From Desulfobacula sp. (lineage in GTDB: Bacteria > Desulfobacterota > Desulfobacteria > Desulfobacterales > Desulfobacteraceae), in the NCBI RefSeq assembly GCF_030145145.1, contig NZ_JAQYWD010000007.1, positions 62,001-126,000 of the forward strand: a DNA stretch of 64,000 nucleotides, given 5' to 3'. Each line of letters begins with the position of its first letter. Within the stretch, counting starts at the first letter, position 1. Both the position numbers and the translations under genes were made by a program. Under the pieces are notes generated by a model. It had not been told where the DNA came from, searched no databases, and saw nothing but the letters and a program-made list of their open reading frames with translations. This document shows, piece after piece, positions 1 through 64,000 of the stretch.

Positions 1-440
1 TTGCCAGTTTTAGAAATACAAAAATTGGCTTTGTGTTTCAATTCCATTATTTGCTTCAAGGGTTTTCAGCATTGGAAAACGTGATGATGCCAGGGTTAAT
101 TGCCCATGAAAATAAAAAAACTATTGAAAACAGTGCGTTAAATATGCTTGAAAGAGTAGGGCTTTCATTAAGGATTTCCCATCGGGTTGAGGACCTTTCC
201 GGCGGTGAACAGCAACGGGTGGCCCTGGCAAGGGCTTTGGTGATGAAACCGGAAATATTGTTGGCGGATGAACCCACTGGAAACCTTGATCAGAAAAACA
301 GCAACAGTGTTCATGCACTAATTGATGAGTTGAACAAAGAAATCGGTATGACCGTTATTGTGGTAACCCATAATAATGAATTCGCCCGGATGATGAAAAG
401 AACTGTTACCATACTGGATGGAAAAATAATTCCTGTTTAA
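1..440 (+). CDS. lolD: LolD, lipoprotein-releasing ABC ATPase (5' end outside window)
   Basis: ATPase of the LolCDE complex, which extracts lipoproteins from the inner membrane for transfer to LolA. The frame is open from base 3, so the start lies upstream; about 145 residues are present. Visible: a Q-loop ([10 protein letters not shown]) followed by the LolD-typical ALENVMMP, the ABC signature [15 protein letters not shown], Walker [13 protein letters not shown] and the H-loop histidine in VVTHN. Walker A is missing because it lies before the window. It directly precedes bamA with a 27-nt gap, so it is probably the upstream gene of the envelope operon. A related MacB-type ATPase is possible, but the sequence and context favour LolD. 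Confidence 0.9.
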
Positions 441-467
441 TGAGATAAAAGAGTTAGGGATAAAATC

Positions 468-3107
468 ATGAATACCTCTATTTTAAGAAAGGCGGCCATC
501 GTTACTATTTTCTTTTGTTTATGGGTCTGTGGTGATTTGTTTGCTGAAACAGATATTAAAGTAGCGATCCTTCCTTTTTCCCTTGATGCCAAACACCCCA
601 ATGAGGGACTTAAAACCAAGATTCCGTTAATGATTTCTGAAAAGCTTGAGCAGGAAGGCGCCATGGTGATATTTTCAGAAACCAAACAAGATATGCATCA
701 GTGGGATTTTCAGCAGTTCAGAACGTATGGGATTGAACTGGGGGTTGACTATATTTTGACCGGCTCTGTATTTATGGCCGGGGAAAGTATCAGTATTGAC
801 GCACGGCTGATTAATATCTATGAACGTGACGGTTCTCTTCCCCTGTATGCGGGGGCAGAGAACCTTGAACATCTGCTTGGTGCAATTTCTCAACTCAGCA
901 AAGAAATCACTGGAGAACTCTATCACAAAAAAATCATAACGGATCTTACCGTTACCGGAAATAAACGGGTTGAAACCGATGCCATCTTGAGAATTATTGA
1001 TACCCAGGTCGGTGATATCATTAAACTGGATAACATATCTACAGATCTTAGAAAGATTTATGAGATGGGCTACTTTGATGATGTCCTTGTTAAAAAAGAA
1101 TCCCTTGATACTGGCGTTAAAGTGATTTTTGAAATCACTGAAAAACCCACGGTCCGAAAACTCAAATTTAATAAAAATTCGATTTATGAAGACCAGGAAC
1201 TTGCAGATAGTGTCAGCACAAAAACCGGTTCAATTTTAAATATTCACAAACTCAATTCTGATGTCAGTCGGATGCGGTTAATGTATACTGAAAAAAACTA
1301 TCATAATTGTTCGATCACCTATGAGATCCTTCCCCTTGAATATTCCCAGGCAGATATAGCGTTTACTATTCATGAAGGCGCAAAAATAAAGGTTGAAAAA
1401 ATTAGTTTTGAAGGCAATACATACTTTCCCGATAAAAAAATCAAAAAAGCCATGCAAACATCTGAAAAAGGCTTTTTCTCTTTTTTTACAACCTCGGGGG
1501 ACCTTAATGAAACCGAGGTTAAAAACGATGTCATCAGAATTGAATCTTTATATAAAAACAATGGCTTTATTGATGCAAAAGTATCTGATCCGATCATTGA
1601 TATTGGTGAAAAATTAATTTCCATTCATTTTAAGATTGATGAAGGTGCCCAGTACAAGATTGAAAAAATTGATATTACCGGTGACCTGATCGTGACCAAG
1701 GAACAACTTTTAGAAAAAATTGAATCCAAGGAAGACCTGTTGTACAATAGAGAAACCATTCGAAAAGACATCCTGACGATTTCTGATGTTTATTCGAACA
1801 AAGGGTTTGCAAATGTCCATATTTCTCCCTTAATTAAAAAAGTCGATCAAGAAAAAATGATGCATATCACCTATTTAATCGACAAAGGCGAGCCTGTTTT
1901 TTTTAAACGGGTGAATATCAGCGGCAATTTAAAAACCCGGGATAAAGTCATTAGAAGAGAAATAAAAATCATTGAGCAGGATCTTTACAGTAAGGAAAAT
2001 ATTCAAAAAAGTTTTAAAAATTTAAACCGGTTGGATTATTTTTCTGAAATTGATGTCAGCCCCGTTGAAACCTCGGATAAAAATAAAATGGATTTAGATG
2101 TCCGGGTGGTTGAAAAAGAAACGGGTAATTTTTCAATTGGCGGTGGATTCAGCAGTTCTGATGGCGGATTTGTCTCCGGTTCCATCCAGGAAAGAAACCT
2201 GTTTGGAAAAGGACAAACCCTGAGGTTTGAGGCCAAACTCTCGGAAGAGAATGTGCTTTACGATATTGGGTTTTTTGAACCCTATATCATGGATACGGCA
2301 ATTTCCGGTGGGATTCAGCTGTATAAAGAAGAGATCGAATATGACTATTATGATAAAGAAGGACTAGGGGCAACCATAAGAATGGGATACCGGCTTTTCG
2401 ACTATACGAGTATCGGCATGAGCTACAATATTGAAAATTTTGATATCGATAATGTTCAACCCCAATATACAGCCATTACGCCTGGTTCTTTTCTCACCAG
2501 TAGTATCAAACCCTCCATACAATATGATTCCCGAAATGACATTTTTTTGCCAACAGAAGGGGGAAAACATAAATTTTCCATTGAATATGCCGGGGAATTT
2601 TTAGGCGGGGACATTGATTATACAAAATATCTTGCTGAAACAGGCATCTTTTTCCCTCTTTTCTGGAAATTTACCGGTGCCTTGCATGCAGAAGCAGGGT
2701 ATCTGGATGATCGGACCGACGGCACGATTGATATCGATTATATCCGATTTTATCTGGGGGGGATGAATTCCATCAGAGGATTTGATAAATATGATATCGA
2801 TGGCACCCGGGATGGCGATTCCCAGGAAAGAGGGGGGGAAAAATATGTTCAATTTAATGCGGAAATGACCTTTCCCATTACAGAAAAATACAAACTCGTG
2901 GGTGTTTTCTTTTATGATCGGGGTGATGTATATAGAACAAGTGAGGATATAGATCTGGGTGATCAATTTTCCAGTTTGGGAACGGGTGTGAGATGGAACT
3001 CTCCGGTCGGGCCGTTGCGGGTTGAATATGGCTGGGTGATTGATGGTAAAAATGTGAAAGAGCGCGGTGATGGTCAATTTGAGTTTTCTGTTGGCGCTTC
3101 TTTCTAA
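468..3107 (+). CDS. bamA: BamA, outer membrane protein assembly factor
   Basis: Omp85 protein that folds and inserts beta-barrel proteins into the outer membrane. The 879 residues are longer than the usual 750-810. Order: signal peptide (about 1-26, ending LFA), an extra domain (about 29-150, starting IKVAILPF) resembling TolB-N/CsgG-type periplasmic domains, POTRA repeats (about 155-570) and a C-terminal barrel with the conserved IRGF motif of loop 6 (GGMNSIRGFDKY) and a terminal Phe. It is followed by skp, its natural chaperone partner. The identity is firm; the nature of the extra N-terminal domain is inferred from sequence style only. Confidence 0.95.
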   Translation: MNTSILRKAAIVTIFFCLWVCGDLFAETDIKVAILPFSLDAKHPNEGLKTKIPLMISEKLEQEGAMVIFSETKQDMHQWDFQQFRTYGIELGVDYILTGSVFMAGESISIDARLINIYERDGSLPLYAGAENLEHLLGAISQLSKEITGELYHKKIITDLTVTGNKRVETDAILRIIDTQVGDIIKLDNISTDLRKIYEMGYFDDVLVKKESLDTGVKVIFEITEKPTVRKLKFNKNSIYEDQELADSVSTKTGSILNIHKLNSDVSRMRLMYTEKNYHNCSITYEILPLEYSQADIAFTIHEGAKIKVEKISFEGNTYFPDKKIKKAMQTSEKGFFSFFTTSGDLNETEVKNDVIRIESLYKNNGFIDAKVSDPIIDIGEKLISIHFKIDEGAQYKIEKIDITGDLIVTKEQLLEKIESKEDLLYNRETIRKDILTISDVYSNKGFANVHISPLIKKVDQEKMMHITYLIDKGEPVFFKRVNISGNLKTRDKVIRREIKIIEQDLYSKENIQKSFKNLNRLDYFSEIDVSPVETSDKNKMDLDVRVVEKETGNFSIGGGFSSSDGGFVSGSIQERNLFGKGQTLRFEAKLSEENVLYDIGFFEPYIMDTAISGGIQLYKEEIEYDYYDKEGLGATIRMGYRLFDYTSIGMSYNIENFDIDNVQPQYTAITPGSFLTSSIKPSIQYDSRNDIFLPTEGGKHKFSIEYAGEFLGGDIDYTKYLAETGIFFPLFWKFTGALHAEAGYLDDRTDGTIDIDYIRFYLGGMNSIRGFDKYDIDGTRDGDSQERGGEKYVQFNAEMTFPITEKYKLVGVFFYDRGDVYRTSEDIDLGDQFSSLGTGVRWNSPVGPLRVEYGWVIDGKNVKERGDGQFEFSVGASF

Positions 3108-3129
3108 AATTTAATTTTTGGAGGGTTTG

Positions 3130-3663
3130 ATGAAAAGAACAATCGTTATGTTAAGTATGATACTATTTTTTTTCGGTAGTGTTCCCGGGGGGTTTTGTGC
3201 GGATATTGCAAAAATCGGCGTGATTGATTTTCAGAAAATACTAAAGGACTCAAGCGCAGGGAAAATAACCCAGAAACAAATCAGTGAAAAGGGTGCTGAA
3301 TTACAAAAAAAATTACAAACTGAAAAAAATCAACTGGATGAATTGCAAAAAGCCTTTGAAAGGGAAGCCCTGGTCCTGAGCCCTGAAAAACAAAAAGAAA
3401 AACAACGGGAGTTTCGGATCCGGGTGAATGATTTTAAAAAGATGCAGGATGACTTTGCAAAAGAATTCAAGGGGCTGGAGTTAAGACTGTTAAATTCAAT
3501 TCAAAAAGAAGTGTTTGCGATTGCCGATGAAATTGGAAAAGAACAAGGCTATTTGTTGATTCTCGAAAAAAAGACCGCTGGTATACTGTATCACCCCAGT
3601 CAACTGGATATTACCGATCAATTGATTAAAAAATACAATTTAAAAGTGTCTAAAACCAACTAG
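3130..3663 (+). CDS. skp: Skp/OmpH-family periplasmic chaperone
   Basis: Periplasmic holdase that keeps outer-membrane proteins soluble on their way to BamA. The 177 residues begin with a signal peptide (KRTIVMLSMILFFFG..., cleaved after FCA), then the OmpH start IAKIGVIDFQKIL, then a long charged coiled coil (about residues 45-120) and a C-terminal return strand. I chose the ATG at 3130 because GGAGG lies 5 nt before it; the longer TTG-initiated reading would place that RBS inside the gene. It lies between bamA and lpxD, as in many proteobacteria. Confidence 0.9.
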   Translation: MKRTIVMLSMILFFFGSVPGGFCADIAKIGVIDFQKILKDSSAGKITQKQISEKGAELQKKLQTEKNQLDELQKAFEREALVLSPEKQKEKQREFRIRVNDFKKMQDDFAKEFKGLELRLLNSIQKEVFAIADEIGKEQGYLLILEKKTAGILYHPSQLDITDQLIKKYNLKVSKTN

Positions 3664-3668
3664 GCCGA

Positions 3669-4715
3669 ATGATGAACCTGTCCGTAAATGAGATCGCAGC
3701 GCTTACCCGGGCTGAAATCATTGGCGATCCGTTTTTTACCGTTTCAGGGGTGTCCTCTTTTGAGGATGCACAATCAACGGATATAACCTTTGCCTGTGAT
3801 ACAAAATTTCTCACCCGTCTGGAGCAGACAAAAGCCGGTGTGATTTTTGTTCCCCACACCTTTTCCATTGAACAGAGCAGCGGGTATCAAGGGATTTTTT
3901 TAAAAACTGAAAACCCCAAGTTTTCGTTTTTTAAACTGGTTTCAAGTGTTTACCCGGCAAAAAAATATCCCTGCCGGATTCATTCCCATGCAACCGTGGG
4001 GCAGGATGTAAAAATGGGTCGCCATCCGGTCATCGAATCCGGTGTCTTTATTGGTGATCACGTCACCCTGGGGGATCATGTGCACTTGATGCCCAATGTT
4101 TTTATAGGGGATGGCACCTGTATTGGAAGCCATACGACTATAAAACCGAATGTTTCCATAATGGAACGATCTTACATCGGCAGTCATGTGTTGATTCATT
4201 CCGGAACCGTCATTGGTTCAGATGGTTTCGGGTTTACCCAGAATTCCGGCAGGCATGAAAAGATTATCCATACCGGGTATGTCCACATCGGGGATTCGGT
4301 TGAAATTGGTGCATGCAATACCATTGACAGGGGAACGCTTGGTACGACGGTTATCGGGAACGGTGTCAAGACAGACAATTTGGTCCATATCGCCCATAAT
4401 GTTAAAATTGGGGACAATACCCTGCTTGTCGCCCAGGTGGGGATTGCCGGCAGCGCCCGGGTCGGCAAAAATGTTATTATTGCCGGTAAAGCCGGTATTT
4501 CAGGACATATTACCATTGGTGACGGTTCTATCGTCGGTCCCTATGCCGGGGTTCACAGTGATGTTGGCGAGAATGACATTGTCTCCGGTATCCCCCAGAT
4601 GGCCCATGGTCGATGGCGCAAAGTTGTCAGCATCATCGCCCGGTTACCGGAAATGAGAAAAAAACTTTTTTCCTTTGAGAAAAGATTAAAAGCGTTAGAA
4701 AATAAAAACGAATAG
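3669..4715 (+). CDS. lpxD: LpxD, UDP-3-O-acylglucosamine N-acyltransferase
   Basis: Third enzyme of lipid A synthesis; it transfers a 3-hydroxyacyl chain from ACP to the 2-amino group of UDP-3-O-acyl-glucosamine. The 348 residues have the family layout: a uridine-binding N-terminal domain (about 1-100), then left-handed beta-helix hexapeptide repeats (about 105-310), with the catalytic histidine expected in NLVHIAHNV. A C-terminal helical extension follows. The start is one of two adjacent ATGs; the first is used. In many relatives fabZ lies between lpxD and lpxA, but here lpxA follows directly after 11 nt. Confidence 0.95.
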   Translation: MMNLSVNEIAALTRAEIIGDPFFTVSGVSSFEDAQSTDITFACDTKFLTRLEQTKAGVIFVPHTFSIEQSSGYQGIFLKTENPKFSFFKLVSSVYPAKKYPCRIHSHATVGQDVKMGRHPVIESGVFIGDHVTLGDHVHLMPNVFIGDGTCIGSHTTIKPNVSIMERSYIGSHVLIHSGTVIGSDGFGFTQNSGRHEKIIHTGYVHIGDSVEIGACNTIDRGTLGTTVIGNGVKTDNLVHIAHNVKIGDNTLLVAQVGIAGSARVGKNVIIAGKAGISGHITIGDGSIVGPYAGVHSDVGENDIVSGIPQMAHGRWRKVVSIIARLPEMRKKLFSFEKRLKALENKNE

Positions 4716-4726
4716 ACGGAGCAAAA

Positions 4727-5497
4727 ATGATTCACCCCACAGCCATTGTTGATCCTTTAGCTGAAATTGACAGCAATGTTACAATTGGTCCTTATGCCCT
4801 TATCAAATCAGATGTTCGCATTGGGTCCGGAACAACTATCGGCCCTTATACCATTATTGATCAATATGTGACCATTGGAGAAAATTGTCAGATATTTCAA
4901 TATGCCTCTGTTGGCGGTGCACCCCAGGACCTGAAGTTTCATGGTGAAAAAACCTTTCTGACCATTGGCAGGGGAACCATTATCAGGGAATTTGTGACCA
5001 TTAACCGCGGCACTGAATTCGGGGGGGGCATTACACAGGTGGGAGAAGAAAATTATTTGATGGCCTATACCCATATCGCCCATGATTGTAAAACCGGAAA
5101 ACAGGTTATTCTTGCCAACAATTCCACTCTTGCCGGTCATATCATCATTGGGAACAATGTTACGGTGGGGGGGTTGGTTGCCATTCACCAATTCGTTCAA
5201 ATTGGAGATTTTGCTTATATCGGTGGAAAATCCGCAGTGGTCAAAGATATCCCTCCATATGTGATTGCCGCCGGGGACCGCGCAACGCTTCATGGTCTGA
5301 ATAATGTAGGGTTGAAGCGACATCAATTTCCCAAATCAACACTTCAACAACTCAAAAAAGCCTATCGAATATTTTTTCGAATCGGATTAACGGTTAAGCA
5401 GGCTTCGGAAAGGGTAAAAGCGGAAGTAGAACCGATTCCTGAAGTGAAAAATTTTACGGAATTTATTATGGAGTCAAACAGGGGTGTGACCCGATAA
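4727..5497 (+). CDS. lpxA: LpxA, UDP-N-acetylglucosamine O-acyltransferase
   Basis: First enzyme of lipid A synthesis, acylating the 3-OH of UDP-GlcNAc from 3-hydroxyacyl-ACP. The 256 residues start with hexapeptide repeats (IHPTAIVDPLAEI) that form the beta-helix; the catalytic histidine is in THIAHDCKTG (about residue 122). A helical C-terminal domain (about 190-256) completes the fold, and length and motifs are normal. Lipid A genes follow on both sides with gaps of 11 and 5 nt, implying co-transcription. Confidence 0.96.
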   Translation: MIHPTAIVDPLAEIDSNVTIGPYALIKSDVRIGSGTTIGPYTIIDQYVTIGENCQIFQYASVGGAPQDLKFHGEKTFLTIGRGTIIREFVTINRGTEFGGGITQVGEENYLMAYTHIAHDCKTGKQVILANNSTLAGHIIIGNNVTVGGLVAIHQFVQIGDFAYIGGKSAVVKDIPPYVIAAGDRATLHGLNNVGLKRHQFPKSTLQQLKKAYRIFFRIGLTVKQASERVKAEVEPIPEVKNFTEFIMESNRGVTR

Positions 5498-5502
5498 AAA
5501 AA

Positions 5503-6321
5503 ATGAAGATTGGACTTATCGCCGGCGGCGGGCAATTCCCAGTTCTTTTTTCAAAAAAAGCCCGGGAAAAAGGGTATACGATTTTTGCTGTTGGGTTTAA
5601 CGCTGAGACGGATTCGTGTCTTTTAGATCATGTTGAAGAACTTAAATGGCTTTATCTGGGTCAGATTTCCAAATTGATCAAATATTTTAGACACCATCAT
5701 ATTACTGAAGCCGTCATGCTGGGCAGTATCAGGAAAAGTAATATTTTCAAAGATATTCGGCCGGATTTTAAGGCGCTCTCCTTTATCGCACAAACGGTTA
5801 GAACCCATGATGATTCTGTTTTAACCGCTTTTGCAGATTTATTGTTTAAAGAAGGGATAAAAATCCTGCCATCCACTTTTCTTCTTCCGGAACTGCTCAG
5901 CCCCAAAGGGTGCTGGACGAAAAGAAAGCCGGATAAAGCTGAAGGAAAAGATATTGTTCAGGGATGGAAAATAGCAAAACAAATCGGAAAACTGGATATC
6001 GGTCAATGTATTGTTATCAGCAATGGAACCGTTCTTGCGGTGGAAGCCATTGACGGGACAGATGAGACCATTAAAAGAGGGGGCAGGTTGTCTCACCAGA
6101 AGGGTGCTGTGGTGATAAAATTGTCCAAGCCATCCCAAGACCTAAGGTTTGATCTGCCGTCATCCGGCTGCCGGACCATTGAGCAAATGCATGAATCCGG
6201 GGCCAGGGTACTTGTTCTTGAAGCGGAGAAATCCATTGCATTTGACCGGGAAGACATGATCCGTCTGGCAAATCGATATCATATGACCATTCTTGGGGTG
6301 ACTGATGATGATATCACCTGA
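5503..6321 (+). CDS. lpxI: LpxI, UDP-2,3-diacylglucosamine pyrophosphatase
   Basis: Hydrolyses UDP-2,3-diacylglucosamine to lipid X in organisms without LpxH. The 272 residues match the DUF1009/LpxI family: GLIAGGGQFPVLF at the N-terminus and a C-terminal catalytic domain with VEAIDGTDETIKRGG and the terminal LGVTDDD region. Its place between lpxA and lpxB is the classic LpxI position. No LpxH-type gene is visible in the window. The start ATG lies 5 nt after lpxA. Confidence 0.93.
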   Translation: MKIGLIAGGGQFPVLFSKKAREKGYTIFAVGFNAETDSCLLDHVEELKWLYLGQISKLIKYFRHHHITEAVMLGSIRKSNIFKDIRPDFKALSFIAQTVRTHDDSVLTAFADLLFKEGIKILPSTFLLPELLSPKGCWTKRKPDKAEGKDIVQGWKIAKQIGKLDIGQCIVISNGTVLAVEAIDGTDETIKRGGRLSHQKGAVVIKLSKPSQDLRFDLPSSGCRTIEQMHESGARVLVLEAEKSIAFDREDMIRLANRYHMTILGVTDDDIT

Positions 6322-6333
6322 AGGGTACCCAGA

Positions 6334-7491
6334 ATGAATTTCCCTGTAAAGTTGCGACATATCTTGATTCTTACCGGTGAACCGTCCGGTGATTTTCATG
6401 CAGGGCATCTTGTCAAAGAAATCAAACAGGTGGATAACCGCATTTATTTTTCAGGGATAGGGGGCATGCATCTTGAGAATCAGCGGGTAGATCTTTTCTA
6501 TCATATTGCCAAGCTTTCTGCCATGGGGATTACTGAAGTTCTGATGCAGTTTAGACAGATCAAAAATGCCTTTGATTTGTTCAAAGAAAAACTCAAGGAG
6601 AACACACCGGATTTGATTATTCTTGTGGATTACCCGGGGTTTAATTTGAAAGCGGCCCAGTTTGCCAAAGATCATTACCAGATACCTGTTTTATATTATA
6701 TCACACCAAAAGTTTGGGCATGGAAAAAATCCAGGCTGAAAAAGATAAAAAAATATGTCGATCATGCCGCATTAATTTTTCCGTTTGAAGAAAAAATATT
6801 CAAACGAGCCGGTATTCCCGCTACTTATGTGGGAAATCCCCTGATGGATGTGTACCCTGAAAACGATTCCCCGACCCTTTTTCACACAGACCCCTTAAGG
6901 TTACAAAACAAAGATCACCTGGTTATTGGTCTTCTTCCGGGATCCAGAAAGGCTGAAATCAAAAAATTGTTTGAAATTATGATTCAAGCGGCTCTTTTGG
7001 TTCATCAAACCAAACCAAACGTTTTTTTTATTGTTTCTCAAGCGGCGTCAATCCCTAAGGAAAGCCTGATCTCCATTTTAAAAAAATACGACCATACTCA
7101 ATTATTTCAAATCGATAGTGGACCGGTTAAGGATATCCTTTGTAAATCGGATCTGGTTATGGCAGCTTCCGGAACGGTTACGCTTGAGGCTGGACTTTGT
7201 GGTGTTCCCACCCTTATTATTTACAAAATGTCCGCTGTCAGTTATCGGATCGCAAAATTGCTGGTTAAAATAAAATATGCCGGGCTGGCAAATTTAATTG
7301 TGAATGCCGAAGTGATGCCGGAATTCCTGCAAAAGGATGCAACGCCTGAAAAAATAAGTCGAAAGACATTATATATGCTGGATCATTTGACGAACTTCCA
7401 GGATCAGTTAAAACCCATTAGAAAATTACTGGGGAATAAAGGGGTCTCAAAAAGGTCGGCCAGGATTGCAATAAATCTGCTGAAAACATAA
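6334..7491 (+). CDS. lpxB: LpxB, lipid A disaccharide synthase
   Basis: GT19 glycosyltransferase that joins lipid X and UDP-2,3-diacylglucosamine into the lipid A disaccharide. The 385 residues carry the family N-terminus (LTGEPSGDFHAG), YITPKVWAWK, the VGNPLMD segment and the C-terminal nucleotide-binding region (GLLPGSRKAEIK, AASGTVTLEAGL). It is the last recognised gene of the envelope operon; a 104-nt gap with no clear terminator separates it from the next gene. Confidence 0.95.
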   Translation: MNFPVKLRHILILTGEPSGDFHAGHLVKEIKQVDNRIYFSGIGGMHLENQRVDLFYHIAKLSAMGITEVLMQFRQIKNAFDLFKEKLKENTPDLIILVDYPGFNLKAAQFAKDHYQIPVLYYITPKVWAWKKSRLKKIKKYVDHAALIFPFEEKIFKRAGIPATYVGNPLMDVYPENDSPTLFHTDPLRLQNKDHLVIGLLPGSRKAEIKKLFEIMIQAALLVHQTKPNVFFIVSQAASIPKESLISILKKYDHTQLFQIDSGPVKDILCKSDLVMAASGTVTLEAGLCGVPTLIIYKMSAVSYRIAKLLVKIKYAGLANLIVNAEVMPEFLQKDATPEKISRKTLYMLDHLTNFQDQLKPIRKLLGNKGVSKRSARIAINLLKT

Positions 7492-7595
7492 CATATCGAT
7501 ATTAAATTTGACAAAGTGGCCTGAATATTATTAGAGTACTTTCATATAAAAAACCCATTAATTATAGTTAAACCATTAAGGATACAATTTCTGTT

Positions 7596-8834
7596 TTGAT
7601 AGTTTTTGAATTGACGGTACTGGTGATATGTATTTTTTTATCCAGTTTTTTTTCCTCATCTGAAACCGCTCTTTTTTCCATCAGCAAGATAAAGGCGCTC
7701 CATATTGCCAAAGACGGCTCTAAAACCGGGCAGTTGATTCTAAACATGAAACAAGATTCCCAAACGCTTTTAACCACTATCCTGATTGGAAATAACCTCG
7801 TCAATATCGGTGCTTCAGCCATTGCCACGTCTATTGCCATCTCATACCTTAAGTCCAATGCCGTCGGTATTGCAACCGGCACAATGACACTGCTCATTCT
7901 TATTTTCGGTGAAGTTTTCCCCAAAACCTTTGCCAATCACAATAATATCCTTGTTGCCCGGATTGTGATTTATCCGCTTTTCTGGTTTTCAAAATTATTT
8001 TTCCCGTTGGTCTATCTTTTGAATATTATGCCCAAGCTTCACGGGAATGGTGATATGTCTCATGAAACGGTGACGGAGGATGAGCTCATGACCATGGTGG
8101 AAGTGGTGGAAGAAGATGGAGAGATAAAAGAAGAAGAGAAAGAATTTATAACCAATATCTTTGAATTTGACGATACCTCGTGCTCGGAAATCATGACACC
8201 ACGAGGGGATATGTTCGTGATAGATGTCTCCCAGGACATGGATATTGGAGAAATTATCAAAACAGGGTATTCCAGGATTCCGGTGATTGAAGATACCATT
8301 GATAATATTATTGGTATTTTGCATGTGAAAGATTTGTTTTCAAGTTTTCAAAAAGCCTGCGAATCAGATTCCGGCGCCCCTCTGGATGTTAAAAAAATCA
8401 TGAAAAAACCCTATTTTATTCCTGAATCCAAAAAATTAGACTCTCTGTTACAAGATTTTAAGCAGAAAAAAAATCATATCGCTGTTGTCGTGGATGAACA
8501 CGGGGGGATCTCAGGCATTGTTACCCTTGAAGACGTTATTGAAGAAATTATTGGTGAAATTGTTGATGAAACGGACAGGATGGTACCTGATATTGTCAGG
8601 CTTAAAGGGAATCACTGGCTGGTATCAGGAAAGATTGACATTGATGATTTAAATAAAAGAATTGAAATCGAAATTCCTGAATCAAATACATATGATACAT
8701 TTTCAGGATTTTTTCTCGAACAGATCGGGCGAATTCCAAAGCCGGGGGATTCAATTATGATTGATCACTGGATGGCGACGGTTAAAGATATGGATGGAAA
8801 CAGAATACAAAGTTTTATCCTGAAAAAAGAATAA
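7596..8834 (+). CDS. CNNM/CorC (HlyC) family membrane protein with CBS pair
   Basis: Membrane protein of the DUF21-CBS-CorC family; members are linked to Mg2+/Co2+ or other cation transport, but no substrate can be assigned here. The 412 residues contain a DUF21 membrane domain (about 1-170, with the SSSETALFSISK motif), two CBS domains (about 200-330, MTPRGDMFVID and IAVVVDEHGGISGIVTLED) and the C-terminal CorC_HlyC domain (about 340-412). The start is a TTG with a rather distant AAGGA, so it is uncertain by a few codons. Confidence 0.85.
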   Translation: MIVFELTVLVICIFLSSFFSSSETALFSISKIKALHIAKDGSKTGQLILNMKQDSQTLLTTILIGNNLVNIGASAIATSIAISYLKSNAVGIATGTMTLLILIFGEVFPKTFANHNNILVARIVIYPLFWFSKLFFPLVYLLNIMPKLHGNGDMSHETVTEDELMTMVEVVEEDGEIKEEEKEFITNIFEFDDTSCSEIMTPRGDMFVIDVSQDMDIGEIIKTGYSRIPVIEDTIDNIIGILHVKDLFSSFQKACESDSGAPLDVKKIMKKPYFIPESKKLDSLLQDFKQKKNHIAVVVDEHGGISGIVTLEDVIEEIIGEIVDETDRMVPDIVRLKGNHWLVSGKIDIDDLNKRIEIEIPESNTYDTFSGFFLEQIGRIPKPGDSIMIDHWMATVKDMDGNRIQSFILKKE

Positions 8835-8836
8835 TC

Positions 8837-8865
8837 TTGACATATCCATGCCCTGAGTATAAATT
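8837..8865 (+). promoter_or_regulatory. Likely sigma-70 promoter of the aromatic operon leader
   Basis: A perfect -35 TTGACA (8837-8842) is followed by TATAAA at 8858 (15-bp spacing) or TAAATT at 8860 (17-bp). It lies just after the preceding stop codon and about 30 bp before a leader peptide, as expected for a promoter that feeds an attenuator. Confidence 0.55.
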
Positions 8866-8894
8866 TTCAAGACTTAACCTTTTTATTAGGACAT

Positions 8895-8966
8895 ATGAAT
8901 ATGGTCGTCACTGACAGACGTTTTTTATTTTTCTGGTATTTTTATACCATACTGCATCTGTGGTGA
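8895..8966 (+). CDS. Aromatic-rich leader peptide of the pheA-aro operon
   Basis: A 23-codon reading frame with an AGGA-type RBS just upstream. Residues 10-17 read FLFFWYFY and a Trp stands just before the stop, so 8 of 23 residues are Phe, Tyr or Trp. It precedes a transcription terminator and the aromatic biosynthesis operon. This is the arrangement of an attenuator leader peptide: ribosome stalling at aromatic codons when charged tRNAs are scarce would change RNA folding downstream. It differs from the Phe-only E. coli pheA leader in containing all three aromatic residues. Confidence 0.85.
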   Translation: MNMVVTDRRFLFFWYFYTILHLW

Positions 8967-9036
8967 GCATATCCTTCCAGCACATTAAAAGGCAATTAAA
9001 ACCGCAGCAGATTCAACACCTGATGCGGTTTTTTTA
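8951..9036 (+). promoter_or_regulatory. Transcription attenuator of the pheA-aro operon
   Basis: The terminator hairpin pairs 8998-9006 with 9024-9032 (AACCGCA/TGCGGTT core), with an inner CAG/CTG pairing, followed by seven T residues. A competing pairing exists: ACTGCATC at 8951-8958 with GATGCGGT at 9022-9029 (8 bp, one G-U), extended by GGTG 8962-8965 with CACC 9017-9020. The competing 5' strand overlaps the end of the leader peptide gene, including its stop codon. A ribosome finishing the leader would hide this strand and allow termination; one stalled at the F/W/Y codons would leave it free for antitermination. Confidence 0.8.
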
Positions 9037-9064
9037 TTAATTATCAATTGAATGGTTGACCATA

Positions 9065-9931
9065 ATGAATGAAAAAAAATTTGAATTCGAATTGAGCCGG
9101 TTAAGGGATGAAATAGACCGCATTGATTCAAAAATGTTAAGTTTGATTAATCAGCGACTGGAAATCGGTAAAAAGGTCGGGATCATCAAAAAGGAAACCG
9201 GCAGCCCGATCCTTGATCGAAACCGGGAACGAAACCTTATCGAAAGACTGTCTAAGATGAATCAGGGACCGGCAGACAACGCATTATTAAAATATTTTTT
9301 CACTGTCATTATTACCGCTACAAGGGAAATCCAAAAGCCCAGAACCATCTCCTTTCTGGGTCCTGAAGCCAGCTTTACACACATCGCAGCATTGGCCCAT
9401 TTTAAACATTCCGGTAAATTTGTTGAACAGCCAAATTTATATGAAATTTTCAGGGAAGTTGAAAAAGATCAAAGTCATTTCGGGGTGGTTCCTGTTGAAA
9501 ATTCAATTGAAGGTGCCGTGAACCACACACTGGATCTGTTCGCCGACTTTGATCTGAATATTTGTGCAGAGCACTATGAACCGGTTTCCCATGATTCTCG
9601 GAATATAACAAGATTTCTTGTTATTGGCAAAGATGTGCCCCAGCCGTCTGGAAAGGATAAGACATCCATCCTGTTTGCCACGTCACATGAACCGGGTGCC
9701 TTGTTTAAAGCACTTGAACCCATTGACAGGGCAGGCCTGAATATGTTGAAGCTGGAATCCAGGCCCACACGGCATCAAAACTGGAGTTATTATTTTTTCC
9801 TTGATATTGAAGGGCATTATCAGGATCAGCAGGTTTCTGATACCATTGATGACATTAAGGCACATTCCCTGTCGTTAAAAATACTGGGGTCCTATCCTGT
9901 ATTTATCAAAGAGGCCATGCCGTATGATTGA
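9065..9931 (+). CDS. pheA: Chorismate mutase/prephenate dehydratase with internal deletion
   Basis: P-protein that converts chorismate to prephenate and then phenylpyruvate for Phe synthesis. An AroQ mutase domain occupies about 5-85 (LRDEIDRIDSKML). The dehydratase starts normally (SFLGPEASFTH, VVPVENSIEG) and a C-terminal ACT domain has the ESRPTRHQNWSYYFF signature for Phe binding. However, PVSH (about residue 178) runs straight into DSRNITRF, so the usual intervening lobe of about 70 residues is absent; total length is 288 instead of about 355-365. The mutase and regulatory domains look intact; dehydratase activity is doubtful. The ATG at 9065 is used; a TTG 9 nt upstream is an alternative. 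It overlaps aroE by 8 nt. Confidence 0.85.
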   Translation: MNEKKFEFELSRLRDEIDRIDSKMLSLINQRLEIGKKVGIIKKETGSPILDRNRERNLIERLSKMNQGPADNALLKYFFTVIITATREIQKPRTISFLGPEASFTHIAALAHFKHSGKFVEQPNLYEIFREVEKDQSHFGVVPVENSIEGAVNHTLDLFADFDLNICAEHYEPVSHDSRNITRFLVIGKDVPQPSGKDKTSILFATSHEPGALFKALEPIDRAGLNMLKLESRPTRHQNWSYYFFLDIEGHYQDQQVSDTIDDIKAHSLSLKILGSYPVFIKEAMPYD

Positions 9932-10736
9932 TTCCCGAACACACGTCTACGGTGTCTTCGGAAACCCGGTCAGACATTCCCAAAGTCCGTTGATTCACAA
10001 TGCCTGTTTCCAACAGCATCATGTGAATGCCGTTTATCTGGCCTTTGAAATCAAAGAGATTTCAAAGGCTGTTGCCGCAATGAGGACCCTGGATATCAAA
10101 GGGGCGTCCATCACCATACCGTTTAAAGAAGGCATCATGGAGTGTCTCGACGAAATTGATCCGGATGCAATGGATATCGGTGCGGTAAACACGGTTGTGA
10201 ACAAGGATGGAACGCTTATTGGATATAATACAGATTATACAGCGGCAATCGCTCCGCTAACACCCTTTGGTATCAAGAATAAAACAGTGTGTGTCATGGG
10301 TGCCGGAGGGGCAGCCCAGGCGGTTGCGTACGGCATCCACAAGGCAGGGGGGGCGCTTGTGATTATCAACAGGGACAAAGACAGGGGCAGGCGCCTGGCA
10401 GTTAAGTACCGTGCTGATTTTATATCCATGGAGAAAATCAATAAAATGAATGCCCTCCCGGCGGATATTCTCATCAACACCACATCCATTGGTATGCGTC
10501 CGGATGTTAACCGTTCACCCGTTCCTTCAAATCTTCTGACGTCTCAAATGATCGTGATGGATATTGTTTATACGCCCTTGAAAACAAAGTTATTGTCCCA
10601 GGCAGAGGAAAAAGGGGCTAGCACCATTGATGGTCTGTCCATGTTCGTTCATCAGGGGGCGGCCCAATTTAACCTGTGGACCGGCATATCACCGGATATA
10701 CAACAAATGCGGAACGTCATCATAAAGGGAGTGTAA
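9924..10736 (+). CDS. aroE: Shikimate dehydrogenase
   Basis: Reduces 3-dehydroshikimate to shikimate with NADPH. The 270 residues show the substrate-binding N-terminus GNPVRHSQSPLIHN, the catalytic lysine in SITIPFKE, the aspartate in YNTDYTA and the nucleotide-binding loop GAGGAAQAVAYG. Length is normal. The start overlaps the pheA end by 8 nt, which implies translational coupling. Confidence 0.95.
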   Translation: MIDSRTHVYGVFGNPVRHSQSPLIHNACFQQHHVNAVYLAFEIKEISKAVAAMRTLDIKGASITIPFKEGIMECLDEIDPDAMDIGAVNTVVNKDGTLIGYNTDYTAAIAPLTPFGIKNKTVCVMGAGGAAQAVAYGIHKAGGALVIINRDKDRGRRLAVKYRADFISMEKINKMNALPADILINTTSIGMRPDVNRSPVPSNLLTSQMIVMDIVYTPLKTKLLSQAEEKGASTIDGLSMFVHQGAAQFNLWTGISPDIQQMRNVIIKGV

Positions 10737-10740
10737 TGAA

Positions 10741-11997
10741 GTGAAACAGATTGAACCCAAACAGATAAAAGACCAGGCGGTTGTGATTCCAGGCTCCAAA
10801 AGCATTTCCCATCGCATGATGATTTGTGCATCCCTTTCCAAAGGAACCTCCCAAATTGAAAATGTGCTTCAAAGTGATGATATTTTGCTGACCCGTGATG
10901 CATTGAAGCAGATGGGGGCCATCATTGAACCGATTAAACGGCACCATTACAGGGTTAAAGGGTTTGGTGGAACACCTCACCCCTGCCACAAAGATATCTA
11001 TTTGGGCAATTCAGGCACGTCCATGCGACTGCTGGCCGGCATAGCTGCCCTGGGCAACACCGGTTATACCCTCACCGGTGATCCGCGCATGTGTGAACGT
11101 CCAATGGTAGAACTGCTTGATGCGTTAACGCTTTTGGGAATTCAGGCAACCTCGGAAAATCCAAATGGTACCCCTCCGGTTTATATCCGGGGAAACAATA
11201 GGGAAGGGGGGAACGTCCGCATTGATTGTTCCAAAAGCAGCCAGTACCTGTCCTCCCTTTTGATGATGGGGGCAGTGATGAAAAACGGGCTTGATATTCA
11301 CCTTGACGGCCCGCCCGTGTCATCTCCCTATATTGATTTGACCCTTGATATTATGAAAAAATTCAAGGTTGATGCTCATCGGGCAGATACCACCCATTAC
11401 ACGGTTCCAGGACAGCAGTCCTATGTTCCAGGCAATTTTTTTGTGGAGCCTGATCTTTCCAATGCCGGTTATTTCTGGGCCATTGGCGCGATTACGGGGA
11501 AGATGATAACGGTTGAAAATATCAGCAAAAATTCTCTGCAAGGGGATTTGAAGCAGATCAAAATCCTGGAACAGATGGGGTGTACCGTAAAGATAAAAGA
11601 CCAGAAGATCGGCGTCTGCGGTTCCCAACTGAACAGTATTGATGTGGATATGTCTGATACGCCGGATGCAGTCCCTGCCATTGCCGTTGTTGCAAGCTTT
11701 GCCAAAGGGAAAACCAGAATCGTTAACATTAAACATTTACGGGAAAAAGAGTGTGACAGGATTGATGCGGTCTGTTCACAGTTGATGAAGATGGGTATCC
11801 GGGTAAGCCAGGGCGAGGATTATCTTGAGATCACCGGCGGCAATCCAACGGGTGCGAGAATAGAAACATTTAATGATCACAGGATTGCCATGGCATTTTC
11901 CATTCCAGGCCTGCTGGTGAATGGCATGGAAATCGAGAATGAAACCTGTGTTGAAAAATCTTTTCCAGAGTACTGGAAAATTTTTGAAGCGTTGTAG
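10741..11997 (+). CDS. aroA: EPSP synthase (3-phosphoshikimate 1-carboxyvinyltransferase)
   Basis: Joins shikimate-3-phosphate and phosphoenolpyruvate to form EPSP. The 418 residues begin at a GTG codon 4 nt after aroE. Hallmarks are PGSKSISHRMM near the N-terminus, the PEP-binding loop LGNSGTSMRLLAG, and KECDRIDAV and FNDHRIAMAF in the second half. The LGNSGTSMR loop (usually LGNAGTAMR) looks more like class II or divergent enzymes. Operon position between aroE and aroK supports the call. Confidence 0.95.
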   Translation: MKQIEPKQIKDQAVVIPGSKSISHRMMICASLSKGTSQIENVLQSDDILLTRDALKQMGAIIEPIKRHHYRVKGFGGTPHPCHKDIYLGNSGTSMRLLAGIAALGNTGYTLTGDPRMCERPMVELLDALTLLGIQATSENPNGTPPVYIRGNNREGGNVRIDCSKSSQYLSSLLMMGAVMKNGLDIHLDGPPVSSPYIDLTLDIMKKFKVDAHRADTTHYTVPGQQSYVPGNFFVEPDLSNAGYFWAIGAITGKMITVENISKNSLQGDLKQIKILEQMGCTVKIKDQKIGVCGSQLNSIDVDMSDTPDAVPAIAVVASFAKGKTRIVNIKHLREKECDRIDAVCSQLMKMGIRVSQGEDYLEITGGNPTGARIETFNDHRIAMAFSIPGLLVNGMEIENETCVEKSFPEYWKIFEAL

Positions 11998-11999
11998 AG

Positions 12000-12512
12000 A
12001 TGAAACTGTTTTTGATTGGCTATAGATGCACCGGAAAGACAACCATTGGCAAGCTGCTTGCCGATCGGCTGAATATTGCATTTCTGGATACGGATCAAAT
12101 GATTGAACAACAGACCGGATCAAGCATTTCTCAAATTGTTAAAACCCATGGCTGGGAAAAATTTCGACACATTGAGAAGACGGTCCTGTTTACGACACAA
12201 CACCTGACGAATACGGTTATTGCCACAGGCGGTGGTATGATTATCGATCCGGAAAACCGGAAATTTATCGAAACAAACGGCATTTCCATCTGGCTTGATG
12301 CCGATATCAAGACCATTCTGCACCGGTTGGAGATGGATCATCATACCCCGGAATCCCGTCCATCACTTACCTCTCACAACCTTTTGAAAGAAACCAGTGA
12401 CGTGTTAAACTTTAGAAAACCATTATATGAAAAGACAGCCCAGATAAAGATTGACACCGGGTTTTATTCCCCCCGGGAAATCGTTAATATCATTGACAGG
12501 AGGTTATCTTAA
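12000..12512 (+). CDS. aroK: Shikimate kinase
   Basis: Phosphorylates shikimate at the 3-OH with ATP. The 170 residues carry the P-loop GYRCTGKTTIGK, the shikimate-binding aspartate in FLDTDQMIE, an arginine in EKFRHIEK, the ATGGGMI loop and the LID region with ESRPSL. The size is typical of the single-domain enzyme. It starts 3 nt after aroA and its stop overlaps the aroC start by one base. Confidence 0.93.
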   Translation: MKLFLIGYRCTGKTTIGKLLADRLNIAFLDTDQMIEQQTGSSISQIVKTHGWEKFRHIEKTVLFTTQHLTNTVIATGGGMIIDPENRKFIETNGISIWLDADIKTILHRLEMDHHTPESRPSLTSHNLLKETSDVLNFRKPLYEKTAQIKIDTGFYSPREIVNIIDRRLS

Positions 12513-13567
12513 TGTCAGGCAGTAGTTTTGGTAAAGCATTCAATATTACCACCTTTGGAGAATCACACGGCCCGGCCATCGGCGTTGTGATCCAGGGATG
12601 TCCTCCGGGCCTGAAAATTGATGAGAACCGGATACAAATGGCCCTTGATAAAAGAAAGCCGGGGCAGGGGGTTTCCAGCACAAAAAGAAAAGAACCGGAC
12701 CATCCGATTATCTTATCCGGTATGTTTAAGGGCCAGACCACTGGAACGCCCATTATGATTTTGATTGAAAACAAAGATGCAAAATCAAAATCCTATGATC
12801 AGATCGCCGCCCTGTTCCGACCGGGGCATGGAGATTACACGTACCAGGCAAAATATGGTATCCGGGACTTTCGGGGCGGCGGCAGAGCTTCTGCAAGGGA
12901 AACCGCTGCAAGGGTTGCAGCCGGTGCCGTTGCACAAGCGGTACTGGATCAGCAGGGGATTCAAATAGACAATTACACCCTTGAACTTGGCGGTATTCGG
13001 GCCCAGCGGATCGAGAACATGTCTGACAAGTATACGAATGCATTGCTTTGTCCTGACATGGAAGCTGCCCATGAGATGGAACAAAAAATTTTATCCGTAA
13101 AAAAACAGGGGGATTCTCTGGGCGGTGTGGTTGAGATCATTGCCTCCAATGTTCCTGCAGGGTTAGGAGACCCTGTTTTTGACAAACTGGATGCGGATAT
13201 TGCCAAGGCATTGATGAGTATCGGTGCTGTTAAGGCAGTGGAAATCGGGGCGGGGATTCGTGCCGCTCAAATGACAGGCAGTGAGAACAATGATCCGATC
13301 TTACCGGATGGATTCCGGACAAATCATTCCGGGGGGATTCTGGCAGGGATTTCAAACGGAGAGGATATCATTGCCCGGGTTCATGTCAAACCAATACCGT
13401 CGATACTGAAACCTCAAAAGACCGTTGATGAAAATGGTCATCCCGCTGAAATTTCAACGGAAGGTCGTCATGACATCTGTGCCATCCCAAGAATTAACAT
13501 GGTCTGTGAGGCCATGATGGCAATTGTCCTCACAGACCATCTGTTACGTCAAAAAACATTAGGCTGA
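12512..13567 (+). CDS. aroC: Chorismate synthase
   Basis: Last step of the shikimate pathway: FMN-dependent anti-elimination of phosphate from EPSP to give chorismate. The 351 residues contain the family signatures GESHGPAIGVVIQGCPPG, the FRPGHGDYTYQ segment, RGGGRASARETAARVAAGA and the C-terminal RHDICAIPRINMVCEAMMA. It closes the operon, so the operon runs from DAHP-derived dehydroshikimate to chorismate and on to phenylpyruvate. The next gene converges from the other strand after 5 nt. Confidence 0.97.
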   Translation: MSGSSFGKAFNITTFGESHGPAIGVVIQGCPPGLKIDENRIQMALDKRKPGQGVSSTKRKEPDHPIILSGMFKGQTTGTPIMILIENKDAKSKSYDQIAALFRPGHGDYTYQAKYGIRDFRGGGRASARETAARVAAGAVAQAVLDQQGIQIDNYTLELGGIRAQRIENMSDKYTNALLCPDMEAAHEMEQKILSVKKQGDSLGGVVEIIASNVPAGLGDPVFDKLDADIAKALMSIGAVKAVEIGAGIRAAQMTGSENNDPILPDGFRTNHSGGILAGISNGEDIIARVHVKPIPSILKPQKTVDENGHPAEISTEGRHDICAIPRINMVCEAMMAIVLTDHLLRQKTLG

Positions 13568-13572
13568 CAGAT

Positions 13573-13887
13573 TTATTTTTTTATAATATCCAATTCAAGC
13601 TTATCTGAAATTTCAATGGCGGTGGTCAATGCATCATTGATCATAAACAATTGAATCTTCAAGGTTTTTAATGAAGCGGGGGTTGCAGAGATCGTTTCCG
13701 GGCTGGAGAGAAGGGTTGCAAGGGCCTTGGATCTTTTTGCAAATTCCGTCAATCGTTCACTGAAATTTACAATTTCACCCGCCCATGTATCTCGTTCTTC
13801 CTTGGAAATCTCAATATTTGCATTACCGGTTCCATTGATAAGATGGTCAATCTGATAGTCTTCAGGGTTTGCAATTATTTCATACAT
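13573..13887 (-). CDS. Small hypothetical protein
   Basis: I do not recognise this 104-residue protein. It starts MYEIIANPEDY at an ATG with AAGGAG 6 nt upstream; a longer start exists but has no RBS. The body is predicted mainly helical and acidic, with amphipathic stretches (VNFSERLTEFAKRSKALATLL and following), no signal peptide and no membrane segment. It is transcribed convergently to aroC and shares no operon. Good RBS and codon pattern make it a likely real gene. Confidence 0.6.
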   Translation of the reverse strand: MYEIIANPEDYQIDHLINGTGNANIEISKEERDTWAGEIVNFSERLTEFAKRSKALATLLSSPETISATPASLKTLKIQLFMINDALTTAIEISDKLELDIIKK

Positions 13888-13923
13888 TTGATTCTCCTTA
13901 TAAAACACATCATAACAAGCTTG

Positions 13924-13974
13924 GGACCGCCAATTTTATAAGCTGATCTGCTCACCTTATTTCATTGGCGGTCC
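13924..13974. repeat. 11-bp inverted repeat upstream of the small gene
   Basis: GGACCGCCAAT at 13924-13934 is matched perfectly by ATTGGCGGTCC at 13964-13974, with a 29-nt loop. It has no T-run on either side, so it is not a standard terminator. It lies 37 bp upstream of the small gene on the minus strand and may be an operator or RNA structure in its leader. Confidence 0.5.
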
Positions 13975-14168
13975 GTAACGCCACTGTGCTAAGAATATTT
14001 TAACCAATGGGTTAAGTCAAGCTCTGCAGGCACAAACATTGTGGATTCACCGCAAGTATAAGGGGGTTTAGCAGTTTGTCGGGATCAAATATCCATTTCA
14101 CTCTGAGGGGTTAAGGGGTGCCGGGAAAAGGGCTATTTTTTTATTTTAATTGAATGAACCCTCACCAT

Positions 14169-15470
14169 CTATACCGGGTTTGAAAGGAAAGCAATTAAAT
14201 CTCCCTTAGTGTACAGAATTTTAAGCACAGACAGATAGTAGATATATTTAGCATCTAAAATTCTTCTTTGAGCTGAGACGAGAAGTGTATTTGCATCCAT
14301 TATATCAATACTGTCCGCCATCCCGTATTTAAACTGCATTTGAACGGCATTGTAGTTTTCCTGAGAAAACTTCAGCTCATCCTGTAAGTTTAACAAGGCA
14401 CTTTTTGCAGCTTTGTAATCCAGAAAAGAAATTTTTGAATCCAGGATAATGGTTTTTTCCTGGAGGGCCAATGCATTTTCTGCCTTTCGCTGGTTTGCAA
14501 TCGCCTGACGGATTTCGGCTTTTCTTAACCCACCATCATATAGGGTGAAGACAAGCTCACCGGTAAAATAAAGATCTTCGGTATCATATTCTGTTTTGCC
14601 CAGGGCAATATCATACGAGACATCTGTCTCTTTGTATCCTGCTTCCAGGGACAGGACCGGCCAATAATCGCTTTTTTTAAATTGAATGGTTTTTTGGGCT
14701 ATCTCAAGGTTTTTTTTTGCTTCTTTTATTTCCATTCTATTTGTTAAGGCATAACTTTGAATATCTTCAAGGGTGGTGTTATAATTTTCAATTCCGCCGA
14801 TATCTTCTCGTTGAAGAGTATAATCATCCTCAATCTCCACAAGATTGTGCAAGGCGGCCTTGGTTTGCAGCACCCGGTTTTCTGCCCTGACCTGTTCGGT
14901 CAATGATTTGGATAATTCTGCTTCAGCTCGGTACAAATCCGTCTTGGTAACATTTCCCACATTTAATTTTTCATTTACAGCGTCCCTGTGGGTGGTCAGC
15001 CGCTTCACATCTGATGCAGCAATTTCAAGGAATCGTTGGGCACTTAAAATATTGTAATAGGTCTGGGCCACCTGCAGCAAGTATTGGGAACGGATGCTTT
15101 CCAGGGAAAATGTTTTGCCCTCAATGGTTTTTTTTGTGACATCCAGGGCAATCAATTCTTTGCCATTGAGGGTAAAAGACTGTTTCAACTTAACCCCCAT
15201 TGTCATTGTATCGGGGGTTGTTATATCTTCATCTTTGTGTTCCATAATATTACCAAAACCGATGGCCCGGGGGATTAAAACAGATAATGCCCTGGCCTTG
15301 TCCTGCTGGGCGATATAGACATCATCCCGGGCAATTTTAATGGTCTCACTGTGCATATTGGCCAGTTGGGCCAATTCATAGAGCGAATATGTCTTTTGAC
15401 AATGGGCCGGCATCTGGCTGAGAACGATCATAAAAAAAATAACAAATAATTGAACTGGCATTTTATTCAT
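14169..15470 (-). CDS. TolC-family outer membrane efflux protein
   Basis: Outer membrane channel component of a type I secretion or efflux system. The 433 residues have a signal peptide (about 1-24, ending AHCQ) and two similar halves rich in long helices and coiled coils, as in the OEP family (for example LLQVAQTYYNILSAQRFLE and FSQENYNAVQMQFKYGMADSIDIMDA). GAGG stands 7 nt before the ATG. No membrane fusion protein or inner membrane pump is adjacent, so the transported substrate cannot be inferred. Confidence 0.85.
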   Translation of the reverse strand: MNKMPVQLFVIFFMIVLSQMPAHCQKTYSLYELAQLANMHSETIKIARDDVYIAQQDKARALSVLIPRAIGFGNIMEHKDEDITTPDTMTMGVKLKQSFTLNGKELIALDVTKKTIEGKTFSLESIRSQYLLQVAQTYYNILSAQRFLEIAASDVKRLTTHRDAVNEKLNVGNVTKTDLYRAEAELSKSLTEQVRAENRVLQTKAALHNLVEIEDDYTLQREDIGGIENYNTTLEDIQSYALTNRMEIKEAKKNLEIAQKTIQFKKSDYWPVLSLEAGYKETDVSYDIALGKTEYDTEDLYFTGELVFTLYDGGLRKAEIRQAIANQRKAENALALQEKTIILDSKISFLDYKAAKSALLNLQDELKFSQENYNAVQMQFKYGMADSIDIMDANTLLVSAQRRILDAKYIYYLSVLKILYTKGDLIAFLSNPV

Positions 15471-15668
15471 CTGGAAACCTCATCTGTTTTGAAAATTAAT
15501 CCCACAATATTATCATTTTGCAATCCACGTCAAGTTTACAAACCACTAAAGCTAGCGTATTGCAAAATACGGCAGGTTAGTAGATGGTTATACCTGTAAA
15601 ATCTTTTTGTTGCAACAATGGATAAATATCTTATTTTATGTTATTAAACACCCAAAATTATCTAACTA

Positions 15669-15783
15669 ACTCAACTTTCGGAATTGGTTATTTTTACATG
15701 GGGTCAGGCTTTTTTTATGACACTTTTTAAGCGTCTGGGCAACACTGATCCTGTTCATTAAAGCTAAAGTCCGAAAGTTGAGT
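15669..15783. mobile_element. Possible MITE with 14-bp terminal inverted repeats
   Basis: Within a 340-bp non-coding stretch (15471-15810), ACTCAACTTTCGGA (15669-15682) is repeated in inverse as TCCGAAAGTTGAGT (15770-15783), a perfect 14-bp match enclosing 87 bp without a gene. An 11-base part (CCGAAAGTTGA) occurs again near 46896. The size and ends fit a miniature non-autonomous element. It ends 31 bp before purC and may affect its promoter. The rest of the stretch is AT-rich with nothing else recognised. Confidence 0.45.
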
Positions 15784-15813
15784 AACCAAATGGTATAAAA
15801 TAAGGAGATTGTG

Positions 15814-16701
15814 ATGGCATCCATTCCAGAGACTCAATTTGAAGGTCTTTCACTGGTCCGGCAGGGTAAGGTCAGGGATATATTTGACACGGGAGAAGCC
15901 CTGTTGATGCTTACAACTGACAGGCTTTCAGCGTTTGATGTGGTGTTACCGGATATGATCCCGGACAAGGGAAAAGTATTGAATCAGATCTCTGTATTCT
16001 GGTTTGAAAAAATGAAAAGCATTGTGCCGAATCATATGATCACGACTGATGTAGATGAATATCCGGATGAATTTAAAGCGTATTCCAAGGCTTTGGATAA
16101 ACGCAGCATGCTGGTAAAAAAAGCAGAACCGCTTCCCGTTGAATGTATTATAAGAGGCTATATCACCGGTTCCGGTTGGAGTTCCTATCAAAAAGAGGGG
16201 CAGGTGTGCGGCATTAAATTGCCCCAGGGCCTGAAAGAATCGGATAAGCTGGACCAACCGCTTTATACGCCTTCCACCAAAGCCGAAGTTGGAGATCATG
16301 ATATCAATATCAGTTTTGATGAAACCATAAAACTGGTGGGCAATGACATTGCTTGCAAACTCAGGGAATTAAGCCTTGAACTATACACGAAAGGCGCTGA
16401 ATATGCCCTCTCAAAAGGCATTATCATTGCCGATACAAAATTTGAATTTGGACTGTTAGACGGAAAGATTATCCTTATTGATGAAATCCTGACGCCGGAC
16501 TCATCCCGGTTCTGGCCATTGAGCGAATATGAGCCTGGAAAAAGCCAGAACAGTTTTGATAAGCAATATGTCAGGGACTGGCTCACTAACTCCGGATGGG
16601 ATAAAACACCGCCTGGCCCCAGGCTTCCCCAGGAAATTATTGACAGGACCGCAACAACCTACAAAGAAATATACACCCGTTTGACCGGTGAAAATGTTTA
16701 A
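15814..16701 (+). CDS. purC: SAICAR synthetase
   Basis: Purine pathway enzyme joining CAIR and aspartate with ATP to form SAICAR. The 295 residues carry GKVRDIF, TTDRLSAFDVVLP, the VECIIRGYITGSGW segment and the C-terminal IDEILTPDSSRFW, all family signatures. The longer (about 300-residue) form is the usual type in this group. AAGGAG 6 nt upstream selects the ATG at 15814 over the GTG just before it. Its end overlaps the next gene. Confidence 0.96.
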   Translation: MASIPETQFEGLSLVRQGKVRDIFDTGEALLMLTTDRLSAFDVVLPDMIPDKGKVLNQISVFWFEKMKSIVPNHMITTDVDEYPDEFKAYSKALDKRSMLVKKAEPLPVECIIRGYITGSGWSSYQKEGQVCGIKLPQGLKESDKLDQPLYTPSTKAEVGDHDINISFDETIKLVGNDIACKLRELSLELYTKGAEYALSKGIIIADTKFEFGLLDGKIILIDEILTPDSSRFWPLSEYEPGKSQNSFDKQYVRDWLTNSGWDKTPPGPRLPQEIIDRTATTYKEIYTRLTGENV

Positions 16702-17653
16702 TTCGCCTTGTGAAATACTATTGTCTGATATTGATTTAACCGATGACCGATATCAAATGTCGTTTGAAGAAACCAGCGTGGCCTTTCTTGCACGTTCAAT
16801 TAAAGAAACAGGCCTGATGTGTCCTCCCCTTGTCAGGCCCACAAACAATAAATGTATTATTATTTCAGGGTTTAACCGGATCAGAGCCCAGCTTTATAAT
16901 AATGAAACCAAAATAATTGTCAATCAAACACCCCCCGATACCAGTGATTATCGCTGCCTGTTGCACGCCATAACGGCACTTGCGTTTCAAAGACCATTAA
17001 CCCATGCCGAACTCATACGATGTACCGGACGGCTGTCTTTTTTTCTGGAAAAAGAACAGATCGTACAAAAATCACCGGCCATCTTTAATACGGAACTGAA
17101 TGCCCGATTTGTAGAAGATCTAATCACCATTGGGGCTTTGCCGGATCCTGCGTTGGCGCTGATTCACCTGGGTAATCTAACGTTAAATACGGCCAAAAAA
17201 ATTTCTGTATGTGAGACAGGCATGATTAATATTTTTTTAAAAATTTTTTCACAGATCAAAGCCTCCAGCAGCAAACAGCTTGAAATTATACAGTATATTA
17301 TGGAAATTGTTGCCAGAGATGCCATTGACCCCACAAACTTCTTTAACGCCAAAGAGATCCAGGCGCTTTTGTTTGATGAAAACACAGCCCCGGGAATAAA
17401 AACCACCCTGCTTCGCACCTATCTTTTTGAGCGGCGGTTCCCCACCATTTTCAAGACACATCAACGGGTTCAGGAAAAAATAAGCGCCCTGAAGCTGGGG
17501 GGCAACATTAAGTTTTTGCCACCGGAAAATTTCGAAGGTCAATACTATGGCATCTCCTTTAAGGCCAAACGATATGATGAGTTTGCCGCCACTGTCCAGA
17601 CCCTTCATACCGCTTTGTCAAACCCGGCTCTCAAAGACATCTTTCATCCATGA
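16694..17653 (+). CDS. ParB/Srx-fold-like protein paired with an SPL-like radical SAM gene
   Basis: The N-terminal part (about 5-75: ILLSDIDLTDDRY, LARSIKETGLMCPPLVRPT, IISGFNRIRA) resembles the ParB N-terminal fold: a list of residues, then a helix, then the G-hR motif. The rest (about 100-319) is helical, may bind DNA like the KorB/ParB middle domain, and is not otherwise recognised. The gene overlaps purC and also overlaps the next gene by 4 nt (ATGA), so the two downstream products are probably made together. It is not a chromosome-partition ParB by context. Start ATG 16694; a GTG two codons upstream is possible. Confidence 0.65.
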   Translation: MFNSPCEILLSDIDLTDDRYQMSFEETSVAFLARSIKETGLMCPPLVRPTNNKCIIISGFNRIRAQLYNNETKIIVNQTPPDTSDYRCLLHAITALAFQRPLTHAELIRCTGRLSFFLEKEQIVQKSPAIFNTELNARFVEDLITIGALPDPALALIHLGNLTLNTAKKISVCETGMINIFLKIFSQIKASSSKQLEIIQYIMEIVARDAIDPTNFFNAKEIQALLFDENTAPGIKTTLLRTYLFERRFPTIFKTHQRVQEKISALKLGGNIKFLPPENFEGQYYGISFKAKRYDEFAATVQTLHTALSNPALKDIFHP

Positions 17654-18756
17654 AAATAGACACGCTCTTTATTGATAAGGACCTCCCCTTGACTTTTGAA
17701 ATCGATTACCTGATTTCAAAACTGAAAACCGTTCCGCAATGGATTGATGATCCAAGCAGTGTTTACAATTTTATCACTGCTGCAGATGATCCCATATCAA
17801 AAGCGAAAAAAACGCTTTATATTACCCGGAACAAAGGGGCTGTCATCCGGGAATGCCCGGGAACCAGTTATTATACCTGTTGTGATTATACGATTCTGCA
17901 TGCCGGCACCTTCTGCACCATGGATTGCTCGTATTGCATTCTTCAGGCCTATTTCCATCCGCCGGTCCTGCAATACTTTGCCGGACTTGAAACCCTGGGG
18001 CATACCCTTGAGAAGATGTTCAGCAAAAATAAGATTTTCAGGATCGGAACGGGTGAATATACAGATTCACTGATCTGGGAAAAAGTAAGCCTTTTGCCTG
18101 AATTCCTGGTTAACACATTTGCCCGGCAAAACAATTGTCTGTTGGAGCTTAAAACCAAAACCGTCAATATTGAATCGTTGCTGTCCCTTGATCACAATGG
18201 CAAAACAGTTATTGCCTGGTCATTGAACACCCCGGATGTTATCCGGTCGGAGGAGAAGGGCACAGCATCTCTTACGGCCCGCCTTGAGGCCGCCCGGATA
18301 GCAGAATCAAACGGTTACAGGCTTGCGTTTCATTTTGATCCGCTGGTGATTTATCCGGACTGCGCGCGTCATTATAAAACAGTCATCCAACAGATTTTTG
18401 AATATGTCCGTCCTGAAAGTATTGTATGGATCAGCATCGGTACATTCCGGTTCATGCCCAAACTAAAGCAGATCATTGAAAAACGATTCAACCGGTCCAC
18501 CATTTGTTATGGGGAATTTATCCTTGGCCTGGATAATAAAATGAGATATTTTAAACCCTTGAGAATAGCCCTCTACAAGGAAATTATTTCATGCATAAAA
18601 GAATATGCACCGGATCTGATGGTATATTTTTGTATGGAAGACCAGGAAGTCTGGGAAAAATGCATGGGATTTTTCCCCAAAAAAGAGGGAGAACTTGGAC
18701 GTCTGTTGGATAAAAGTGCGGTAACTCATTGTCATTTGAATTCCAGGCTTCTATAA
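17650..18756 (+). CDS. Radical SAM protein of the spore photoproduct lyase-like family
   Basis: A 368-residue radical SAM enzyme. The cluster motif CTMDCSYC (Cx3Cx2C) sits at about residue 95 in the SPL-typical context AGTFCTMDCSYCILQAYF; the following sequence (RIGTGEYTDSL, ELKTKTVNIESLL, VIAWSLNTP, FHFDPLV) matches SPL-family proteins closely. True SPL repairs UV spore photoproduct, but this organism type does not form spores, so the substrate is unknown. It is translationally coupled to the ParB-like gene, suggesting a joint, possibly DNA-related role. Confidence 0.8.
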   Translation: MKIDTLFIDKDLPLTFEIDYLISKLKTVPQWIDDPSSVYNFITAADDPISKAKKTLYITRNKGAVIRECPGTSYYTCCDYTILHAGTFCTMDCSYCILQAYFHPPVLQYFAGLETLGHTLEKMFSKNKIFRIGTGEYTDSLIWEKVSLLPEFLVNTFARQNNCLLELKTKTVNIESLLSLDHNGKTVIAWSLNTPDVIRSEEKGTASLTARLEAARIAESNGYRLAFHFDPLVIYPDCARHYKTVIQQIFEYVRPESIVWISIGTFRFMPKLKQIIEKRFNRSTICYGEFILGLDNKMRYFKPLRIALYKEIISCIKEYAPDLMVYFCMEDQEVWEKCMGFFPKKEGELGRLLDKSAVTHCHLNSRLL

Positions 18757-18810
18757 CCACCAACAGGTATTTTAAAAAAATCATGATCTGACCTAACCAT
18801 TCAGCAGAAA

Positions 18811-18855
18811 AAAACCGGACAGGTTAAGATATGGTTGTCTCGCCTGTCCGGTTTT
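18811..18855. terminator. Bidirectional terminator
   Basis: A perfect 13-bp inverted repeat (AAAACCGGACAGG at 18811-18823, CCTGTCCGGTTTT at 18843-18855) with A-run and T-run on opposite sides. It separates the convergent SPL-like and EF-G-like genes and can serve both. Confidence 0.85.
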
Positions 18856-18877
18856 GATGGCTTACACTAAACGCTAT

Positions 18878-20953
18878 TTATTTGTTTTCTTCTTTTTCAG
18901 CATTTACCCGGTCAATGACCTTTTGTGCCATATCCCCCGGCACAACATCATATTGTTCAAATGCCATGGTAAATGTCCCTCTGCCACCGGTCATTGAGCT
19001 TAAATCCGGTGCATAACGAAGCATTTCAGCCATGGGAACAAGGGCGTTGATGATTTGCTTATCGCCGTCGGAATCCATGCCCAGAACCCGACCGCGCCTG
19101 GAATTAAGATCCCCCATAATATCACCGGTATTATCTTCCGGCGCCTTTACAGAGACTTTCATGATCGGTTCAAGCAGGGTTGCTTTTGCCTCCACAGCCG
19201 CATTTTTAAAGGCAAGGGATCCTGCCATTTTAAAGGCCATCTCAGATGAATCCACAGAATGATAGGACCCAAAATCAACGGTAACCCTGAAATCCACACA
19301 CGGGAAACCTGCCAGAATACCCGTTTGGGAGGCTTCCCTTACCCCTGCTTCAACCGCAGGGATATAATTTTTGGGGATAACACCACCGACAATTTTATCT
19401 ACAAATTCAAATCCCGATCCACTGGGGAGGGGCTCAAGAACAATCCAGCAGTCACCATACTGACCATGTCCACCCGATTGTTTTTTGTGTTTCCCCTGAA
19501 CCCGGATTTTTTTCTTAAAGGTTTCACGATAGGCCACTTTTGGTGTTTCAATGTCCATGCCCACGTTAAATTTTCTTAGAATTTTTTCAGCGGTTACCTC
19601 AATATGAACAAGACCCCTTCCGGACAGAATGGTCTGTTTGGTTTCTTTATTCCTATCCAGCAAAAGTCCGGTATCTTCTTCAAGAATTTTTCTGATGGCT
19701 TCGTGGATTTTGTCTTCATCACTTTTCGCTTTGGGTGAGATGGCAAAAGAGATAACCGGGGGCATCGGCTTGGGGGCTGGGATCTGAATTTCTTTTCCAC
19801 CGGTCAAGGTGTCACCGGTCAGGGTTTCTTTTAATTTGGCCACGGCAACGATGGAGCCCGGAAGGGCACTGGTAATGGTTTTTTGTTCCTTGCCGGCAAT
19901 CTCAAGCAATTGTGAAAATCTCTCTTTTGTATCTTTTGTCGTATTAACGATATTCCCTTCTTTTCCAAGGGTGCCTGAAATCACTCTGAACAGGGAAAGT
20001 CTTCCGGCATAGGGATCAACAATGGTGTTGAAAACAAATCCGCAGAATTCTGCATTCGGATCAGGCGATACAATAACCTCTTCTCCTTTGTCATCAATGG
20101 CTATCCAGTCTCCTCTGTCAAGGGGTGACGGCATATAATCATTGATAAAATCGGATATGGTTTCAACACCGATCATTTTTGTGGCGGAACAACAAATAGC
20201 CGGATAAAACTGAGCATCGATAATCCCCTGTCTGAAGGTTGCTTTGAGTTCGTCCTCTGAAATTTTTTCACCTTCCAGATATTTTTCAAGTAGGTCATCA
20301 TTGAGTTCCGCTATATTCTCAATAAATTCTTCTTTTGCCATTTCAATATCATCTGACATGTCAGAAGGAATATCAATCTTGCCGGGTTTTCCATCCGCAT
20401 CATACGCATAGGCCTGGCCTGAAATTATATTTACAAACCCTTTAAAATCATTTTCCGCACCGATGGGGTAGCAAATGGGGAAGATCTTTTTTTTCAGTGC
20501 TGTTTTGCAGGCCTCGATACTGGTTGTATAATCCGCTCTTTCACGGTCTAGCTTATTGACGATAACAAAACCGGGTAAATGATATTCCAGGGCACTGGCG
20601 GCAGCTTCTTCGGTCATGGCGGAAGGGCCGCCAACACCGTCAATCACAAATGCCATGCAATCTGCGACAGGAAAGCATGTTTTCGCAGCAGAGAAAAAAT
20701 TCTGATCACCAGGGGTATCCATCAACGTAATCGTATGTTTATTATGCGTATACTTGATAAATGATGTATTAATACTCTGCTGTTTCCTTGTTTCTTCAGG
20801 CTGAAAGTCCATGACGGTATTGCCTTCTTCAACCTTTCCAAGACGATTGGTAACTCCGGCTTTAAATAACATAGCCTCAGCAAGACTTGTCTTGCCTGCA
20901 CCTCCATGGCCCGCCAGAGCAACATTTCTCATGCTTTTAATGTCTTCGCTCAT
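18878..20953 (-). CDS. Elongation factor G-like GTPase
   Basis: Translational GTPase of the EF-G fold (691 residues). G1 is GHGGAGKTS, G3 is DTPGDQNF (usual DTPGH), G4 is NKLD. The switch I region (FQPEETRKQQSINTSF) lacks the RGITI element of canonical EF-G and matches the EF-G-like/EF-G II group. Domains II-V follow, including the domain IV segment KHKKQSGGHGQYGD and the domain V end. No rpsL/rpsG/tuf genes are nearby, supporting a paralogue rather than the main fusA. Its role (recycling, stress or rescue) is not determinable here. Confidence 0.88.
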   Translation of the reverse strand: MSEDIKSMRNVALAGHGGAGKTSLAEAMLFKAGVTNRLGKVEEGNTVMDFQPEETRKQQSINTSFIKYTHNKHTITLMDTPGDQNFFSAAKTCFPVADCMAFVIDGVGGPSAMTEEAAASALEYHLPGFVIVNKLDRERADYTTSIEACKTALKKKIFPICYPIGAENDFKGFVNIISGQAYAYDADGKPGKIDIPSDMSDDIEMAKEEFIENIAELNDDLLEKYLEGEKISEDELKATFRQGIIDAQFYPAICCSATKMIGVETISDFINDYMPSPLDRGDWIAIDDKGEEVIVSPDPNAEFCGFVFNTIVDPYAGRLSLFRVISGTLGKEGNIVNTTKDTKERFSQLLEIAGKEQKTITSALPGSIVAVAKLKETLTGDTLTGGKEIQIPAPKPMPPVISFAISPKAKSDEDKIHEAIRKILEEDTGLLLDRNKETKQTILSGRGLVHIEVTAEKILRKFNVGMDIETPKVAYRETFKKKIRVQGKHKKQSGGHGQYGDCWIVLEPLPSGSGFEFVDKIVGGVIPKNYIPAVEAGVREASQTGILAGFPCVDFRVTVDFGSYHSVDSSEMAFKMAGSLAFKNAAVEAKATLLEPIMKVSVKAPEDNTGDIMGDLNSRRGRVLGMDSDGDKQIINALVPMAEMLRYAPDLSSMTGGRGTFTMAFEQYDVVPGDMAQKVIDRVNAEKEENK

Positions 20954-21022
20954 TACTGCTCCTCATAAACAATTAATAAAAAGTTATATTTAAATAATAA
21001 AATTTAAATAAAATTAATAGTG

Positions 21023-21796
21023 TTATTTTAAATTTTCTTTAAAAGTTAAGGATATAATATACTCTTTATTTCCCTTTGGACCTGAAATAGGGGAGGGGAC
21101 CACCTGGTTTATTTGATACCCTTTGTCGGTAAAAAAACCTTTTAGGTCTTTTATCACGTGTTCCCTGATTTCAGGATCCTTTATAACACCACCCTTGCCA
21201 ACATTTTTTTTCCCTGCTTCAAACTGCGGTTTAATCAATGCTAAAATCTGTGTGCCGTCTCTCATAAATTTTTCCGCAGCGGGGATAACCACCTTGAGTG
21301 AGATAAATGACGTATCCGCCACAATGACATCCATTTTTTCATTGATCACTTCATAGGGCATATGTCGGATATTGGTTCTTTCAATCACCACCACTCTTTT
21401 ATCTTGTCTCAAAGACCAGTCAAACTGACCATATCCCACATCCACAGCATATACTTTGCCGGCCCCGAATTGAAGCAGACAATCGGTGAACCCACCGGTG
21501 GAAGCACCAATATCAAGGCAGGTGAATCCTTTTACGGATATAGGAATGCTCTTTAGGGCCTTTTCAAGTTTCAGTCCCCCCCGACTGACAAACGGATTAT
21601 CATCCTGCTTTACAATGACGATTGCATCCTGGGCAATCAACGCACCGGGTTTATCCGAGGGCATGTCATTTACAAATACTTTGCCTGCCATGATTAAGGC
21701 TTTTGCCCGGTGCCGGGATTTAACCAACCCCTTTTCAACGATCAGGCAATCAAGCCTGGTTTTATTCTTTATGCCTCGATTAAAATTGATGGCCAT
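21023..21796 (-). CDS. tlyA: TlyA-family rRNA 2'-O-methyltransferase/hemolysin-like
   Basis: S4 RNA-binding domain (about 10-70, TRLDCLIVEKGLVKSRHRAKALIMAGKV truncated here as TRLDCLIVEKGL) joined to an FtsJ-type methyltransferase domain (SAM loop CLDIGASTGGFTDCLLQ; VYAVDVGYGQ). In other bacteria TlyA methylates 16S/23S rRNA cytidines. The start at 21796 is chosen because GGA lies 5 nt upstream; it overlaps the dxs end by 17 nt. Association with dxs-ispA-xseBA is common in proteobacteria. Confidence 0.88.
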   Translation of the reverse strand: MAINFNRGIKNKTRLDCLIVEKGLVKSRHRAKALIMAGKVFVNDMPSDKPGALIAQDAIVIVKQDDNPFVSRGGLKLEKALKSIPISVKGFTCLDIGASTGGFTDCLLQFGAGKVYAVDVGYGQFDWSLRQDKRVVVIERTNIRHMPYEVINEKMDVIVADTSFISLKVVIPAAEKFMRDGTQILALIKPQFEAGKKNVGKGGVIKDPEIREHVIKDLKGFFTDKGYQINQVVPSPISGPKGNKEYIISLTFKENLK

Positions 21797-23663
21797 GTAA
21801 TTCCATTGCGGTGGATACAATCGTTGAATGGTCGATGCCATAATCTTTTCTTAAAATATCCTGGGGACCATGTTCAACAAATTTATTTTTAATACCAATC
21901 CGTTTGAGGGAAAATCCTGTCACACCCTCATCCGTTAACATTTCCAAAACAGCAGATCCGAATCCACCATCCAGGACATGTTCTTCCACTGTGATAATTT
22001 TTTTTATTTTCATTGCATATTCTACCATCAGAACCGCATCAAGGGGCTTGACAAATCTTGCATTGATAATTGTTGCATGAATCCCTGATTCTTTCAGTTG
22101 CTTGTCAGCTTTGAGGGCTTCGCATACGGATTTTCCGATGGCAATGATCAACAGATCATCCCCTTCACAGATCACTTGGCCTTTCCCCATTTCCAGCGGT
22201 TTTGGATTGTCCTCAATTTCAACGCCTTCTCCTGTTCCCCGGGGGTATCGAATGGCCACAGGACCGGTATGCTGGATGGCGGTAACCAGCATTCTCGCCA
22301 GTTCATTTTCATCTTTTGGTGACATAATGGTCATGTTTGGCATGCAGCGAAGATATGCATAATCAAAAAGGCCATGATGTGTGGGGCCGTCTTCGCCAAC
22401 AATGCCGCCCCGGTCAATGGCAAATACAACGGGATGGGCATCAATACAGACATCGTGCAGGATCTGATCAAAGGCTCTTTGTAAAAATGTTGAATAAATG
22501 GCCACAACCGGTTTTAATCCCCTGGAAGCAAGCCCTGCTGAAAATGTTACGGCATGCTGTTCTGCAATCCCCACATCAAAAAACCGGTCCGGGTACAGGT
22601 TTGAAAATTCGATCAATCCGGTTCCCTCGGGCATGGCAGCTGTCACGGCAACAATTTTCTCATTCGCCCGGGCTAGTGTAACCATATGAGAACCAAACAC
22701 CTGGGTGTACGTGGGAATACCGTTGGATTTTTTTGTGCTCTTTCCGGTATCCACGGCAAACGACCCCACGCCATGGAAATATACCGGATTTTTCTCAGCC
22801 GGTTCATATCCCTTGCCTTTGACCGTTGTAACATGCAGAAGAATAGGATCTGCAGGGTTTTTAATATTGTTTAGAATATCGATGAGATGATCCAGGTTAT
22901 GTCCGTCAATGGGACCGAAATAATCAAAATTAAAGGCTTCAAACAACATCCCCGGTGTCATAAATGTTTTAAACGACTCTTCAGATCGTTTGGCAATATT
23001 ATACATGTCAGCACCAATTTTTGGTAAAGACTTTAAAAAGGCACCGAACTGATTTCTCATGGTCTGGAGATATCTGGCTGAAAAAGTACGGCTTAATAAA
23101 GAAGACAAGGCACCCACATTAGGGGAAATGGACATATCATTATCGTTCAAAATAACAATAAGGTTGCGTTTTTTCAACTCTCCGGTCTGGTTCAATCCTT
23201 CATAGGCCAACCCTGCGGTCAGAGAGCCGTCTCCGATGACCGAAATAACATCAGAATCGTCCTTGTTTAAATGTTTGCCATAACAGATCCCAAGTCCTGC
23301 AGAAATTGAGGTTGAGGAATGCCCCACCGTGAATCCGTCATAGGGGCTCTCTTTTATTTTTGAAAATCCCGAGATGCCTTTATACCGGCGAAGGGTATCA
23401 AAGTGGTCATTCCTTCCGGTAAGCAGCTTGTGGGCATAGGATTGATGTCCGACATCCCATATTAATGTATCCTCCGGCAAATTAAAAACATAATGAATTG
23501 CCAGCGTCAACTCCACAGCCCCAAGGCTTGAGGCCAGATGCCCGCCGTTTTTTGAAACCACATCAATGATCCGTTTGCGAATCTCTCCGGCCAGGAGTTT
23601 CAGTTCTTGTCTGGAAAGTTGTTTAATATCTTTGGACGTTTTTATTTGTTCAAGAAAACTCAA
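21780..23663 (-). CDS. dxs: 1-deoxy-D-xylulose-5-phosphate synthase
   Basis: Thiamine diphosphate enzyme that condenses pyruvate and glyceraldehyde 3-phosphate in the first step of the MEP isoprenoid pathway. The 627 residues carry DVGHQSYAHKLLTGR, the ThDP motif GDGSLTAGLAYEGLN...ILNDNDMSIS, the glutamate region VGIAEQHAVTFSAGLA and the C-terminal transketolase domain. It starts with TTG. It is followed by tlyA and preceded by ispA, an isoprenoid partner. Confidence 0.97.
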   Translation of the reverse strand: MSFLEQIKTSKDIKQLSRQELKLLAGEIRKRIIDVVSKNGGHLASSLGAVELTLAIHYVFNLPEDTLIWDVGHQSYAHKLLTGRNDHFDTLRRYKGISGFSKIKESPYDGFTVGHSSTSISAGLGICYGKHLNKDDSDVISVIGDGSLTAGLAYEGLNQTGELKKRNLIVILNDNDMSISPNVGALSSLLSRTFSARYLQTMRNQFGAFLKSLPKIGADMYNIAKRSEESFKTFMTPGMLFEAFNFDYFGPIDGHNLDHLIDILNNIKNPADPILLHVTTVKGKGYEPAEKNPVYFHGVGSFAVDTGKSTKKSNGIPTYTQVFGSHMVTLARANEKIVAVTAAMPEGTGLIEFSNLYPDRFFDVGIAEQHAVTFSAGLASRGLKPVVAIYSTFLQRAFDQILHDVCIDAHPVVFAIDRGGIVGEDGPTHHGLFDYAYLRCMPNMTIMSPKDENELARMLVTAIQHTGPVAIRYPRGTGEGVEIEDNPKPLEMGKGQVICEGDDLLIIAIGKSVCEALKADKQLKESGIHATIINARFVKPLDAVLMVEYAMKIKKIITVEEHVLDGGFGSAVLEMLTDEGVTGFSLKRIGIKNKFVEHGPQDILRKDYGIDHSTIVSTAMELHGHQF

Positions 23664-23689
23664 AATTTATCAACCTCAATTTCTTTTTT

Positions 23690-24604
23690 TTAATGGTCCC
23701 TGTTAATAATATAGGTGGCAATCGCTCTTAAAGGGGTTGCGGTTTCATCAAAGGATGATATCACATCAATGGCATTTTCAATGAGTTGTTTGGCATATTT
23801 TTTTGATGCCGCCAATCCAATGATTGCGGGAAAGGTCATTTTATCATTTATTACATCAGATCCGGCAGATTTTCCCATGATTTCCGGATTCCCTTCAATG
23901 TTTAAAATATCATCTACAACCTGAAACGCGAGACCGATTTGATCGGCATAATAAACTAATTTTACAATCGTTTCCGGATCAGCCCCGACACTGATGGCAC
24001 CCGCCTCAACGCTAACAGTGATTAATTTGCCGGTTTTCAGGGCATGTATCTTCTTTAGATGGCTGAAGCGATCATTTTGTTCCAATTGATACGACTGCAT
24101 ATCCAGTATCTGTCCCTCAACCATGCCTTGAATTCCGGCAGCATTTGAAATTCTGGCGATCAATTGAAGTCTTGTGGTATCGTCCGGATAGATGTCAAAA
24201 AAGGGTTCTGGTTGTGATATCACATTAAATGCATGGGTCAGTAATGCATCTCCAGCCAGTATGGCAGTGGTTTCAGAAAACTGTTTATGACAGGTGGGTA
24301 TGCCGCGCCTTAAATCATCATCATCCATGGCAGGCAGGTCATCATGAATCAGAGAATAGGTATGGATCATTTCAATGGCACAGCAGGCGGGCAGGGCAGG
24401 CAGGAAATCTTTTCCACAGGCCTGGGCCGCAGCCATTGACAAAATAGGCCGCAGCCGTTTTCCTTTGGCCATAAGGGAATGGCCCATGGCCATAATCAAT
24501 TCCCGCTGTTGATCATACGGCTGAAGAATCCGTTCTAAATACTGTTGGATCAGTGATTGCTTTTCATCCAGGTATTGCCGCAGGTTAAACGCCACATTAT
24601 TCAT
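23690..24604 (-). CDS. ispA: Polyprenyl (farnesyl/geranylgeranyl) diphosphate synthase
   Basis: Chain-elongating prenyltransferase. The two aspartate-rich motifs are DDLPAMDDDDLRRG and DDILN (in VVDDILNIEG). The GKRLRP and LIHDDLPAMD contexts fit the IspA group. ATG 24604 is taken, since the longer reading would use TTG inside the xseB end; it overlaps the xseB stop by a few bases. Supplies C15/C20 diphosphates downstream of dxs. The C-terminus is typical but a little short. Confidence 0.93.
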   Translation of the reverse strand: MNNVAFNLRQYLDEKQSLIQQYLERILQPYDQQRELIMAMGHSLMAKGKRLRPILSMAAAQACGKDFLPALPACCAIEMIHTYSLIHDDLPAMDDDDLRRGIPTCHKQFSETTAILAGDALLTHAFNVISQPEPFFDIYPDDTTRLQLIARISNAAGIQGMVEGQILDMQSYQLEQNDRFSHLKKIHALKTGKLITVSVEAGAISVGADPETIVKLVYYADQIGLAFQVVDDILNIEGNPEIMGKSAGSDVINDKMTFPAIIGLAASKKYAKQLIENAIDVISSFDETATPLRAIATYIINRDH

Positions 24605-24824
24605 CTTCAAATGGCTCTTCTTTCAAATTACCCTCCCGGTCCTTGGTCAACAGGGATATTTTTTTTTCTGTCTTGTCTAAAAGATCAAGGCAATATTTTG
24701 ACTGTTTCATCCCTGATTCATATTTTTTAACGGCATCTTCCAGGGAAAGGTCCCCGGATTCCATTTGTCTTACAATTTCTTCAAGCTCTTTTAACGCAGC
24801 CTCAAATGATTTTTTTTTCGTCAT
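24597..24824 (-). CDS. xseB: Exonuclease VII small subunit
   Basis: 75 residues, a helical hairpin matching XseB (FEAALKELEEIVRQMESGDLSLEDAVKKYESG). Several copies bind the large subunit XseA to form exonuclease VII, which degrades single-stranded DNA. Overlaps xseA by 23 nt upstream and ispA downstream, consistent with coupled translation. An acidic tail ends in EDE. Confidence 0.95.
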   Translation of the reverse strand: MTKKKSFEAALKELEEIVRQMESGDLSLEDAVKKYESGMKQSKYCLDLLDKTEKKISLLTKDREGNLKEEPFEDE

Positions 24825-26163
24825 TTGTCTTTTCCACCCTTGTAATCAGTCGTCCTTTAGAAAGAATAATTTCTATTTGATCATTTTTTTTTACATGGCC
24901 CGAATGGGTAATAACGCGTTTGTCAGACACAAACCTTGAGATACTGTATCCTCTGCTTAAAACAGCTGCCGGGTTCAGCGCCTGAAGTTGAGAACTCAAT
25001 TCCCGGTGATTTGTTTTTATCTGTTGAAATTTATGTTGAAAATGATGGGTCAAAGCGGTGGAGAGTGTTTTAACCTGTCGCTTGTAATCTGCAACCCTGT
25101 TCGCCGGCTGTTGGGAAAGAAGGCTTTCAGATAACCAGTGAAGTTTCCCTTTTTTATAGTGTAAAGAACGCCGCATCATGTTGATTAATCGGGATTCATA
25201 GTCTTCAAGCCTGAATCTAAAATCATAAACAATTGTTTCAGGGTTTTTTAATCTGGAAATCAAATGAAAAATCATCTGGTGGTCGGCACGAAGTTTTTTA
25301 TTGATCGCAGTATTTAGCGTTGCCTGCAATTTAGAAACCGCTTGAACCAGGTTTTTTTTATCAGGCAGGGCAAGCTCAGCAGCTGCAGAAGGGGTTGGCG
25401 CTCTGAGATCCGCAACAAAATCAGCAATGGTAAAATCAGTCTCATGGCCAATACCTGTAATAACAGGTATGTCAGAACGAAAAATGGCGGTTGCCACCAT
25501 CTCGGAATTAAATGCAGCCAGATCTTCCAAGGATCCGCCACCCCGGGCAAGCAGGATTACATCTGAGCGTTTAAGTTGATTGACACGGTTGATGGCCTCA
25601 CAGATGTCATTCTCCGATCCATCTCCCTGGACGTTTACCGGAAAGATGTCAAGACGGCAGTTTGAAAACCGTCTTTTGGCAACTATGATAATATCTCGGA
25701 CAGCCGCCCCGGTTCCGGAAGTAATCACACTGATGGCAGACGGTAAAAAAGGGATCTGTCGTTTATGTTTATCGTCAAAAAATCCTTTTTCAGATAATTT
25801 TCTTTTCAGCTGTTCAAAGGCAACCTGCATGGAACCGGCACCTTCGGGTTCCAAATGCTCAAAAATGAGTTGATAAGACCCCCGGGGTTCATAAAGGGTA
25901 AGTCTTGCCAAGCCATTAATTTTCATACCGTTTTCAGGTTTGAACCTTAAATTGCGTTTTTGATTCTTGAACATCACGGCATTGATGATGGCCTGCTGGT
26001 CTTTTAAAGAAAAATAAGAATGACCTGAAGCGGGCACGGCATAATTGGAAATTTCACCGGTGACCCATACAAAGGGATAGGTGTTTTCTAAAAGGGATTT
26101 GATTTCCCTTGTTAATTTAGAAACAGTATAAATTTGTCCGGTTTTTTTTTCTGCCATAATCAT
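24802..26163 (-). CDS. xseA: Exonuclease VII large subunit
   Basis: Catalytic subunit of exonuclease VII. An OB-fold N-terminal domain (YTVSKLTREIKSLLE, FVWVTGEISNY) is followed by the catalytic domain (VITSGTGAAVRDII, LLARGGGSLEDLAAFN, PVITGIGHETDFTIADFVADLRAPTPSAAAE) and a long coiled-coil C-terminus. About 453 residues with the start at the ATG at 26163; an upstream in-frame ATG (26220) would add 19 residues that look unlike the family. Confidence 0.93.
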   Translation of the reverse strand: MIMAEKKTGQIYTVSKLTREIKSLLENTYPFVWVTGEISNYAVPASGHSYFSLKDQQAIINAVMFKNQKRNLRFKPENGMKINGLARLTLYEPRGSYQLIFEHLEPEGAGSMQVAFEQLKRKLSEKGFFDDKHKRQIPFLPSAISVITSGTGAAVRDIIIVAKRRFSNCRLDIFPVNVQGDGSENDICEAINRVNQLKRSDVILLARGGGSLEDLAAFNSEMVATAIFRSDIPVITGIGHETDFTIADFVADLRAPTPSAAAELALPDKKNLVQAVSKLQATLNTAINKKLRADHQMIFHLISRLKNPETIVYDFRFRLEDYESRLINMMRRSLHYKKGKLHWLSESLLSQQPANRVADYKRQVKTLSTALTHHFQHKFQQIKTNHRELSSQLQALNPAAVLSRGYSISRFVSDKRVITHSGHVKKNDQIEIILSKGRLITRVEKTNDEKKII

Positions 26164-26381
26164 TATATAACCAAGTAGAATGCAAAGTTTATATATATAA
26201 AACAAAGCCGCTTTTTTCACAATAAAATTATTTTTTAACCCTGTGAGCAGACTTTTTAACAGGACTGAAACATTGGGGTAAAATCGACCCAGTTCTTTAA
26301 GGTCTGATAATATATATTATGTTAACTTTTTTATCGATGACTGCCTGGAGCCCTTATTCAACACTTAACTAAATTGTAATC

Positions 26382-26409
26382 TTGAAATCCTGCCCTTTCG
26401 TGTTATATT
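26382..26409 (+). promoter_or_regulatory. Probable sigma-70 promoter for the BI-1 gene
   Basis: TTGAAA at 26382 and TATATT at 26404 with a 16-bp spacer, about 44 bp upstream of the start codon. The gene then has a strong TGGAGGA ribosome site at 26440-26446. Confidence 0.4.
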
Positions 26410-26452
26410 AAGGTTCAAATGCTAACGTTATTAACTTTTTTGGAGGAACAAA

Positions 26453-27160
26453 ATGGATTCAACATCAGCTTTTTCACAAAATACCGTACTTGTAAAAACA
26501 AATTCATTTATTAGAAGCGTATATAACTGGATGGCCATTGCTTTGGCCCTTACAGGGTTTACCGCATATTATGTCTCTCACAACGAGACCATGCGTGAGC
26601 TGGTATACGGAACTCCCGGTTTGATCATGATACTGATTTTTGCAGAGCTGGGATTTGTCTTTTTCCTGAGTGCAAGGATTCAAAAAATACAAGCAACCAC
26701 AGCAACGGCATTGTTTACAATCTACTCGATCTTGAATGGTGTGACAATGTCCTACATTTTTCTGCGCTATACAGCCACGTCCATTGTCTCTACATTCTTG
26801 ATCTGTTCGGTTACCTTTCTTGCCTGCAGTGTGTATGGAATGGTCACCAAAAAAGATTTGACCTCCCTGGGCGGTTTCATGTTCATGGGGCTCATTGGTA
26901 TTGTCATTGCCTCGGTTGTCAATATTTTCCTGCAGAGCTCAGCCATGCAGATGATGATATCGTATATCGGGGTGGTTGTATTCATCGGCCTGACAGCCTA
27001 TGACACCCAGAAATTAAAAACCATGTCAGCCACGATTCCCAACAATGCATCCGGTGCAATGATCCGAAAAGGTGCTTTAATGGGGGCGCTTTCCTTATAT
27101 CTTGATTTTATCAACATGTTTATTATGATGCTTCACATTTTTGGCGGTAGCAGGGATTAA
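26453..27160 (+). CDS. Bax inhibitor-1/YccA family membrane protein
   Basis: 235-residue integral membrane protein with seven predicted transmembrane segments. Family features: a long basic N-terminus, VYNWMAIALALTGFTAYYVS, and the C-terminal YDTQKLK followed by LYLDFINMFIMMLHIFGG. Bacterial relatives (YccA, YbhL) are FtsH-modulating or ion-leak proteins; the role in this organism is not known. Monocistronic by its own promoter and terminator. Confidence 0.92.
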   Translation: MDSTSAFSQNTVLVKTNSFIRSVYNWMAIALALTGFTAYYVSHNETMRELVYGTPGLIMILIFAELGFVFFLSARIQKIQATTATALFTIYSILNGVTMSYIFLRYTATSIVSTFLICSVTFLACSVYGMVTKKDLTSLGGFMFMGLIGIVIASVVNIFLQSSAMQMMISYIGVVVFIGLTAYDTQKLKTMSATIPNNASGAMIRKGALMGALSLYLDFINMFIMMLHIFGGSRD

Positions 27161-27196
27161 GTTTCGGTAAGACTGTATTTCAGTAAATAAAAAGAG

Positions 27197-27230
27197 ACGG
27201 GCAGTTGATTGACATTGACTGCCCGTTTTT
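27197..27230 (+). terminator. Rho-independent terminator after the BI-1 gene
   Basis: ACGGGCAGT (27197-27205) pairs with ACTGCCCGT (27218-27226) and is followed by TTTT. It ends the plus-strand gene at 27160; the downstream gene is on the other strand. Confidence 0.85.
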
Positions 27231-27299
27231 ATTTGGTGCCTGACCGGAAACGCTTTTTTTGGGCGGCTCATAGAGGAGCTATGCTCAAACAAAAACTAT

Positions 27300-28637
27300 T
27301 TATATGTTTTTTTTGATGCTGTTACAAATATCAAGACAATATTTTTCTGTCAATTCCGGGTCCGGACCCTCCACCATCACCCGGAGCAACGGTTGTGTTC
27401 CCGAGTAGCGAATGAGCACCCTGCCCTTATCCCCCAGATCAGTTTCAACCGCTTGAATTGTATCTGCAATTGGTTTTATTTTAGTAAAATCCGGGCGGGA
27501 GGCATCCACGTTGACATTCATCAGGACCTGGGGATAAACCGTCATAACCGATGCCAGGCTGGATAACGTCTGATGTGTGCCCAGCATCACCTCAATCAGT
27601 TTTAACGCCGAAAGCATGCCGTCTCCTGTGGTATGGTGATCCAGAAAAATCGTGTGTCCGGAGTCTTCTCCACCCATGACAGCCCCGGATTTTTTCATTT
27701 CCTCCAGGACCCTTCGGTCTCCCACATCTGATTTGATGTGATGTATCCCCATGCTGTCCAGGGCTTTGGTTAAGCCGATATTGCTCATGATTGTACTTAC
27801 AACTACCTCCTTTTTCAGTCCCCCGGTCTCTTTTGCAAATTTTGCACAGACAGCAAGAATACAGTCCCCTGTTATCTCCCTGCCGGCGTCATCAACGGCA
27901 ATCAAGCGGTCGGCATCTCCGTCAAAGGCAAGGCCCAGGTCTGCTTTTTCCTGAACCACAAGCCGCTGTAATTTTTGCGTGTGCTGTGAGCCGCAGTCAT
28001 CGTTGATATTTTTTCCGTCAGGGGAATCATATATGAATCGAGTGTCAAACCAGGTGTCTTTAAAAACCAGGTGTCCGATTTTTGACGCAGCCCCGTTGGA
28101 ACAGTCAATGATAATTTTCAATCGTTTGTTAAGTTTCCCAAAAGGAAACCCGTCCAGCAAAAAGTCAGCATATAATTTCAAACTATCTGAAATTGTAGAT
28201 ATTTTTCCAACATTCCCCCGTGGAACAATATGAGAATCGAGGATATCTGTTTCAATTCTATCTTCCTGTTCATCGTCAAGTTTTACCCCGCCCCGGTTGA
28301 AAATTTTGATGCCATTATCCTGATAGGGATTATGAGACGCGGATATGACAATGCCGGCACCTGCCGTGTCAATGGCAGTACACAAATAGGCCACCCCTGG
28401 TGTGGGGATTATCCCGGCCAGCAGGACATCACTGCCGGTGGATGCAACCCCTGCTGCAAGGGCGGATTCCAGCATATCACCGGAAATCCGGGTGTCTTTT
28501 CCAATAATAACGGTGCCATACCCGCTCTGTTTGGCATAGGTTCCAATGGCCTGCCCTGTTTTTAAGGCCATTTCACAGGTTATGGGGTACGTGTTTGCTA
28601 CACCCCTGATGCCATCTGTTCCAAAAAGTCTTCCCAT
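27300..28637 (-). CDS. glmM: Phosphoglucosamine mutase
   Basis: Converts glucosamine-6-phosphate to glucosamine-1-phosphate for UDP-GlcNAc synthesis. The 445 residues begin GRLFGTDGIRGVAN and carry the phosphoserine loop VISASHNPYQDNGIKIF, the metal loop AFDGDADRLIAVD, GGEDSGHTIFLDH and the RYSGTQPLLRVMVEGP phosphate-binding loop. It is complete. The gene directly upstream encodes a beta-helix protein related to sugar-nucleotide enzymes, suggesting a shared UDP-GlcNAc role. Confidence 0.96.
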   Translation of the reverse strand: MGRLFGTDGIRGVANTYPITCEMALKTGQAIGTYAKQSGYGTVIIGKDTRISGDMLESALAAGVASTGSDVLLAGIIPTPGVAYLCTAIDTAGAGIVISASHNPYQDNGIKIFNRGGVKLDDEQEDRIETDILDSHIVPRGNVGKISTISDSLKLYADFLLDGFPFGKLNKRLKIIIDCSNGAASKIGHLVFKDTWFDTRFIYDSPDGKNINDDCGSQHTQKLQRLVVQEKADLGLAFDGDADRLIAVDDAGREITGDCILAVCAKFAKETGGLKKEVVVSTIMSNIGLTKALDSMGIHHIKSDVGDRRVLEEMKKSGAVMGGEDSGHTIFLDHHTTGDGMLSALKLIEVMLGTHQTLSSLASVMTVYPQVLMNVNVDASRPDFTKIKPIADTIQAVETDLGDKGRVLIRYSGTQPLLRVMVEGPDPELTEKYCLDICNSIKKNI

Positions 28638-28647
28638 GTATCGTTTC

Positions 28648-29871
28648 CTATCCGATTAATAATTTTTCAACCATTCCCTGTTCAATATCAAACAACCATT
28701 GACGGCCTTTTTTGATTTCATCCGATGCCAGGCTTTGAATCACCTGTATATATATTTTTTCTGTTCTGGATATTTTTTTTTCAACTGCCTGAACAAAGTC
28801 TTCACCCGTTTTAGGTAATGTTTCATTGTCACATTCAGTTTTAAAAATTGGGGCGGCGCGGTTAACGCTTTCCATGGCTTGATCATGCAACATAATTAAT
28901 TTTGAATGTTTGTCCTTTGTTTGTGACACAAGGATGTCTTTTGACAGGCGTAATTTTTCACAAAAAAGGGCTAACCGATGAATTCTTTCTTTGATACACG
29001 TGTCCAGGCTGTCCTGCATGCCTTTGATCAATGCCCGGGAAAACTCATCATAAACAAACAGCGGCCGGATGTGTTTATACCAGGATTTTAATGCCACAAG
29101 ACCTGCAATGTAATAGATATTGTTATTATAAATATGGGATACGTTTTTATAAACAGCGTATTGCCGTGGAAGTGAAATTTCTTTAAACGCACCGCCAAGT
29201 AACATACGATCCTGTTTTAATTCATTTTTCCGTATGATGGATCCCGCCGCCGTGATACAGCCATATCCGATCCTGACCGGTCCTACAAGCCCGCCCTGCC
29301 CGCCCAGAAAAATCGGTTTACACGTCAGCATTACCCCATCATGAACCGTCCCCATCATGGATGCCGTGGCTTTGTCCTGATTGGGCGTATAATTGAAATG
29401 AACAAAAGAAGAGCCCACTTCCGAGTGATCCTTACGGCTTGTTCCGCCTGCCATCAAACAGTCGCAAAAATTAATCAGACTGCCCAGCGTCACAAATGGA
29501 AATAAAATGGTTTGCTTGAGACCCACTGTATGAGCTGCATTGGCTTGTTCTTCCAGTATGGTGCCCTCTCTTACGTGGGCACCGGAACCAAATGAATTGT
29601 CACCGGCAAACACACTTTCTTTAAAAAAACCGCCCTTTAAGGTTGTATTTTCACCCACCAGTGTATTCTCTATTGTTACCGGCGCTTCATATCCGATGTG
29701 GGAATTTTTCATGATCAGGGATTTTTTTCCAACGATCTTGCAACCGCTGTAAAGCGTAACATTTTCACCTGAGATCCTGTTGGGATTGACATCTGATGAT
29801 ATGTAGACGGATTCAGGATTGGGGATGGTTACCCCTTTTTTTATGAGGACCTTAACAATATTATTTTCCAT
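28648..29871 (-). CDS. Left-handed beta-helix protein, UAP/GlmU-like
   Basis: About 407 residues. The first half has hexapeptide-repeat character (VYISSDVNPNRISGENVTLYSG, IENTLVGENTTLKGG), and GGQGGLVGPVRIGYGCITAAGSIIRK resembles the acetyltransferase end of GlmU-type proteins. The second half is helical. It is similar to proteins annotated as UDP-N-acetylglucosamine pyrophosphorylase-related in Desulfobacterota, but I see no nucleotidyltransferase Rossmann domain. The start ATG at 29871 is preferred over an upstream one. It lies 10 nt before glmM. Confidence 0.6.
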   Translation of the reverse strand: MENNIVKVLIKKGVTIPNPESVYISSDVNPNRISGENVTLYSGCKIVGKKSLIMKNSHIGYEAPVTIENTLVGENTTLKGGFFKESVFAGDNSFGSGAHVREGTILEEQANAAHTVGLKQTILFPFVTLGSLINFCDCLMAGGTSRKDHSEVGSSFVHFNYTPNQDKATASMMGTVHDGVMLTCKPIFLGGQGGLVGPVRIGYGCITAAGSIIRKNELKQDRMLLGGAFKEISLPRQYAVYKNVSHIYNNNIYYIAGLVALKSWYKHIRPLFVYDEFSRALIKGMQDSLDTCIKERIHRLALFCEKLRLSKDILVSQTKDKHSKLIMLHDQAMESVNRAAPIFKTECDNETLPKTGEDFVQAVEKKISRTEKIYIQVIQSLASDEIKKGRQWLFDIEQGMVEKLLIG

Positions 29872-30001
29872 GACCGTATAAATAATTGTCAATGGGTTGA
29901 ATTGTCAAGGTATTTTCTCAATCAAGCCTTGACCCGGCTCAACGGGTTCCGTAAGATAATTAAAGACTTCTGGTATTTCATTCTTTCAATGGGAGCATAA
30001 A

Positions 30002-31624
30002 ATGGGTCAGACACTATTTGAACACTGCAACGCCTTTAAAAATTTAAGCCGTCTTTCCAAAAGCGTTACCGATAAAAACTGTCATTTAAGACATTTAATT
30101 CAGGAAAAGGACAGATTGAAAAATTTTTCCTTAAAAATGGAGGGGTTTTTTTATGATTTTTCCAAGCAGCGGATAGATGATCGTGTACTGGCAGAATTAT
30201 TGAATCTTGCCGGAGAAACCAAAGCCAAAGAGACCTTTTCCCGGATGACAGCCGGTGACATCGTCAATGTAACGGAAAAGAGAGCGGCCCTTCATACAGC
30301 GGCAAGAGATTTTACCCATGATGCGATCTGGTTGAATGATGTGGAGGTCATTTCTGAAATGAACCATGTAAACCTTCAGATCAAGGCGTTCTCTGAAAAA
30401 ATCCATCACCGGCAAATCACCGGCACCACGGGAAAACCGTTTACAGATGCCGTTGTGATTGGCATCGGCGGGTCTTACCTGGGGTGCGAATTTGTTTATA
30501 CCGCATGCAAGCAGTGTGTTGAGCCGCAAATGGACCTTCATTTTTTACCCAACGTGGACATTGATAATTTTGGACAGGTCATCAAAACCATTGATCCTGA
30601 AACCTGTCTTTGGATCGTCATTTCAAAGTCCTATACCACAACGGAAACCATGGCCAATCTGAACCAGGTATTGTTGTTTTTAAAGACCCATCACCTTGAT
30701 CCTGCCCACCATCTTGTAACGGTGACCGCCAAGGGCAGTCCGGGGGACAATCCATCGAATCCGGTCCTGGGGTCTTTTCATATGTTTGATTTCATTGGTG
30801 GCAGGTATTCTGTGACCTCGGCAGTGGGTGGGCTTCCGCTAAGCCTTGCCTTTGGATTTGATGTCTTTAACCGATTTTTAACCGGCTGTCACGCTATGGA
30901 TTCCCATGCCTTGAATGCCCCGGAGGAAAAGAATATCCCTTTGATAAGCGCATTGATCAGTATATGGAACAGTAATTTTTTACGATATCCTGCCCAGGCA
31001 ATTATTCCCTATTGCAGCGCGTTGTCCAGACTTACCCCCCATGTACAGCAGCTGTATATGGAAAGTCTTGGCAAAGGGGTCACGTCTGACGGTAAACTGA
31101 CGGATTACCAAACCGGGGTCATTATTTTTGGTGAGCCCGGGACCAATGCACAACATTCCTTTTTCCAGCTTGCCCACCAGGGCAGTCCGTTTCCCATCGA
31201 ATTTATCGGCGTTGTAAAGCCGGCCTACAATAAAGACCAGGCCAAATCAAAAGGGGTTTACAATCACCAGGAGTTATGGGCCAATATGATTGCCCAGGCC
31301 CAGGCCCTGGCAATGGGAAAGGCGGATGATAATACGGCAAAACATTTTACAGGCAACAGGCCCTCTTCCACCATTGTCATCAATACATTGACACCGGAGA
31401 GTGTTGGCATGCTCCTGGCCTTTTATGAAGCAAGAACCGTATATGAAGGGTTCATATTGGGGATAAATCCGTTTGATCAGTTTGGTGTTGAACTGGGCAA
31501 ACATCTTGCTTCTGATATCAGGGAGCAAATCAAACGAAAAAATACAGATGCGGCCTATGCGTTTAACGCCCTTGATCCGGCAGCAGCATTTTATCTTGAT
31601 ACCTTATTTAAAGGCGCGTTATAA
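30002..31624 (+). CDS. pgi: Glucose-6-phosphate isomerase
   Basis: Interconverts glucose-6-phosphate and fructose-6-phosphate. The 540 residues show the SIS folds with VVIGIGGSYLGCEFVYTAC, the FVLISKSYTTTET-type loop (VISKSYTTTETM), GGRYSVTSAVGGLPLSLAFG, the GTNAQHSFFQL catalytic histidine segment and the C-terminal GINPFDQFGVELGKHLA. Length is normal. It overlaps fabH convergently by 6 nt. Confidence 0.96.
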   Translation: MGQTLFEHCNAFKNLSRLSKSVTDKNCHLRHLIQEKDRLKNFSLKMEGFFYDFSKQRIDDRVLAELLNLAGETKAKETFSRMTAGDIVNVTEKRAALHTAARDFTHDAIWLNDVEVISEMNHVNLQIKAFSEKIHHRQITGTTGKPFTDAVVIGIGGSYLGCEFVYTACKQCVEPQMDLHFLPNVDIDNFGQVIKTIDPETCLWIVISKSYTTTETMANLNQVLLFLKTHHLDPAHHLVTVTAKGSPGDNPSNPVLGSFHMFDFIGGRYSVTSAVGGLPLSLAFGFDVFNRFLTGCHAMDSHALNAPEEKNIPLISALISIWNSNFLRYPAQAIIPYCSALSRLTPHVQQLYMESLGKGVTSDGKLTDYQTGVIIFGEPGTNAQHSFFQLAHQGSPFPIEFIGVVKPAYNKDQAKSKGVYNHQELWANMIAQAQALAMGKADDNTAKHFTGNRPSSTIVINTLTPESVGMLLAFYEARTVYEGFILGINPFDQFGVELGKHLASDIREQIKRKNTDAAYAFNALDPAAAFYLDTLFKGAL

Positions 31625-32632
31625 AAACTTATAAATCACACTGCCCCAGGTAAGTCCGGCACCCAGACCCGTAAAAAGGACGACATCTCCGGAGGCGCCG
31701 ATACGGTTCTGTTCCATTGCTTCATGAAGTGCCATGGGAATGCTTGCGGCAGTGGTATTTCCATATTTTTGAATATTATGGAACACCTTATTGTCATCCA
31801 GTTTTAAAAATTGCCCAAGGGCTTGATTGATTCTTATATTCGCCTGATGGGGAATAATTAAATCGATTTCATCCAGACTGATGTGGGCTTTTTCAAGGGA
31901 TTCGTTGATGACCTTGGGCAGCATCCTTAAGGCTTTTTTAAAGATAAGCGGTCCATCCATGACAGGATAGTATCTGGCATCATCGGTTGGCACACCTTCC
32001 GGCACTCGCAATGGCAGTCTTGAGGCAGGCAGTTCCGTCATCAATGCCTCGGCCAAATTGCCATCCGCGTGCAGCGCAGATGACAGCACACCTGCCTGTT
32101 CATCGGTTTCAACCCCTTCAATACAGACCGCTCCGGCGCCGTCACCAAATATCACCGTAATATCCCGTCCCCGGGTTGTTTTATCAAGGCCTGAAGAATG
32201 AACCTCTCCCCCCACCAGAAGAATTTTATTGGCAAGGCCCGATTTAATATAAGCGTCTGCCGTGGCAAGACCATAAAGAAACCCTGTACACTGCTGCCGG
32301 ATATCCAGTGCCGGCGTAGAATCAAGACCTAGCTTTGCCTGAAGCAGGCAACCGGAACCCGGAAACATAATATCCGGGCTGAGGGTCGCAAAAATGATAA
32401 AATCAATATCCTGGGCGGTCCAATCGGCAGCTTTCAAGGCTATTTTAGACGCTTCAAATCCTAAATCAGACGCACCGGTTGCCCCATCCTGATCAATCCA
32501 GTATCGTTGTTCAATCCCTGTTCTTTGTTGTATCCATTCGTCAGAGGTGTCAATTATTTTCTCCAGGTCATGGTTGGTAATGATATTGGGGGGAACAAAC
32601 ATCCCTGTACTTTTGATGATGCTTTTTTTCAT
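31619..32632 (-). CDS. fabH: Beta-ketoacyl-ACP synthase III
   Basis: Starts fatty acid synthesis by condensing acetyl-CoA with malonyl-ACP. About 337 residues. Catalytic triad: Cys in IRQQCTGFLYG, His in IIPHQANIRI, Asn in YGNTTAASIP. The start ATG at 32632 has AAGGA 7 nt upstream; the longer reading adds eight residues containing that RBS. Standalone rather than in the fab operon; a second copy elsewhere is possible. Confidence 0.94.
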   Translation of the reverse strand: MKKSIIKSTGMFVPPNIITNHDLEKIIDTSDEWIQQRTGIEQRYWIDQDGATGASDLGFEASKIALKAADWTAQDIDFIIFATLSPDIMFPGSGCLLQAKLGLDSTPALDIRQQCTGFLYGLATADAYIKSGLANKILLVGGEVHSSGLDKTTRGRDITVIFGDGAGAVCIEGVETDEQAGVLSSALHADGNLAEALMTELPASRLPLRVPEGVPTDDARYYPVMDGPLIFKKALRMLPKVINESLEKAHISLDEIDLIIPHQANIRINQALGQFLKLDDNKVFHNIQKYGNTTAASIPMALHEAMEQNRIGASGDVVLFTGLGAGLTWGSVIYKFL

Positions 32633-32900
32633 AGCGTCTTCCTTATGCAAATCCAAAATGATCCGATGGCTAAATTGTCTTAAATGCTCTATTATGCAGG
32701 CGGTTATAATATTATTTTATGGTTTTGGCAAGAACCATGAAATGCCGGGCAACATTTTTATCTCATGAAACCTTTGCTGGATATTGAACCGGATATATCG
32801 CAACTTTTTAATTTTTTCCTTGCAAGGTCAAACAGATCTATTATATGGAGTACGTATTACAAAAAACTTTCCTTTTCCGTTTCAATTTATGAGGCACATA

Positions 32901-33287
32901 ATGGCAGACCCACGCAGACTTTTGATCGTTGATGATAATGAGGACATTTTATCAACCTTTTATGAGTTCTTTAATTCAATGGGCTATGAAGTGAAGACTG
33001 CGGTGGATGGTTTTGCTGCTTTAAAACTCCTGAAAGATAAAGCCAATTTTTTTGATTGCCTGATTACAGACCTTGTCATGCCCAATATCAGTGGTGTCGG
33101 TCTGATTTCCATTGTAAAAAAAGAATTTCCCCATCTTAAAATTATCGCCATGACCGGGTTTGGTGATCAACCCGGTGCACTGGCGTCTGAAGCCAATGCT
33201 GATGTTGTTCTATTTAAACCCATCGACCTGTTTGACATTGAACATACGGTTTCCGACTTGATTAATCCAAAGAATGATAACCCATAG
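32901..33287 (+). CDS. Single-domain response regulator
   Basis: A stand-alone receiver of 128 residues: acidic pocket LIVDDNED, phospho-acceptor Asp in CLITDLVMP, conserved Thr/Lys sites in AMTGFG and LFKPID. No output domain. GAGG 6 nt before the ATG at 32901 sets the start. The following gene (16 nt later) is a sigma-54 activator without a receiver, so together they may act like a split NtrC-type regulator. No histidine kinase is adjacent. Confidence 0.9.
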   Translation: MADPRRLLIVDDNEDILSTFYEFFNSMGYEVKTAVDGFAALKLLKDKANFFDCLITDLVMPNISGVGLISIVKKEFPHLKIIAMTGFGDQPGALASEANADVVLFKPIDLFDIEHTVSDLINPKNDNP

Positions 33288-33302
33288 AGTTAAGATAATA
33301 TT

Positions 33303-34373
33303 ATGAGCACACCCTTAATCGGCGTCAGTAAATCCATATTAAAGATCAAAGAATTGATCAGCCACGTAGCCAATACCTGTTTGAATGTATTAATAACAGG
33401 TGAAACTGGTGTTGGTAAGGAAGTGGTTGCTCAAAGTCTTTATGCAGAATCTGTCCGGTCTTCAAAAAATTTTGTAAAAATCAATTGTGCGGCATTGCCT
33501 GAAACGCTTCTGGAAAGCGAACTGTATGGTTTTGAAAAAGGCGCTTTCACCGGTGCCCATAAAAAACGCCAGGGAAAATTTCAGACAGCGGACAAGGGCG
33601 TTCTTTTCCTTGATGAAATCGGTGACATGCCTTTGTCATTACAGTCAAAAATGCTTCATGTGCTTCAAAGTGGTGAATTTTCTCCCCTTGGATCGGATCA
33701 GGATTATAAAACAGATGTATGGGTCATTGCAGCCACCAACCATAACCTTGAAGACAGCATGGCAAAAAAGATGTTTAGAGAGGATCTGTTTTATCGACTG
33801 AACATTATTAAAATTGATATACCGCCCCTGCGGGAAAGAAAAGAAGACATTCCGTCTTTGATTGAGTATTATATCAGACTCTATCGATCAGAATATCCTG
33901 AAAATCATGGCAGCAAACCCGAGCCGGATATCCTTGAGAAACTTTGCCAGTATACATGGCCCGGCAATGTCAGGCAGCTTCAAAATTGTATTAAAAAACA
34001 AATGGTGTTAAACTCATGGGAGAAAATTTTAGATGACCTGCCAAGAGAACACCCGGACCTTTCCCCTCAGATCCAGATCAACGGCCAGAGCAGGGAATCG
34101 TACTCACTTGAAAACCATGAATTTGCAAATAATCGGCCCAGCATTATTTCAGAGTTTGTTGATTTGTCCACAAGTTCAGAAAAATTATTTGAAGATATTT
34201 CTTTGAAAAAGATTAAAAAAATGGCGTCAGACAGGGTCGAAAAAGAAGTCATTGGTTTTGTTCTGGATAAAGTTGGCTGGAACAGATCCCGGGCAGCTAA
34301 AATACTTAAAATCAGTTATAAAACCCTGCTCTACAAGATGAGTGAGTTTGAAGTGAGTCCACCGGTAAAATAG
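33303..34373 (+). CDS. Sigma-54 enhancer-binding protein lacking a sensor domain
   Basis: AAA+ activator of sigma-54 RNA polymerase. The 356 residues begin directly with the AAA+ domain (Walker A GETGVGKE at about 36; GAFTGA loop at about 82; Walker B VLFLDEIGDM), followed by a Fis-type HTH at the end (SRAAKILKISYKTLLYKM). It has no N-terminal receiver, PAS or GAF part. The separate receiver protein 16 nt upstream is a likely partner. It precedes the Liv transporter by 224 bp and may control it. Confidence 0.92.
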   Translation: MSTPLIGVSKSILKIKELISHVANTCLNVLITGETGVGKEVVAQSLYAESVRSSKNFVKINCAALPETLLESELYGFEKGAFTGAHKKRQGKFQTADKGVLFLDEIGDMPLSLQSKMLHVLQSGEFSPLGSDQDYKTDVWVIAATNHNLEDSMAKKMFREDLFYRLNIIKIDIPPLRERKEDIPSLIEYYIRLYRSEYPENHGSKPEPDILEKLCQYTWPGNVRQLQNCIKKQMVLNSWEKILDDLPREHPDLSPQIQINGQSRESYSLENHEFANNRPSIISEFVDLSTSSEKLFEDISLKKIKKMASDRVEKEVIGFVLDKVGWNRSRAAKILKISYKTLLYKMSEFEVSPPVK

Positions 34374-34597
34374 TTGCTGCGCCATCGTTATTATCCTTTA
34401 CTTAATCTAGGTTTTTACATATAAATTAAACCTGTGCTGCGTTTAAAAGCATCTTTAATGTTAGCAATTAATGGTTAACAATTTGTTTTTTTTGTTACAC
34501 AGTATTTAAAAAAGCATGGTTGTTAAAATGGTATTTGCTCAATTAATGCGATACATTAGCGGCTTTTAAAAAACATTTAATCTTATAAGGAGGTAAC

Positions 34598-35773
34598 ATG
34601 CGAAAAATTGCTTGTTTAGTGGTTGTGACCTTTGTTTTTGCCATGATGTTTTCTTCATCCGCTTTTAGTGCAAGAAAAACGGTTATCAAAATTGGTATCA
34701 ACGCCCCTTTGACCGGAGACATTCCAAAGGTTGGCGAAGGTTCCAAATATGCTGCCATGATGTGGCTTGAAGACATTGAAAAACTAGGTGGTCTTGAAGT
34801 CGGTGGTAAAATCTATGATGTCGAGCTGGTTATCGAAGATAATGAGTCAAAAGCAGAATCCGCTGTAAAAGCAAACACTAAAATGATTACCCAGGATGAT
34901 GTGCTCGCCATTGTGGGCCCCCAATCTTCCAAACAGGCCGTTCCTGCCGGTGAAGTGGCCAACAAATACAAAACAGTGATGATCAGTCCCTGGTCAACCA
35001 ATCCGAATACAACCCTTGACAGACCTTATGTCTTTCGCGGTTGTTTTTTAGACCCATTCCAGGGACCGGTTGTGGCCAATTTTATCACGGAAGAATTTGG
35101 TTTTACCAAAGCTGCTGTGCTGTATGACGTTGCCTCAGATTATCCCAAAGGGTTGGCAGAAGTCTTTAAAGAAGCCTGGGAGAAAAAACATGGCGCAGGT
35201 TCTGTGGTTGCCTATCAAAGCTTTACAACAAAGGATACGGATTTTTCTTCCCAGTTAACTCAAATTGTTAAATCCGGTGCCCAGGTCCTTTTTACCCCCC
35301 AGTATTACAATGAAGTCCCCCTGATCGTAAAACAGGCAAAAGACCTTGGATGGAAAGGCCCCATCGTGGGATCTGATTCCTGGGGATCTGCTGAAACAGT
35401 GGAACTGTGCGGTGAACCCTGCTACGGGCAATTCTTTTCATCTCACTATGCCGCAGCAGGCGCCAAAGGTGCGACCAAAGCCTTTATCGACCGATACACA
35501 GCCACTTACGGATATATTCCCGATGACGTTGCCGCCCTTACATGGGATGCACTGCTTCTTGCCCAGCAGGCCATTCAGAATACAGGGAAAATTACCGGTC
35601 GAATTGAAACAGACCGGACTGCGGTGAGAGACAGCCTTGCAAAAATTAAAAATTTTGCCGGTATTACCGGAAATATGACCTTTACGGATGAAGGTGACCC
35701 CATCAAATGTGCTGTTATCGTTAAAATAAATGATAAGGGCGAGTATGAATTTTATAAATCCAGTTGTCCTTAA
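34598..35773 (+). CDS. livJ: Periplasmic branched-chain amino acid-type binding protein
   Basis: Substrate-binding protein of a HAAT-type ABC transporter. The 391 residues start with a signal peptide (about 1-25, ending FSA) and match the Peripla_BP_6 fold: IKIGINAPLTGDIPKVGEGSKYAAMMW, VLAIVGPQSSKQAVPAGEVAN and VLYDVASDYPKGLAEVFKE. Ligand could be branched amino acids or related compounds (urea and amide relatives exist). Strong AAGGAGG RBS. Four transport genes follow. Confidence 0.9.
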   Translation: MRKIACLVVVTFVFAMMFSSSAFSARKTVIKIGINAPLTGDIPKVGEGSKYAAMMWLEDIEKLGGLEVGGKIYDVELVIEDNESKAESAVKANTKMITQDDVLAIVGPQSSKQAVPAGEVANKYKTVMISPWSTNPNTTLDRPYVFRGCFLDPFQGPVVANFITEEFGFTKAAVLYDVASDYPKGLAEVFKEAWEKKHGAGSVVAYQSFTTKDTDFSSQLTQIVKSGAQVLFTPQYYNEVPLIVKQAKDLGWKGPIVGSDSWGSAETVELCGEPCYGQFFSSHYAAAGAKGATKAFIDRYTATYGYIPDDVAALTWDALLLAQQAIQNTGKITGRIETDRTAVRDSLAKIKNFAGITGNMTFTDEGDPIKCAVIVKINDKGEYEFYKSSCP

Positions 35774-35808
35774 GCAATCAAATCGTATGATTTAAATTTT
35801 TTATCTTT

Positions 35809-35847
35809 CATAAGACTGCTGTGCCGCTTGTGCACAGCAGTCTTATG
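35809..35847 (+). terminator. Strong intergenic hairpin between binding protein and permease genes
   Basis: A perfect 16-bp stem (CATAAGACTGCTGTGC at 35809-35824, reverse match at 35832-35847) with a 7-nt loop. No long T-run follows, so it may stabilise the upstream mRNA or be a partial terminator, giving more binding protein than permease. Confidence 0.6.
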
Positions 35848-35873
35848 CTTATCAACAAAACAGGAGTTGGTGA

Positions 35874-36809
35874 ATGGAAGCATTGACGGAATTTATACCC
35901 TATATTCTTCAAAACCTGATTAATGCACTCCAAAGAGGCAGTTTCTACGCAGTTATATCTATTGGGTATTCAATGGTGTACGGCGTTTTAATGCTCTTTA
36001 ATTTTGCCCATGGGGATATTTTCATGTTGGGCACCTATATCGGCTTTGGGATTGCAACACTCTTTTTGACGTTATTTGCTGGTTTTTTACCCGGACCGGT
36101 TATTTTTATTGCCACGGTGGTTATTACCATGTTTCTGGCATCCTGGATCGGTGTTTTTGTGGAAGTCGCAGGATACAGACCTTTAAGGTCAGCACCCCGT
36201 GCATCTGCAGCCATTACCGGGCTGATGATCGGTATTATTTTTGAGACCGGTATCCTGATCTTGCTGGGGGCAAAAAGGTTAAGTTTCCCGCCATTAATGG
36301 AATCCATTGCTTACAATATCGGCGGCGTGTATTTTACAAATGTAAAAGTGCTGATTATCATCCTGTCCCTTTTCCTGATGCTTGCCCTTCATACCTTTAT
36401 CCAGCGGACAAAATGGGGAATGGCCATGCGGGCAATGTCCTATGATTTTCTTGCCGTTCCGTTAATGGGGGTCTCCATAAACGTCATGGCACCGCTGACA
36501 TTTGCCATTGGTGCCGGACTTGCAGCGGTTGCCGGAATTTTGTATGGACAGGCCTACCCGATATTAGATCCGTATATGGGCGTTTTGATCGGCTGGAAGG
36601 CATTTGTTGCAGCTATTCTGGGTGGCAGAGGCTCCATAAAAGGGGCGGCCCTTGCCGGCTATCTTTTGGGATTTATCGAGATATTTGTGGCCACGATTTT
36701 TCCATCAACCCTAAGGGATTTAATCGCCTATTCCATTATTCTTTTGATTCTGACCTACAGACCCAGGGGATTTTTTGGAATGGAACACAGCACAAAATTA
36801 AGGCTATAA
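35874..36809 (+). CDS. livH: Branched-chain amino acid-type ABC permease LivH
   Basis: Inner-membrane permease of the LivHMGF system, 311 residues with about eight transmembrane helices. Shows the family GSFYAVISIGYSMVYGVLMLFNFAHGDIFM start, the EAA-like region (GMAMRAMSYDFLAVPLMGVSI) and KAFVAAILGGRGSIKGAALAGYLLG near the end. GGAG precedes the ATG. It is followed by livM after 32 nt. Confidence 0.94.
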   Translation: MEALTEFIPYILQNLINALQRGSFYAVISIGYSMVYGVLMLFNFAHGDIFMLGTYIGFGIATLFLTLFAGFLPGPVIFIATVVITMFLASWIGVFVEVAGYRPLRSAPRASAAITGLMIGIIFETGILILLGAKRLSFPPLMESIAYNIGGVYFTNVKVLIIILSLFLMLALHTFIQRTKWGMAMRAMSYDFLAVPLMGVSINVMAPLTFAIGAGLAAVAGILYGQAYPILDPYMGVLIGWKAFVAAILGGRGSIKGAALAGYLLGFIEIFVATIFPSTLRDLIAYSIILLILTYRPRGFFGMEHSTKLRL

Positions 36810-36841
36810 TTCTTTACCTTCTACAGATACAGGAACATTAC

Positions 36842-38116
36842 ATGGAAACAGCAAGAAAATTTAAAAACATGTTTTCAACCGTACCCATATTGGGCTGGCT
36901 GTTGGGTATTCTTGCAGCGGTGCTCATCGAGTATTACTGGGGCTATGATTATATTTCATATTATCTGGGATTACCCAAGATTCCGGTTTTATTTGGCGCC
37001 CTGATTATGCTGAAAAATCCAATGATGATACCCGGTGCCATTGGGTATGATCTGGTCGTATATGTTATTCCGGTTCTTTTAATCGCAAAAACAACCGCTT
37101 TTTTCACCAATCCTTTAGCGGCCATGCTTGAAAAAACACCGCTGTGGCTGTCGGCCATCGTCCATTTGATTTTTTTCTATGGCGTGCTTCATCTATGGGC
37201 CGGCATCAATGATTACCGGGTGCTGATTGTCAAACTGACACTGATTTCCATTATCTTAACCATCAGTATCAATGTGATTAATGGATATCAGGGAGAATTT
37301 TCCTGCTCCCACCCCGGGTTCATGGCACTGGGCGCCTATGTTTCTTCGATCATCACCCTGTATTTTTTTGTGAATGATAAAATTTTTGGCATCGCTGTTT
37401 TACCGCCGGCTCTGGGGCCGTGGCTTTTTCCCTTTGCTCTTTTGGCCGGTGGCGTTGCAGCAGCACTGGGATCGCTGCTGGTGGCGATTCCTTCCTTTAG
37501 AACCCGGGGGGATTACCTGGCGATTATTTCTCTTGCCTTCATGTTTATTGTCAAGAGTGCCGTGGAAAACCTCAATGGTATCGGCGGGGCCAGGGGGATG
37601 GGGGGACAGCCCGATTATGCCCCCCTGCCCATCATCTTCATCTGGACCATGTTGTGTATCTGGATCGTCCACAATTTTGTTTCATCGATTATGGGAAAGG
37701 CATTAAATGCCGTTCGGGATGATGAGGCGGCCTCAGAATCCATGACCGTAAAAACCCGTAAAACAAAGATGACCGCATTTACGTTTGGCGCTTTCTGGGC
37801 CGGTATTGCCGGCGGTTTATTTGCCCACGTTCTGGCCTATATTAACCCGGGCATGTTCAGTATTAACCGTCTGGCCGAAATTTTGGCCATGGTCTACTTT
37901 GGCGGGCTCAACTCCATTGTCGGTTCCATTGTCGGGGCCGTCAGTATCAATGTTTTGGGAGAAGCCTTAAGACCGCTTGAACTCTTTAAATGGATTATCA
38001 TTCCCCTTATTTTGATCCTGGTTATGATTTTCCGTCCCTACGGCCTGATTTCCTTTAAGGAAATCAATGCCAAACAGCTGTTAAGATCTAAATTCAAAAG
38101 AGAACAAGGAGCCTAA
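36842..38116 (+). CDS. livM: Branched-chain amino acid-type ABC permease LivM
   Basis: Second permease subunit, 424 residues; family core in the second two thirds (SCSHPGFMALGAYVSSIIT, RTRGDYLAIISLAFMFIV, GKALNAVRDDEAASESMTV, YFGGLNSIVGSIVGAVSINVLGE). The N-terminal part has extra membrane helices (about 1-135), longer than typical LivM (around 320-425 residues are seen). Ends 2 nt before livG. Confidence 0.94.
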   Translation: METARKFKNMFSTVPILGWLLGILAAVLIEYYWGYDYISYYLGLPKIPVLFGALIMLKNPMMIPGAIGYDLVVYVIPVLLIAKTTAFFTNPLAAMLEKTPLWLSAIVHLIFFYGVLHLWAGINDYRVLIVKLTLISIILTISINVINGYQGEFSCSHPGFMALGAYVSSIITLYFFVNDKIFGIAVLPPALGPWLFPFALLAGGVAAALGSLLVAIPSFRTRGDYLAIISLAFMFIVKSAVENLNGIGGARGMGGQPDYAPLPIIFIWTMLCIWIVHNFVSSIMGKALNAVRDDEAASESMTVKTRKTKMTAFTFGAFWAGIAGGLFAHVLAYINPGMFSINRLAEILAMVYFGGLNSIVGSIVGAVSINVLGEALRPLELFKWIIIPLILILVMIFRPYGLISFKEINAKQLLRSKFKREQGA

Positions 38117-38118
38117 GG

Positions 38119-38892
38119 ATGTCTGCATTGCTCAATGTAAATAAAATGACACATTATTTCGGGGGTCTTAGAGCTGTCCATAATTATAATTTAACCATAG
38201 AACCCCATCAGATCACAGGTCTTATTGGCCCTAACGGTGCAGGCAAGACCACCATCTTCAATTTGATTACAGGCGTTTATACGCCCACAGAAGGTGCCAT
38301 CACCCTTGAAAATGAAAATATCAAAGGGTTGGAAACCAATGAAATTGCGGCCAAGGGGTTGGGCAGGACCTTCCAGAATCTGGCATTGTGGCGGCACATG
38401 ACAGTTCTGGATCATATTAAAATGGCCCATTATTCCCAATTGTCCTATGGGCTGATGGGGGCCTTTTTTAACACCCGTAAATGCCGGCAGCAGGAAGCCC
38501 GGGTTGAAGAAAATGCGTATCGACTGCTGGAGTTGTTTGATATCAAACAACATGCAGATCAACTGGTTACCAACCTGTCTTATGGGGCACAACGGCGTGT
38601 GGAAATGGCAAGGGCCATGGCAACGAATCCTAAAATCCTTTTTCTTGATGAACCCACTGCCGGGATGACCCCTGATGAACTGGTGCAAATGATTAAAATT
38701 ATTCAACAGGTTCACCAGGACTTTGACGTGGCCATTTTTCTCATTGAACACAGGATGAAATTTGTAATGGAATTATGCCAGTATATTCAAACGCTTGTAT
38801 TTGGCGAACTGATTGCAGAAGGCCCTCCGGAAGAAATTCAGAATAATCCTGAGGTAATTGAAGCGTATCTTGGCAAGGAGGATCTCACCTGA
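38119..38892 (+). CDS. livG: Branched-chain amino acid-type ABC ATPase LivG
   Basis: Cytoplasmic ATPase of the transporter. The 257 residues carry Walker A GPNGAGKTT, the family-specific GLGRTFQNLALWRHMTV, a signature replaced by LSYGAQRRVEMARAMA (LSYGxQR is normal for LivG), Walker B ILFLDEPTAGMTP and the H-loop LIEHRM. Overlaps livF by one base. Confidence 0.95.
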   Translation: MSALLNVNKMTHYFGGLRAVHNYNLTIEPHQITGLIGPNGAGKTTIFNLITGVYTPTEGAITLENENIKGLETNEIAAKGLGRTFQNLALWRHMTVLDHIKMAHYSQLSYGLMGAFFNTRKCRQQEARVEENAYRLLELFDIKQHADQLVTNLSYGAQRRVEMARAMATNPKILFLDEPTAGMTPDELVQMIKIIQQVHQDFDVAIFLIEHRMKFVMELCQYIQTLVFGELIAEGPPEEIQNNPEVIEAYLGKEDLT

Positions 38893-39605
38893 TGCAACTT
38901 ACCGTTAAAAATTTAAAAGTGTCCTATGGTAATATTAAAGCGCTGCATGGCATTGACTTCTCCATTGAAGCCGGTGAAATTTTAACGATAATTGGCGCCA
39001 ATGGCGCCGGGAAAAGTACGACCCTGAGGGCCATTTCCCGAATGGTGCCTGCCAAGCCGGGGTCTGTTCTTGAATTTGAAGGGGAAGACATCCTCAAATA
39101 TAATACCGATAAAGTCGTTTCAAAGCTTGGCATATCCCACGTCCCGGAAGGGCGACGGATTTTCGGCAACCTGACGGTAACGGAAAATCTTATCCTTGCC
39201 TGCTTTGCCCGAAAAGATGCTGATCAGATTGTCAAGGATAGAAAATGGGTATTTGATCTGTTCCCCCGGTTAGAAGAGAGAAAAGATCAGCTTGCCGGGA
39301 CACTGTCCGGTGGTGAACAACAAATGCTGGCAGTGGGAAGGGGGTACATGAGCGCCCGAAAAATGATGCTCCTGGATGAGCCTTCCATGGGACTGGCACC
39401 GCTTCTCATGCTTGAAATGTTTGATGCGTTAAAAGAGATCAATAAACTGGGGACCACCATCCTCCTGGTTGAGCAGAACGCCCGTCTCGCCTTGAAATTT
39501 GCCCAGCGGGGGTATGTCATTGAGAATGGATTTCTGGTGCTGGAAGGCCCGTCAAATGAATTGCTCAATAACCCGGATGTCAAAAAAGCGTATCTGGGGG
39601 CTTGA
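38892..39605 (+). CDS. livF: Branched-chain amino acid-type ABC ATPase LivF
   Basis: Second ATPase, 237 residues: Walker A GANGAGKST, the LivF-typical HVPEGRRIFGNLTVTENL, signature LSGGEQQMLAVGRGYM, Walker B MMLLDEPSMGLAP, H-loop LVEQNARLAL. Completes a five-gene livJHMGF operon, followed by a terminator at 39635. Confidence 0.95.
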   Translation: MQLTVKNLKVSYGNIKALHGIDFSIEAGEILTIIGANGAGKSTTLRAISRMVPAKPGSVLEFEGEDILKYNTDKVVSKLGISHVPEGRRIFGNLTVTENLILACFARKDADQIVKDRKWVFDLFPRLEERKDQLAGTLSGGEQQMLAVGRGYMSARKMMLLDEPSMGLAPLLMLEMFDALKEINKLGTTILLVEQNARLALKFAQRGYVIENGFLVLEGPSNELLNNPDVKKAYLGA

Positions 39606-39634
39606 CCCCACCGTATCAAACACCTGACCGTATC

Positions 39635-39667
39635 AAACGCCTTGGTAAAAACCTTTCCAAGGCGTTT
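39635..39667. terminator. Bidirectional terminator after livF
   Basis: AAACGCCTTGG (39635-39645) pairs with CCAAGGCGTTT (39657-39667), 11 bp, loop of 11. The right arm overlaps the stop codon of the convergent regulator gene. Two near-identical ACCGTATCAAAC copies precede it. Confidence 0.75.
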
Positions 39668-41075
39668 ACTCCTTTTGTAACGGGATATTCCATTTGTTCA
39701 TGTATTTCCATACCGATGTCCGGCTTTTTTGAAGCTGTCTGCCAACCTCTGCTTTGTTCCAATTGCAGTCTTCCAGTAAGGTTAACAGCGCCTCTTTCGT
39801 TAATTTTACCGCCTTATCCGGTTGGGGGGATCGGGGGGGGGACACAGGGGAAAAATGAGATCTTTTTTCTATGTACGTCCGGCTTCCCCGGAGTTCCACA
39901 GGCAAATCGCTGCGTGTAATTTGGTCTGAATTACAGATAACAAACCCATGTTCAATGGCATTTTCAAGTTCCCGGATATTCCCCGGCCACGAATGTTCCA
40001 TCAATCGCTTCATCCCTTCCGTATCAACGCCTTTAATGGATTTTTTTTCCCGTTTATTTCCTTTTTTTATAAAGTGGCTGACAAGTAGAGGGATATCTTC
40101 CCGGCGATGTCTCAAGGGCGGAACAATAATGGGGAAAACCTTTAATCGATAAAAAAGGTCTTCCCTGAATTTTCCTTGTTGGGTCAGCTCGAAAAGATTT
40201 TTATGGGTTGCTGCGATGATTCGGATGTTAATCTTTCTTTTTTTTGAGTCCCCTACCCTTTCGATTTCCCTTTCCTGTAAAACCCTCAGCAGTTTTACCT
40301 GCATATAGGGGGTTAATTCACCAATTTCATCAAGGAAAACAGTTCCCCCGTCCGCCTCTTCAAATCGACCTTTACGATCCTTGTGTGCCCCGGTAAAGGC
40401 GCCTTTTACATGACCGAAAAGTTCACTTTCAAGTAAGGTTTCAGACAGTGCAGAACAATTGACCGTGACCAGGGGATTCGCTTCACTGGTCCCATTATAA
40501 TGGATGGCCCCGGCAACCAGTTCTTTTCCTGTCCCGCTTTCACCCTGGATCAGCACTGTGGCCCGGCTGTTTGCAGCAGCCCGTATGGCATCAAATACGG
40601 TTTGCATGACAGCACTTTTTCCGATGATATTGCCCAGTCGATACGCCTTTTTAAGCTTTCTTTGTGCCTCTTCAGCTGTTTTTTTTATTTTTTTTAATTC
40701 AGTCAAGTCTGTAATCGTTTCAACAATGCCAAGAATCTGGCCATTCTCATCCCGGGCCAGTCGCGCATTTTTAATCACGGCAACATCCTGCCCATCCTTG
40801 TGTTTGATGAAACATTCATTGGCCTCTGTTTTTCCATGCTGAATGACACCGCATTTATTGATATCCGCTGGGCACATCTTCCCGAAACACTTGCTGCATT
40901 CAATAAGACTGCAATTGTGCCCGATCGCTTCTTGGGAAGTATAGCCGCTGATTTTTTCCATTGACCTGTTCCAGGAGGTGATAACGCCCTGATCATCCAG
41001 CGTAAAAAGACCTTCTGCCATCGTATCGAGAATCTGGTTTAAAAAATTAACATTCCATAACTGATGGGTTTCCAT
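39666..41075 (-). CDS. Sigma-54 activator with Cys-rich PAS domain (EBP1)
   Basis: 469 residues. A PAS domain (about 10-125) contains a cysteine cluster ([16 protein letters not shown], then NKCG and NECF before IKHKDG). A short coiled coil leads to an AAA+ domain (about 150-390: [22 protein letters not shown]) and a Fis-type HTH at the end ([20 protein letters not shown]). The cysteines could hold an FeS cluster or metal, or sense redox state; this is inference. It lies divergent to the Trx-RACo-permease operon, with GTAACG repeats and a -24/-12 promoter between them, so it is probably the local activator. AAGGA stands before its ATG. Confidence 0.92.
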
Positions 41076-41091
41076 ATGTCATCCTTATCAT

Positions 41092-41148
41092 GTAACGATA
41101 CGGTAACGCCACTTGTTTCGATTTGAAACAAGGTAACGTTACCGTTAC
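41092..41148. promoter_or_regulatory. Operator-like repeat cluster upstream of EBP1
   Basis: GTAACG occurs at 41092, 41103 and 41133, with inverse copies at 41137 and 41143. The copies at 41132-41143 form the perfect palindrome GGTAACGTTACC. Between them CTTGTTTC (41112-41119) is inverted as GAAACAAG (41125-41132). The cluster lies 17 bp upstream of the EBP1 start and fits autoregulation. Confidence 0.6.
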
Positions 41149-41175
41149 GTTCATTGCCTGGGAAATAAAGTGATA

Positions 41176-41334
41176 TTATTCTTTTTTTTCCGGTATGGGG
41201 GGGTGAATTTCTTTCTTGTCTGTCACCTGACAGGCATTTTTCATTCAAGTGGATATCCCCATTTTAGGGAGGATATACACCTGCAGCAGGATATAAACGC
41301 CAAGAAAAATAAGCACATAAATCATTTCTTTCAT
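41176..41334 (-). CDS. Small membrane protein with predicted selenocysteine
   Basis: A 52-codon frame too short for most gene callers and split by one in-frame TGA. GAGG lies 5 nt before the ATG. Residues 4-28 form one hydrophobic segment (MIYVLIFLGVYILLQVYILP) followed by KMGIST; codon 30 is TGA (41245-41247); then MKNACQV and a charged, Pro-rich tail ending at TAA. The hairpin after the TGA resembles a bacterial SECIS. If read as Sec, the peptide has U-x4-C just after the membrane anchor, a redox-like pair. A two-gene reading (29- and 22-residue peptides) is the alternative. It lies between the EBP1 and thioredoxin operons. Confidence 0.6.
41220..41233 (-). promoter_or_regulatory. Candidate bacterial SECIS hairpin in the small membrane gene
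   Basis: On the minus strand CTGTC and GACAG form a 5-bp stem around the loop AGGT. The loop starts 16 nt after the TGA at 41245-41247 and has G at loop position 2. From memory, the E. coli fdhF SECIS also has a loop beginning AGGU about 17 nt after its UGA. Confidence 0.55.
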
Positions 41335-41500
41335 ATGGACCTCATGGTTAAGGGTTAACAGCAGAATATACGATTTTAAATTTAATAAATTGCAAGGGGC
41401 ATGCCATCTGTCTATGTTCTAATGATAATAAAGTATATCTGATCTATTATTTGTCAAAAAAAGCACTGTATTTTTTATTGCCTTGAAACGGCCGCGTCTT

Positions 41501-41527
41501 GTAACGTAACCTTTCAAGTCAGTAACG
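41501..41527. promoter_or_regulatory. Distal GTAACG sites, probable upstream activating sequence
   Basis: GTAACG at 41501 (in CTTGTAACGTAACC) and 41522, 115-140 bp upstream of the -24 element at 41642. That distance is usual for enhancer-binding proteins, and the motif is the one repeated next to EBP1. Confidence 0.5.
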
Positions 41528-41641
41528 CTCCTTTTTGTTAAAATATCTGATGGTGCGGGTAAGTATTTATATCATTATATTTATTAATGCCTTTGTTTTC
41601 AGTTGGTTATATTTGTTTTGTCAATAATGAAAATATGGTAT

Positions 41642-41658
41642 GGCATAGTTTTTGATTG
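41642..41658 (+). promoter_or_regulatory. Sigma-54 (-24/-12) promoter of the thioredoxin-RACo operon
   Basis: TGGCAT-N5-TTGATT with the usual 12-base GG-to-G spacing; the -12 element has GA instead of GC. It ends about 54 bp before the thioredoxin start. The same TGGCAT...TTGA form recurs at 63089-63104. Confidence 0.6.
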
Positions 41659-41711
41659 TCCGTATACTATTACTATTATTTTACCTAATCATTGATGGAG
41701 GTTAATTTAAA

Positions 41712-42011
41712 ATGGATAAGGATCAATTCCAGAAAAATTTAAAAAAAGGGGTTACCCTTGTGGATTTTAATGCAAATTGGTGCGCACCATGCAGAGCCCA
41801 GGAACCCGTTATTAAACGCTTGATAACCTTATATCAGAATCGCGCCTCTATCATTGAAATTAATATTGATGAAAACCAGGCACTGGCTAAAACATATATG
41901 GTTCAAAGCATACCCACCATCATTATTTTTAAGGATGGCAAAGAAATGAAGCGCCTTGTGGGGCTTCAATTCGAAAATAGTATTACCAAAATCCTGGAGG
42001 ATATATTATAA
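41712..42011 (+). CDS. Thioredoxin
   Basis: Small thiol-disulfide protein, 99 residues, active site WCAPC (in ANWCAPCRAQ; the family consensus is WCGPC), cis-proline in QSIPTIIIF. First gene of a probable operon with a RACo-like protein and a permease-Usp fusion. It may supply electrons or reduce a partner within this operon; the neighbouring small membrane protein with a U/C pair is a candidate partner by location only. Confidence 0.93.
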   Translation: MDKDQFQKNLKKGVTLVDFNANWCAPCRAQEPVIKRLITLYQNRASIIEINIDENQALAKTYMVQSIPTIIIFKDGKEMKRLVGLQFENSITKILEDIL

Positions 42012-42059
42012 GACTTGAATCACTTGAATCTGAATCACTAAACAAAGCGGAGGCTAAAA

Positions 42060-44156
42060 ATGGGTAAATGTATCAATCACCCTGATCGAGAAACCAGTTA
42101 CATCTGTATGAAACATAATATTTATCTTTGCGAGGAATGTCTGGAATGTCGTGATCCCGATATATATTGCAAGTTCAGACCTTCCTGTCCGATTCATTTT
42201 ATTTCAAAAAAAGGATTTGAAGAGACAGAAACGAAACCGCCTCAAAAAGAATATACCGTTGTTTTTAAACCCGGAGATAAAAAAATAACCGTTGCAGAAG
42301 GCACAAATCTGCTCGAAGCATCCCAAAAAGCAGAGGTTTATATCAACTCCTCCTGCAATGGGAAAGGATCCTGTGGAAAATGTAAATTGATCATACAGTC
42401 CGGCAAAGTTGACAAAGAAAAAACCTCAATGCTCAGTGACAAAGAAAAAGAAAAAGGATATGTCCTTGCCTGCCAATCCAGTATTCATGAAGATATCATT
42501 GTCAAAATTCCCGAAGAAACCATTGAAAAAAAATTAAAAGCCGCTGGAATGGGAGACGCTGCCACCCAAAAACTGTCGGGTCTTGTGGAAACCATAGAAC
42601 CGATTGTTGAAAAAATACCGTTGCAGCTGGAATTGCCGACATTGGAGGATACGGTCAGTGATCTGGACAGGTTAACCCGGGCCCTGAAAAAAAAAGGGTA
42701 TGATACCTCTAAAATGAGCACGAATATCAGGGTGATGCGTCAACTGACCGCGTCGGTCAGGAATGATCATTTTAAGGTCATCACCTCTGTGCTATGGAAA
42801 AAATGTTCATCTGAAATCGTTGATGTTTCTCCGGCTTCCCAAGACCTGCAAAACTCCCTTGGCATGGCCGTGGATTTAGGAACCACCTCTATTGTTGTGT
42901 ACCTGGTGGATATGTCAGATGGCGCTGTACTGAGTGCCGTATCTGATCATAACAGCCAGGCCGCGTGTGGGGATGACGTGATTAATCGAATCGTCTGCTC
43001 TGAAAAAGACGGGGTTAAAAAATTAAAAAAAATGGCGATTTCCACTATCAACAATCTGACCAAGCGAGCCCTTGATTCAATTGGCGCACATCATCAACAG
43101 ATTGAAAATATTGCTATCTCCGGTAACACAACCATGACCCATCTGCTCCTGGGAATTGAGGCCAAATATATTCGAAGGGAACCGTATATACCGACTGTTT
43201 CAGAATTTCCCATTATTAAAGCCGGTGAAATCGGCTTAAAGGCGGCATCCTATGCCGGCGTTTTTGTCATGCCCGGGCCTGCCAGTTATGTGGGGGGGGA
43301 CATTGTAGCCGGTGTGTTATATACAAGGTTTAATCAATTTGAAGCGCTGACCCTTTTTATTGATATTGGCACCAATGGAGAGATCGTTCTGGGCAACAAT
43401 GAATTTCTCATCACAGCCGCCTGCTCTGCAGGCCCGGCTTTTGAAGGCGGAGGGATCCGTTGGGGCATGCGGGCGGAAGATGGTGCCATTGAACGGATTA
43501 CCCTTGACCCTGTCACATTTGAACCGGAGTATTCAACCGTCGACAACAAGCCGGCAAGAGGTATTTGCGGAACCGGCATGATCGATTTATTATCTGAAAT
43601 GCTGTTAAAAGAAGTGCTGGGTCAGGATGGCAAATTCAAGATTGAAGCAGATCACCCAAGATTTACCCTTTTCAATGACGAACCAGCGTTTATTCTTGAG
43701 TTTGCAGCCAATATTGACTCGGAAGAAGATCTTATCTTCACCCAGTCGGATATCAAGAGCCTGATTCTCAGCAAAGCTGCTATCTATGCCGGATTCAACA
43801 TTCTTTTGGAACAGGTGGGAATGGATTTTTCTTCCATACAGCAGATGATTATCACCGGCGGATTTGGACAATTTCTGGATATTGAGAAGGCCATCACCAT
43901 TGGATTGCTCCCGGATATTGAAAGAGAAAAATTTAATTATATGGGAAACAGCTCCATTGCCGGTGCCTATATGGCACTTCTTTCCAACACCTGTCGAAAC
44001 CAGGCCATCGCCATTTCAAATGCAATGACATACCTTGATTTTTCAAGTAACCCCGGGTTTATGGAGGAGTTCACAAAAGCCCAGTTTCTACCCCATACCG
44101 ATATCAACCTGTTTCCAAGTGTTCGGCTGACGAAAACAACAAAGGAACTTGCATAA
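42060..44156 (+). CDS. RACo-like ferredoxin/ASKHA (DUF4445) protein with zinc-finger-like N-terminus
   Basis: 698 residues. About 1-50 is Cys/His-rich (CINHPDRETSYICMKHN, CEECLEC), like a B-box or zinc ribbon. Next comes a plant-type 2Fe-2S ferredoxin domain (about 65-160; CNGKGSCGKC, LACQ). The rest is the DUF4445/ASKHA region (DLGTTSIVVYLVD, FIDIGTNGEIVLG, ITGGFGQFLDIEKAITIGLLPD). RACo proteins use ATP to reduce cob(II)amide cofactors of corrinoid proteins. No corrinoid protein or methyltransferase is seen nearby, so the target is unknown. It overlaps the permease gene by one base. Confidence 0.85.
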   Translation: MGKCINHPDRETSYICMKHNIYLCEECLECRDPDIYCKFRPSCPIHFISKKGFEETETKPPQKEYTVVFKPGDKKITVAEGTNLLEASQKAEVYINSSCNGKGSCGKCKLIIQSGKVDKEKTSMLSDKEKEKGYVLACQSSIHEDIIVKIPEETIEKKLKAAGMGDAATQKLSGLVETIEPIVEKIPLQLELPTLEDTVSDLDRLTRALKKKGYDTSKMSTNIRVMRQLTASVRNDHFKVITSVLWKKCSSEIVDVSPASQDLQNSLGMAVDLGTTSIVVYLVDMSDGAVLSAVSDHNSQAACGDDVINRIVCSEKDGVKKLKKMAISTINNLTKRALDSIGAHHQQIENIAISGNTTMTHLLLGIEAKYIRREPYIPTVSEFPIIKAGEIGLKAASYAGVFVMPGPASYVGGDIVAGVLYTRFNQFEALTLFIDIGTNGEIVLGNNEFLITAACSAGPAFEGGGIRWGMRAEDGAIERITLDPVTFEPEYSTVDNKPARGICGTGMIDLLSEMLLKEVLGQDGKFKIEADHPRFTLFNDEPAFILEFAANIDSEEDLIFTQSDIKSLILSKAAIYAGFNILLEQVGMDFSSIQQMIITGGFGQFLDIEKAITIGLLPDIEREKFNYMGNSSIAGAYMALLSNTCRNQAIAISNAMTYLDFSSNPGFMEEFTKAQFLPHTDINLFPSVRLTKTTKELA

Positions 44157-45709
44157 TGCTGAAATTATTATCTTTCATACAAAAAAACCTGGTATGGACC
44201 ATCCCGGTCTCCATGCTCCTGGGGTTGATCTACGGATATCTGTTTAACGCAAGCCCTTTAAAACAATTCATTATCCCGGTCACCTTTATCATGGTGTACC
44301 CCATGATGGTGACATTAAATGTTAAAAGCATTCTTAAAGGCCAGGATTTTAAGCTCCAACTGGTCACCCAGATCATTAATTTTATCTTTATTCCGCTGAT
44401 CGTATTTTTTATTGGAAAAATATTTTTAACCGGCCAAGATCCCAAATTTGGCCTGTGGGCAGTCGGGCTTTTTTTGATCGGTGTTCTTCCCACATCGGGA
44501 ATGACCATCTCCTGGACCGGATTTGCCAAAGGCAATAAAGAAGCTGCCATTAAAATGGTGGTATTCGGACTTGTCATCGGGTCTCTTGCCGCGCCAATTT
44601 TTACAAAAATTTTTATGGGCGCCACCATTGAAGTGAATATGCTTCACATGTTCAAACAGATTGCTATTTTCGTATTTTTACCGTTAATCTTCGGGCTTCT
44701 TACCCAGACGTTCGGAATGAAAAAATATGGACCGAAAATATGGAATGAAAAGATCAAAACCAAATTCCCGCCGTTTTCAGCCCTCGGGGTTGTTTTAATT
44801 GCCTTTTTGGCCATGTCTTTGAAGGCCAGACATATCATTGCCAATCCCGGTGATATCCTGATCATTTTAATGCCATTGGCTGTTTTTTATTTGATATCCT
44901 ATATTTTATTGACCATCACCGGCCGGCTGTTGTTTAAAAGAGAAGATGCCATTGCCATGGTTTTCGGTGTTGTCATGCGGGATCTGTCCATTGCCCTTGC
45001 CATTGCCATGACCGCTTTTGGTAAAGAAGGCATGACCATTGCCCTTTTGATTTCTCTTGCCTATATTATCCAGATCCAGACAGCAGCATGGTATGTGAAA
45101 TTCATTGATGTGATATTTGGTAAACCCATACCTAAAACACAAGAACCCCCCGAACAGGAAAAAACCGATGCCCTAAAAGTGCTGGACAGTGAACGAGATA
45201 TTTCCATGATCATTGATGTAAAAAAAATACTTTTTGCAACGGATTTATCCGAAACAGCCCGGCATGCCGTTAAATATGCCTGCAGCATTGGCAATAAATA
45301 TGGCGCACAGGTTCATGCCATCCATGTTGTTCCGGATGTTCTGGATGAATACTCGTCCGGCACAGGTAAGAATCTGTCAAATTTAGTCGATACAGAGAAA
45401 TGGAAAGAATTTAACCGGAAGAATATCGAGGCTGCAAAAATTGCCATGCGTGAACGGATGAGAATGACATCTCAAAAGGTTCTGGAACAACTGCCCCATT
45501 GTCCGCTTTCAGAAGACCGAATCATTGTAACCGCGGGCAATCCGGTTGATGAAATCGTTAAGATGGCCCTGGCTGACAACTTTGATTTGATTATCATGGG
45601 AACCCATGGACATGGACAGTTTGAGGAAATGATGATCGGCAGTACGGCCAGTGGGGTCATCCTTAAATCCAGTGTGCCTGTGCTTGTGGCACGGCCATCT
45701 TCATCATAG
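44156..45709 (+). CDS. BASS/ACR3-like permease fused to a universal stress (Usp) domain
   Basis: 517 residues. The first two thirds (about 1-325) are a ten-helix transporter of the bile-acid/arsenite (BASS/ACR3) superfamily, with GVLPTSGMTISWTGFAKGN; the Cys that ACR3 arsenite pumps usually have in this loop is Ser here, so arsenite transport is doubtful. About 355-517 is a UspA domain (ILFATDLSETARHAVKYA, GTHGHGQFEEMMIGSTASGVI) with the ATP-binding GxxG(9x)G(S/T) pattern. Last gene of the operon, followed by a terminator. Confidence 0.85.
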   Translation: MLKLLSFIQKNLVWTIPVSMLLGLIYGYLFNASPLKQFIIPVTFIMVYPMMVTLNVKSILKGQDFKLQLVTQIINFIFIPLIVFFIGKIFLTGQDPKFGLWAVGLFLIGVLPTSGMTISWTGFAKGNKEAAIKMVVFGLVIGSLAAPIFTKIFMGATIEVNMLHMFKQIAIFVFLPLIFGLLTQTFGMKKYGPKIWNEKIKTKFPPFSALGVVLIAFLAMSLKARHIIANPGDILIILMPLAVFYLISYILLTITGRLLFKREDAIAMVFGVVMRDLSIALAIAMTAFGKEGMTIALLISLAYIIQIQTAAWYVKFIDVIFGKPIPKTQEPPEQEKTDALKVLDSERDISMIIDVKKILFATDLSETARHAVKYACSIGNKYGAQVHAIHVVPDVLDEYSSGTGKNLSNLVDTEKWKEFNRKNIEAAKIAMRERMRMTSQKVLEQLPHCPLSEDRIIVTAGNPVDEIVKMALADNFDLIIMGTHGHGQFEEMMIGSTASGVILKSSVPVLVARPSSS

Positions 45710-45742
45710 GAAATGAAATATTCTCCTGAAACCGACTTAAAA

Positions 45743-45783
45743 AGCGCTGGATAATAGACGGAACACGTTATCCAGCGTTTTTT
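45743..45783 (+). terminator. Rho-independent terminator
   Basis: CGCTGGATAA (45745-45754) pairs with TTATCCAGCG (45768-45777), followed by TTTTTT. Ends the thioredoxin-RACo-permease operon and faces the convergent flavodoxin gene. Confidence 0.85.
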
Positions 45784-45789
45784 GAATGA

Positions 45790-46266
45790 TTACAATTTAG
45801 CGATGATCTGCTTTAAGGCGGATATATCGTCTGCATTGGGATGACCAACCGCATCATCTGCATCCCCAATCCAAACCGGAGGCTCCGGTTTTTGTTTCAC
45901 TTTTTCCAAAACCTTTGGATTGACCTCTCCCTGGCAGGTAAAGACACCGGCAAGGTCTGATTCATTCGTGAGACCAATGGCATGATTCATTGCATTTTTG
46001 ACATGGTCGGATCCTGCTGCTGCACCATGGGTGGCAAACAAAAACAGGCGGTCTTGCTTGCCCAGGGTTGGCAGATATTCGCTGATTTTTGGATCTGGTT
46101 TCCCCCCCATAAGCCAGAACCCAACTGCGATCAGGTCATAACTATCAGCTGAAGGCGCTAAATTAACGGGAAAGATATCCTTTTCTCCTTCCAGGCTCTC
46201 ATAAATTGCATCAGCAAGTTTTTTGGTATTTTTACTTTGAGTGGAATAAACAATCAATGATTTCAT
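45790..46266 (-). CDS. Flavodoxin family protein
   Basis: 158-residue protein with the FMN phosphate-binding loop VYSTQSKNTKKLADAIYE near the start, and a central segment (GFWLMGGKPDPKISEYL). Electron carrier or small flavoprotein; the partner is not evident. ATG at 46266 with GGAG 8 nt upstream; an earlier start would add five residues. Monocistronic by its surroundings. Confidence 0.85.
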   Translation of the reverse strand: MKSLIVYSTQSKNTKKLADAIYESLEGEKDIFPVNLAPSADSYDLIAVGFWLMGGKPDPKISEYLPTLGKQDRLFLFATHGAAAGSDHVKNAMNHAIGLTNESDLAGVFTCQGEVNPKVLEKVKQKPEPPVWIGDADDAVGHPNADDISALKQIIAKL

Positions 46267-46419
46267 TCGGTTTTTCTCCATTTTTTATTGTTATCGTTTG
46301 GTAACATCCTGGATACCAATCCATATGATATATGTAGAATAGCAAAAAATATACCATCGGGATTGTGATCTTTGAAAAACCGGGGGTTATCTAAAAAAAA
46401 TTTTGTTTTTAAAACCTCA

Positions 46420-46863
46420 TTAGAACTTTCTGATGAGGATAACGCCTGCCGTAATAAGGGCGATCCCTGCCAGGCGCTGCAGGGAAAAAGATTGTGTGGG
46501 CACCCCCAGAAGACCGAAGTGATCCATACCAACCGCCATGATCAGCTGACCTGCCACCACAAGGCCAAAGGTAAGTGCTGCCCCAAGTTTTGGCGTCAGG
46601 ATGATGGTCGCTGTCACGTAAAAGGCCCCCAGAAAACCCGCAGACCAGACAGACCAGTGGATGTCAGCAGCCTGCCGGATACTGCCCAGATTCACCCGGG
46701 TTACCACAGCATAGAAAAAAAGGGCGAAAGACCCCACTACAAAGGATATCAATGCCGCATACACAGGATCGCCAATGGCACGTCCCATTTTACCATTCAA
46801 CCCTGCCTGCAGGGGGGTAAGCATTCCGGCAACCAGGGCAACAAACAACAATAAAATTTTCAT
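46420..46863 (-). CDS. DMT-superfamily transporter of the YdcZ/DUF606 type
   Basis: 147 residues with five predicted helices, matching half-size DMT proteins: GMLTPLQAGLNGKMGRAIGDPVYAALISFVVGS at the start (shortened here: GMLTPLQAGLNG) and GALTFGLVVAGQLIMAVGMDHFG-like middle (AALTFGLVVAGQLIMAV). Substrate unknown. It ends 49 nt before cbiK's end region; both genes lie on the minus strand but with no clear operon link. Confidence 0.85.
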   Translation of the reverse strand: MKILLLFVALVAGMLTPLQAGLNGKMGRAIGDPVYAALISFVVGSFALFFYAVVTRVNLGSIRQAADIHWSVWSAGFLGAFYVTATIILTPKLGAALTFGLVVAGQLIMAVGMDHFGLLGVPTQSFSLQRLAGIALITAGVILIRKF

Positions 46864-46911
46864 GATCTATATCTATCTCTCACAAATGGCCAATCCCGAA
46901 AGTTGAATTAA

Positions 46912-47763
46912 TCAGTAGTACTTTGCCAGCTCAAGGGCTCTTTTTAGTCTGTCAAGAAATCCTTTGGTAACGTCCGGATAATGGCCCAATCCTTTATAGA
47001 TTTCTTGTCCGTCATAGGTAATGGTTGGACAGTCTACCTGGAAACCAAGTGCTTCTAAAGCACTTCGCCAGCTCTCCTTTTTTCCCATCAGGTCCTGTTC
47101 GGCATGAAGGCCGGCAAAATATATCATGGGAATAATTTTTATTTTTTGGTACGCTGTTGCAAGGTTATTTCTTTTGATACGGGCAAACACGGCCCGGTGA
47201 TCCGGAATACCTTCCACCGTGGCTGCCAGGACGTTGGGATACAGATTTTCCAGCAGTCGCTCCAGTCCCATGTAGACGATGTTCACCGGGTCTGCTGTCA
47301 AAGGGGTGCCATGCAGGGCCAGGAGGTTATATCCTTGTTCCGGGGATAAAAATTCCGGCTCAATGGCTTTCAGTATCTCATGGACAAAATTCCAGCGATG
47401 GAGCAGGGTCTCGCCCATGAAAACCCGAAGTCCAGGGAAAAAGTTGCATGTCTCCGCAAGCTGTTGGTATTCCGTGCCGGGAAAGATATGCAATGGCTGG
47501 ACAACGACCTTTCGGTATCCGTCCGCCTCTATTTGAGACAGGGTTTGCTGCAGGCTCGGCAGGTTGAGTTTTTTACGAATGATCTCTGATGTGTAGGCCC
47601 AGTAAACAGATTCATCCGGATAACGGTTTTCCAACGCCTTCTGAAAAAGAGATAGCACTGCTTTGGCCCGTTTGTTACTGCCAAAAGTGGCCATCACAAT
47701 GGCCGGTTTTTCTTTGAGCTTCGGCAGCCGCATTTTGCGGCCAATATACCCGTTTTGATGCAT
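46912..47763 (-). CDS. cbiK: CbiK, sirohydrochlorin cobaltochelatase
   Basis: Inserts cobalt (or iron) into sirohydrochlorin for cobalamin or haem d1/sirohaem routes. About 283 residues: VMATFGSNKRAK near the N-terminus (TFGS is the usual start), the VVQPLHIFPGTEY segment, ALHGTPL (metal-binding His region) and PMIYFAGLHAEQDLMG near the second metal histidine. ATG 47763 is selected by GAGG 5 nt upstream; a longer frame adds 20 unusual residues. It is the form found in sulfate reducers. Confidence 0.92.
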   Translation of the reverse strand: MHQNGYIGRKMRLPKLKEKPAIVMATFGSNKRAKAVLSLFQKALENRYPDESVYWAYTSEIIRKKLNLPSLQQTLSQIEADGYRKVVVQPLHIFPGTEYQQLAETCNFFPGLRVFMGETLLHRWNFVHEILKAIEPEFLSPEQGYNLLALHGTPLTADPVNIVYMGLERLLENLYPNVLAATVEGIPDHRAVFARIKRNNLATAYQKIKIIPMIYFAGLHAEQDLMGKKESWRSALEALGFQVDCPTITYDGQEIYKGLGHYPDVTKGFLDRLKRALELAKYY

Positions 47764-48079
47764 TTTATCCTCTTTATAAGTTCCGCTGGAGTCTGTTTCG
47801 ATTTTATCATCCTGATGGAGCAACTAACTGGTTGCGTATTTTCCAATTTTTTAATCAAATTAAGCCTTTTTGTCAATCGTTTCATCTGTATGGCAGTAAT
47901 TCTTATTATGAAACTGATCTGGTTGATTGCGTTGGTTGCGCTTAAGCACACAGGATGTTGATTGCGTCTGTCCGAAAAACAGATTTTTATTGTAATTAAG
48001 CGATGATCGTGCCATGGTCTGTTGCAACAAAATGCGCCGGACCCCAAATTAATTTTTATGGTTTTGAGGAATTTGTATA
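47764..48079. other. Divergent intergenic region, no feature recognised
   Basis: 316 bp between the divergent cbiK and M81 genes. It must hold promoters for both, but I could not name a convincing element or an RNA leader such as a cobalamin riboswitch. Confidence 0.5.
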
Positions 48080-49564
48080 ATGTCTTTCAATGTTCTGACC
48101 GCCGAAATATCTCATGAAACCAATTCCTTTAGTCGTCAGGAAACTGATGAAAAGGCTTTCAGGAACCGTTATGTGCTGATGGGCGCCCAAGCGATCGCCG
48201 AGCGCGGCCAGGAGAATACGGAACTTGCCGGCTTCCTCGATGTCGGTCGAGCGCATGACTGGCATATCACCCATGTGCTCAGCGCAGCTGCCGGGCCAAG
48301 CGGCAAAGTAAGGCGGACAGCATTTAACTGGCTCTGTGATCCAATTATCTCCGCAATCAAGCAGCACCCATTCAACGGAGTTCTCCTTGGGTTGCATGGT
48401 GCGATGGACCTTGATTTCTGTGAAGATGGTGAAGGCGAGTTGCTTTGGCGCATCCGCAGCGTGGTGGGCGAGGAGATGCCAATTGCCATCACGCTTGATC
48501 CGCATGCAAATGTCAGCAATAAGATGTGTGCCCTGGCTGACATTATTGTGTCGTTTAAAACCTATCCGCATATTGATATGCGCGACACCGGTCGCCATGC
48601 CGGTGAGATTTTACACCGAACAATGGCTGGTGAGATCAAACCGCGTACGATCCTCGTGAGTAAGCCTATGCTGGAAGAAGTAAATGGTGGGCGCACCGAC
48701 GTTGGTCCGATGATCAAGCGCATTGCAGCAGCGAGGGCGTATGAGGAGAAGACAGACGTATTTGCCGTGAGCATCAATGCGGGTTTTGCCAGTGCAGATG
48801 TTGCAAGGATTGGCCCAACCGTGTTGGTCACAGGTCAGGGGGATTTTGCAGCACACATTGCTTTTGCCGAAACGATTGCTGATGACATCTGGAACAGACG
48901 CTTTGAAGTGCTGAACGACTATCTCAGTGTTGAAGCGGCTGCAGAGATTGCAGATAGATACGAGCCTGACAAAGGGCCGCTGGTCATAGCAGACTATGCG
49001 GATAATCCCGGTGCAGGCGCCTATGGCGATTCAACTGAGCTCTTGCGTGCACTGCTTGAGGCGGGTGTGACAAATGCCTGTCTTGGTCCCATGGTGGATG
49101 GTGAGGCAGCACAGGAGTTGCATGCTGCGGTTGTTGGTGAACGGGTTCACATTATGCTGGGGGGCAAAACCGATCCAAGTTTTGGTGGTGGACCACTCGC
49201 CGTTGAAGGCGAGCTCATTTCTATCAGCGACGGGATTTTCATCGGTGATGGTCCCATGATCCATGGGCTCAGCGGTTCTTTCGGTCCCACTGCTGTTCTA
49301 CGCGTCAATAGTATTGAGATATTGGTGGTCACCATTGCCCGCCAAATACTTGATTTGCAGCAATTCAAAGCATTTGGTATTGATCCGCTGAACAAGCATG
49401 TCGTGGCGCTAAAATCGATGCAACACTTCCGTGCTGCGTTTGAGGCAATTGCAGGACAGATAATTATTTGTGACAGCGGTGCACTTTGCACCCCGCAATA
49501 CAACCGACTGCCCTACCGCAACATACCAAGACCGATTTTCCCTCTAGATCAGGCAGAAAGCTGA
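48080..49564 (+). CDS. M81-family metallopeptidase (microcystinase MlrC-like)
   Basis: 494 residues with MlrC/M81 motifs: ISHETNSFS near the start, GLHGAMDLDFCEDGEGELL, the TLDPHANVS metal-binding Asp/His, FKTYPHIDMRDTG and ADYADNPGAGAYGDST in the C-terminal domain. Substrates of non-cyanobacterial members are unknown; many occur in alphaproteobacteria near peptide or amino-acid catabolism. Codon use (GCG, CGC, GCC) is richer in GC than the neighbours, suggesting transfer. It converges with the DUF1611 gene. Confidence 0.85.
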   Translation: MSFNVLTAEISHETNSFSRQETDEKAFRNRYVLMGAQAIAERGQENTELAGFLDVGRAHDWHITHVLSAAAGPSGKVRRTAFNWLCDPIISAIKQHPFNGVLLGLHGAMDLDFCEDGEGELLWRIRSVVGEEMPIAITLDPHANVSNKMCALADIIVSFKTYPHIDMRDTGRHAGEILHRTMAGEIKPRTILVSKPMLEEVNGGRTDVGPMIKRIAAARAYEEKTDVFAVSINAGFASADVARIGPTVLVTGQGDFAAHIAFAETIADDIWNRRFEVLNDYLSVEAAAEIADRYEPDKGPLVIADYADNPGAGAYGDSTELLRALLEAGVTNACLGPMVDGEAAQELHAAVVGERVHIMLGGKTDPSFGGGPLAVEGELISISDGIFIGDGPMIHGLSGSFGPTAVLRVNSIEILVVTIARQILDLQQFKAFGIDPLNKHVVALKSMQHFRAAFEAIAGQIIICDSGALCTPQYNRLPYRNIPRPIFPLDQAES

Positions 49565-49572
49565 TTAGGAAA

Positions 49573-50700
49573 CTAGGCCAAAGCGGATTCTATATTAGGA
49601 ATTTCTTCTAAAACCTCTCGCATAATTATTTGATTCAGTTTTGGAAAACGATGGCTTAAGGTTTGGATAAGTTTATGGCATCCATGGTTTAATACATCTG
49701 TTGTCGGTAGTTGAAACCGCATCTCATACCGCTTGATAGTTTTCACCATTTCTTCGTCCGACAGGCCTTCATGGCTTAATGCAATAGCCATCACTTTCGC
49801 TTGAGAAACCGCTTCAATCAGTTTAATTTCGCTTTCAACAATGGGCATTTTCAGATCGGGAAAATCGCACCGGAACGTCCTTGCAGGTGGATGTTGAAGG
49901 ATAATGCCATCGGGCATGCTGCCTTTCAAGATGCCGATAGAACTCATAAATGCGGGATGACTAAGGGCACTTTGTCCCTCAACTAAAATGATGTCGGGAT
50001 TTTCGTTTTCAAACGCTTGAATAACAGAGTTTTCGATTTCACCGATCACAAACTGGGAAACCAGGGCATCCATCGATACGCCGTACATTGCTCCTTGCAT
50101 CAGGCCACTTTGGCCTGTCGCGATTAGTACCGAGTTTATCCCGAGATCATTCAAAGCATAATTGAGCTCTACTGCGGTAGTCCTTTTTCCGCACGCACAA
50201 TCGGTGCCTAATACGGCGATTACAGGAATAGTTACTTTAGATATCTGGCCGGTAAAGACATGCAAATCTTTAAGTTCCGGGGGTTTTCTGATGTCTTTTA
50301 TTTGGATATTGTTCCGGGCAGCCATCTGAGCAAACTCTCGATCTTCGGAGAAGAACTGATGAAGACCGTTAATGATGTCCATCCCATTTTCCATTGCCTC
50401 TAAGATCAGATTCCTTTCTTCAGTTGATATATAAGCATCTATAGGCGCTTTCCCATAAATGTAACAATCCGGGACTTTAGAAAGCTTACCCAAGGCATCT
50501 TCTAAATTGATAAAAATGGGAATGCCGCTCTTATCTCCCCCTAATTCTTCCCCTGAATCCTTGCCAGCTAATGAACTATCTATAACCCCAACAATATCAT
50601 AGATTTCTGAATGCCGAACTAACCCCGTAGCAGTTTTTCCATCCACTAAGCCGAATTGTTTTTCACAGTAGACTAAAGCTGTTTCTTTTATGGTGGCCAT
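49573..50700 (-). CDS. DUF1611 (DgcN-like) P-loop protein
   Basis: 375 residues matching DUF1611, now linked to D-glutamate N-acetyltransferase DgcN. A Rossmann-like N-terminal part (about 1-150) precedes a P-loop domain with GTDCACGKRTTAVELN (about 165), LVEGQSALSHPAF and ILQHPPARTFR. No dgcA-type partner is adjacent. The neighbouring M81 gene is convergent, so they may form an amino-acid or peptide related accessory pair, but this is only proximity. Confidence 0.75.
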   Translation of the reverse strand: MATIKETALVYCEKQFGLVDGKTATGLVRHSEIYDIVGVIDSSLAGKDSGEELGGDKSGIPIFINLEDALGKLSKVPDCYIYGKAPIDAYISTEERNLILEAMENGMDIINGLHQFFSEDREFAQMAARNNIQIKDIRKPPELKDLHVFTGQISKVTIPVIAVLGTDCACGKRTTAVELNYALNDLGINSVLIATGQSGLMQGAMYGVSMDALVSQFVIGEIENSVIQAFENENPDIILVEGQSALSHPAFMSSIGILKGSMPDGIILQHPPARTFRCDFPDLKMPIVESEIKLIEAVSQAKVMAIALSHEGLSDEEMVKTIKRYEMRFQLPTTDVLNHGCHKLIQTLSHRFPKLNQIIMREVLEEIPNIESALA

Positions 50701-51193
50701 TAAATTAACCTCATTCTTTTTACCAGACTTTCAAAAACAGTTTAAATCCAATAAACGTTCTGGAAAGTATAGAATTTTATCTTTATGTTAAAATCATGCA
50801 TTAGCACAATTATAGTTAGGCCAAACCCAGGTTCAAAGCGAGTCGATCATTTTGATCGGAGTCTCGATCCAAAACCTATAATAGTGCGGATGAGTAGGCA
50901 CTCAGCAACCACAATACCGGCTCAGGCTTGGAAACGATTTGTGAACGGTGTTGGCATTGTAAAATGACCTGCAATTCGCTCGTATCGCAGTGCATGCAGT
51001 CATCGTTAAGAAAAAGGGTTGCAGTTCATTTGGATCGCAGCATGTATTCGTCTTTTGCTTCTTCTTTGCTCGATGCTTACTTCAATAGTCAGGCTTTTTG
51101 CTCTTCTCTTTCGTCTGATCTTTTGTTCTGTTCTTTTTTGTTTTTCTGATTCCGCTTTAATTGCTCGCTGTGCGTTAGCTGCGAAACCGCAGA
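50701..51193. other. Non-coding stretch, possibly decayed sequence
   Basis: 493 bp with no convincing gene. Two similar short blocks occur, CTGCAATTCGCTCGTATCGCAG-like near 50970 and TTGCAGTTCATTTGGATCGCAG-like near 51015, and the right part is pyrimidine-rich. It could be remains of a transferred segment. Confidence 0.35.
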
Positions 51194-51673
51194 CTATAGC
51201 TCCATACAGCGTTCTCGCACAGATCGGAACGGCATCCCCGAGGTACGCACGTAGCGCTCGGCACGAATGAACCAGAATGCCAGCCCGCCCGTGTTGTGGT
51301 TGAAGTGTACTCCCTTCCTCGGTGTACGGACACCCAGCGACCCTTTTCGGCCGGTTTTCTGCCACCCGCGGGCCTGCATGACCATACGCACGACAACCCC
51401 AACGGCCTGCCGCAACCGTTTGCTCCTATGATTGGTTGTGTCGGCCAGGGATCGATTGATGGCTGGATGTGATTCAAACTCTCGGACGACGCCAGCCAAA
51501 GAAGGTCTGTCATGGTGAATTTCAGACTCCTCCATCCGTCGTTGCCTGCCGTCATCATTAAAAAACTCCAGAACTGCTTCAAAAGGCTGCTCTGGATCGT
51601 TTACAACATCGGAAAACGTTCGGCCCTGAATGTCTTTGAGGAATTTATCACGTGTAATTTTCAGGCGGTGCAT
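51194..51673 (-). CDS. Hypothetical protein of unknown family
   Basis: 159 residues, not recognised. ATG 51673 follows AGGAG at a good distance; upstream residues of the longer frame are unlikely. The N-terminus MHRLKITRDKFLKDIQGRTF is basic, the middle carries HHDRPSLAGV and an Arg-rich block, and the end GGLAFWFIRAERYVR is distinctive. No signal peptide or membrane helix. Codon use is unlike the Dsb cluster to its right. It may be part of a small accessory island with the gene-free stretch beside it. Confidence 0.5.
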   Translation of the reverse strand: MHRLKITRDKFLKDIQGRTFSDVVNDPEQPFEAVLEFFNDDGRQRRMEESEIHHDRPSLAGVVREFESHPAINRSLADTTNHRSKRLRQAVGVVVRMVMQARGWQKTGRKGSLGVRTPRKGVHFNHNTGGLAFWFIRAERYVRTSGMPFRSVRERCMEL

Positions 51674-51828
51674 TTTGGACTCCTGTTTATCGATGTCAAT
51701 CATAAGCAACAGGCAAATTTTGGACATTCATTTTTTGTATTTACAATGATTGTATATTGTTTATCAGGAAAAGCAAGACTTACCGTTGCAAGAAATCATA
51801 ACTTTGGGTCGATCAAAATTCAAGCAAA

Positions 51829-52716
51829 CTATATTCGTTTTGTTTTTGGCTCTTTTGGATGGCCTGGAATTGGTAAACCTCCCATTTCAAGGCTGATTGC
51901 ATTGAGTTTGCATACGTTGCTGCAAGACATACAAGAGATGCATTCCATGTCTTCGGGTGACTCATTGAAACGAACACCCATGGGGCAAACCTCATGGCAC
52001 GCCCCACAATGGGTGCACTTGTTGTAATCAAGGCTTAACTTGACCAATTTTATTTTGCTGAACAGAGCATAAAAGGCGCCAAGCGGGCAGGCTGTTCTGC
52101 AAAAAGGACGGCTTGCCAAAACAGCCCAGACAATAAAAACAATTAGGATAAATATCTTGACTAGAAAAATCCAACCCAGATTCATGCGGAGGGCTGGCTG
52201 CAAAAATATCATTGGGATTCCTGCTTCCAGCGTTCCTGTCGGACAAAAATATTTGCAGAACCAAGGCTCTCCGGTTCCAAATTCATCTATGGCAAAAAGC
52301 GGTAATAGAATTACCATGAAAATCAGAAGACCATATTTTCCATAGCGCAGGAAAGGCCAGATGTTAAATTTGGGTGAGGGAATTTTATGGAGAAGTTCCT
52401 GGAGGAGACCGAATGGACAGGCCCAACCACAAACCATTCGTCCAACAAATCCACCGATAACACCCATTGTGCCAATAACATAAAACCCTATAAAAAATTG
52501 CCCGGTTTCAATAGACATCCGAATCCCTGCAAGAAGTTGCTGTAAAGAACCTATGGGACAATAGGTAGTTGCCGCCGGACACGAGTAACAATTAAGGCCC
52601 GGTGAACAAACTACCTTTAATGGCCCCTTGTAGATTGCTTTGGTAACAGGGAAGTTCCAATAGCCATTGGTAATAAGAAAGAATAGGGTTTGAACCCATT
52701 TGCGTATGACATCCAA
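51829..52716 (-). CDS. NapH/CcoG-like membrane 4Fe-4S protein
   Basis: 295-residue membrane ferredoxin. Several helices (about 10-200) carry cysteine motifs (CGWACPFGLLQE, CKYFCPTGT, CRTACPLGAF). The C-terminal part has two 4Fe-4S motifs, CTHCGACHEVCP and CISCMSCSNVC. Relatives pass electrons from quinols to periplasmic acceptors. TTG start with AGGA 6 nt upstream, 3 nt after the preceding gene. Last gene of the Dsb/TlpA cluster. Confidence 0.9.
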   Translation of the reverse strand: MDVIRKWVQTLFFLITNGYWNFPVTKAIYKGPLKVVCSPGLNCYSCPAATTYCPIGSLQQLLAGIRMSIETGQFFIGFYVIGTMGVIGGFVGRMVCGWACPFGLLQELLHKIPSPKFNIWPFLRYGKYGLLIFMVILLPLFAIDEFGTGEPWFCKYFCPTGTLEAGIPMIFLQPALRMNLGWIFLVKIFILIVFIVWAVLASRPFCRTACPLGAFYALFSKIKLVKLSLDYNKCTHCGACHEVCPMGVRFNESPEDMECISCMSCSNVCKLNAISLEMGGLPIPGHPKEPKTKRI

Positions 52717-52719
52717 GGG

Positions 52720-52881
52720 CTATCCTATTCCTATACAAGACAAACAAATTTGTGTTGCCTGATTAAGGACCCGTGCTGGCTCATTTAAAGTGATGCCAAT
52801 CACCCCAAGGATGATAAAAATGAGTATCACCACAAATGGAACAATCTTGATTTTTTTTATTTCTGATTGTTTTTTGAGCAT
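52720..52881 (-). CDS. CD1871A-type CXXC small membrane protein
   Basis: 53-residue gene. A basic N-terminus is followed by one hydrophobic segment (VPFVVILIFIILGVIGITL) and the tail RVLNQATQICLSCIGIG, which matches the CD1871A family of CXXC small proteins. Placed 4 nt after the TlpA-like gene and 3 nt before the NapH-like gene, so it is clearly part of that operon. Its function is unknown; the CXXC suggests a redox role beside the thioredoxin-like proteins. Confidence 0.75.
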   Translation of the reverse strand: MLKKQSEIKKIKIVPFVVILIFIILGVIGITLNEPARVLNQATQICLSCIGIG

Positions 52882-52885
52882 ATTT

Positions 52886-53392
52886 TTATTGGTTAATATA
52901 TTTCATAATCATTTGCACTGAATCAGGAGTGTCCCATTGGGAACCCCCAATAACTTTTTCACGGATTATCCCCTGTTTATCAACAATGAAAGTTTCAGGC
53001 AAACCTGTTAAAAAATATTTTGAACCCACCACATTCTGAGCATCATCAAGAATGGGAATAGTTATACCCTTTTGGTTTGCAACGAAATCCGCCAGGGCCG
53101 TCTTGTCCTTGTTCAGGATAGCGAGCATTTTGAAATTATGTTTAGGTAGCGTTGTGTAAAGGTTCTGCATTGAAGGTAACTCTTTCAGGCAAGGGGGGCA
53201 CCAGGTTGCCCAGAAATTGATAAATACTACCTGCCCCTTAAGTTCGGAAAGCGTCCAGGTCTTACTCTGCCTGTCAATCAAAGAAAAATCCGGTGCGGGA
53301 TCACCTACCTTTAAAATAGCGGTTTCCTGTCCACAGGCAAAAATGAACAGGGACAGACAAAATGTTAAGGTTAGAAATAACAACTTTTTCAT
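52886..53392 (-). CDS. TlpA/ResA-type thioredoxin-like lipoprotein
   Basis: 168 residues. The lipobox FIFAC (Cys about 20) marks a lipoprotein. The thioredoxin-like fold of the AhpC/TlpA group follows with VFINFWATWCPPCLKELP (active site WCPPC) and cis-Pro in TGLPETFIVD. Reduces disulfides on the outer face of the membrane. Transcribed with DsbA, DsbB and the NapH-like gene. Confidence 0.93.
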   Translation of the reverse strand: MKKLLFLTLTFCLSLFIFACGQETAILKVGDPAPDFSLIDRQSKTWTLSELKGQVVFINFWATWCPPCLKELPSMQNLYTTLPKHNFKMLAILNKDKTALADFVANQKGITIPILDDAQNVVGSKYFLTGLPETFIVDKQGIIREKVIGGSQWDTPDSVQMIMKYINQ

Positions 53393-53469
53393 ATCGTTTG
53401 ATTTCCTCTAAAATTTATTACTGAAGGCCCAAAACGCCATCCGTTTATTTAGCAATGGGCCCTGAATAA

Positions 53470-54123
53470 TCAATTCGAATATTGGCGGTTTATTTCTGAT
53501 TGAATCAATTCATACAATTGCTGACGTCCAAAGGTCACGAGTGGTTTTCCATTAACGAAAAAGCCCGGTGTTTTTCGAACATTAAGCGTTTTTGCATCGG
53601 CAAGATCCTGTTCAATTATTTTTTCAATTGCCGGGTCATTCATATCTTTTTTAATTTGATCTACATTAATTCCGGCCTTTGGTAAAAATTGCCATATTTT
53701 TTCGGGGTGTGCAACATGATGACTCGTCCAGTATGCCTGAGATTTGAACATCACATCCAAAGTCTCCCAATATTTTCCTTGTTTTTTTGCAGCTTCAAGA
53801 ATTTTTACAAAGTAATCAGCTCCCTCATGAAAAGGAGCATATCTAAGAACCAGCTTTATTTTGCCGGGATTGGCAGCCATCATTTGTTTAACAAGGGGGG
53901 AAAAAGCAGCGCAGGTCTCACATGCCGGGTCCATAAATTCAACAAGAAAGACCTTTGCGTCATCGTTGCCAAGTATCTGGGAATAGTCCCTCACAAAAGT
54001 TGAAGCATTGTTTTGGGCCATAAAGTTATACATTTGAGCTTGTTGATTTTTATAATAAAAACTGGTTGCCGCAAATATACCAATCAAAACAAGGCAGGTG
54101 CCTGCAAATATTTTATATTTCAT
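53470..54123 (-). CDS. DsbA-like thiol-disulfide protein
   Basis: 217 residues with an N-terminal signal anchor (about 1-22) and a DsbA/DsbG-type thioredoxin domain: active site CETC in FMDPACETCAAFSP, cis-Pro in NVRKTPGFFVNG. Probable oxidant for periplasmic proteins. Its ATG directly abuts the dsbB stop (TAAATG), so the two are coupled and DsbB is the likely re-oxidising partner. Confidence 0.9.
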   Translation of the reverse strand: MKYKIFAGTCLVLIGIFAATSFYYKNQQAQMYNFMAQNNASTFVRDYSQILGNDDAKVFLVEFMDPACETCAAFSPLVKQMMAANPGKIKLVLRYAPFHEGADYFVKILEAAKKQGKYWETLDVMFKSQAYWTSHHVAHPEKIWQFLPKAGINVDQIKKDMNDPAIEKIIEQDLADAKTLNVRKTPGFFVNGKPLVTFGRQQLYELIQSEINRQYSN

Positions 54124-54558
54124 TTAAGATATCCTCCGCTTTAATAGAACTAAAAGTATTATAATTATTGAAAACGAAATCAAAGAAATCATGGGGATTG
54201 TTAAGAAACCAAACAAATCTATGTATTCCTCCGTACATGAAACCCCCTGACTGCATGGCTGTAGATCCTGTGGTATAATTCCGGAGTAGAGTAAGTTATG
54301 GTAAAACGCTGTTATCCAGCCTGCAATTGCCAGGGGCAGCGAATATTTTATTGCATGCTTGTCGAAAGGAAAAAGCCCTGTGGCCAAAATGATAACCAGA
54401 GGGAATAAACATATCCTTTGGTACCAGCACAAAACACAGGGGGCAAACGCCATTACATGACTGAAAAACAGACTTCCCAGAGTTGATACAGTAACCAAAA
54501 CCCAGGCTGAAAAAAGAATAGCCCAGTTTTTATTGGATTCTTGAATTGTTTGTGACAT
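54124..54558 (-). CDS. dsbB: DsbB-like disulfide bond protein
   Basis: 144-residue membrane protein of four helices. The quinone-linked CVLCWYQRICLFPL motif and a second cysteine pair in CSQGVSC match DsbB. Re-oxidises DsbA using quinone. First gene of the cluster DsbB-DsbA-TlpA-CXXC peptide-NapH-like. Confidence 0.93.
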   Translation of the reverse strand: MSQTIQESNKNWAILFSAWVLVTVSTLGSLFFSHVMAFAPCVLCWYQRICLFPLVIILATGLFPFDKHAIKYSLPLAIAGWITAFYHNLLYSGIIPQDLQPCSQGVSCTEEYIDLFGFLTIPMISLISFSIIIILLVLLKRRIS

Positions 54559-54675
54559 TTAAAAATCTTCCAAATTGTATTTTTTAGATTCAAGTATTAA
54601 TACAGATACATCAAATCGGATAAATATTCATCGACAGTACAAGATAATTGTCGATCTTGTCTGCTAATTTTCAGT

Positions 54676-54842
54676 TTAGGGACTCGGAAATACATAATTA
54701 CACAAAATATGGCGTAGGATTTCAGCTCGTGTTCAAGGCGAATCAAAGGGAGCATATTGAAATATGTGCACTTTGATGCAACGCAGAAGCCGAGCTGAAA
54801 GACAAGCAAAATGGCGTAATTATTTGTTTCCGAGCCCCTTAA
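54676..54842. repeat. Long imperfect palindrome, likely MITE-type repeat
   Basis: A 167-bp element whose ends are inverted copies: TTAGGGACTCGGAAATAC at left (54676) and the reverse of GTTTCCGAGCCCCTTAA at right. The match continues through ATAATTAC, ATGGCG and TTTCAGCTCG to the centre (CAAAGGGAGCATAT / ATATGTGCACTTTG). The imperfect inversion and lack of a gene suggest a miniature transposable element. Confidence 0.55.
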
Positions 54843-54855
54843 GGACGATGATTAT

Positions 54856-55275
54856 TTAACACAAAAAGGATTGAACTAGTGTGTAAATAGAAATGGATTG
54901 TCTTGATTTATGTTGCGCAAAGACTGGACGTAAAGTCCTACTGTCCAACTGCCTTTGGCTTGTAGATACAAAAGGAATAGATGTTGTCTGAGTTTTAGGA
55001 TTTTGAGTGTTTAAAAAAAAATTTTTATCACGCGAACATTCTTTTTTTTTGCAACAACTATCTTTTTTACTGGAAGTAGTAGAGAGCAGTCCCCAATAGT
55101 GGCAATTATATGCACAGATCGAACTATCTGTCTCGATCTGTGAAAAAAAAGAAGATACCGAATAGGATCGACAGTTTTCCGAATCATCACAAATTGATTT
55201 GGTATATGCCGTTCCGGAAATGATTATCCATAAAAAAAGGATTAACCAGAATGATTTGTTAAATATAGTTTTCAT
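54856..55275 (-). CDS. Exported Cys-rich hypothetical protein
   Basis: 139 residues, not recognised. A signal peptide (about 1-24, SFWLILFLWIIISGTAYT) is followed by a Cys-rich part (CDDSENC, CAYNCHYW, CCKKKEC) and a C-terminus ending FLC. The cysteines suggest disulfides or metal binding; proximity to the Dsb cluster fits an oxidised periplasmic target. Separate from it by the palindromic element. Confidence 0.5.
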   Translation of the reverse strand: MKTIFNKSFWLILFLWIIISGTAYTKSICDDSENCRSYSVSSFFSQIETDSSICAYNCHYWGLLSTTSSKKDSCCKKKECSRDKNFFLNTQNPKTQTTSIPFVSTSQRQLDSRTLRPVFAQHKSRQSISIYTLVQSFLC

Positions 55276-55458
55276 TTTAAATTATCTTAATTTTCAGGTT
55301 TAGATACCTTAATATGATTGGATTTGTCAAGAAATTCTTGATAGTTGTTGATTCTCTCCCCCAGAAAATTTAACCAATGCTTAAGCCATTTTTAATGGTG
55401 ATTGATAAGCGACCATCGTGTATTCTTCTTCAGGTATTTGACCGCCAATTTTTACAAG

Positions 55459-55506
55459 AACGCCTGATGTGCCAGGCAGATTATCTCCTGGCAACATCAG
55501 GCGTTT
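55459..55506 (-). terminator. Terminator of the multihaem cytochrome operon
   Basis: AACGCCTGATGT-GCCAGG (55459-55476) pairs with CCTGGCAACATCAGGCGTT (55487-55505): about 18 bp with one bulge. It starts 21 bp after the cytochrome stop and is followed by a T-rich stretch on the minus strand. Confidence 0.75.
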
Positions 55507-55526
55507 GCGGACAACAATGAAATTAT

Positions 55527-57548
55527 TTATTCTTTTTTTTCATATCCCATGGGCAGTTGTTTAAACCGACCGCCATGGATGATGGGGTCCCCTTTATATC
55601 CCAGGGCTTTAAAATTGATATAATCGGTTTTTTCAATCAAATGCGCCACATCCCTTCCCTGGGATTTCATGTAGGAAAAGTCTGTCCCCTTGTGGGCAAT
55701 CTGTTTAAAATTAACATTGCGATTGTCCTGGTGGCAGCGGTTACAGGTTTTGTCCCCTTTAAGGCTGTCATGACACTGAACACAGGACAGGGCCATGTTG
55801 GCCGGCATGACTTCATGGTCCAGGCGCCAGTACATCCAGGTCTCTTTCCACCTGTATGATCCGCTGTAGTCAAGCCCCACCGCCTTCATACCATCCTGGA
55901 ACGCTTTTTCCCAATCAAAGTGTTTCCAGTAAGCTGTGCTGTCTTCCTTGTCCCGGGGCCAGAGATGGGGAACCAGGATATAATCATGGTCTGCATCCAC
56001 CGCCTGGATCGCTTTCATCATTTTAAACGGGGTTATTTTGGATCCTGGATCATGAATGGACCCCACAGGCTCAGTGAGGTTGATAATATCGGCATTGATG
56101 TCCACCTTGTCGCCGATGAAGACGCGCTTCATATAGCCTGAGTCCCATGCATAATTGGGTACGGCAGATTCTTCCCATTTGAATTCACCCTTTTTCTTGT
56201 TGTAATCGGGTTTGCCGTATTTGTCTTTTTTGGGTTTACGGTTTTTGTCCCCGGCTTTGGACCAGTCCCACCAGGTCTTGGTGGGTTTGCATTTGGCAAA
56301 AACCGGTGCATGACAGACATTGCAGTCCAGGGTTTTGGCATGGTTGTTTAAATGGTGATCCAGAACACTGCCGCAATAGTGGGGGTCTTCTGAATGGCAC
56401 TGCTGGCAGGACACCTTGCCTTCGGCAACCGGGACGGATGAGCTCCGGCCCGCAATTTTATGGTTCCGTGTCTCATGGCACTCGGTACAGGAAAAATCAT
56501 ATCCCCCCATGTGAATATCACAGCTCCGGCTGGGTTCAAGGAGCTGCCGGGACAGGTCTGCATGTTTAACCGCATCCCCTCCCCCGCCATTGAAGTGGCA
56601 GGAGCCGCAACTGGCACGACTGGAATGACCCACATTCTGGGCAACCAATTTCAAGTCCACATCTTTTTCGGGCATGCCAGCTCCCGGCGGTGCTTTTTTA
56701 TATTTGCCCGTGGTATCATGGCACACCAGGCAATCCATTTTTGTTTTATCGGTGAAATCAAATGACGCATCTTTCCATCCATACCCTGCATGACAGCTTG
56801 TGCAACGAGCCTCGTTGCTGATGGGGCTGATTCAGTAGTTGTTCAGGGCGGTGGTGCCCTTGCCGTGCATGATATCCTTTCGATGCCCTGTGGTATAAGG
56901 AGAGGGCCCTTTCCACAGCCAGTGGGCGGTTGTCAGCATGTCTTCTGCCTGGGTGTCATGGCACCGCAGACATTCTGCCGTCACCTGGAAGGGATCTGCA
57001 TTGTCCGGCAAGTTCACCAGTTCTTTATGATCGGGAACATTCTGCAAATGACACCCTTTGCAGTCCACAGGCCCTTTGGCCTGTTCCTGGTGGCAGGCCA
57101 TACATTGTTGATGGTATGCGGCCTTAAGGCCGATCCGCTCCGGATGATCCGGGTTAAAAGAGTCCTGATGGCAGGCAGAGCACCGTGTTGTTTCCAGGGC
57201 AGTGTCATCTTTTGGCCGGTAATGATGGCACTTGCTGCAATCGTTGGTGAGATTTGCATGCCGTTTGTGGGAAAACCGCACCGGCTCGTAATGGTCTTCT
57301 CTTTTTTTGATGATGGGACTGTCCAGCAGGAAATAGGTATCTGTCACATCTTGTATGGAGATGCCGGTATCCATAAGGGATATCCGCCGTGTAATCTGAT
57401 CGTCATTCTTGTATTCTGTCACAAAGGGGACCACTTCCTTTGCCCGTTCCTTTGCCCGTTCCTGATCTGGTGCCTTCCAGACCTCTGCCACACAAAGGAC
57501 AGGGGTCAAAATCAGGCAAGTCACCAGAAAAATAATGCGCTTTATCAT
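55527..57548 (-). CDS. Multihaem cytochrome of the octahaem tetrathionate reductase family with predicted selenocysteine
   Basis: One frame of 673 codons interrupted only by TGA at codon 239 (56832-56834). Signal peptide about 1-21; a tetrahaem c3-like part (about 90-170, CSKCH, CSACH, CMACH, CKGCH); then an Otr-like region from about 190 to the end with nine CXXCH motifs (CLRCH, CTSCH, CLVCH, CGSCH, CTECH, CQQCH, CNVCH, CVQCH, CNRCH). TGA stands in NNY-x-ISPISNEARCTSCH, where relatives have Cys (from memory, Cys64 of Shewanella Otr near the catalytic haem). A SECIS-like hairpin follows. Calling it two genes would orphan the CTSCH haem and leave the second half without a signal peptide. Overlaps the NrfD-like gene start-to-stop. 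Substrate could be tetrathionate or another sulfur or nitrogen compound. Confidence 0.85.
56802..56818 (-). promoter_or_regulatory. Candidate bacterial SECIS hairpin in the cytochrome gene
   Basis: GCAACGA (minus strand) pairs perfectly with TCGTTGC around the loop GGC; the stem starts 13 nt and the loop 20 nt after the TGA. Bacterial SECIS elements are known for a loop G at position one or two about 16-37 nt after the UGA. Confidence 0.75.
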
Positions 57549-58744
57549 GTTGAGACCTCCTTGGGTGCCTGTAAAACCGGCAGATATGTCACAGCAAATC
57601 GATAGATAAACATCAGCGTTGCAATGAGTCCCAGCGTGACCATCAGTTCTCCGGGTGCAGGGAAATAAACGTTTTCACTCAATGGCGGTTGGTATCCGAC
57701 AATAAACACATTGATCCGGTTCAGCGCCACACCACCGACAATCAAAGACGCTGCTGTAAAAATACCGGTCCGGGAATGCCTGACCCGTTCAAAAAGCAGC
57801 ATCACCCAGGGCATGATCACCCCGAACAGCAGTTCTATTACAAATGAATTGGTCTGATAATTCCCATCGAAAAGGTACACATAGGTCCCCCTGACAACCA
57901 TGTCGCCAATTTTGAGCAGCAGGTAGATGCCCAGGAGAAAAATCGTCACCCGGGTTAACGGTGTCAGAATATTCATCTCGGCATCCAATTTGAATGAAGA
58001 CGTGGCAATGGTTGTTTCAACCACCACCATTGGATACCCCACGGCAAAGGCGGATGTCAGGAACAAAAGGGGTAAAATGGGGGTGTACCACAACGGGTGA
58101 AGTTTGGTGGGTGCCACCAGCATGAGGGACCCCAGACTGGATTGATGCATACAGGACAGGACAACCCCGAGAATGATAAAGATCCACATGATTTTATCCA
58201 GGATGGCATCCCCGATTTTCAGTATCATATCCACCAGGCCATTCAATGCGGACAACAGACCCGGAAGGTTCACCCGGCCTTTAAACTGCTCTGCAATAAT
58301 GGGAAAAAATTCGATGTATAACACATTCAGATACACCATGACACACATGGCCACTTCAAACAGAACCGAGTTGGTGTTCCAGTTCACCATGGGTTTCCAT
58401 ATGGCCCAGGACCGGCCGATATCCACTAAAAGCCCCAGGACAACAAAGGTATATCCCAGTACTGCCGTTAACAGTGCCGGCCGCGTAATGGGTTCGTAGA
58501 GATGTTTTCCAAGGATGTGCGCCAGGGCAGCCGTCGTAAACCCGCCGGCAGCAAGGGCAACACCGGTGGCCACATCCACGCCCACCCAGAGTCCCCAGGG
58601 CCGGGCATTGCTCAGATTGGTGACATACCCGATGCCGCCGGTAAATCTGGCAATAATAGAGATGGCCCCGGCAATCATAAACACCAGCATGACAAACACA
58701 CCGGGGGTCCAGAATTTTTTATTTAAAGGACGTGCTCGCATCAT
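57545..58744 (-). CDS. NrfD/HybB-family membrane subunit
   Basis: 399 residues, about ten transmembrane helices, matching polysulfide-reductase NrfD-like quinol-interacting subunits ([26 protein letters not shown]; ending region with [26 protein letters not shown], a signature of HmcC/HybB). It would oxidise or reduce menaquinol and pass electrons via the FeS subunit to the cytochrome. Starts inside the FeS gene end and overlaps the cytochrome start (TGATG type), so all three are tightly coupled. Confidence 0.9.
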
Positions 58745-59655
58745 GCCCCTCCTTTGTTTTGCTGCTTTTCAGCTGTTTTATTTGATTTGGACATGACCGC
58801 ACCTAAAACGCCAAACAGTGCCAGGGGCGACCACAGATAGCTGAACAGCGAATGTTGTATGGTTTCAGACAGTTTGGGTGAGGGAGTGTCCGGTAACACC
58901 GGCAGATTCAAGCGATCAAAGGGTATCGCCGAAATGTAGAGCCATGATGTGCCGCCGACCTCCCGCTCACCATACACATGCTGGATATATTTGCCTGGAT
59001 TGTCTTTCAGCTTTTTATTGGCCACTTTTAAAAGGGTTTCGCGTTTTCCAAATGTCAGCGCCTCTGTGGGACAGATGGTTGCACAGCCGGGGATCCCCCC
59101 GTCTTTGGATATCCTGTCATAACAAAAAGTACATTTCATCACCCGGGGGGTGATGGGATCATGATATTCATAGGCAGGAATTTCAAAGGGACAGGCCACC
59201 ATACAATATCGGCAGCCAATGCATTTGCTTACATCATATCTGACCGTACCGGTCTCATCTTTGGTCAATGCACCGACAATGCAGGCAGATACACAGGCCG
59301 GGTCCTGACAATGCATGCACTGAACCTTGACAAAGGTTGGCAGGGGGTTGTCAAACGCATCCAGTTTGCCGGTAAAATACCGGTTGACCACTGTAAACGC
59401 TTTTTCATCCGGCCGCCGTTTTTTCTCAAAGATCGTACATTGGCAATTGGGCCGTTCCGGTGTGGGCAGACCATTCACCTCACTGCAGGCCTCCTCGCAT
59501 TTGCGACAGCCAACGCACCGGGTCAGATCCACCAGACATCCATACGGATCCGGGGGGGCTTTAGATTCCCATGCGCTGGCAGATGACGGCAGTGCTGCCA
59601 CAGAGGCACCGGCTGCTCCCATGAATTTAAAAAAATGTCGTCTCGTAAGTTTCAT
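58741..59655 (-). CDS. Tat-exported 4Fe-4S ferredoxin subunit (HybA/HmcB type)
   Basis: 304 residues. The twin-arginine signal TRRHFFKF begins the protein and the mature part carries several 4Fe-4S sites: [36 protein letters not shown] and CTFCYDR...CATICP. A hydrophobic C-terminal stretch ([17 protein letters not shown]) may anchor it in the membrane. ATG 59655 is chosen over an earlier one because the Tat motif starts there; AGAGG precedes it. Electron carrier between the NrfD-like subunit and the multihaem cytochrome. Confidence 0.92.
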
Positions 59656-59721
59656 ATCCTCTCCCATGAATAACCATCCATATCAATTGTACCTTCACCT
59701 TCCGGGGCGATAAAACCGATT

Positions 59722-59997
59722 TTAAACATAACTTGTCCGGGTCACTTGATCCTTATGATTATAACTTCGCGACCCTTTTTGTATGCCAAGACAAATGCCA
59801 TCATCGGCCTCGTTCGTATATATCACCTCATCATTGGATCTTTTCACAATGATGATCAAATCCTTTACCACATCCCTGTCTGCCAGCATGACCTCTAATA
59901 TTTCCCCTTTCTCCATGGATTTAAGGCGGCTTTTGCATTTGAGCAGATTCAGCGGTGAAATGACGCCCCTGAGATCCAATCTGATTTTTGATGTCAT
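59722..59997 (-). CDS. TusA-like protein lacking the usual cysteine
   Basis: 91 residues. LDLRGVISPLNLLKCKSRL, GEILEVMLADRDVVKDL and the overall length match the TusA/SirA/YedF fold, but the catalytic CPxP motif reads ISPL here, so sulfur transfer by that Cys is not possible. Another Cys lies four residues later (LLKCK). First gene of the operon; ATG 59997 with GGGAG upstream, GTG 60009 is the alternative. Could be a non-catalytic partner or sensor of the sulfur-related cytochrome system. Confidence 0.65.
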   Translation of the reverse strand: MTSKIRLDLRGVISPLNLLKCKSRLKSMEKGEILEVMLADRDVVKDLIIIVKRSNDEVIYTNEADDGICLGIQKGSRSYNHKDQVTRTSYV

Positions 59998-60042
59998 ACC
60001 GACTCCCACCCTTAAACAATAAAATAATAAAAAGACCAGGGT

Positions 60043-60058
60043 TGCAACAGGCGTACCG
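60043..60058 (-). promoter_or_regulatory. Sigma-54 (-24/-12) promoter of the cytochrome operon
   Basis: On the minus strand: CGGTACGCCTGTTGCA, with the conserved GG at -24 and TTGC at -12 and 12-base spacing. It stands 46 bp before the TusA-like start, with palindromes 113-160 bp further upstream. Confidence 0.65.
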
Positions 60059-60134
60059 TTGACACCCGACAGGTCTCCTGAAATCCCTATCTATCTGGTT
60101 TTATGTATAAAATATTCGGATTAAGTGGGGCCGG

Positions 60135-60163
60135 TTGACACTGGGAAAAATTGATAGTATTTA
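60135..60163 (+). promoter_or_regulatory. Sigma-70 promoter of the EBP2 regulator gene
   Basis: TTGACA at 60135 and TATTTA at 60158 with a 17-bp spacer, upstream of the regulator start at 60237. Confidence 0.5.
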
Positions 60164-60170
60164 AATATAT

Positions 60171-60218
60171 GTTTAAATGTGAGTCACATTTAAACGATTG
60201 TTTAAACACTTAAACAAT
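60171..60218. promoter_or_regulatory. Two palindromic operators between the regulator and the cytochrome operon
   Basis: GTTTAAATGTGA and its perfect inverse flank one base (60171-60195). A second site, ATTGTTTAA-4 bases-TTAAACAAT, lies at 60197-60218. They follow the regulator's -10 box, so they may autoregulate it while serving as activator sites for the divergent -24/-12 promoter. Confidence 0.65.
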
Positions 60219-60236
60219 TGTTAACGGAGGGCGTTA

Positions 60237-61634
60237 ATGAATGAGCATGAGATGAATACGTTCTGGAAAAAAATTGTCAATACCATTAATGACGGATTGA
60301 TGTTCATTGGGCCCGAAGGGTCCATTTTAATGGTCAATAAAGCCTTTGAAACCCTCACCGGATATACGTCAAAACAAGCCATCGGCATGTCCTGCGAGAT
60401 GCTGGGGTGTGATGCCTGTGAACACACCCTTCAAACGAACAAACAATCGGCATGGTGCAAATTGTTTGAACCGGGCCAGCAGGATATGAAAAAATGCAGA
60501 TGTCATGTGAAGTGCAAGGATGGCAGTTTTTTACCGGTGTTAAAAAATGCGTCCGTGCTGTGGGATGAAAACCAGACAGCCCTCGGCATTGTTGAAACGT
60601 TAACCGACATTTCCGAGTTGACCAAACTGGATGAAAAGGTCCATATCCTTTCCCGGCAATGCGACAGGGAAAATGATTTTCTCGGTATCGTGGGCAGATC
60701 GCCTGAAATGCAGCAGGTGTTTGACATGATTCGAAAAGCGGCGGACAGCAGAGCACCTGTCATCATTCTGGGGGAAAGCGGCACCGGAAAAGAACTGGTG
60801 GCAAATGCGATTCATTTATGCGGTTCCCGGAAGAACGGCCCATTTCTTCAGCTCAATTGCGCGGCATTGAATGACGCCGTCCTTGAAAGTGAATTGTTCG
60901 GCCATGCCAAAGGGGCTTTCACCGGTGCTTACAATAATCGTATCGGTCGATTTGAAGCGGCCAACAATGGTGATTTTTTCCTGGATGAAATTGGTGATAT
61001 CCCCATGTCGATTCAGACCAAACTCTTGCGGGTTCTCGAGTCAGGACAATTTGAAAGAGTGGGGGATATCTCCCCCATCAAGGTGGACGTCCGCATTATT
61101 ACCGCCACCAACAGGGATCTTGAGGAACTGATCGATAAAAATGAATTCCGACAGGATTTGCTGTTCAGGATTAATGTTATTCCCATCCACCTGCCGCCCT
61201 TGAGAAACAGGCGAGAAGATATCCCTTTGTTAATCCATTCGTTTATTCGTCACCTGAATATCCATACCGGCAAACACATCAACGGGTTAAGTCATGGTGC
61301 CATGGAAGCGGTCATGGATTACCGCTGGCCAGGCAATATCAGGGAACTGAAAAATGCCATGGAGTATGCGTTTGTCATAACAGACGGCCCGGCCATCCAG
61401 CAGGACCATTTACCCAGGAAAATCAGTGCGGCAAACCTCCCCATCTATTCCCCTGCCCCGCCCTTGCCCAAAAAAGATGCCGCGTTCAATGAAAAAGCGC
61501 AATTGATCGAAGCGCTCCAACAGACAAACGGCAACCAGACAAAGGCGGCAAAACTGCTGAAGATTAACAGGGTGACGGTCTGGAACCGGATGAGAAAATA
61601 CGGACTTGACCTGAAAAAAGTGTTGTCCGTATGA
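60237..61634 (+). CDS. Sigma-54 activator with Cys-rich PAS domain (EBP2)
   Basis: 465 residues of the same design as EBP1: PAS (about 10-125, starting TINDGLMFIGPEGSILMVNKAF) with a cysteine cluster (MSCEMLGCDACE, AWCKL, KKCRCHVKCKDG), then AAA+ ([23 protein letters not shown]) and a Fis-type HTH (NQTKAAKLLKINRVTVWNRM). GGAGG stands 6 nt before the ATG. It is divergent to the cytochrome operon and is its likely activator; the PAS cysteines might sense redox, sulfur species or a metal. Confidence 0.92.
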   Translation: MNEHEMNTFWKKIVNTINDGLMFIGPEGSILMVNKAFETLTGYTSKQAIGMSCEMLGCDACEHTLQTNKQSAWCKLFEPGQQDMKKCRCHVKCKDGSFLPVLKNASVLWDENQTALGIVETLTDISELTKLDEKVHILSRQCDRENDFLGIVGRSPEMQQVFDMIRKAADSRAPVIILGESGTGKELVANAIHLCGSRKNGPFLQLNCAALNDAVLESELFGHAKGAFTGAYNNRIGRFEAANNGDFFLDEIGDIPMSIQTKLLRVLESGQFERVGDISPIKVDVRIITATNRDLEELIDKNEFRQDLLFRINVIPIHLPPLRNRREDIPLLIHSFIRHLNIHTGKHINGLSHGAMEAVMDYRWPGNIRELKNAMEYAFVITDGPAIQQDHLPRKISAANLPIYSPAPPLPKKDAAFNEKAQLIEALQQTNGNQTKAAKLLKINRVTVWNRMRKYGLDLKKVLSV

Positions 61635-61647
61635 TCCTGATCCAGAG

Positions 61648-62304
61648 TTATTGATTTTTTAAACGGATTAACGCATCGGTTAACAATCCCTTAAACCGAT
61701 CCAGTGTAATGGGATATGCCTGCATGGGGATGCCCATCCAGTCACAATAGTCAAGAAATTCTTCGGGTTTTTCCGCCATGTATTGATCCAGGTATCCGAT
61801 ACCATCAAGGACAATGGCCCCCCCGGTATGTCTTGGAAAGTTTTCATTGGCAAGGGCTTTATCCCACCCGTCAAAAACCTGTTTTTTAAATTTTACCCAT
61901 CCCGGTGTCATAAACCATACGGGTTCACCACCGGCCAGTTCGTCTACAGCCTGTTTCATCTCCGCCTCACTGGCCAGCATTCCCATGCAATGGGAGGCTT
62001 CGATCCTGGAAACGTGCACACCTTGTTCCTCGATAATGTGTTTCATTAACCGGGTGGGATTGTCCGCATTCACATAGCAGTACTTGCCACCATAGACAAC
62101 GATCACTCCCTTGGCAACTGCCTTGGCTTTATCGATAAATTTTATGAGCTGGGTTTCCAGTTCAGGAATATCCTGGTGAAGTCCCGGGGTTGTAAAAAAA
62201 ATATGAGGGGTATCAAGAAACCCTTCTTTTACCAGGTAGTTGATTTCAGGGCTCAAGGTGCCACAGGATACGATTGCTGTCTCATTAAACGTTTGTTCTT
62301 CCAA
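61648..62304 (-). CDS. DUF1638 protein
   Basis: 218 residues matching DUF1638: VSCGTLSPEINYLV near the start, VVYGGKYCYVNA, SRIEASHCMGMLAS and PVWFMTPGWVKF. Members are often near corrinoid or C1 methyltransferase genes and their function is unknown. TTG 62304 is selected because AGGAG lies 6 nt upstream; the longer GTG reading would overlap the previous gene. Transcribed with the two small genes upstream. Confidence 0.8.
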   Translation of the reverse strand: MEEQTFNETAIVSCGTLSPEINYLVKEGFLDTPHIFFTTPGLHQDIPELETQLIKFIDKAKAVAKGVIVVYGGKYCYVNADNPTRLMKHIIEEQGVHVSRIEASHCMGMLASEAEMKQAVDELAGGEPVWFMTPGWVKFKKQVFDGWDKALANENFPRHTGGAIVLDGIGYLDQYMAEKPEEFLDYCDWMGIPMQAYPITLDRFKGLLTDALIRLKNQ

Positions 62305-62326
62305 GGTAATCTCCTCAATATCATTA

Positions 62327-62590
62327 TTAATCCGAATCACTGTTCAATTCACCTTCAGGGATATCTTCACCTGGCCGCCAGGTTACAAATTCGGTTGTTA
62401 ACAGCACATCGCCGGCAGCCACGGCTTTATCTGTCCAGACAATGCGAGTATTGCATTCCCAGACTTTTTTTCCCAGTTCGTTTTGTCTTTTCGATAAGGC
62501 CTTATCAGATTCATCTCTGCCGGCATGAACGGAAATAACTTTTTTTTGAGTTTGATCTAAATGATGATCATCATAAATTAATGCATACAT
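62327..62590 (-). CDS. Small hypothetical protein of the DUF4242/DUF1638 operon
   Basis: 87 residues, family not recognised. Starts MYALIYDDHHLDQTQKKVIS and contains VWECNTRIVW and VTWRPGEDIPEGE, soluble and acidic at the end. Strong AAGGAGG RBS. It sits 98 nt after the DUF4242 gene and 22 nt before DUF1638, so it is a member of the same operon. Confidence 0.7.
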   Translation of the reverse strand: MYALIYDDHHLDQTQKKVISVHAGRDESDKALSKRQNELGKKVWECNTRIVWTDKAVAAGDVLLTTEFVTWRPGEDIPEGELNSDSD

Positions 62591-62688
62591 GGCGGCCTCC
62601 TTATTGTTAGAAAATTGGCGGTGTTTTTAACCATTAACGGGGCAGAGTGCAGGCTATTATTGTCGCCTGCACGCTTAAGTTAACGGCA

Positions 62689-63003
62689 TCAGTTACCCAG
62701 GGTATCTGCCATGGACTCTTTTTCAAGATGCTCATCCCATTTTTCTCCCCACAGATCAGGAACGGTTTCTTCAACCTGAACAATGGACTCCCAGCTGATC
62801 CCGATTTCCGTAAAAATATTTTTAAGATCTTCTTCACTGGGGGCCAGCCATAAACAATAGCGAACCCCTTTTTTGTCATTAAAATAGGTTCTAATCCAGG
62901 TGGCTGTTTCAACCTGGGCTAATTTTCTCCAATTGTCCTGCACCTCTTCACAATTGACGCCGGGGTTGTTATGAACCATCATATATTTATTGAGTTTTGT
63001 CAT
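62689..63003 (-). CDS. DUF4242-like (SCO4226-type) protein
   Basis: 104 residues with the DUF4242 pattern: N-terminal MVHNNPGVNCEEVQDNWRKLAQVETATWIRTYFNDK, then RYCLWLAPSEEDLKNIFTEIGISWESIVQVEE (shown here only as YCLWLAPSEEDL). Related proteins include a nickel-binding regulator-like protein, but metal binding is not shown by the sequence alone. First gene of the operon, AAGGAG upstream. Confidence 0.7.
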   Translation of the reverse strand: MTKLNKYMMVHNNPGVNCEEVQDNWRKLAQVETATWIRTYFNDKKGVRYCLWLAPSEEDLKNIFTEIGISWESIVQVEETVPDLWGEKWDEHLEKESMADTLGN

Positions 63004-63088
63004 GATCCGTCTCCTTTTTTATCTGTTTTGTGTTTTTTTTAGTGCCCCAGCAAATGCGCATTTTAACAACTGAGTTAAAAAAGAGTAG

Positions 63089-63104
63089 ATCAATAAGTAT
63101 GCCA
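63089..63104 (-). promoter_or_regulatory. Sigma-54 (-24/-12) promoter of the DUF4242-DUF1638 operon
   Basis: TGGCAT-N5-TTGATC on the minus strand, same form as the promoter at 41642, with the correct 12-base spacing. About 86 bp upstream of the first gene of the operon. Confidence 0.55.
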
Positions 63105-63197
63105 GGCAGTGGAAAATAGACTTCTATTTTTTATAACCATCTGTAATTAAAGATTAAATTTGATTTTATCCAATGAGGCTGAAAAAAAAATAACCGC

Positions 63198-63227
63198 TTG
63201 ACAAGCCCGGGAACCGTTACCTATGAT
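63198..63227 (+). promoter_or_regulatory. Sigma-70 promoter of the EBP3 regulator gene
   Basis: TTGACA at 63198 and TATGAT at 63222 with an 18-bp spacer. Two early ATGs (63223, 63226) would precede the expected transcription start, which favours the later start of the regulator. Confidence 0.55.
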
Positions 63228-63239
63228 GATATCTGTTCA

Positions 63240-63261
63240 GGGTGGCGCCATGGGTGGCGCC
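63240..63261. repeat. Direct repeat GGGTGGCGCC at the EBP3 promoter
   Basis: Two 10-base copies of GGGTGGCGCC separated by AT, directly after the -10 element. Each contains the palindrome GGCGCC. Likely operator for autoregulation and for the divergent -24/-12 promoter about 140 bp away. Confidence 0.5.
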
Positions 63262-63285
63262 GACAATCAACAAAAGGATACGGAT

Positions 63286-64000
63286 ATGCAGGACATACAA
63301 AGTGAAATACAAACCAATGAATTTGTCCGGTTACTGCTCGAATCCATTGGTGACGGGATATTTGTTCTGGATACCCACGGCAGGATCATCGCCTGGAATC
63401 CGGCCATGGAAAAGATTACCGGGTATTCAGTCGATGAGATAATGGGCAAAAGTTGTAGAGTTTTAAACTTCAGTCAGTGTTTTGATAAGGATTGCCCGGC
63501 GGGTATGGCAGACTGTGGTATTTTAAAATACGGAAAGGTCGACCCCACGGAATGCTTGCTGAGTCATAAGAACGGGCATGCGCTTTGTGTGACAAAGAAT
63601 GCCCGGGTGATAAAAAATCAGGAACAAAAAGTCATTGGCATTGTGGAAGCGGTTACCGATTTAACAGAACTGAAAAATGCCCGGTTAAAAATGGAAGAGG
63701 CCACCCGCCGCCTGGGAGAATTGAATCGGCTGGGCGGCATTATTGCCAAAAGTCAGATCATGCAGAATGTCTTTACGTTTATCAAGGCTTCGGCCGCAAG
63801 TGATGCCACCATACTGATCCAGGGGGACAGCGGCACTGGAAAAGAACTGGTGGCCGGTGCCATTCATTCCATTGGTGAACGAAGGGACAAGCCCTTGATA
63901 ATCGTAAATTGCAGCGCCCTGTCGGAATCCCTGCTTGAGAGTGAATTGTTCGGCCATGTAAAGGGCGCCTATACCGGTGCTGTCCGGGACCGTATCGGGC
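63286..64000 (+). CDS. Sigma-54 activator with Cys-rich PAS domain (EBP3), cut by window edge
   Basis: 238 codons present, open at the edge. PAS domain (about 10-110) begins LLLESIGDGIFVLDTHGRIIAWNPAM and holds the cysteine cluster (SCRVLNFSQCFDKDCP, ADCGILKYG, TECLLSHKNG). The AAA+ domain begins with GDSGTGKE (usual GES) and the sequence stops just after GAYTGA (normally GAFTGA). ATG 63286 is chosen because AAGGA is 7 nt upstream; ATG 63250 is the alternative. Divergent to the DUF4242 operon. Closest in the window to EBP1. Confidence 0.9.
   Translation, partial: MQDIQSEIQTNEFVRLLLESIGDGIFVLDTHGRIIAWNPAMEKITGYSVDEIMGKSCRVLNFSQCFDKDCPAGMADCGILKYGKVDPTECLLSHKNGHALCVTKNARVIKNQEQKVIGIVEAVTDLTELKNARLKMEEATRRLGELNRLGGIIAKSQIMQNVFTFIKASAASDATILIQGDSGTGKELVAGAIHSIGERRDKPLIIVNCSALSESLLESELFGHVKGAYTGAVRDRIG

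Follow-up and report, generated by a model that had tools for sequence, protein, structure and literature searches.

The closest described relative of the cytochrome analyzed here is the octaheme tetrathionate reductase (OTR) of Shewanella oneidensis (PDB 1SP3; family model TIGR04315). Catalysis in OTR is assigned to the second heme, which a conserved lysine ligates, and the function of the protein has been called cryptic (accessible text of PMC11024163). Selenocysteine (Sec)-containing proteins with heme motifs were listed earlier, namely, the multiheme ExtKL and the CXXCH-containing GSU2204 family, which the accessible part of a review (PMC13188914) places under other models (NF040886 and NF041027) than TIGR04315. 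The same review, dated May 2026, also counts TIGR04315 among the selenoprotein families; the entry is a single row of a table, marked as GenBank annotated ("Tetrathionate reductase family octaheme c-type cytochrome"; one Sec; motif "-"; example WP_331457571.1), and is comparable with our locus by family model and number of Sec residues only. A sequence-only reading of the locus, in which no described OTR with Sec was known, is therefore out of date on this point. Neither "tetrathionate" nor "octaheme" occurs elsewhere in the text of that review, and, apart from this row, none of the titles and abstracts listed in further searches deals with a Sec-containing OTR. The main texts of the HRM2 genome paper (no "tetrathionate" or "octaheme"), of a paper on marine code expansion (PMC8318568; no "cytochrome," "tetrathionate," or "heme"), and of a 2022 review (PMC9312934; no "tetrathionate") lack the corresponding terms. 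As for partners, an OTR gene adjoining a membrane subunit is reported in the accessible text of a 2016 genome paper (PMC4911364), and no complex with OTR is named in that of a 2021 review of NrfD complexes (PMC8076601). Sec-OTRs as a kind are already catalogued; the form fused to cytochrome c3 (c3-OTR), its Hmc-like partners, the two SECIS hairpin designs, and the fossil hairpins described below appear to be undiscussed in the searchable literature.

We analyzed a 64,000-nucleotide stretch of a Desulfobacula sp. genome (here called the window). The cytochrome that it encodes is homologous to Shewanella OTR over residues 174 to 594 and keeps the eight heme motifs, the lysine of the catalytic heme, and the Asn-Asn-aromatic-Cys context. 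Unlike 1SP3, the predicted protein has Sec for Cys64, an added tetraheme c3 domain, and one extra CXXCH motif; the comparison is one of proteins only, and the window gene lies in an operon with membrane-complex genes. These neighbors recall the Hmc complex of Desulfovibrio: the Fe-S protein resembles HmcB, the NrfD protein resembles HmcC, and the c3 domain resembles the end of HmcA. Unlike in Hmc, the NrfD protein scores higher with the model for Ni/Fe-hydrogenase cytochrome b (326 bits, below cut-off), which we take to be HybB, the Fe-S protein passes the cut-off for HybA (278 bits; cut-off, 263), and OTR takes the place of the rest of HmcA. All three Hmc models remain below their cut-offs (HmcB, 344.1 bits against 420; HmcC, 269.1 against 550; HmcA, 70.2 against 400), and the locus is thus Hmc-like rather than Hmc. 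Leaving the substrate aside, we consider it very likely that Sec is inserted here into an OTR-type enzyme of a membrane complex.

A c3-OTR gene with one in-frame TGA

The cytochrome gene occupies the minus strand between 57548 and 55527, and its 673 codons contain a sole in-frame stop, the TGA of codon 239. Its features are as follows.

55527..57548, minus strand: gene for the putative Sec-containing c3-OTR cytochrome (673 residues plus stop, 13 CXXCH motifs; translated with TGA as U; families and structures are matched both before and after the TGA)
Within 55527..57548, minus strand: predicted N-terminal signal peptide of the cytochrome, judged by eye
57048..57299, minus strand: tetraheme cytochrome c3 domain, residues 84 to 167, resembling the last module of HmcA chains, and TmcA
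55764..57002, minus strand: OTR domain, residues 183 to 595, TIGR04315 (489.7 bits for the whole protein; cut-off, 375)
56832..56834, minus strand: TGA codon 239, probably read as Sec, opposite Cys64 of the 1SP3 chain (from the translation, a count along the printed alignment, and the homologue column)
56790..56804, minus strand: CTSCH, the second OTR heme motif (catalytic heme), residues 249 to 253, beginning ten residues past the Sec
56565..56567, minus strand: Lys328, opposite Lys153 of the 1SP3 chain

The sequence-only reading had given these gene coordinates correctly, with no strand, and its description of the frame agrees with the translation: the codons are open but for the TGA (window positions 56834 to 56832), the tetraheme c3-like part is followed by nine CXXCH motifs (four plus nine, 13 in total, one of the nine preceding the TGA), and the context described as NNY-x-sequence reads NNY-U-ISPISNEARCTSCH. 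In profile searches, the part before the TGA matched cytochrome c3 families and the start of TIGR04315, and the part after it, taken alone, matched TIGR04315 from profile position 97 (382.7 bits; cut-off, 375); the read-through protein also passes this curated cut-off. Pfam placed a class III cytochrome c domain at residues 84 to 167 and PF11783 at residues 424 to 594. A search of solved structures aligned the OTR part with 1SP3 (E = 1.3e-113); for the c3 part, it returned HmcA chains, in which the last module was the one matched. Among 123 aligned rows, the eight OTR heme motifs are kept in at least 122 and Lys328 in all 123, and ligation of a heme by Lys328 is predicted.

It had also been claimed that Sec replaces an active-site Cys. 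Sec in place of the conserved OTR Cys is upheld by the alignment; the presumed active-site placing draws on the ten residues that separate this position from the heme-2 motif in sequence. Cys64 of OTR is presumably at the active site, near catalytic heme 2 in space. A literature search for a paper placing Cys64 at the active site of OTR found none, and the accessible parts of PMC8840924 and PMC7096707 are silent on this residue. The same genome encodes a second OTR (contig C89:70479-71816; L009), which is of the short form and has Cys at the site.

TGA or Cys in every homologue compared

Homologues were collected in two ways that made no use of the hairpin, by searching 389 genomes of the class with the TIGR04315 model (matches in 270) and 26 genomes of the genus with the window protein. 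From these, we compared 67 distinct loci, which are part of the homologues: all 23 TGA matches listed for the class and five of the genus (window included) on the TGA side, and the 21 best-scoring stop-free class matches, one more on L050, and 17 of the genus on the Cys side, with many further stop-free class matches outside the count. Broken copies from the draft genome G358 (L068 and L089), duplicates (L010 and L092), and a locus in which the column is absent (L074) were left out. The site column holds TGA in 28 loci and Cys in 39 (20 TGT and 19 TGC), with no other codon. An alignment with OTR proteins had been proposed as a check, with homologues lacking Cys at this column as counterevidence; all 67 loci carry TGA or Cys in the column that faces Cys64 of 1SP3. 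Each class match listed either lacks a stop or has exactly one TGA; neither TAA nor TAG occurs among them.

Four other species of the genus carry the full-length gene with its TGA at 85 to 90% identity, and a fifth, the draft genome G358, has a broken copy. A sequencing error, another objection raised at the outset, is very unlikely, given the TGA in these four species and in 73 OTR matches in public genomes (see below). Across the 26 genomes of the genus, six have the Sec form (one of them broken), six have a Cys form that is about 55% identical (in two genomes, the gene is cut by a contig end), and none has both, in numbers too small to establish replacement of one form by the other.

Among five Desulfobacula sequences, the ratio of dN to dS stays below 0.1 in each region compared: upstream of the TGA, downstream of it, and in the 31-codon stretch from the TGA to the next ATG. 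Between the window gene and its four orthologues, dN is 0.08 to 0.11 before the TGA and 0.04 to 0.08 after it, with dS above 1 (near saturation); in the 31-codon stretch, dN is 0 to 0.07 against a dS of 0.5 to 0.95. Because dN is low relative to dS in this stretch, translation of the downstream part very probably takes in the stretch from its first codon onward. Judging from these rates, both sides of the TGA are under purifying selection.

Two hairpin designs downstream of the TGA

The hairpin reported from the sequence alone, a perfect 7-bp stem with a GGC loop 13 nt after the TGA, is exact (GCAACGA-GGC-TCGTTGC, positions 56818 to 56802).

56802..56818, minus strand: candidate SECIS hairpin of design A (7-bp stem, GGC loop, 13 nt past the TGA), shared unchanged by 20 of the 28 TGA homologues, which were collected independently of the hairpin

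All 28 TGA genes have a perfect downstream hairpin, which is of design A at +13 in 20 genes and of a second type, design B (around CTGGTGC-AGGT-GCACCAG), at +17 in the other eight. Design A occurs exactly in one of the 39 Cys genes (L048, with TGT), and the full design B stem occurs in none of them. On this comparison, conservation at a fixed spacing raises the design A hairpin above chance. The codons AAC GAG GCT CGT TGC are identical in 20 of 20 design A genes, these being every TGA gene without design B, and the codons on either side vary; the RNA, beyond the protein, therefore seems to be under selection. Since design A is invariant among the genes found, it yields no covariation; design B contains one compensatory pair, C-G in three genes and T-A in five.

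In the bacterial SECIS model, the loop has 3 to 9 nt with a G in its first two places, the stem has 4 to 16 bp, the distance from UGA to loop is 16 to 37 nt, and the energy is at most -7.5 kcal/mol (PMC13188914). Design A (loop of 3 nt, GGC; stem of 7 bp; 20 nt from UGA to loop; -7.5 kcal/mol), compared by hand, is within these limits, with its energy exactly on the published one, and design B is likewise within the model. Taken singly, the region does not stand out in folding energy (z = -0.60, with 57 of 200 shuffled sequences folding as stably or more so), and this energy was dropped as support for the hairpin. An Rfam search of the whole window gave no match.

The Cys genes L039 and L045 are one and two bases off design A, respectively. 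Together with L048, they are the only aligned Cys genes that read NEAR at the corresponding position, as the design A Sec genes do; the other Cys relatives read NEPR, NWPR, NWAR, NWER, or unlike sequences. From this pattern, L048 (the same as L108), L039, and L045 look like fossils of a lost Sec.

Genome-wide occurrence of design A

The pattern TG[ACT]-N13-hairpin A was scanned over species genomes (257 billion bases, two strands); the scan may omit the records nearest the window's genome, and some assemblies yield two matches. It returned 75 matches, of which 73 are OTR genes with TGA, one is an OTR gene with TGT, and one is an unrelated TGC, compared with an estimated 1.4 chance matches at equal base frequencies. 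Three of the 73 TGA matches (L161, L165, and L169) run into another stop in the same frame after 62, 44, and 252 codons, respectively, in no case at the end of the DNA, and may be either draft errors or decayed copies; six more are cut off by the end of the available DNA. The 74 OTR matches comprise 54 c3-OTRs of the window type and 20 short OTRs, where at least two heme motifs ahead of the site define a c3-OTR and L155, truncated by the end of its contig, was placed with the c3-OTRs manually. Carriers include Desulfosarcina, Desulfocicer, Desulfamplus, Desulfotignum, Desulfobacula, Desulfobacter, Desulforhopalus, Pseudodesulfovibrio, and Salidesulfovibrio; the cultured Desulfocicer vacuolatum DSM 3385 and Desulfosarcina widdelii are among them.

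Selenocysteine machinery

The components that the sequence-only reading had suggested looking for are present in the window's own genome: selA (603.1 bits), selB (346.7 bits), selD (366 bits), and a tRNA-Sec (76.5 bits) with anticodon TCA (UCA in the RNA). Together with the site column, the hairpins, and the substitution rates, all drawn from genome data, this makes Sec insertion at codon 239 a strongly supported prediction. In a survey of 49 chosen genomes, selA was found in 24 of the 28 with a TGA-OTR versus 21 of the 21 comparison genomes, that is, genomes without a TGA-OTR among the matches listed; because all comparison genomes have selA, the gene does not separate the two sets. The four TGA-OTR genomes without selA are drafts of one family with 87 to 92% completeness, of which three have selB over the cut-off and one has a selB fragment at a contig edge. 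The selD gene of the window's genome (contig C74:71040-71963; L094) has one in-frame TGA itself and probably encodes a selenoprotein.

Operon, partners, and natural fusions

The genes upstream of the cytochrome gene are as follows.

57545..58744, minus strand: NrfD-family membrane protein; nearest models, Ni/Fe-hydrogenase cytochrome b and HmcC
58741..59667, minus strand: 4Fe-4S protein with an RR (Tat-like) signal, judged by eye; HmcB nearest by score, above the HybA cut-off
60237..61634, plus strand: divergent PAS/sigma-54-type regulator, with a minus-strand relative (>60 bits) in 13 of the 16 c3-OTR loci that have at least 4,000 bp upstream

The stop TGA of the NrfD gene overlaps the ATG of the cytochrome gene (ATGA). 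Among c3-OTR matches with at least 1,500 bp upstream, relatives of the NrfD protein and of the Fe-S protein (>60 bits) each accompany 34 of 35, versus 0 of 15 for either protein among short OTR matches with as much upstream sequence. The regulator on the opposite strand accompanies 13 of 16 c3 loci versus 2 of 6 short loci (4,000 bp upstream). One c3-OTR locus, L122 (on the same contig as L062), has no NrfD neighbor.

In six Cys relatives (L069, L070, L072, L073, L175, and L176), NrfD, c3, and OTR form one open frame in which no stop is read through; the first four are from the genus, and the last two are from other families. Three other Cys relatives (L172, L173, and L174) have NrfD and c3-OTR on separate frames. 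This natural fusion argues for one complex of NrfD, c3, and OTR. On the strength of the conserved operon and the fusions, the cytochrome most likely serves as the periplasmic catalytic arm of a quinone-linked complex, and both point to the likely electron partners of OTR. A sequence search of the PDB with the NrfD protein found no relative at 0.001, and a sigma-54 promoter pattern was uninformative in the window (63 matches versus 66 expected).

Further genes were noted nearby. Downstream of the operon, positions 51829 to 54558 hold a cluster of DsbB-like, DsbA-like, ResA/TlpA-like, and NapH-like 4Fe-4S genes, for which no relative above 60 bits was found around the scan loci, where flanks are often short. 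A DUF1638 protein is encoded beside the sigma-54 regulator (61648 to 62340).

Proposed mechanism and alternatives

In the reading that we prefer, UGA-239 would be read as Sec by the ribosome, guided by the +13 hairpin and by SelB/tRNA-Sec, and the chain would be exported and loaded with 13 hemes. According to the alignment, Sec would then take the place of the conserved OTR Cys, close in sequence to the Lys-ligated catalytic heme 2. Together with the Fe-S protein (HmcB-like) and the NrfD protein (HmcC/HybB-like), the cytochrome would make up a membrane complex whose periplasmic arm it provides, and electrons could pass, in either direction, between a menaquinone site in NrfD, the Fe-S centers, the c3 hemes, and heme 2, a path that we infer from related NrfD complexes. 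A selenol is more acidic and more nucleophilic than a thiol (PMC13188914). We tentatively propose that the selenolate attacks an S-S bond in a sulfur compound, for example tetrathionate or a polysulfide, giving an Se-S adduct that heme 2 would reduce.

It is rather unlikely that the protein is a catalytic selenoenzyme acting in reality on a nitrogen compound, be it nitrite, hydroxylamine, or some other: we know of no requirement for Cys or Sec in nitrite reduction at the Lys-ligated heme of NrfA, and most of the scan carriers belong to what we take to be sulfate-reducing groups. These considerations weigh against the facts, given in the accessible parts of the sources, that tetrathionate is not the sole compound reduced by Shewanella OTR, nitrite and hydroxylamine being others (PMC4484225), and that NrfD-type partners serve a nitrite reductase too (PMC8076601). 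It is quite unlikely that Sec is real and the protein is noncatalytic, with OTR as an electron wire in which Sec binds a metal or tunes heme 2. Such a role would fit the c3 part and the membrane partners, which resemble electron transfer modules, and the related cytochrome MmcA, which serves as a conduit, but MmcA has neither the heme-2 motif nor the ligating lysine (accessible text of PMC11024163), both of which are found in 123 of 123 rows here, and the restriction of one column to Sec or Cys would better suit chemistry. Finally, that the TGA is a true stop, a sequencing error, or the mark of a decayed gene, leaving two proteins or a pseudogene, is extremely improbable, for although TGA is a normal stop in this genome (the adjoining NrfD gene ends in it), an in-frame ATG is present at codon 271, and early stops or breaks occur in G358 and in three of the 73 TGA matches, the TGA is kept in four other species of the genus and in those 73 matches, the stretch before that ATG, with the heme-2 motif, is conserved in protein while its synonymous sites change, and TAA and TAG are absent from the class matches listed.

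Returning to the Sec-containing enzyme, the natural exchange of Cys for Sec at a position that is otherwise invariant indicates that this position matters to the chemistry, and a comparison of proteins with Sec, Cys, or Ser there would provide a direct test of position 239.

Evolution of the Sec site

Quick trees of 118 and 123 OTR domains were built with the Sec column masked and rooted at the midpoint, and they carry long-branch warnings. L083, L142, scan matches with fewer than 380 residues past the site, and rows sharing the same 300 residues (131 reduced to 118) were excluded. Many Sec rows in these trees were fetched via the hairpin, so that the numbers of Sec and Cys rows are not frequencies. 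The Sec/Cys state changes at least eight times on the trees, with five and seven changes forced by starred branches, and none of 500 shuffles was as low. The window's clade consists of 49 rows, all Sec (many of them hairpin-fetched); nearest to it are three unfused Cys c3-OTRs, followed by the fused Cys forms. Design B forms its own clade, and the identity of design A in two clades may reflect either descent with losses or exchange of a short stretch.

The broader reading seems to us about evenly balanced. It combines a distinct respiratory complex, in which an Hmc-like quinone module is wired via cytochrome c3 to a Sec-armed OTR through which sulfate reducers would apply selenolate chemistry to sulfane sulfur in their periplasm, with a Sec that arose or moved more than once, using two unrelated SECIS designs, of which design A would dictate residues of the protein (NEAR, versus mostly NEPR, NWPR, or otherwise in the Cys relatives). 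The presence of Sec, Cys, and fossil-hairpin genes, some of them in one genus, makes this family a clean case for studying gain and loss of Sec. Design A Sec-OTR genes were also seen on a long branch in two Anaerolineae (Chloroflexota) bins (L146 and L152), which may be wrongly binned.
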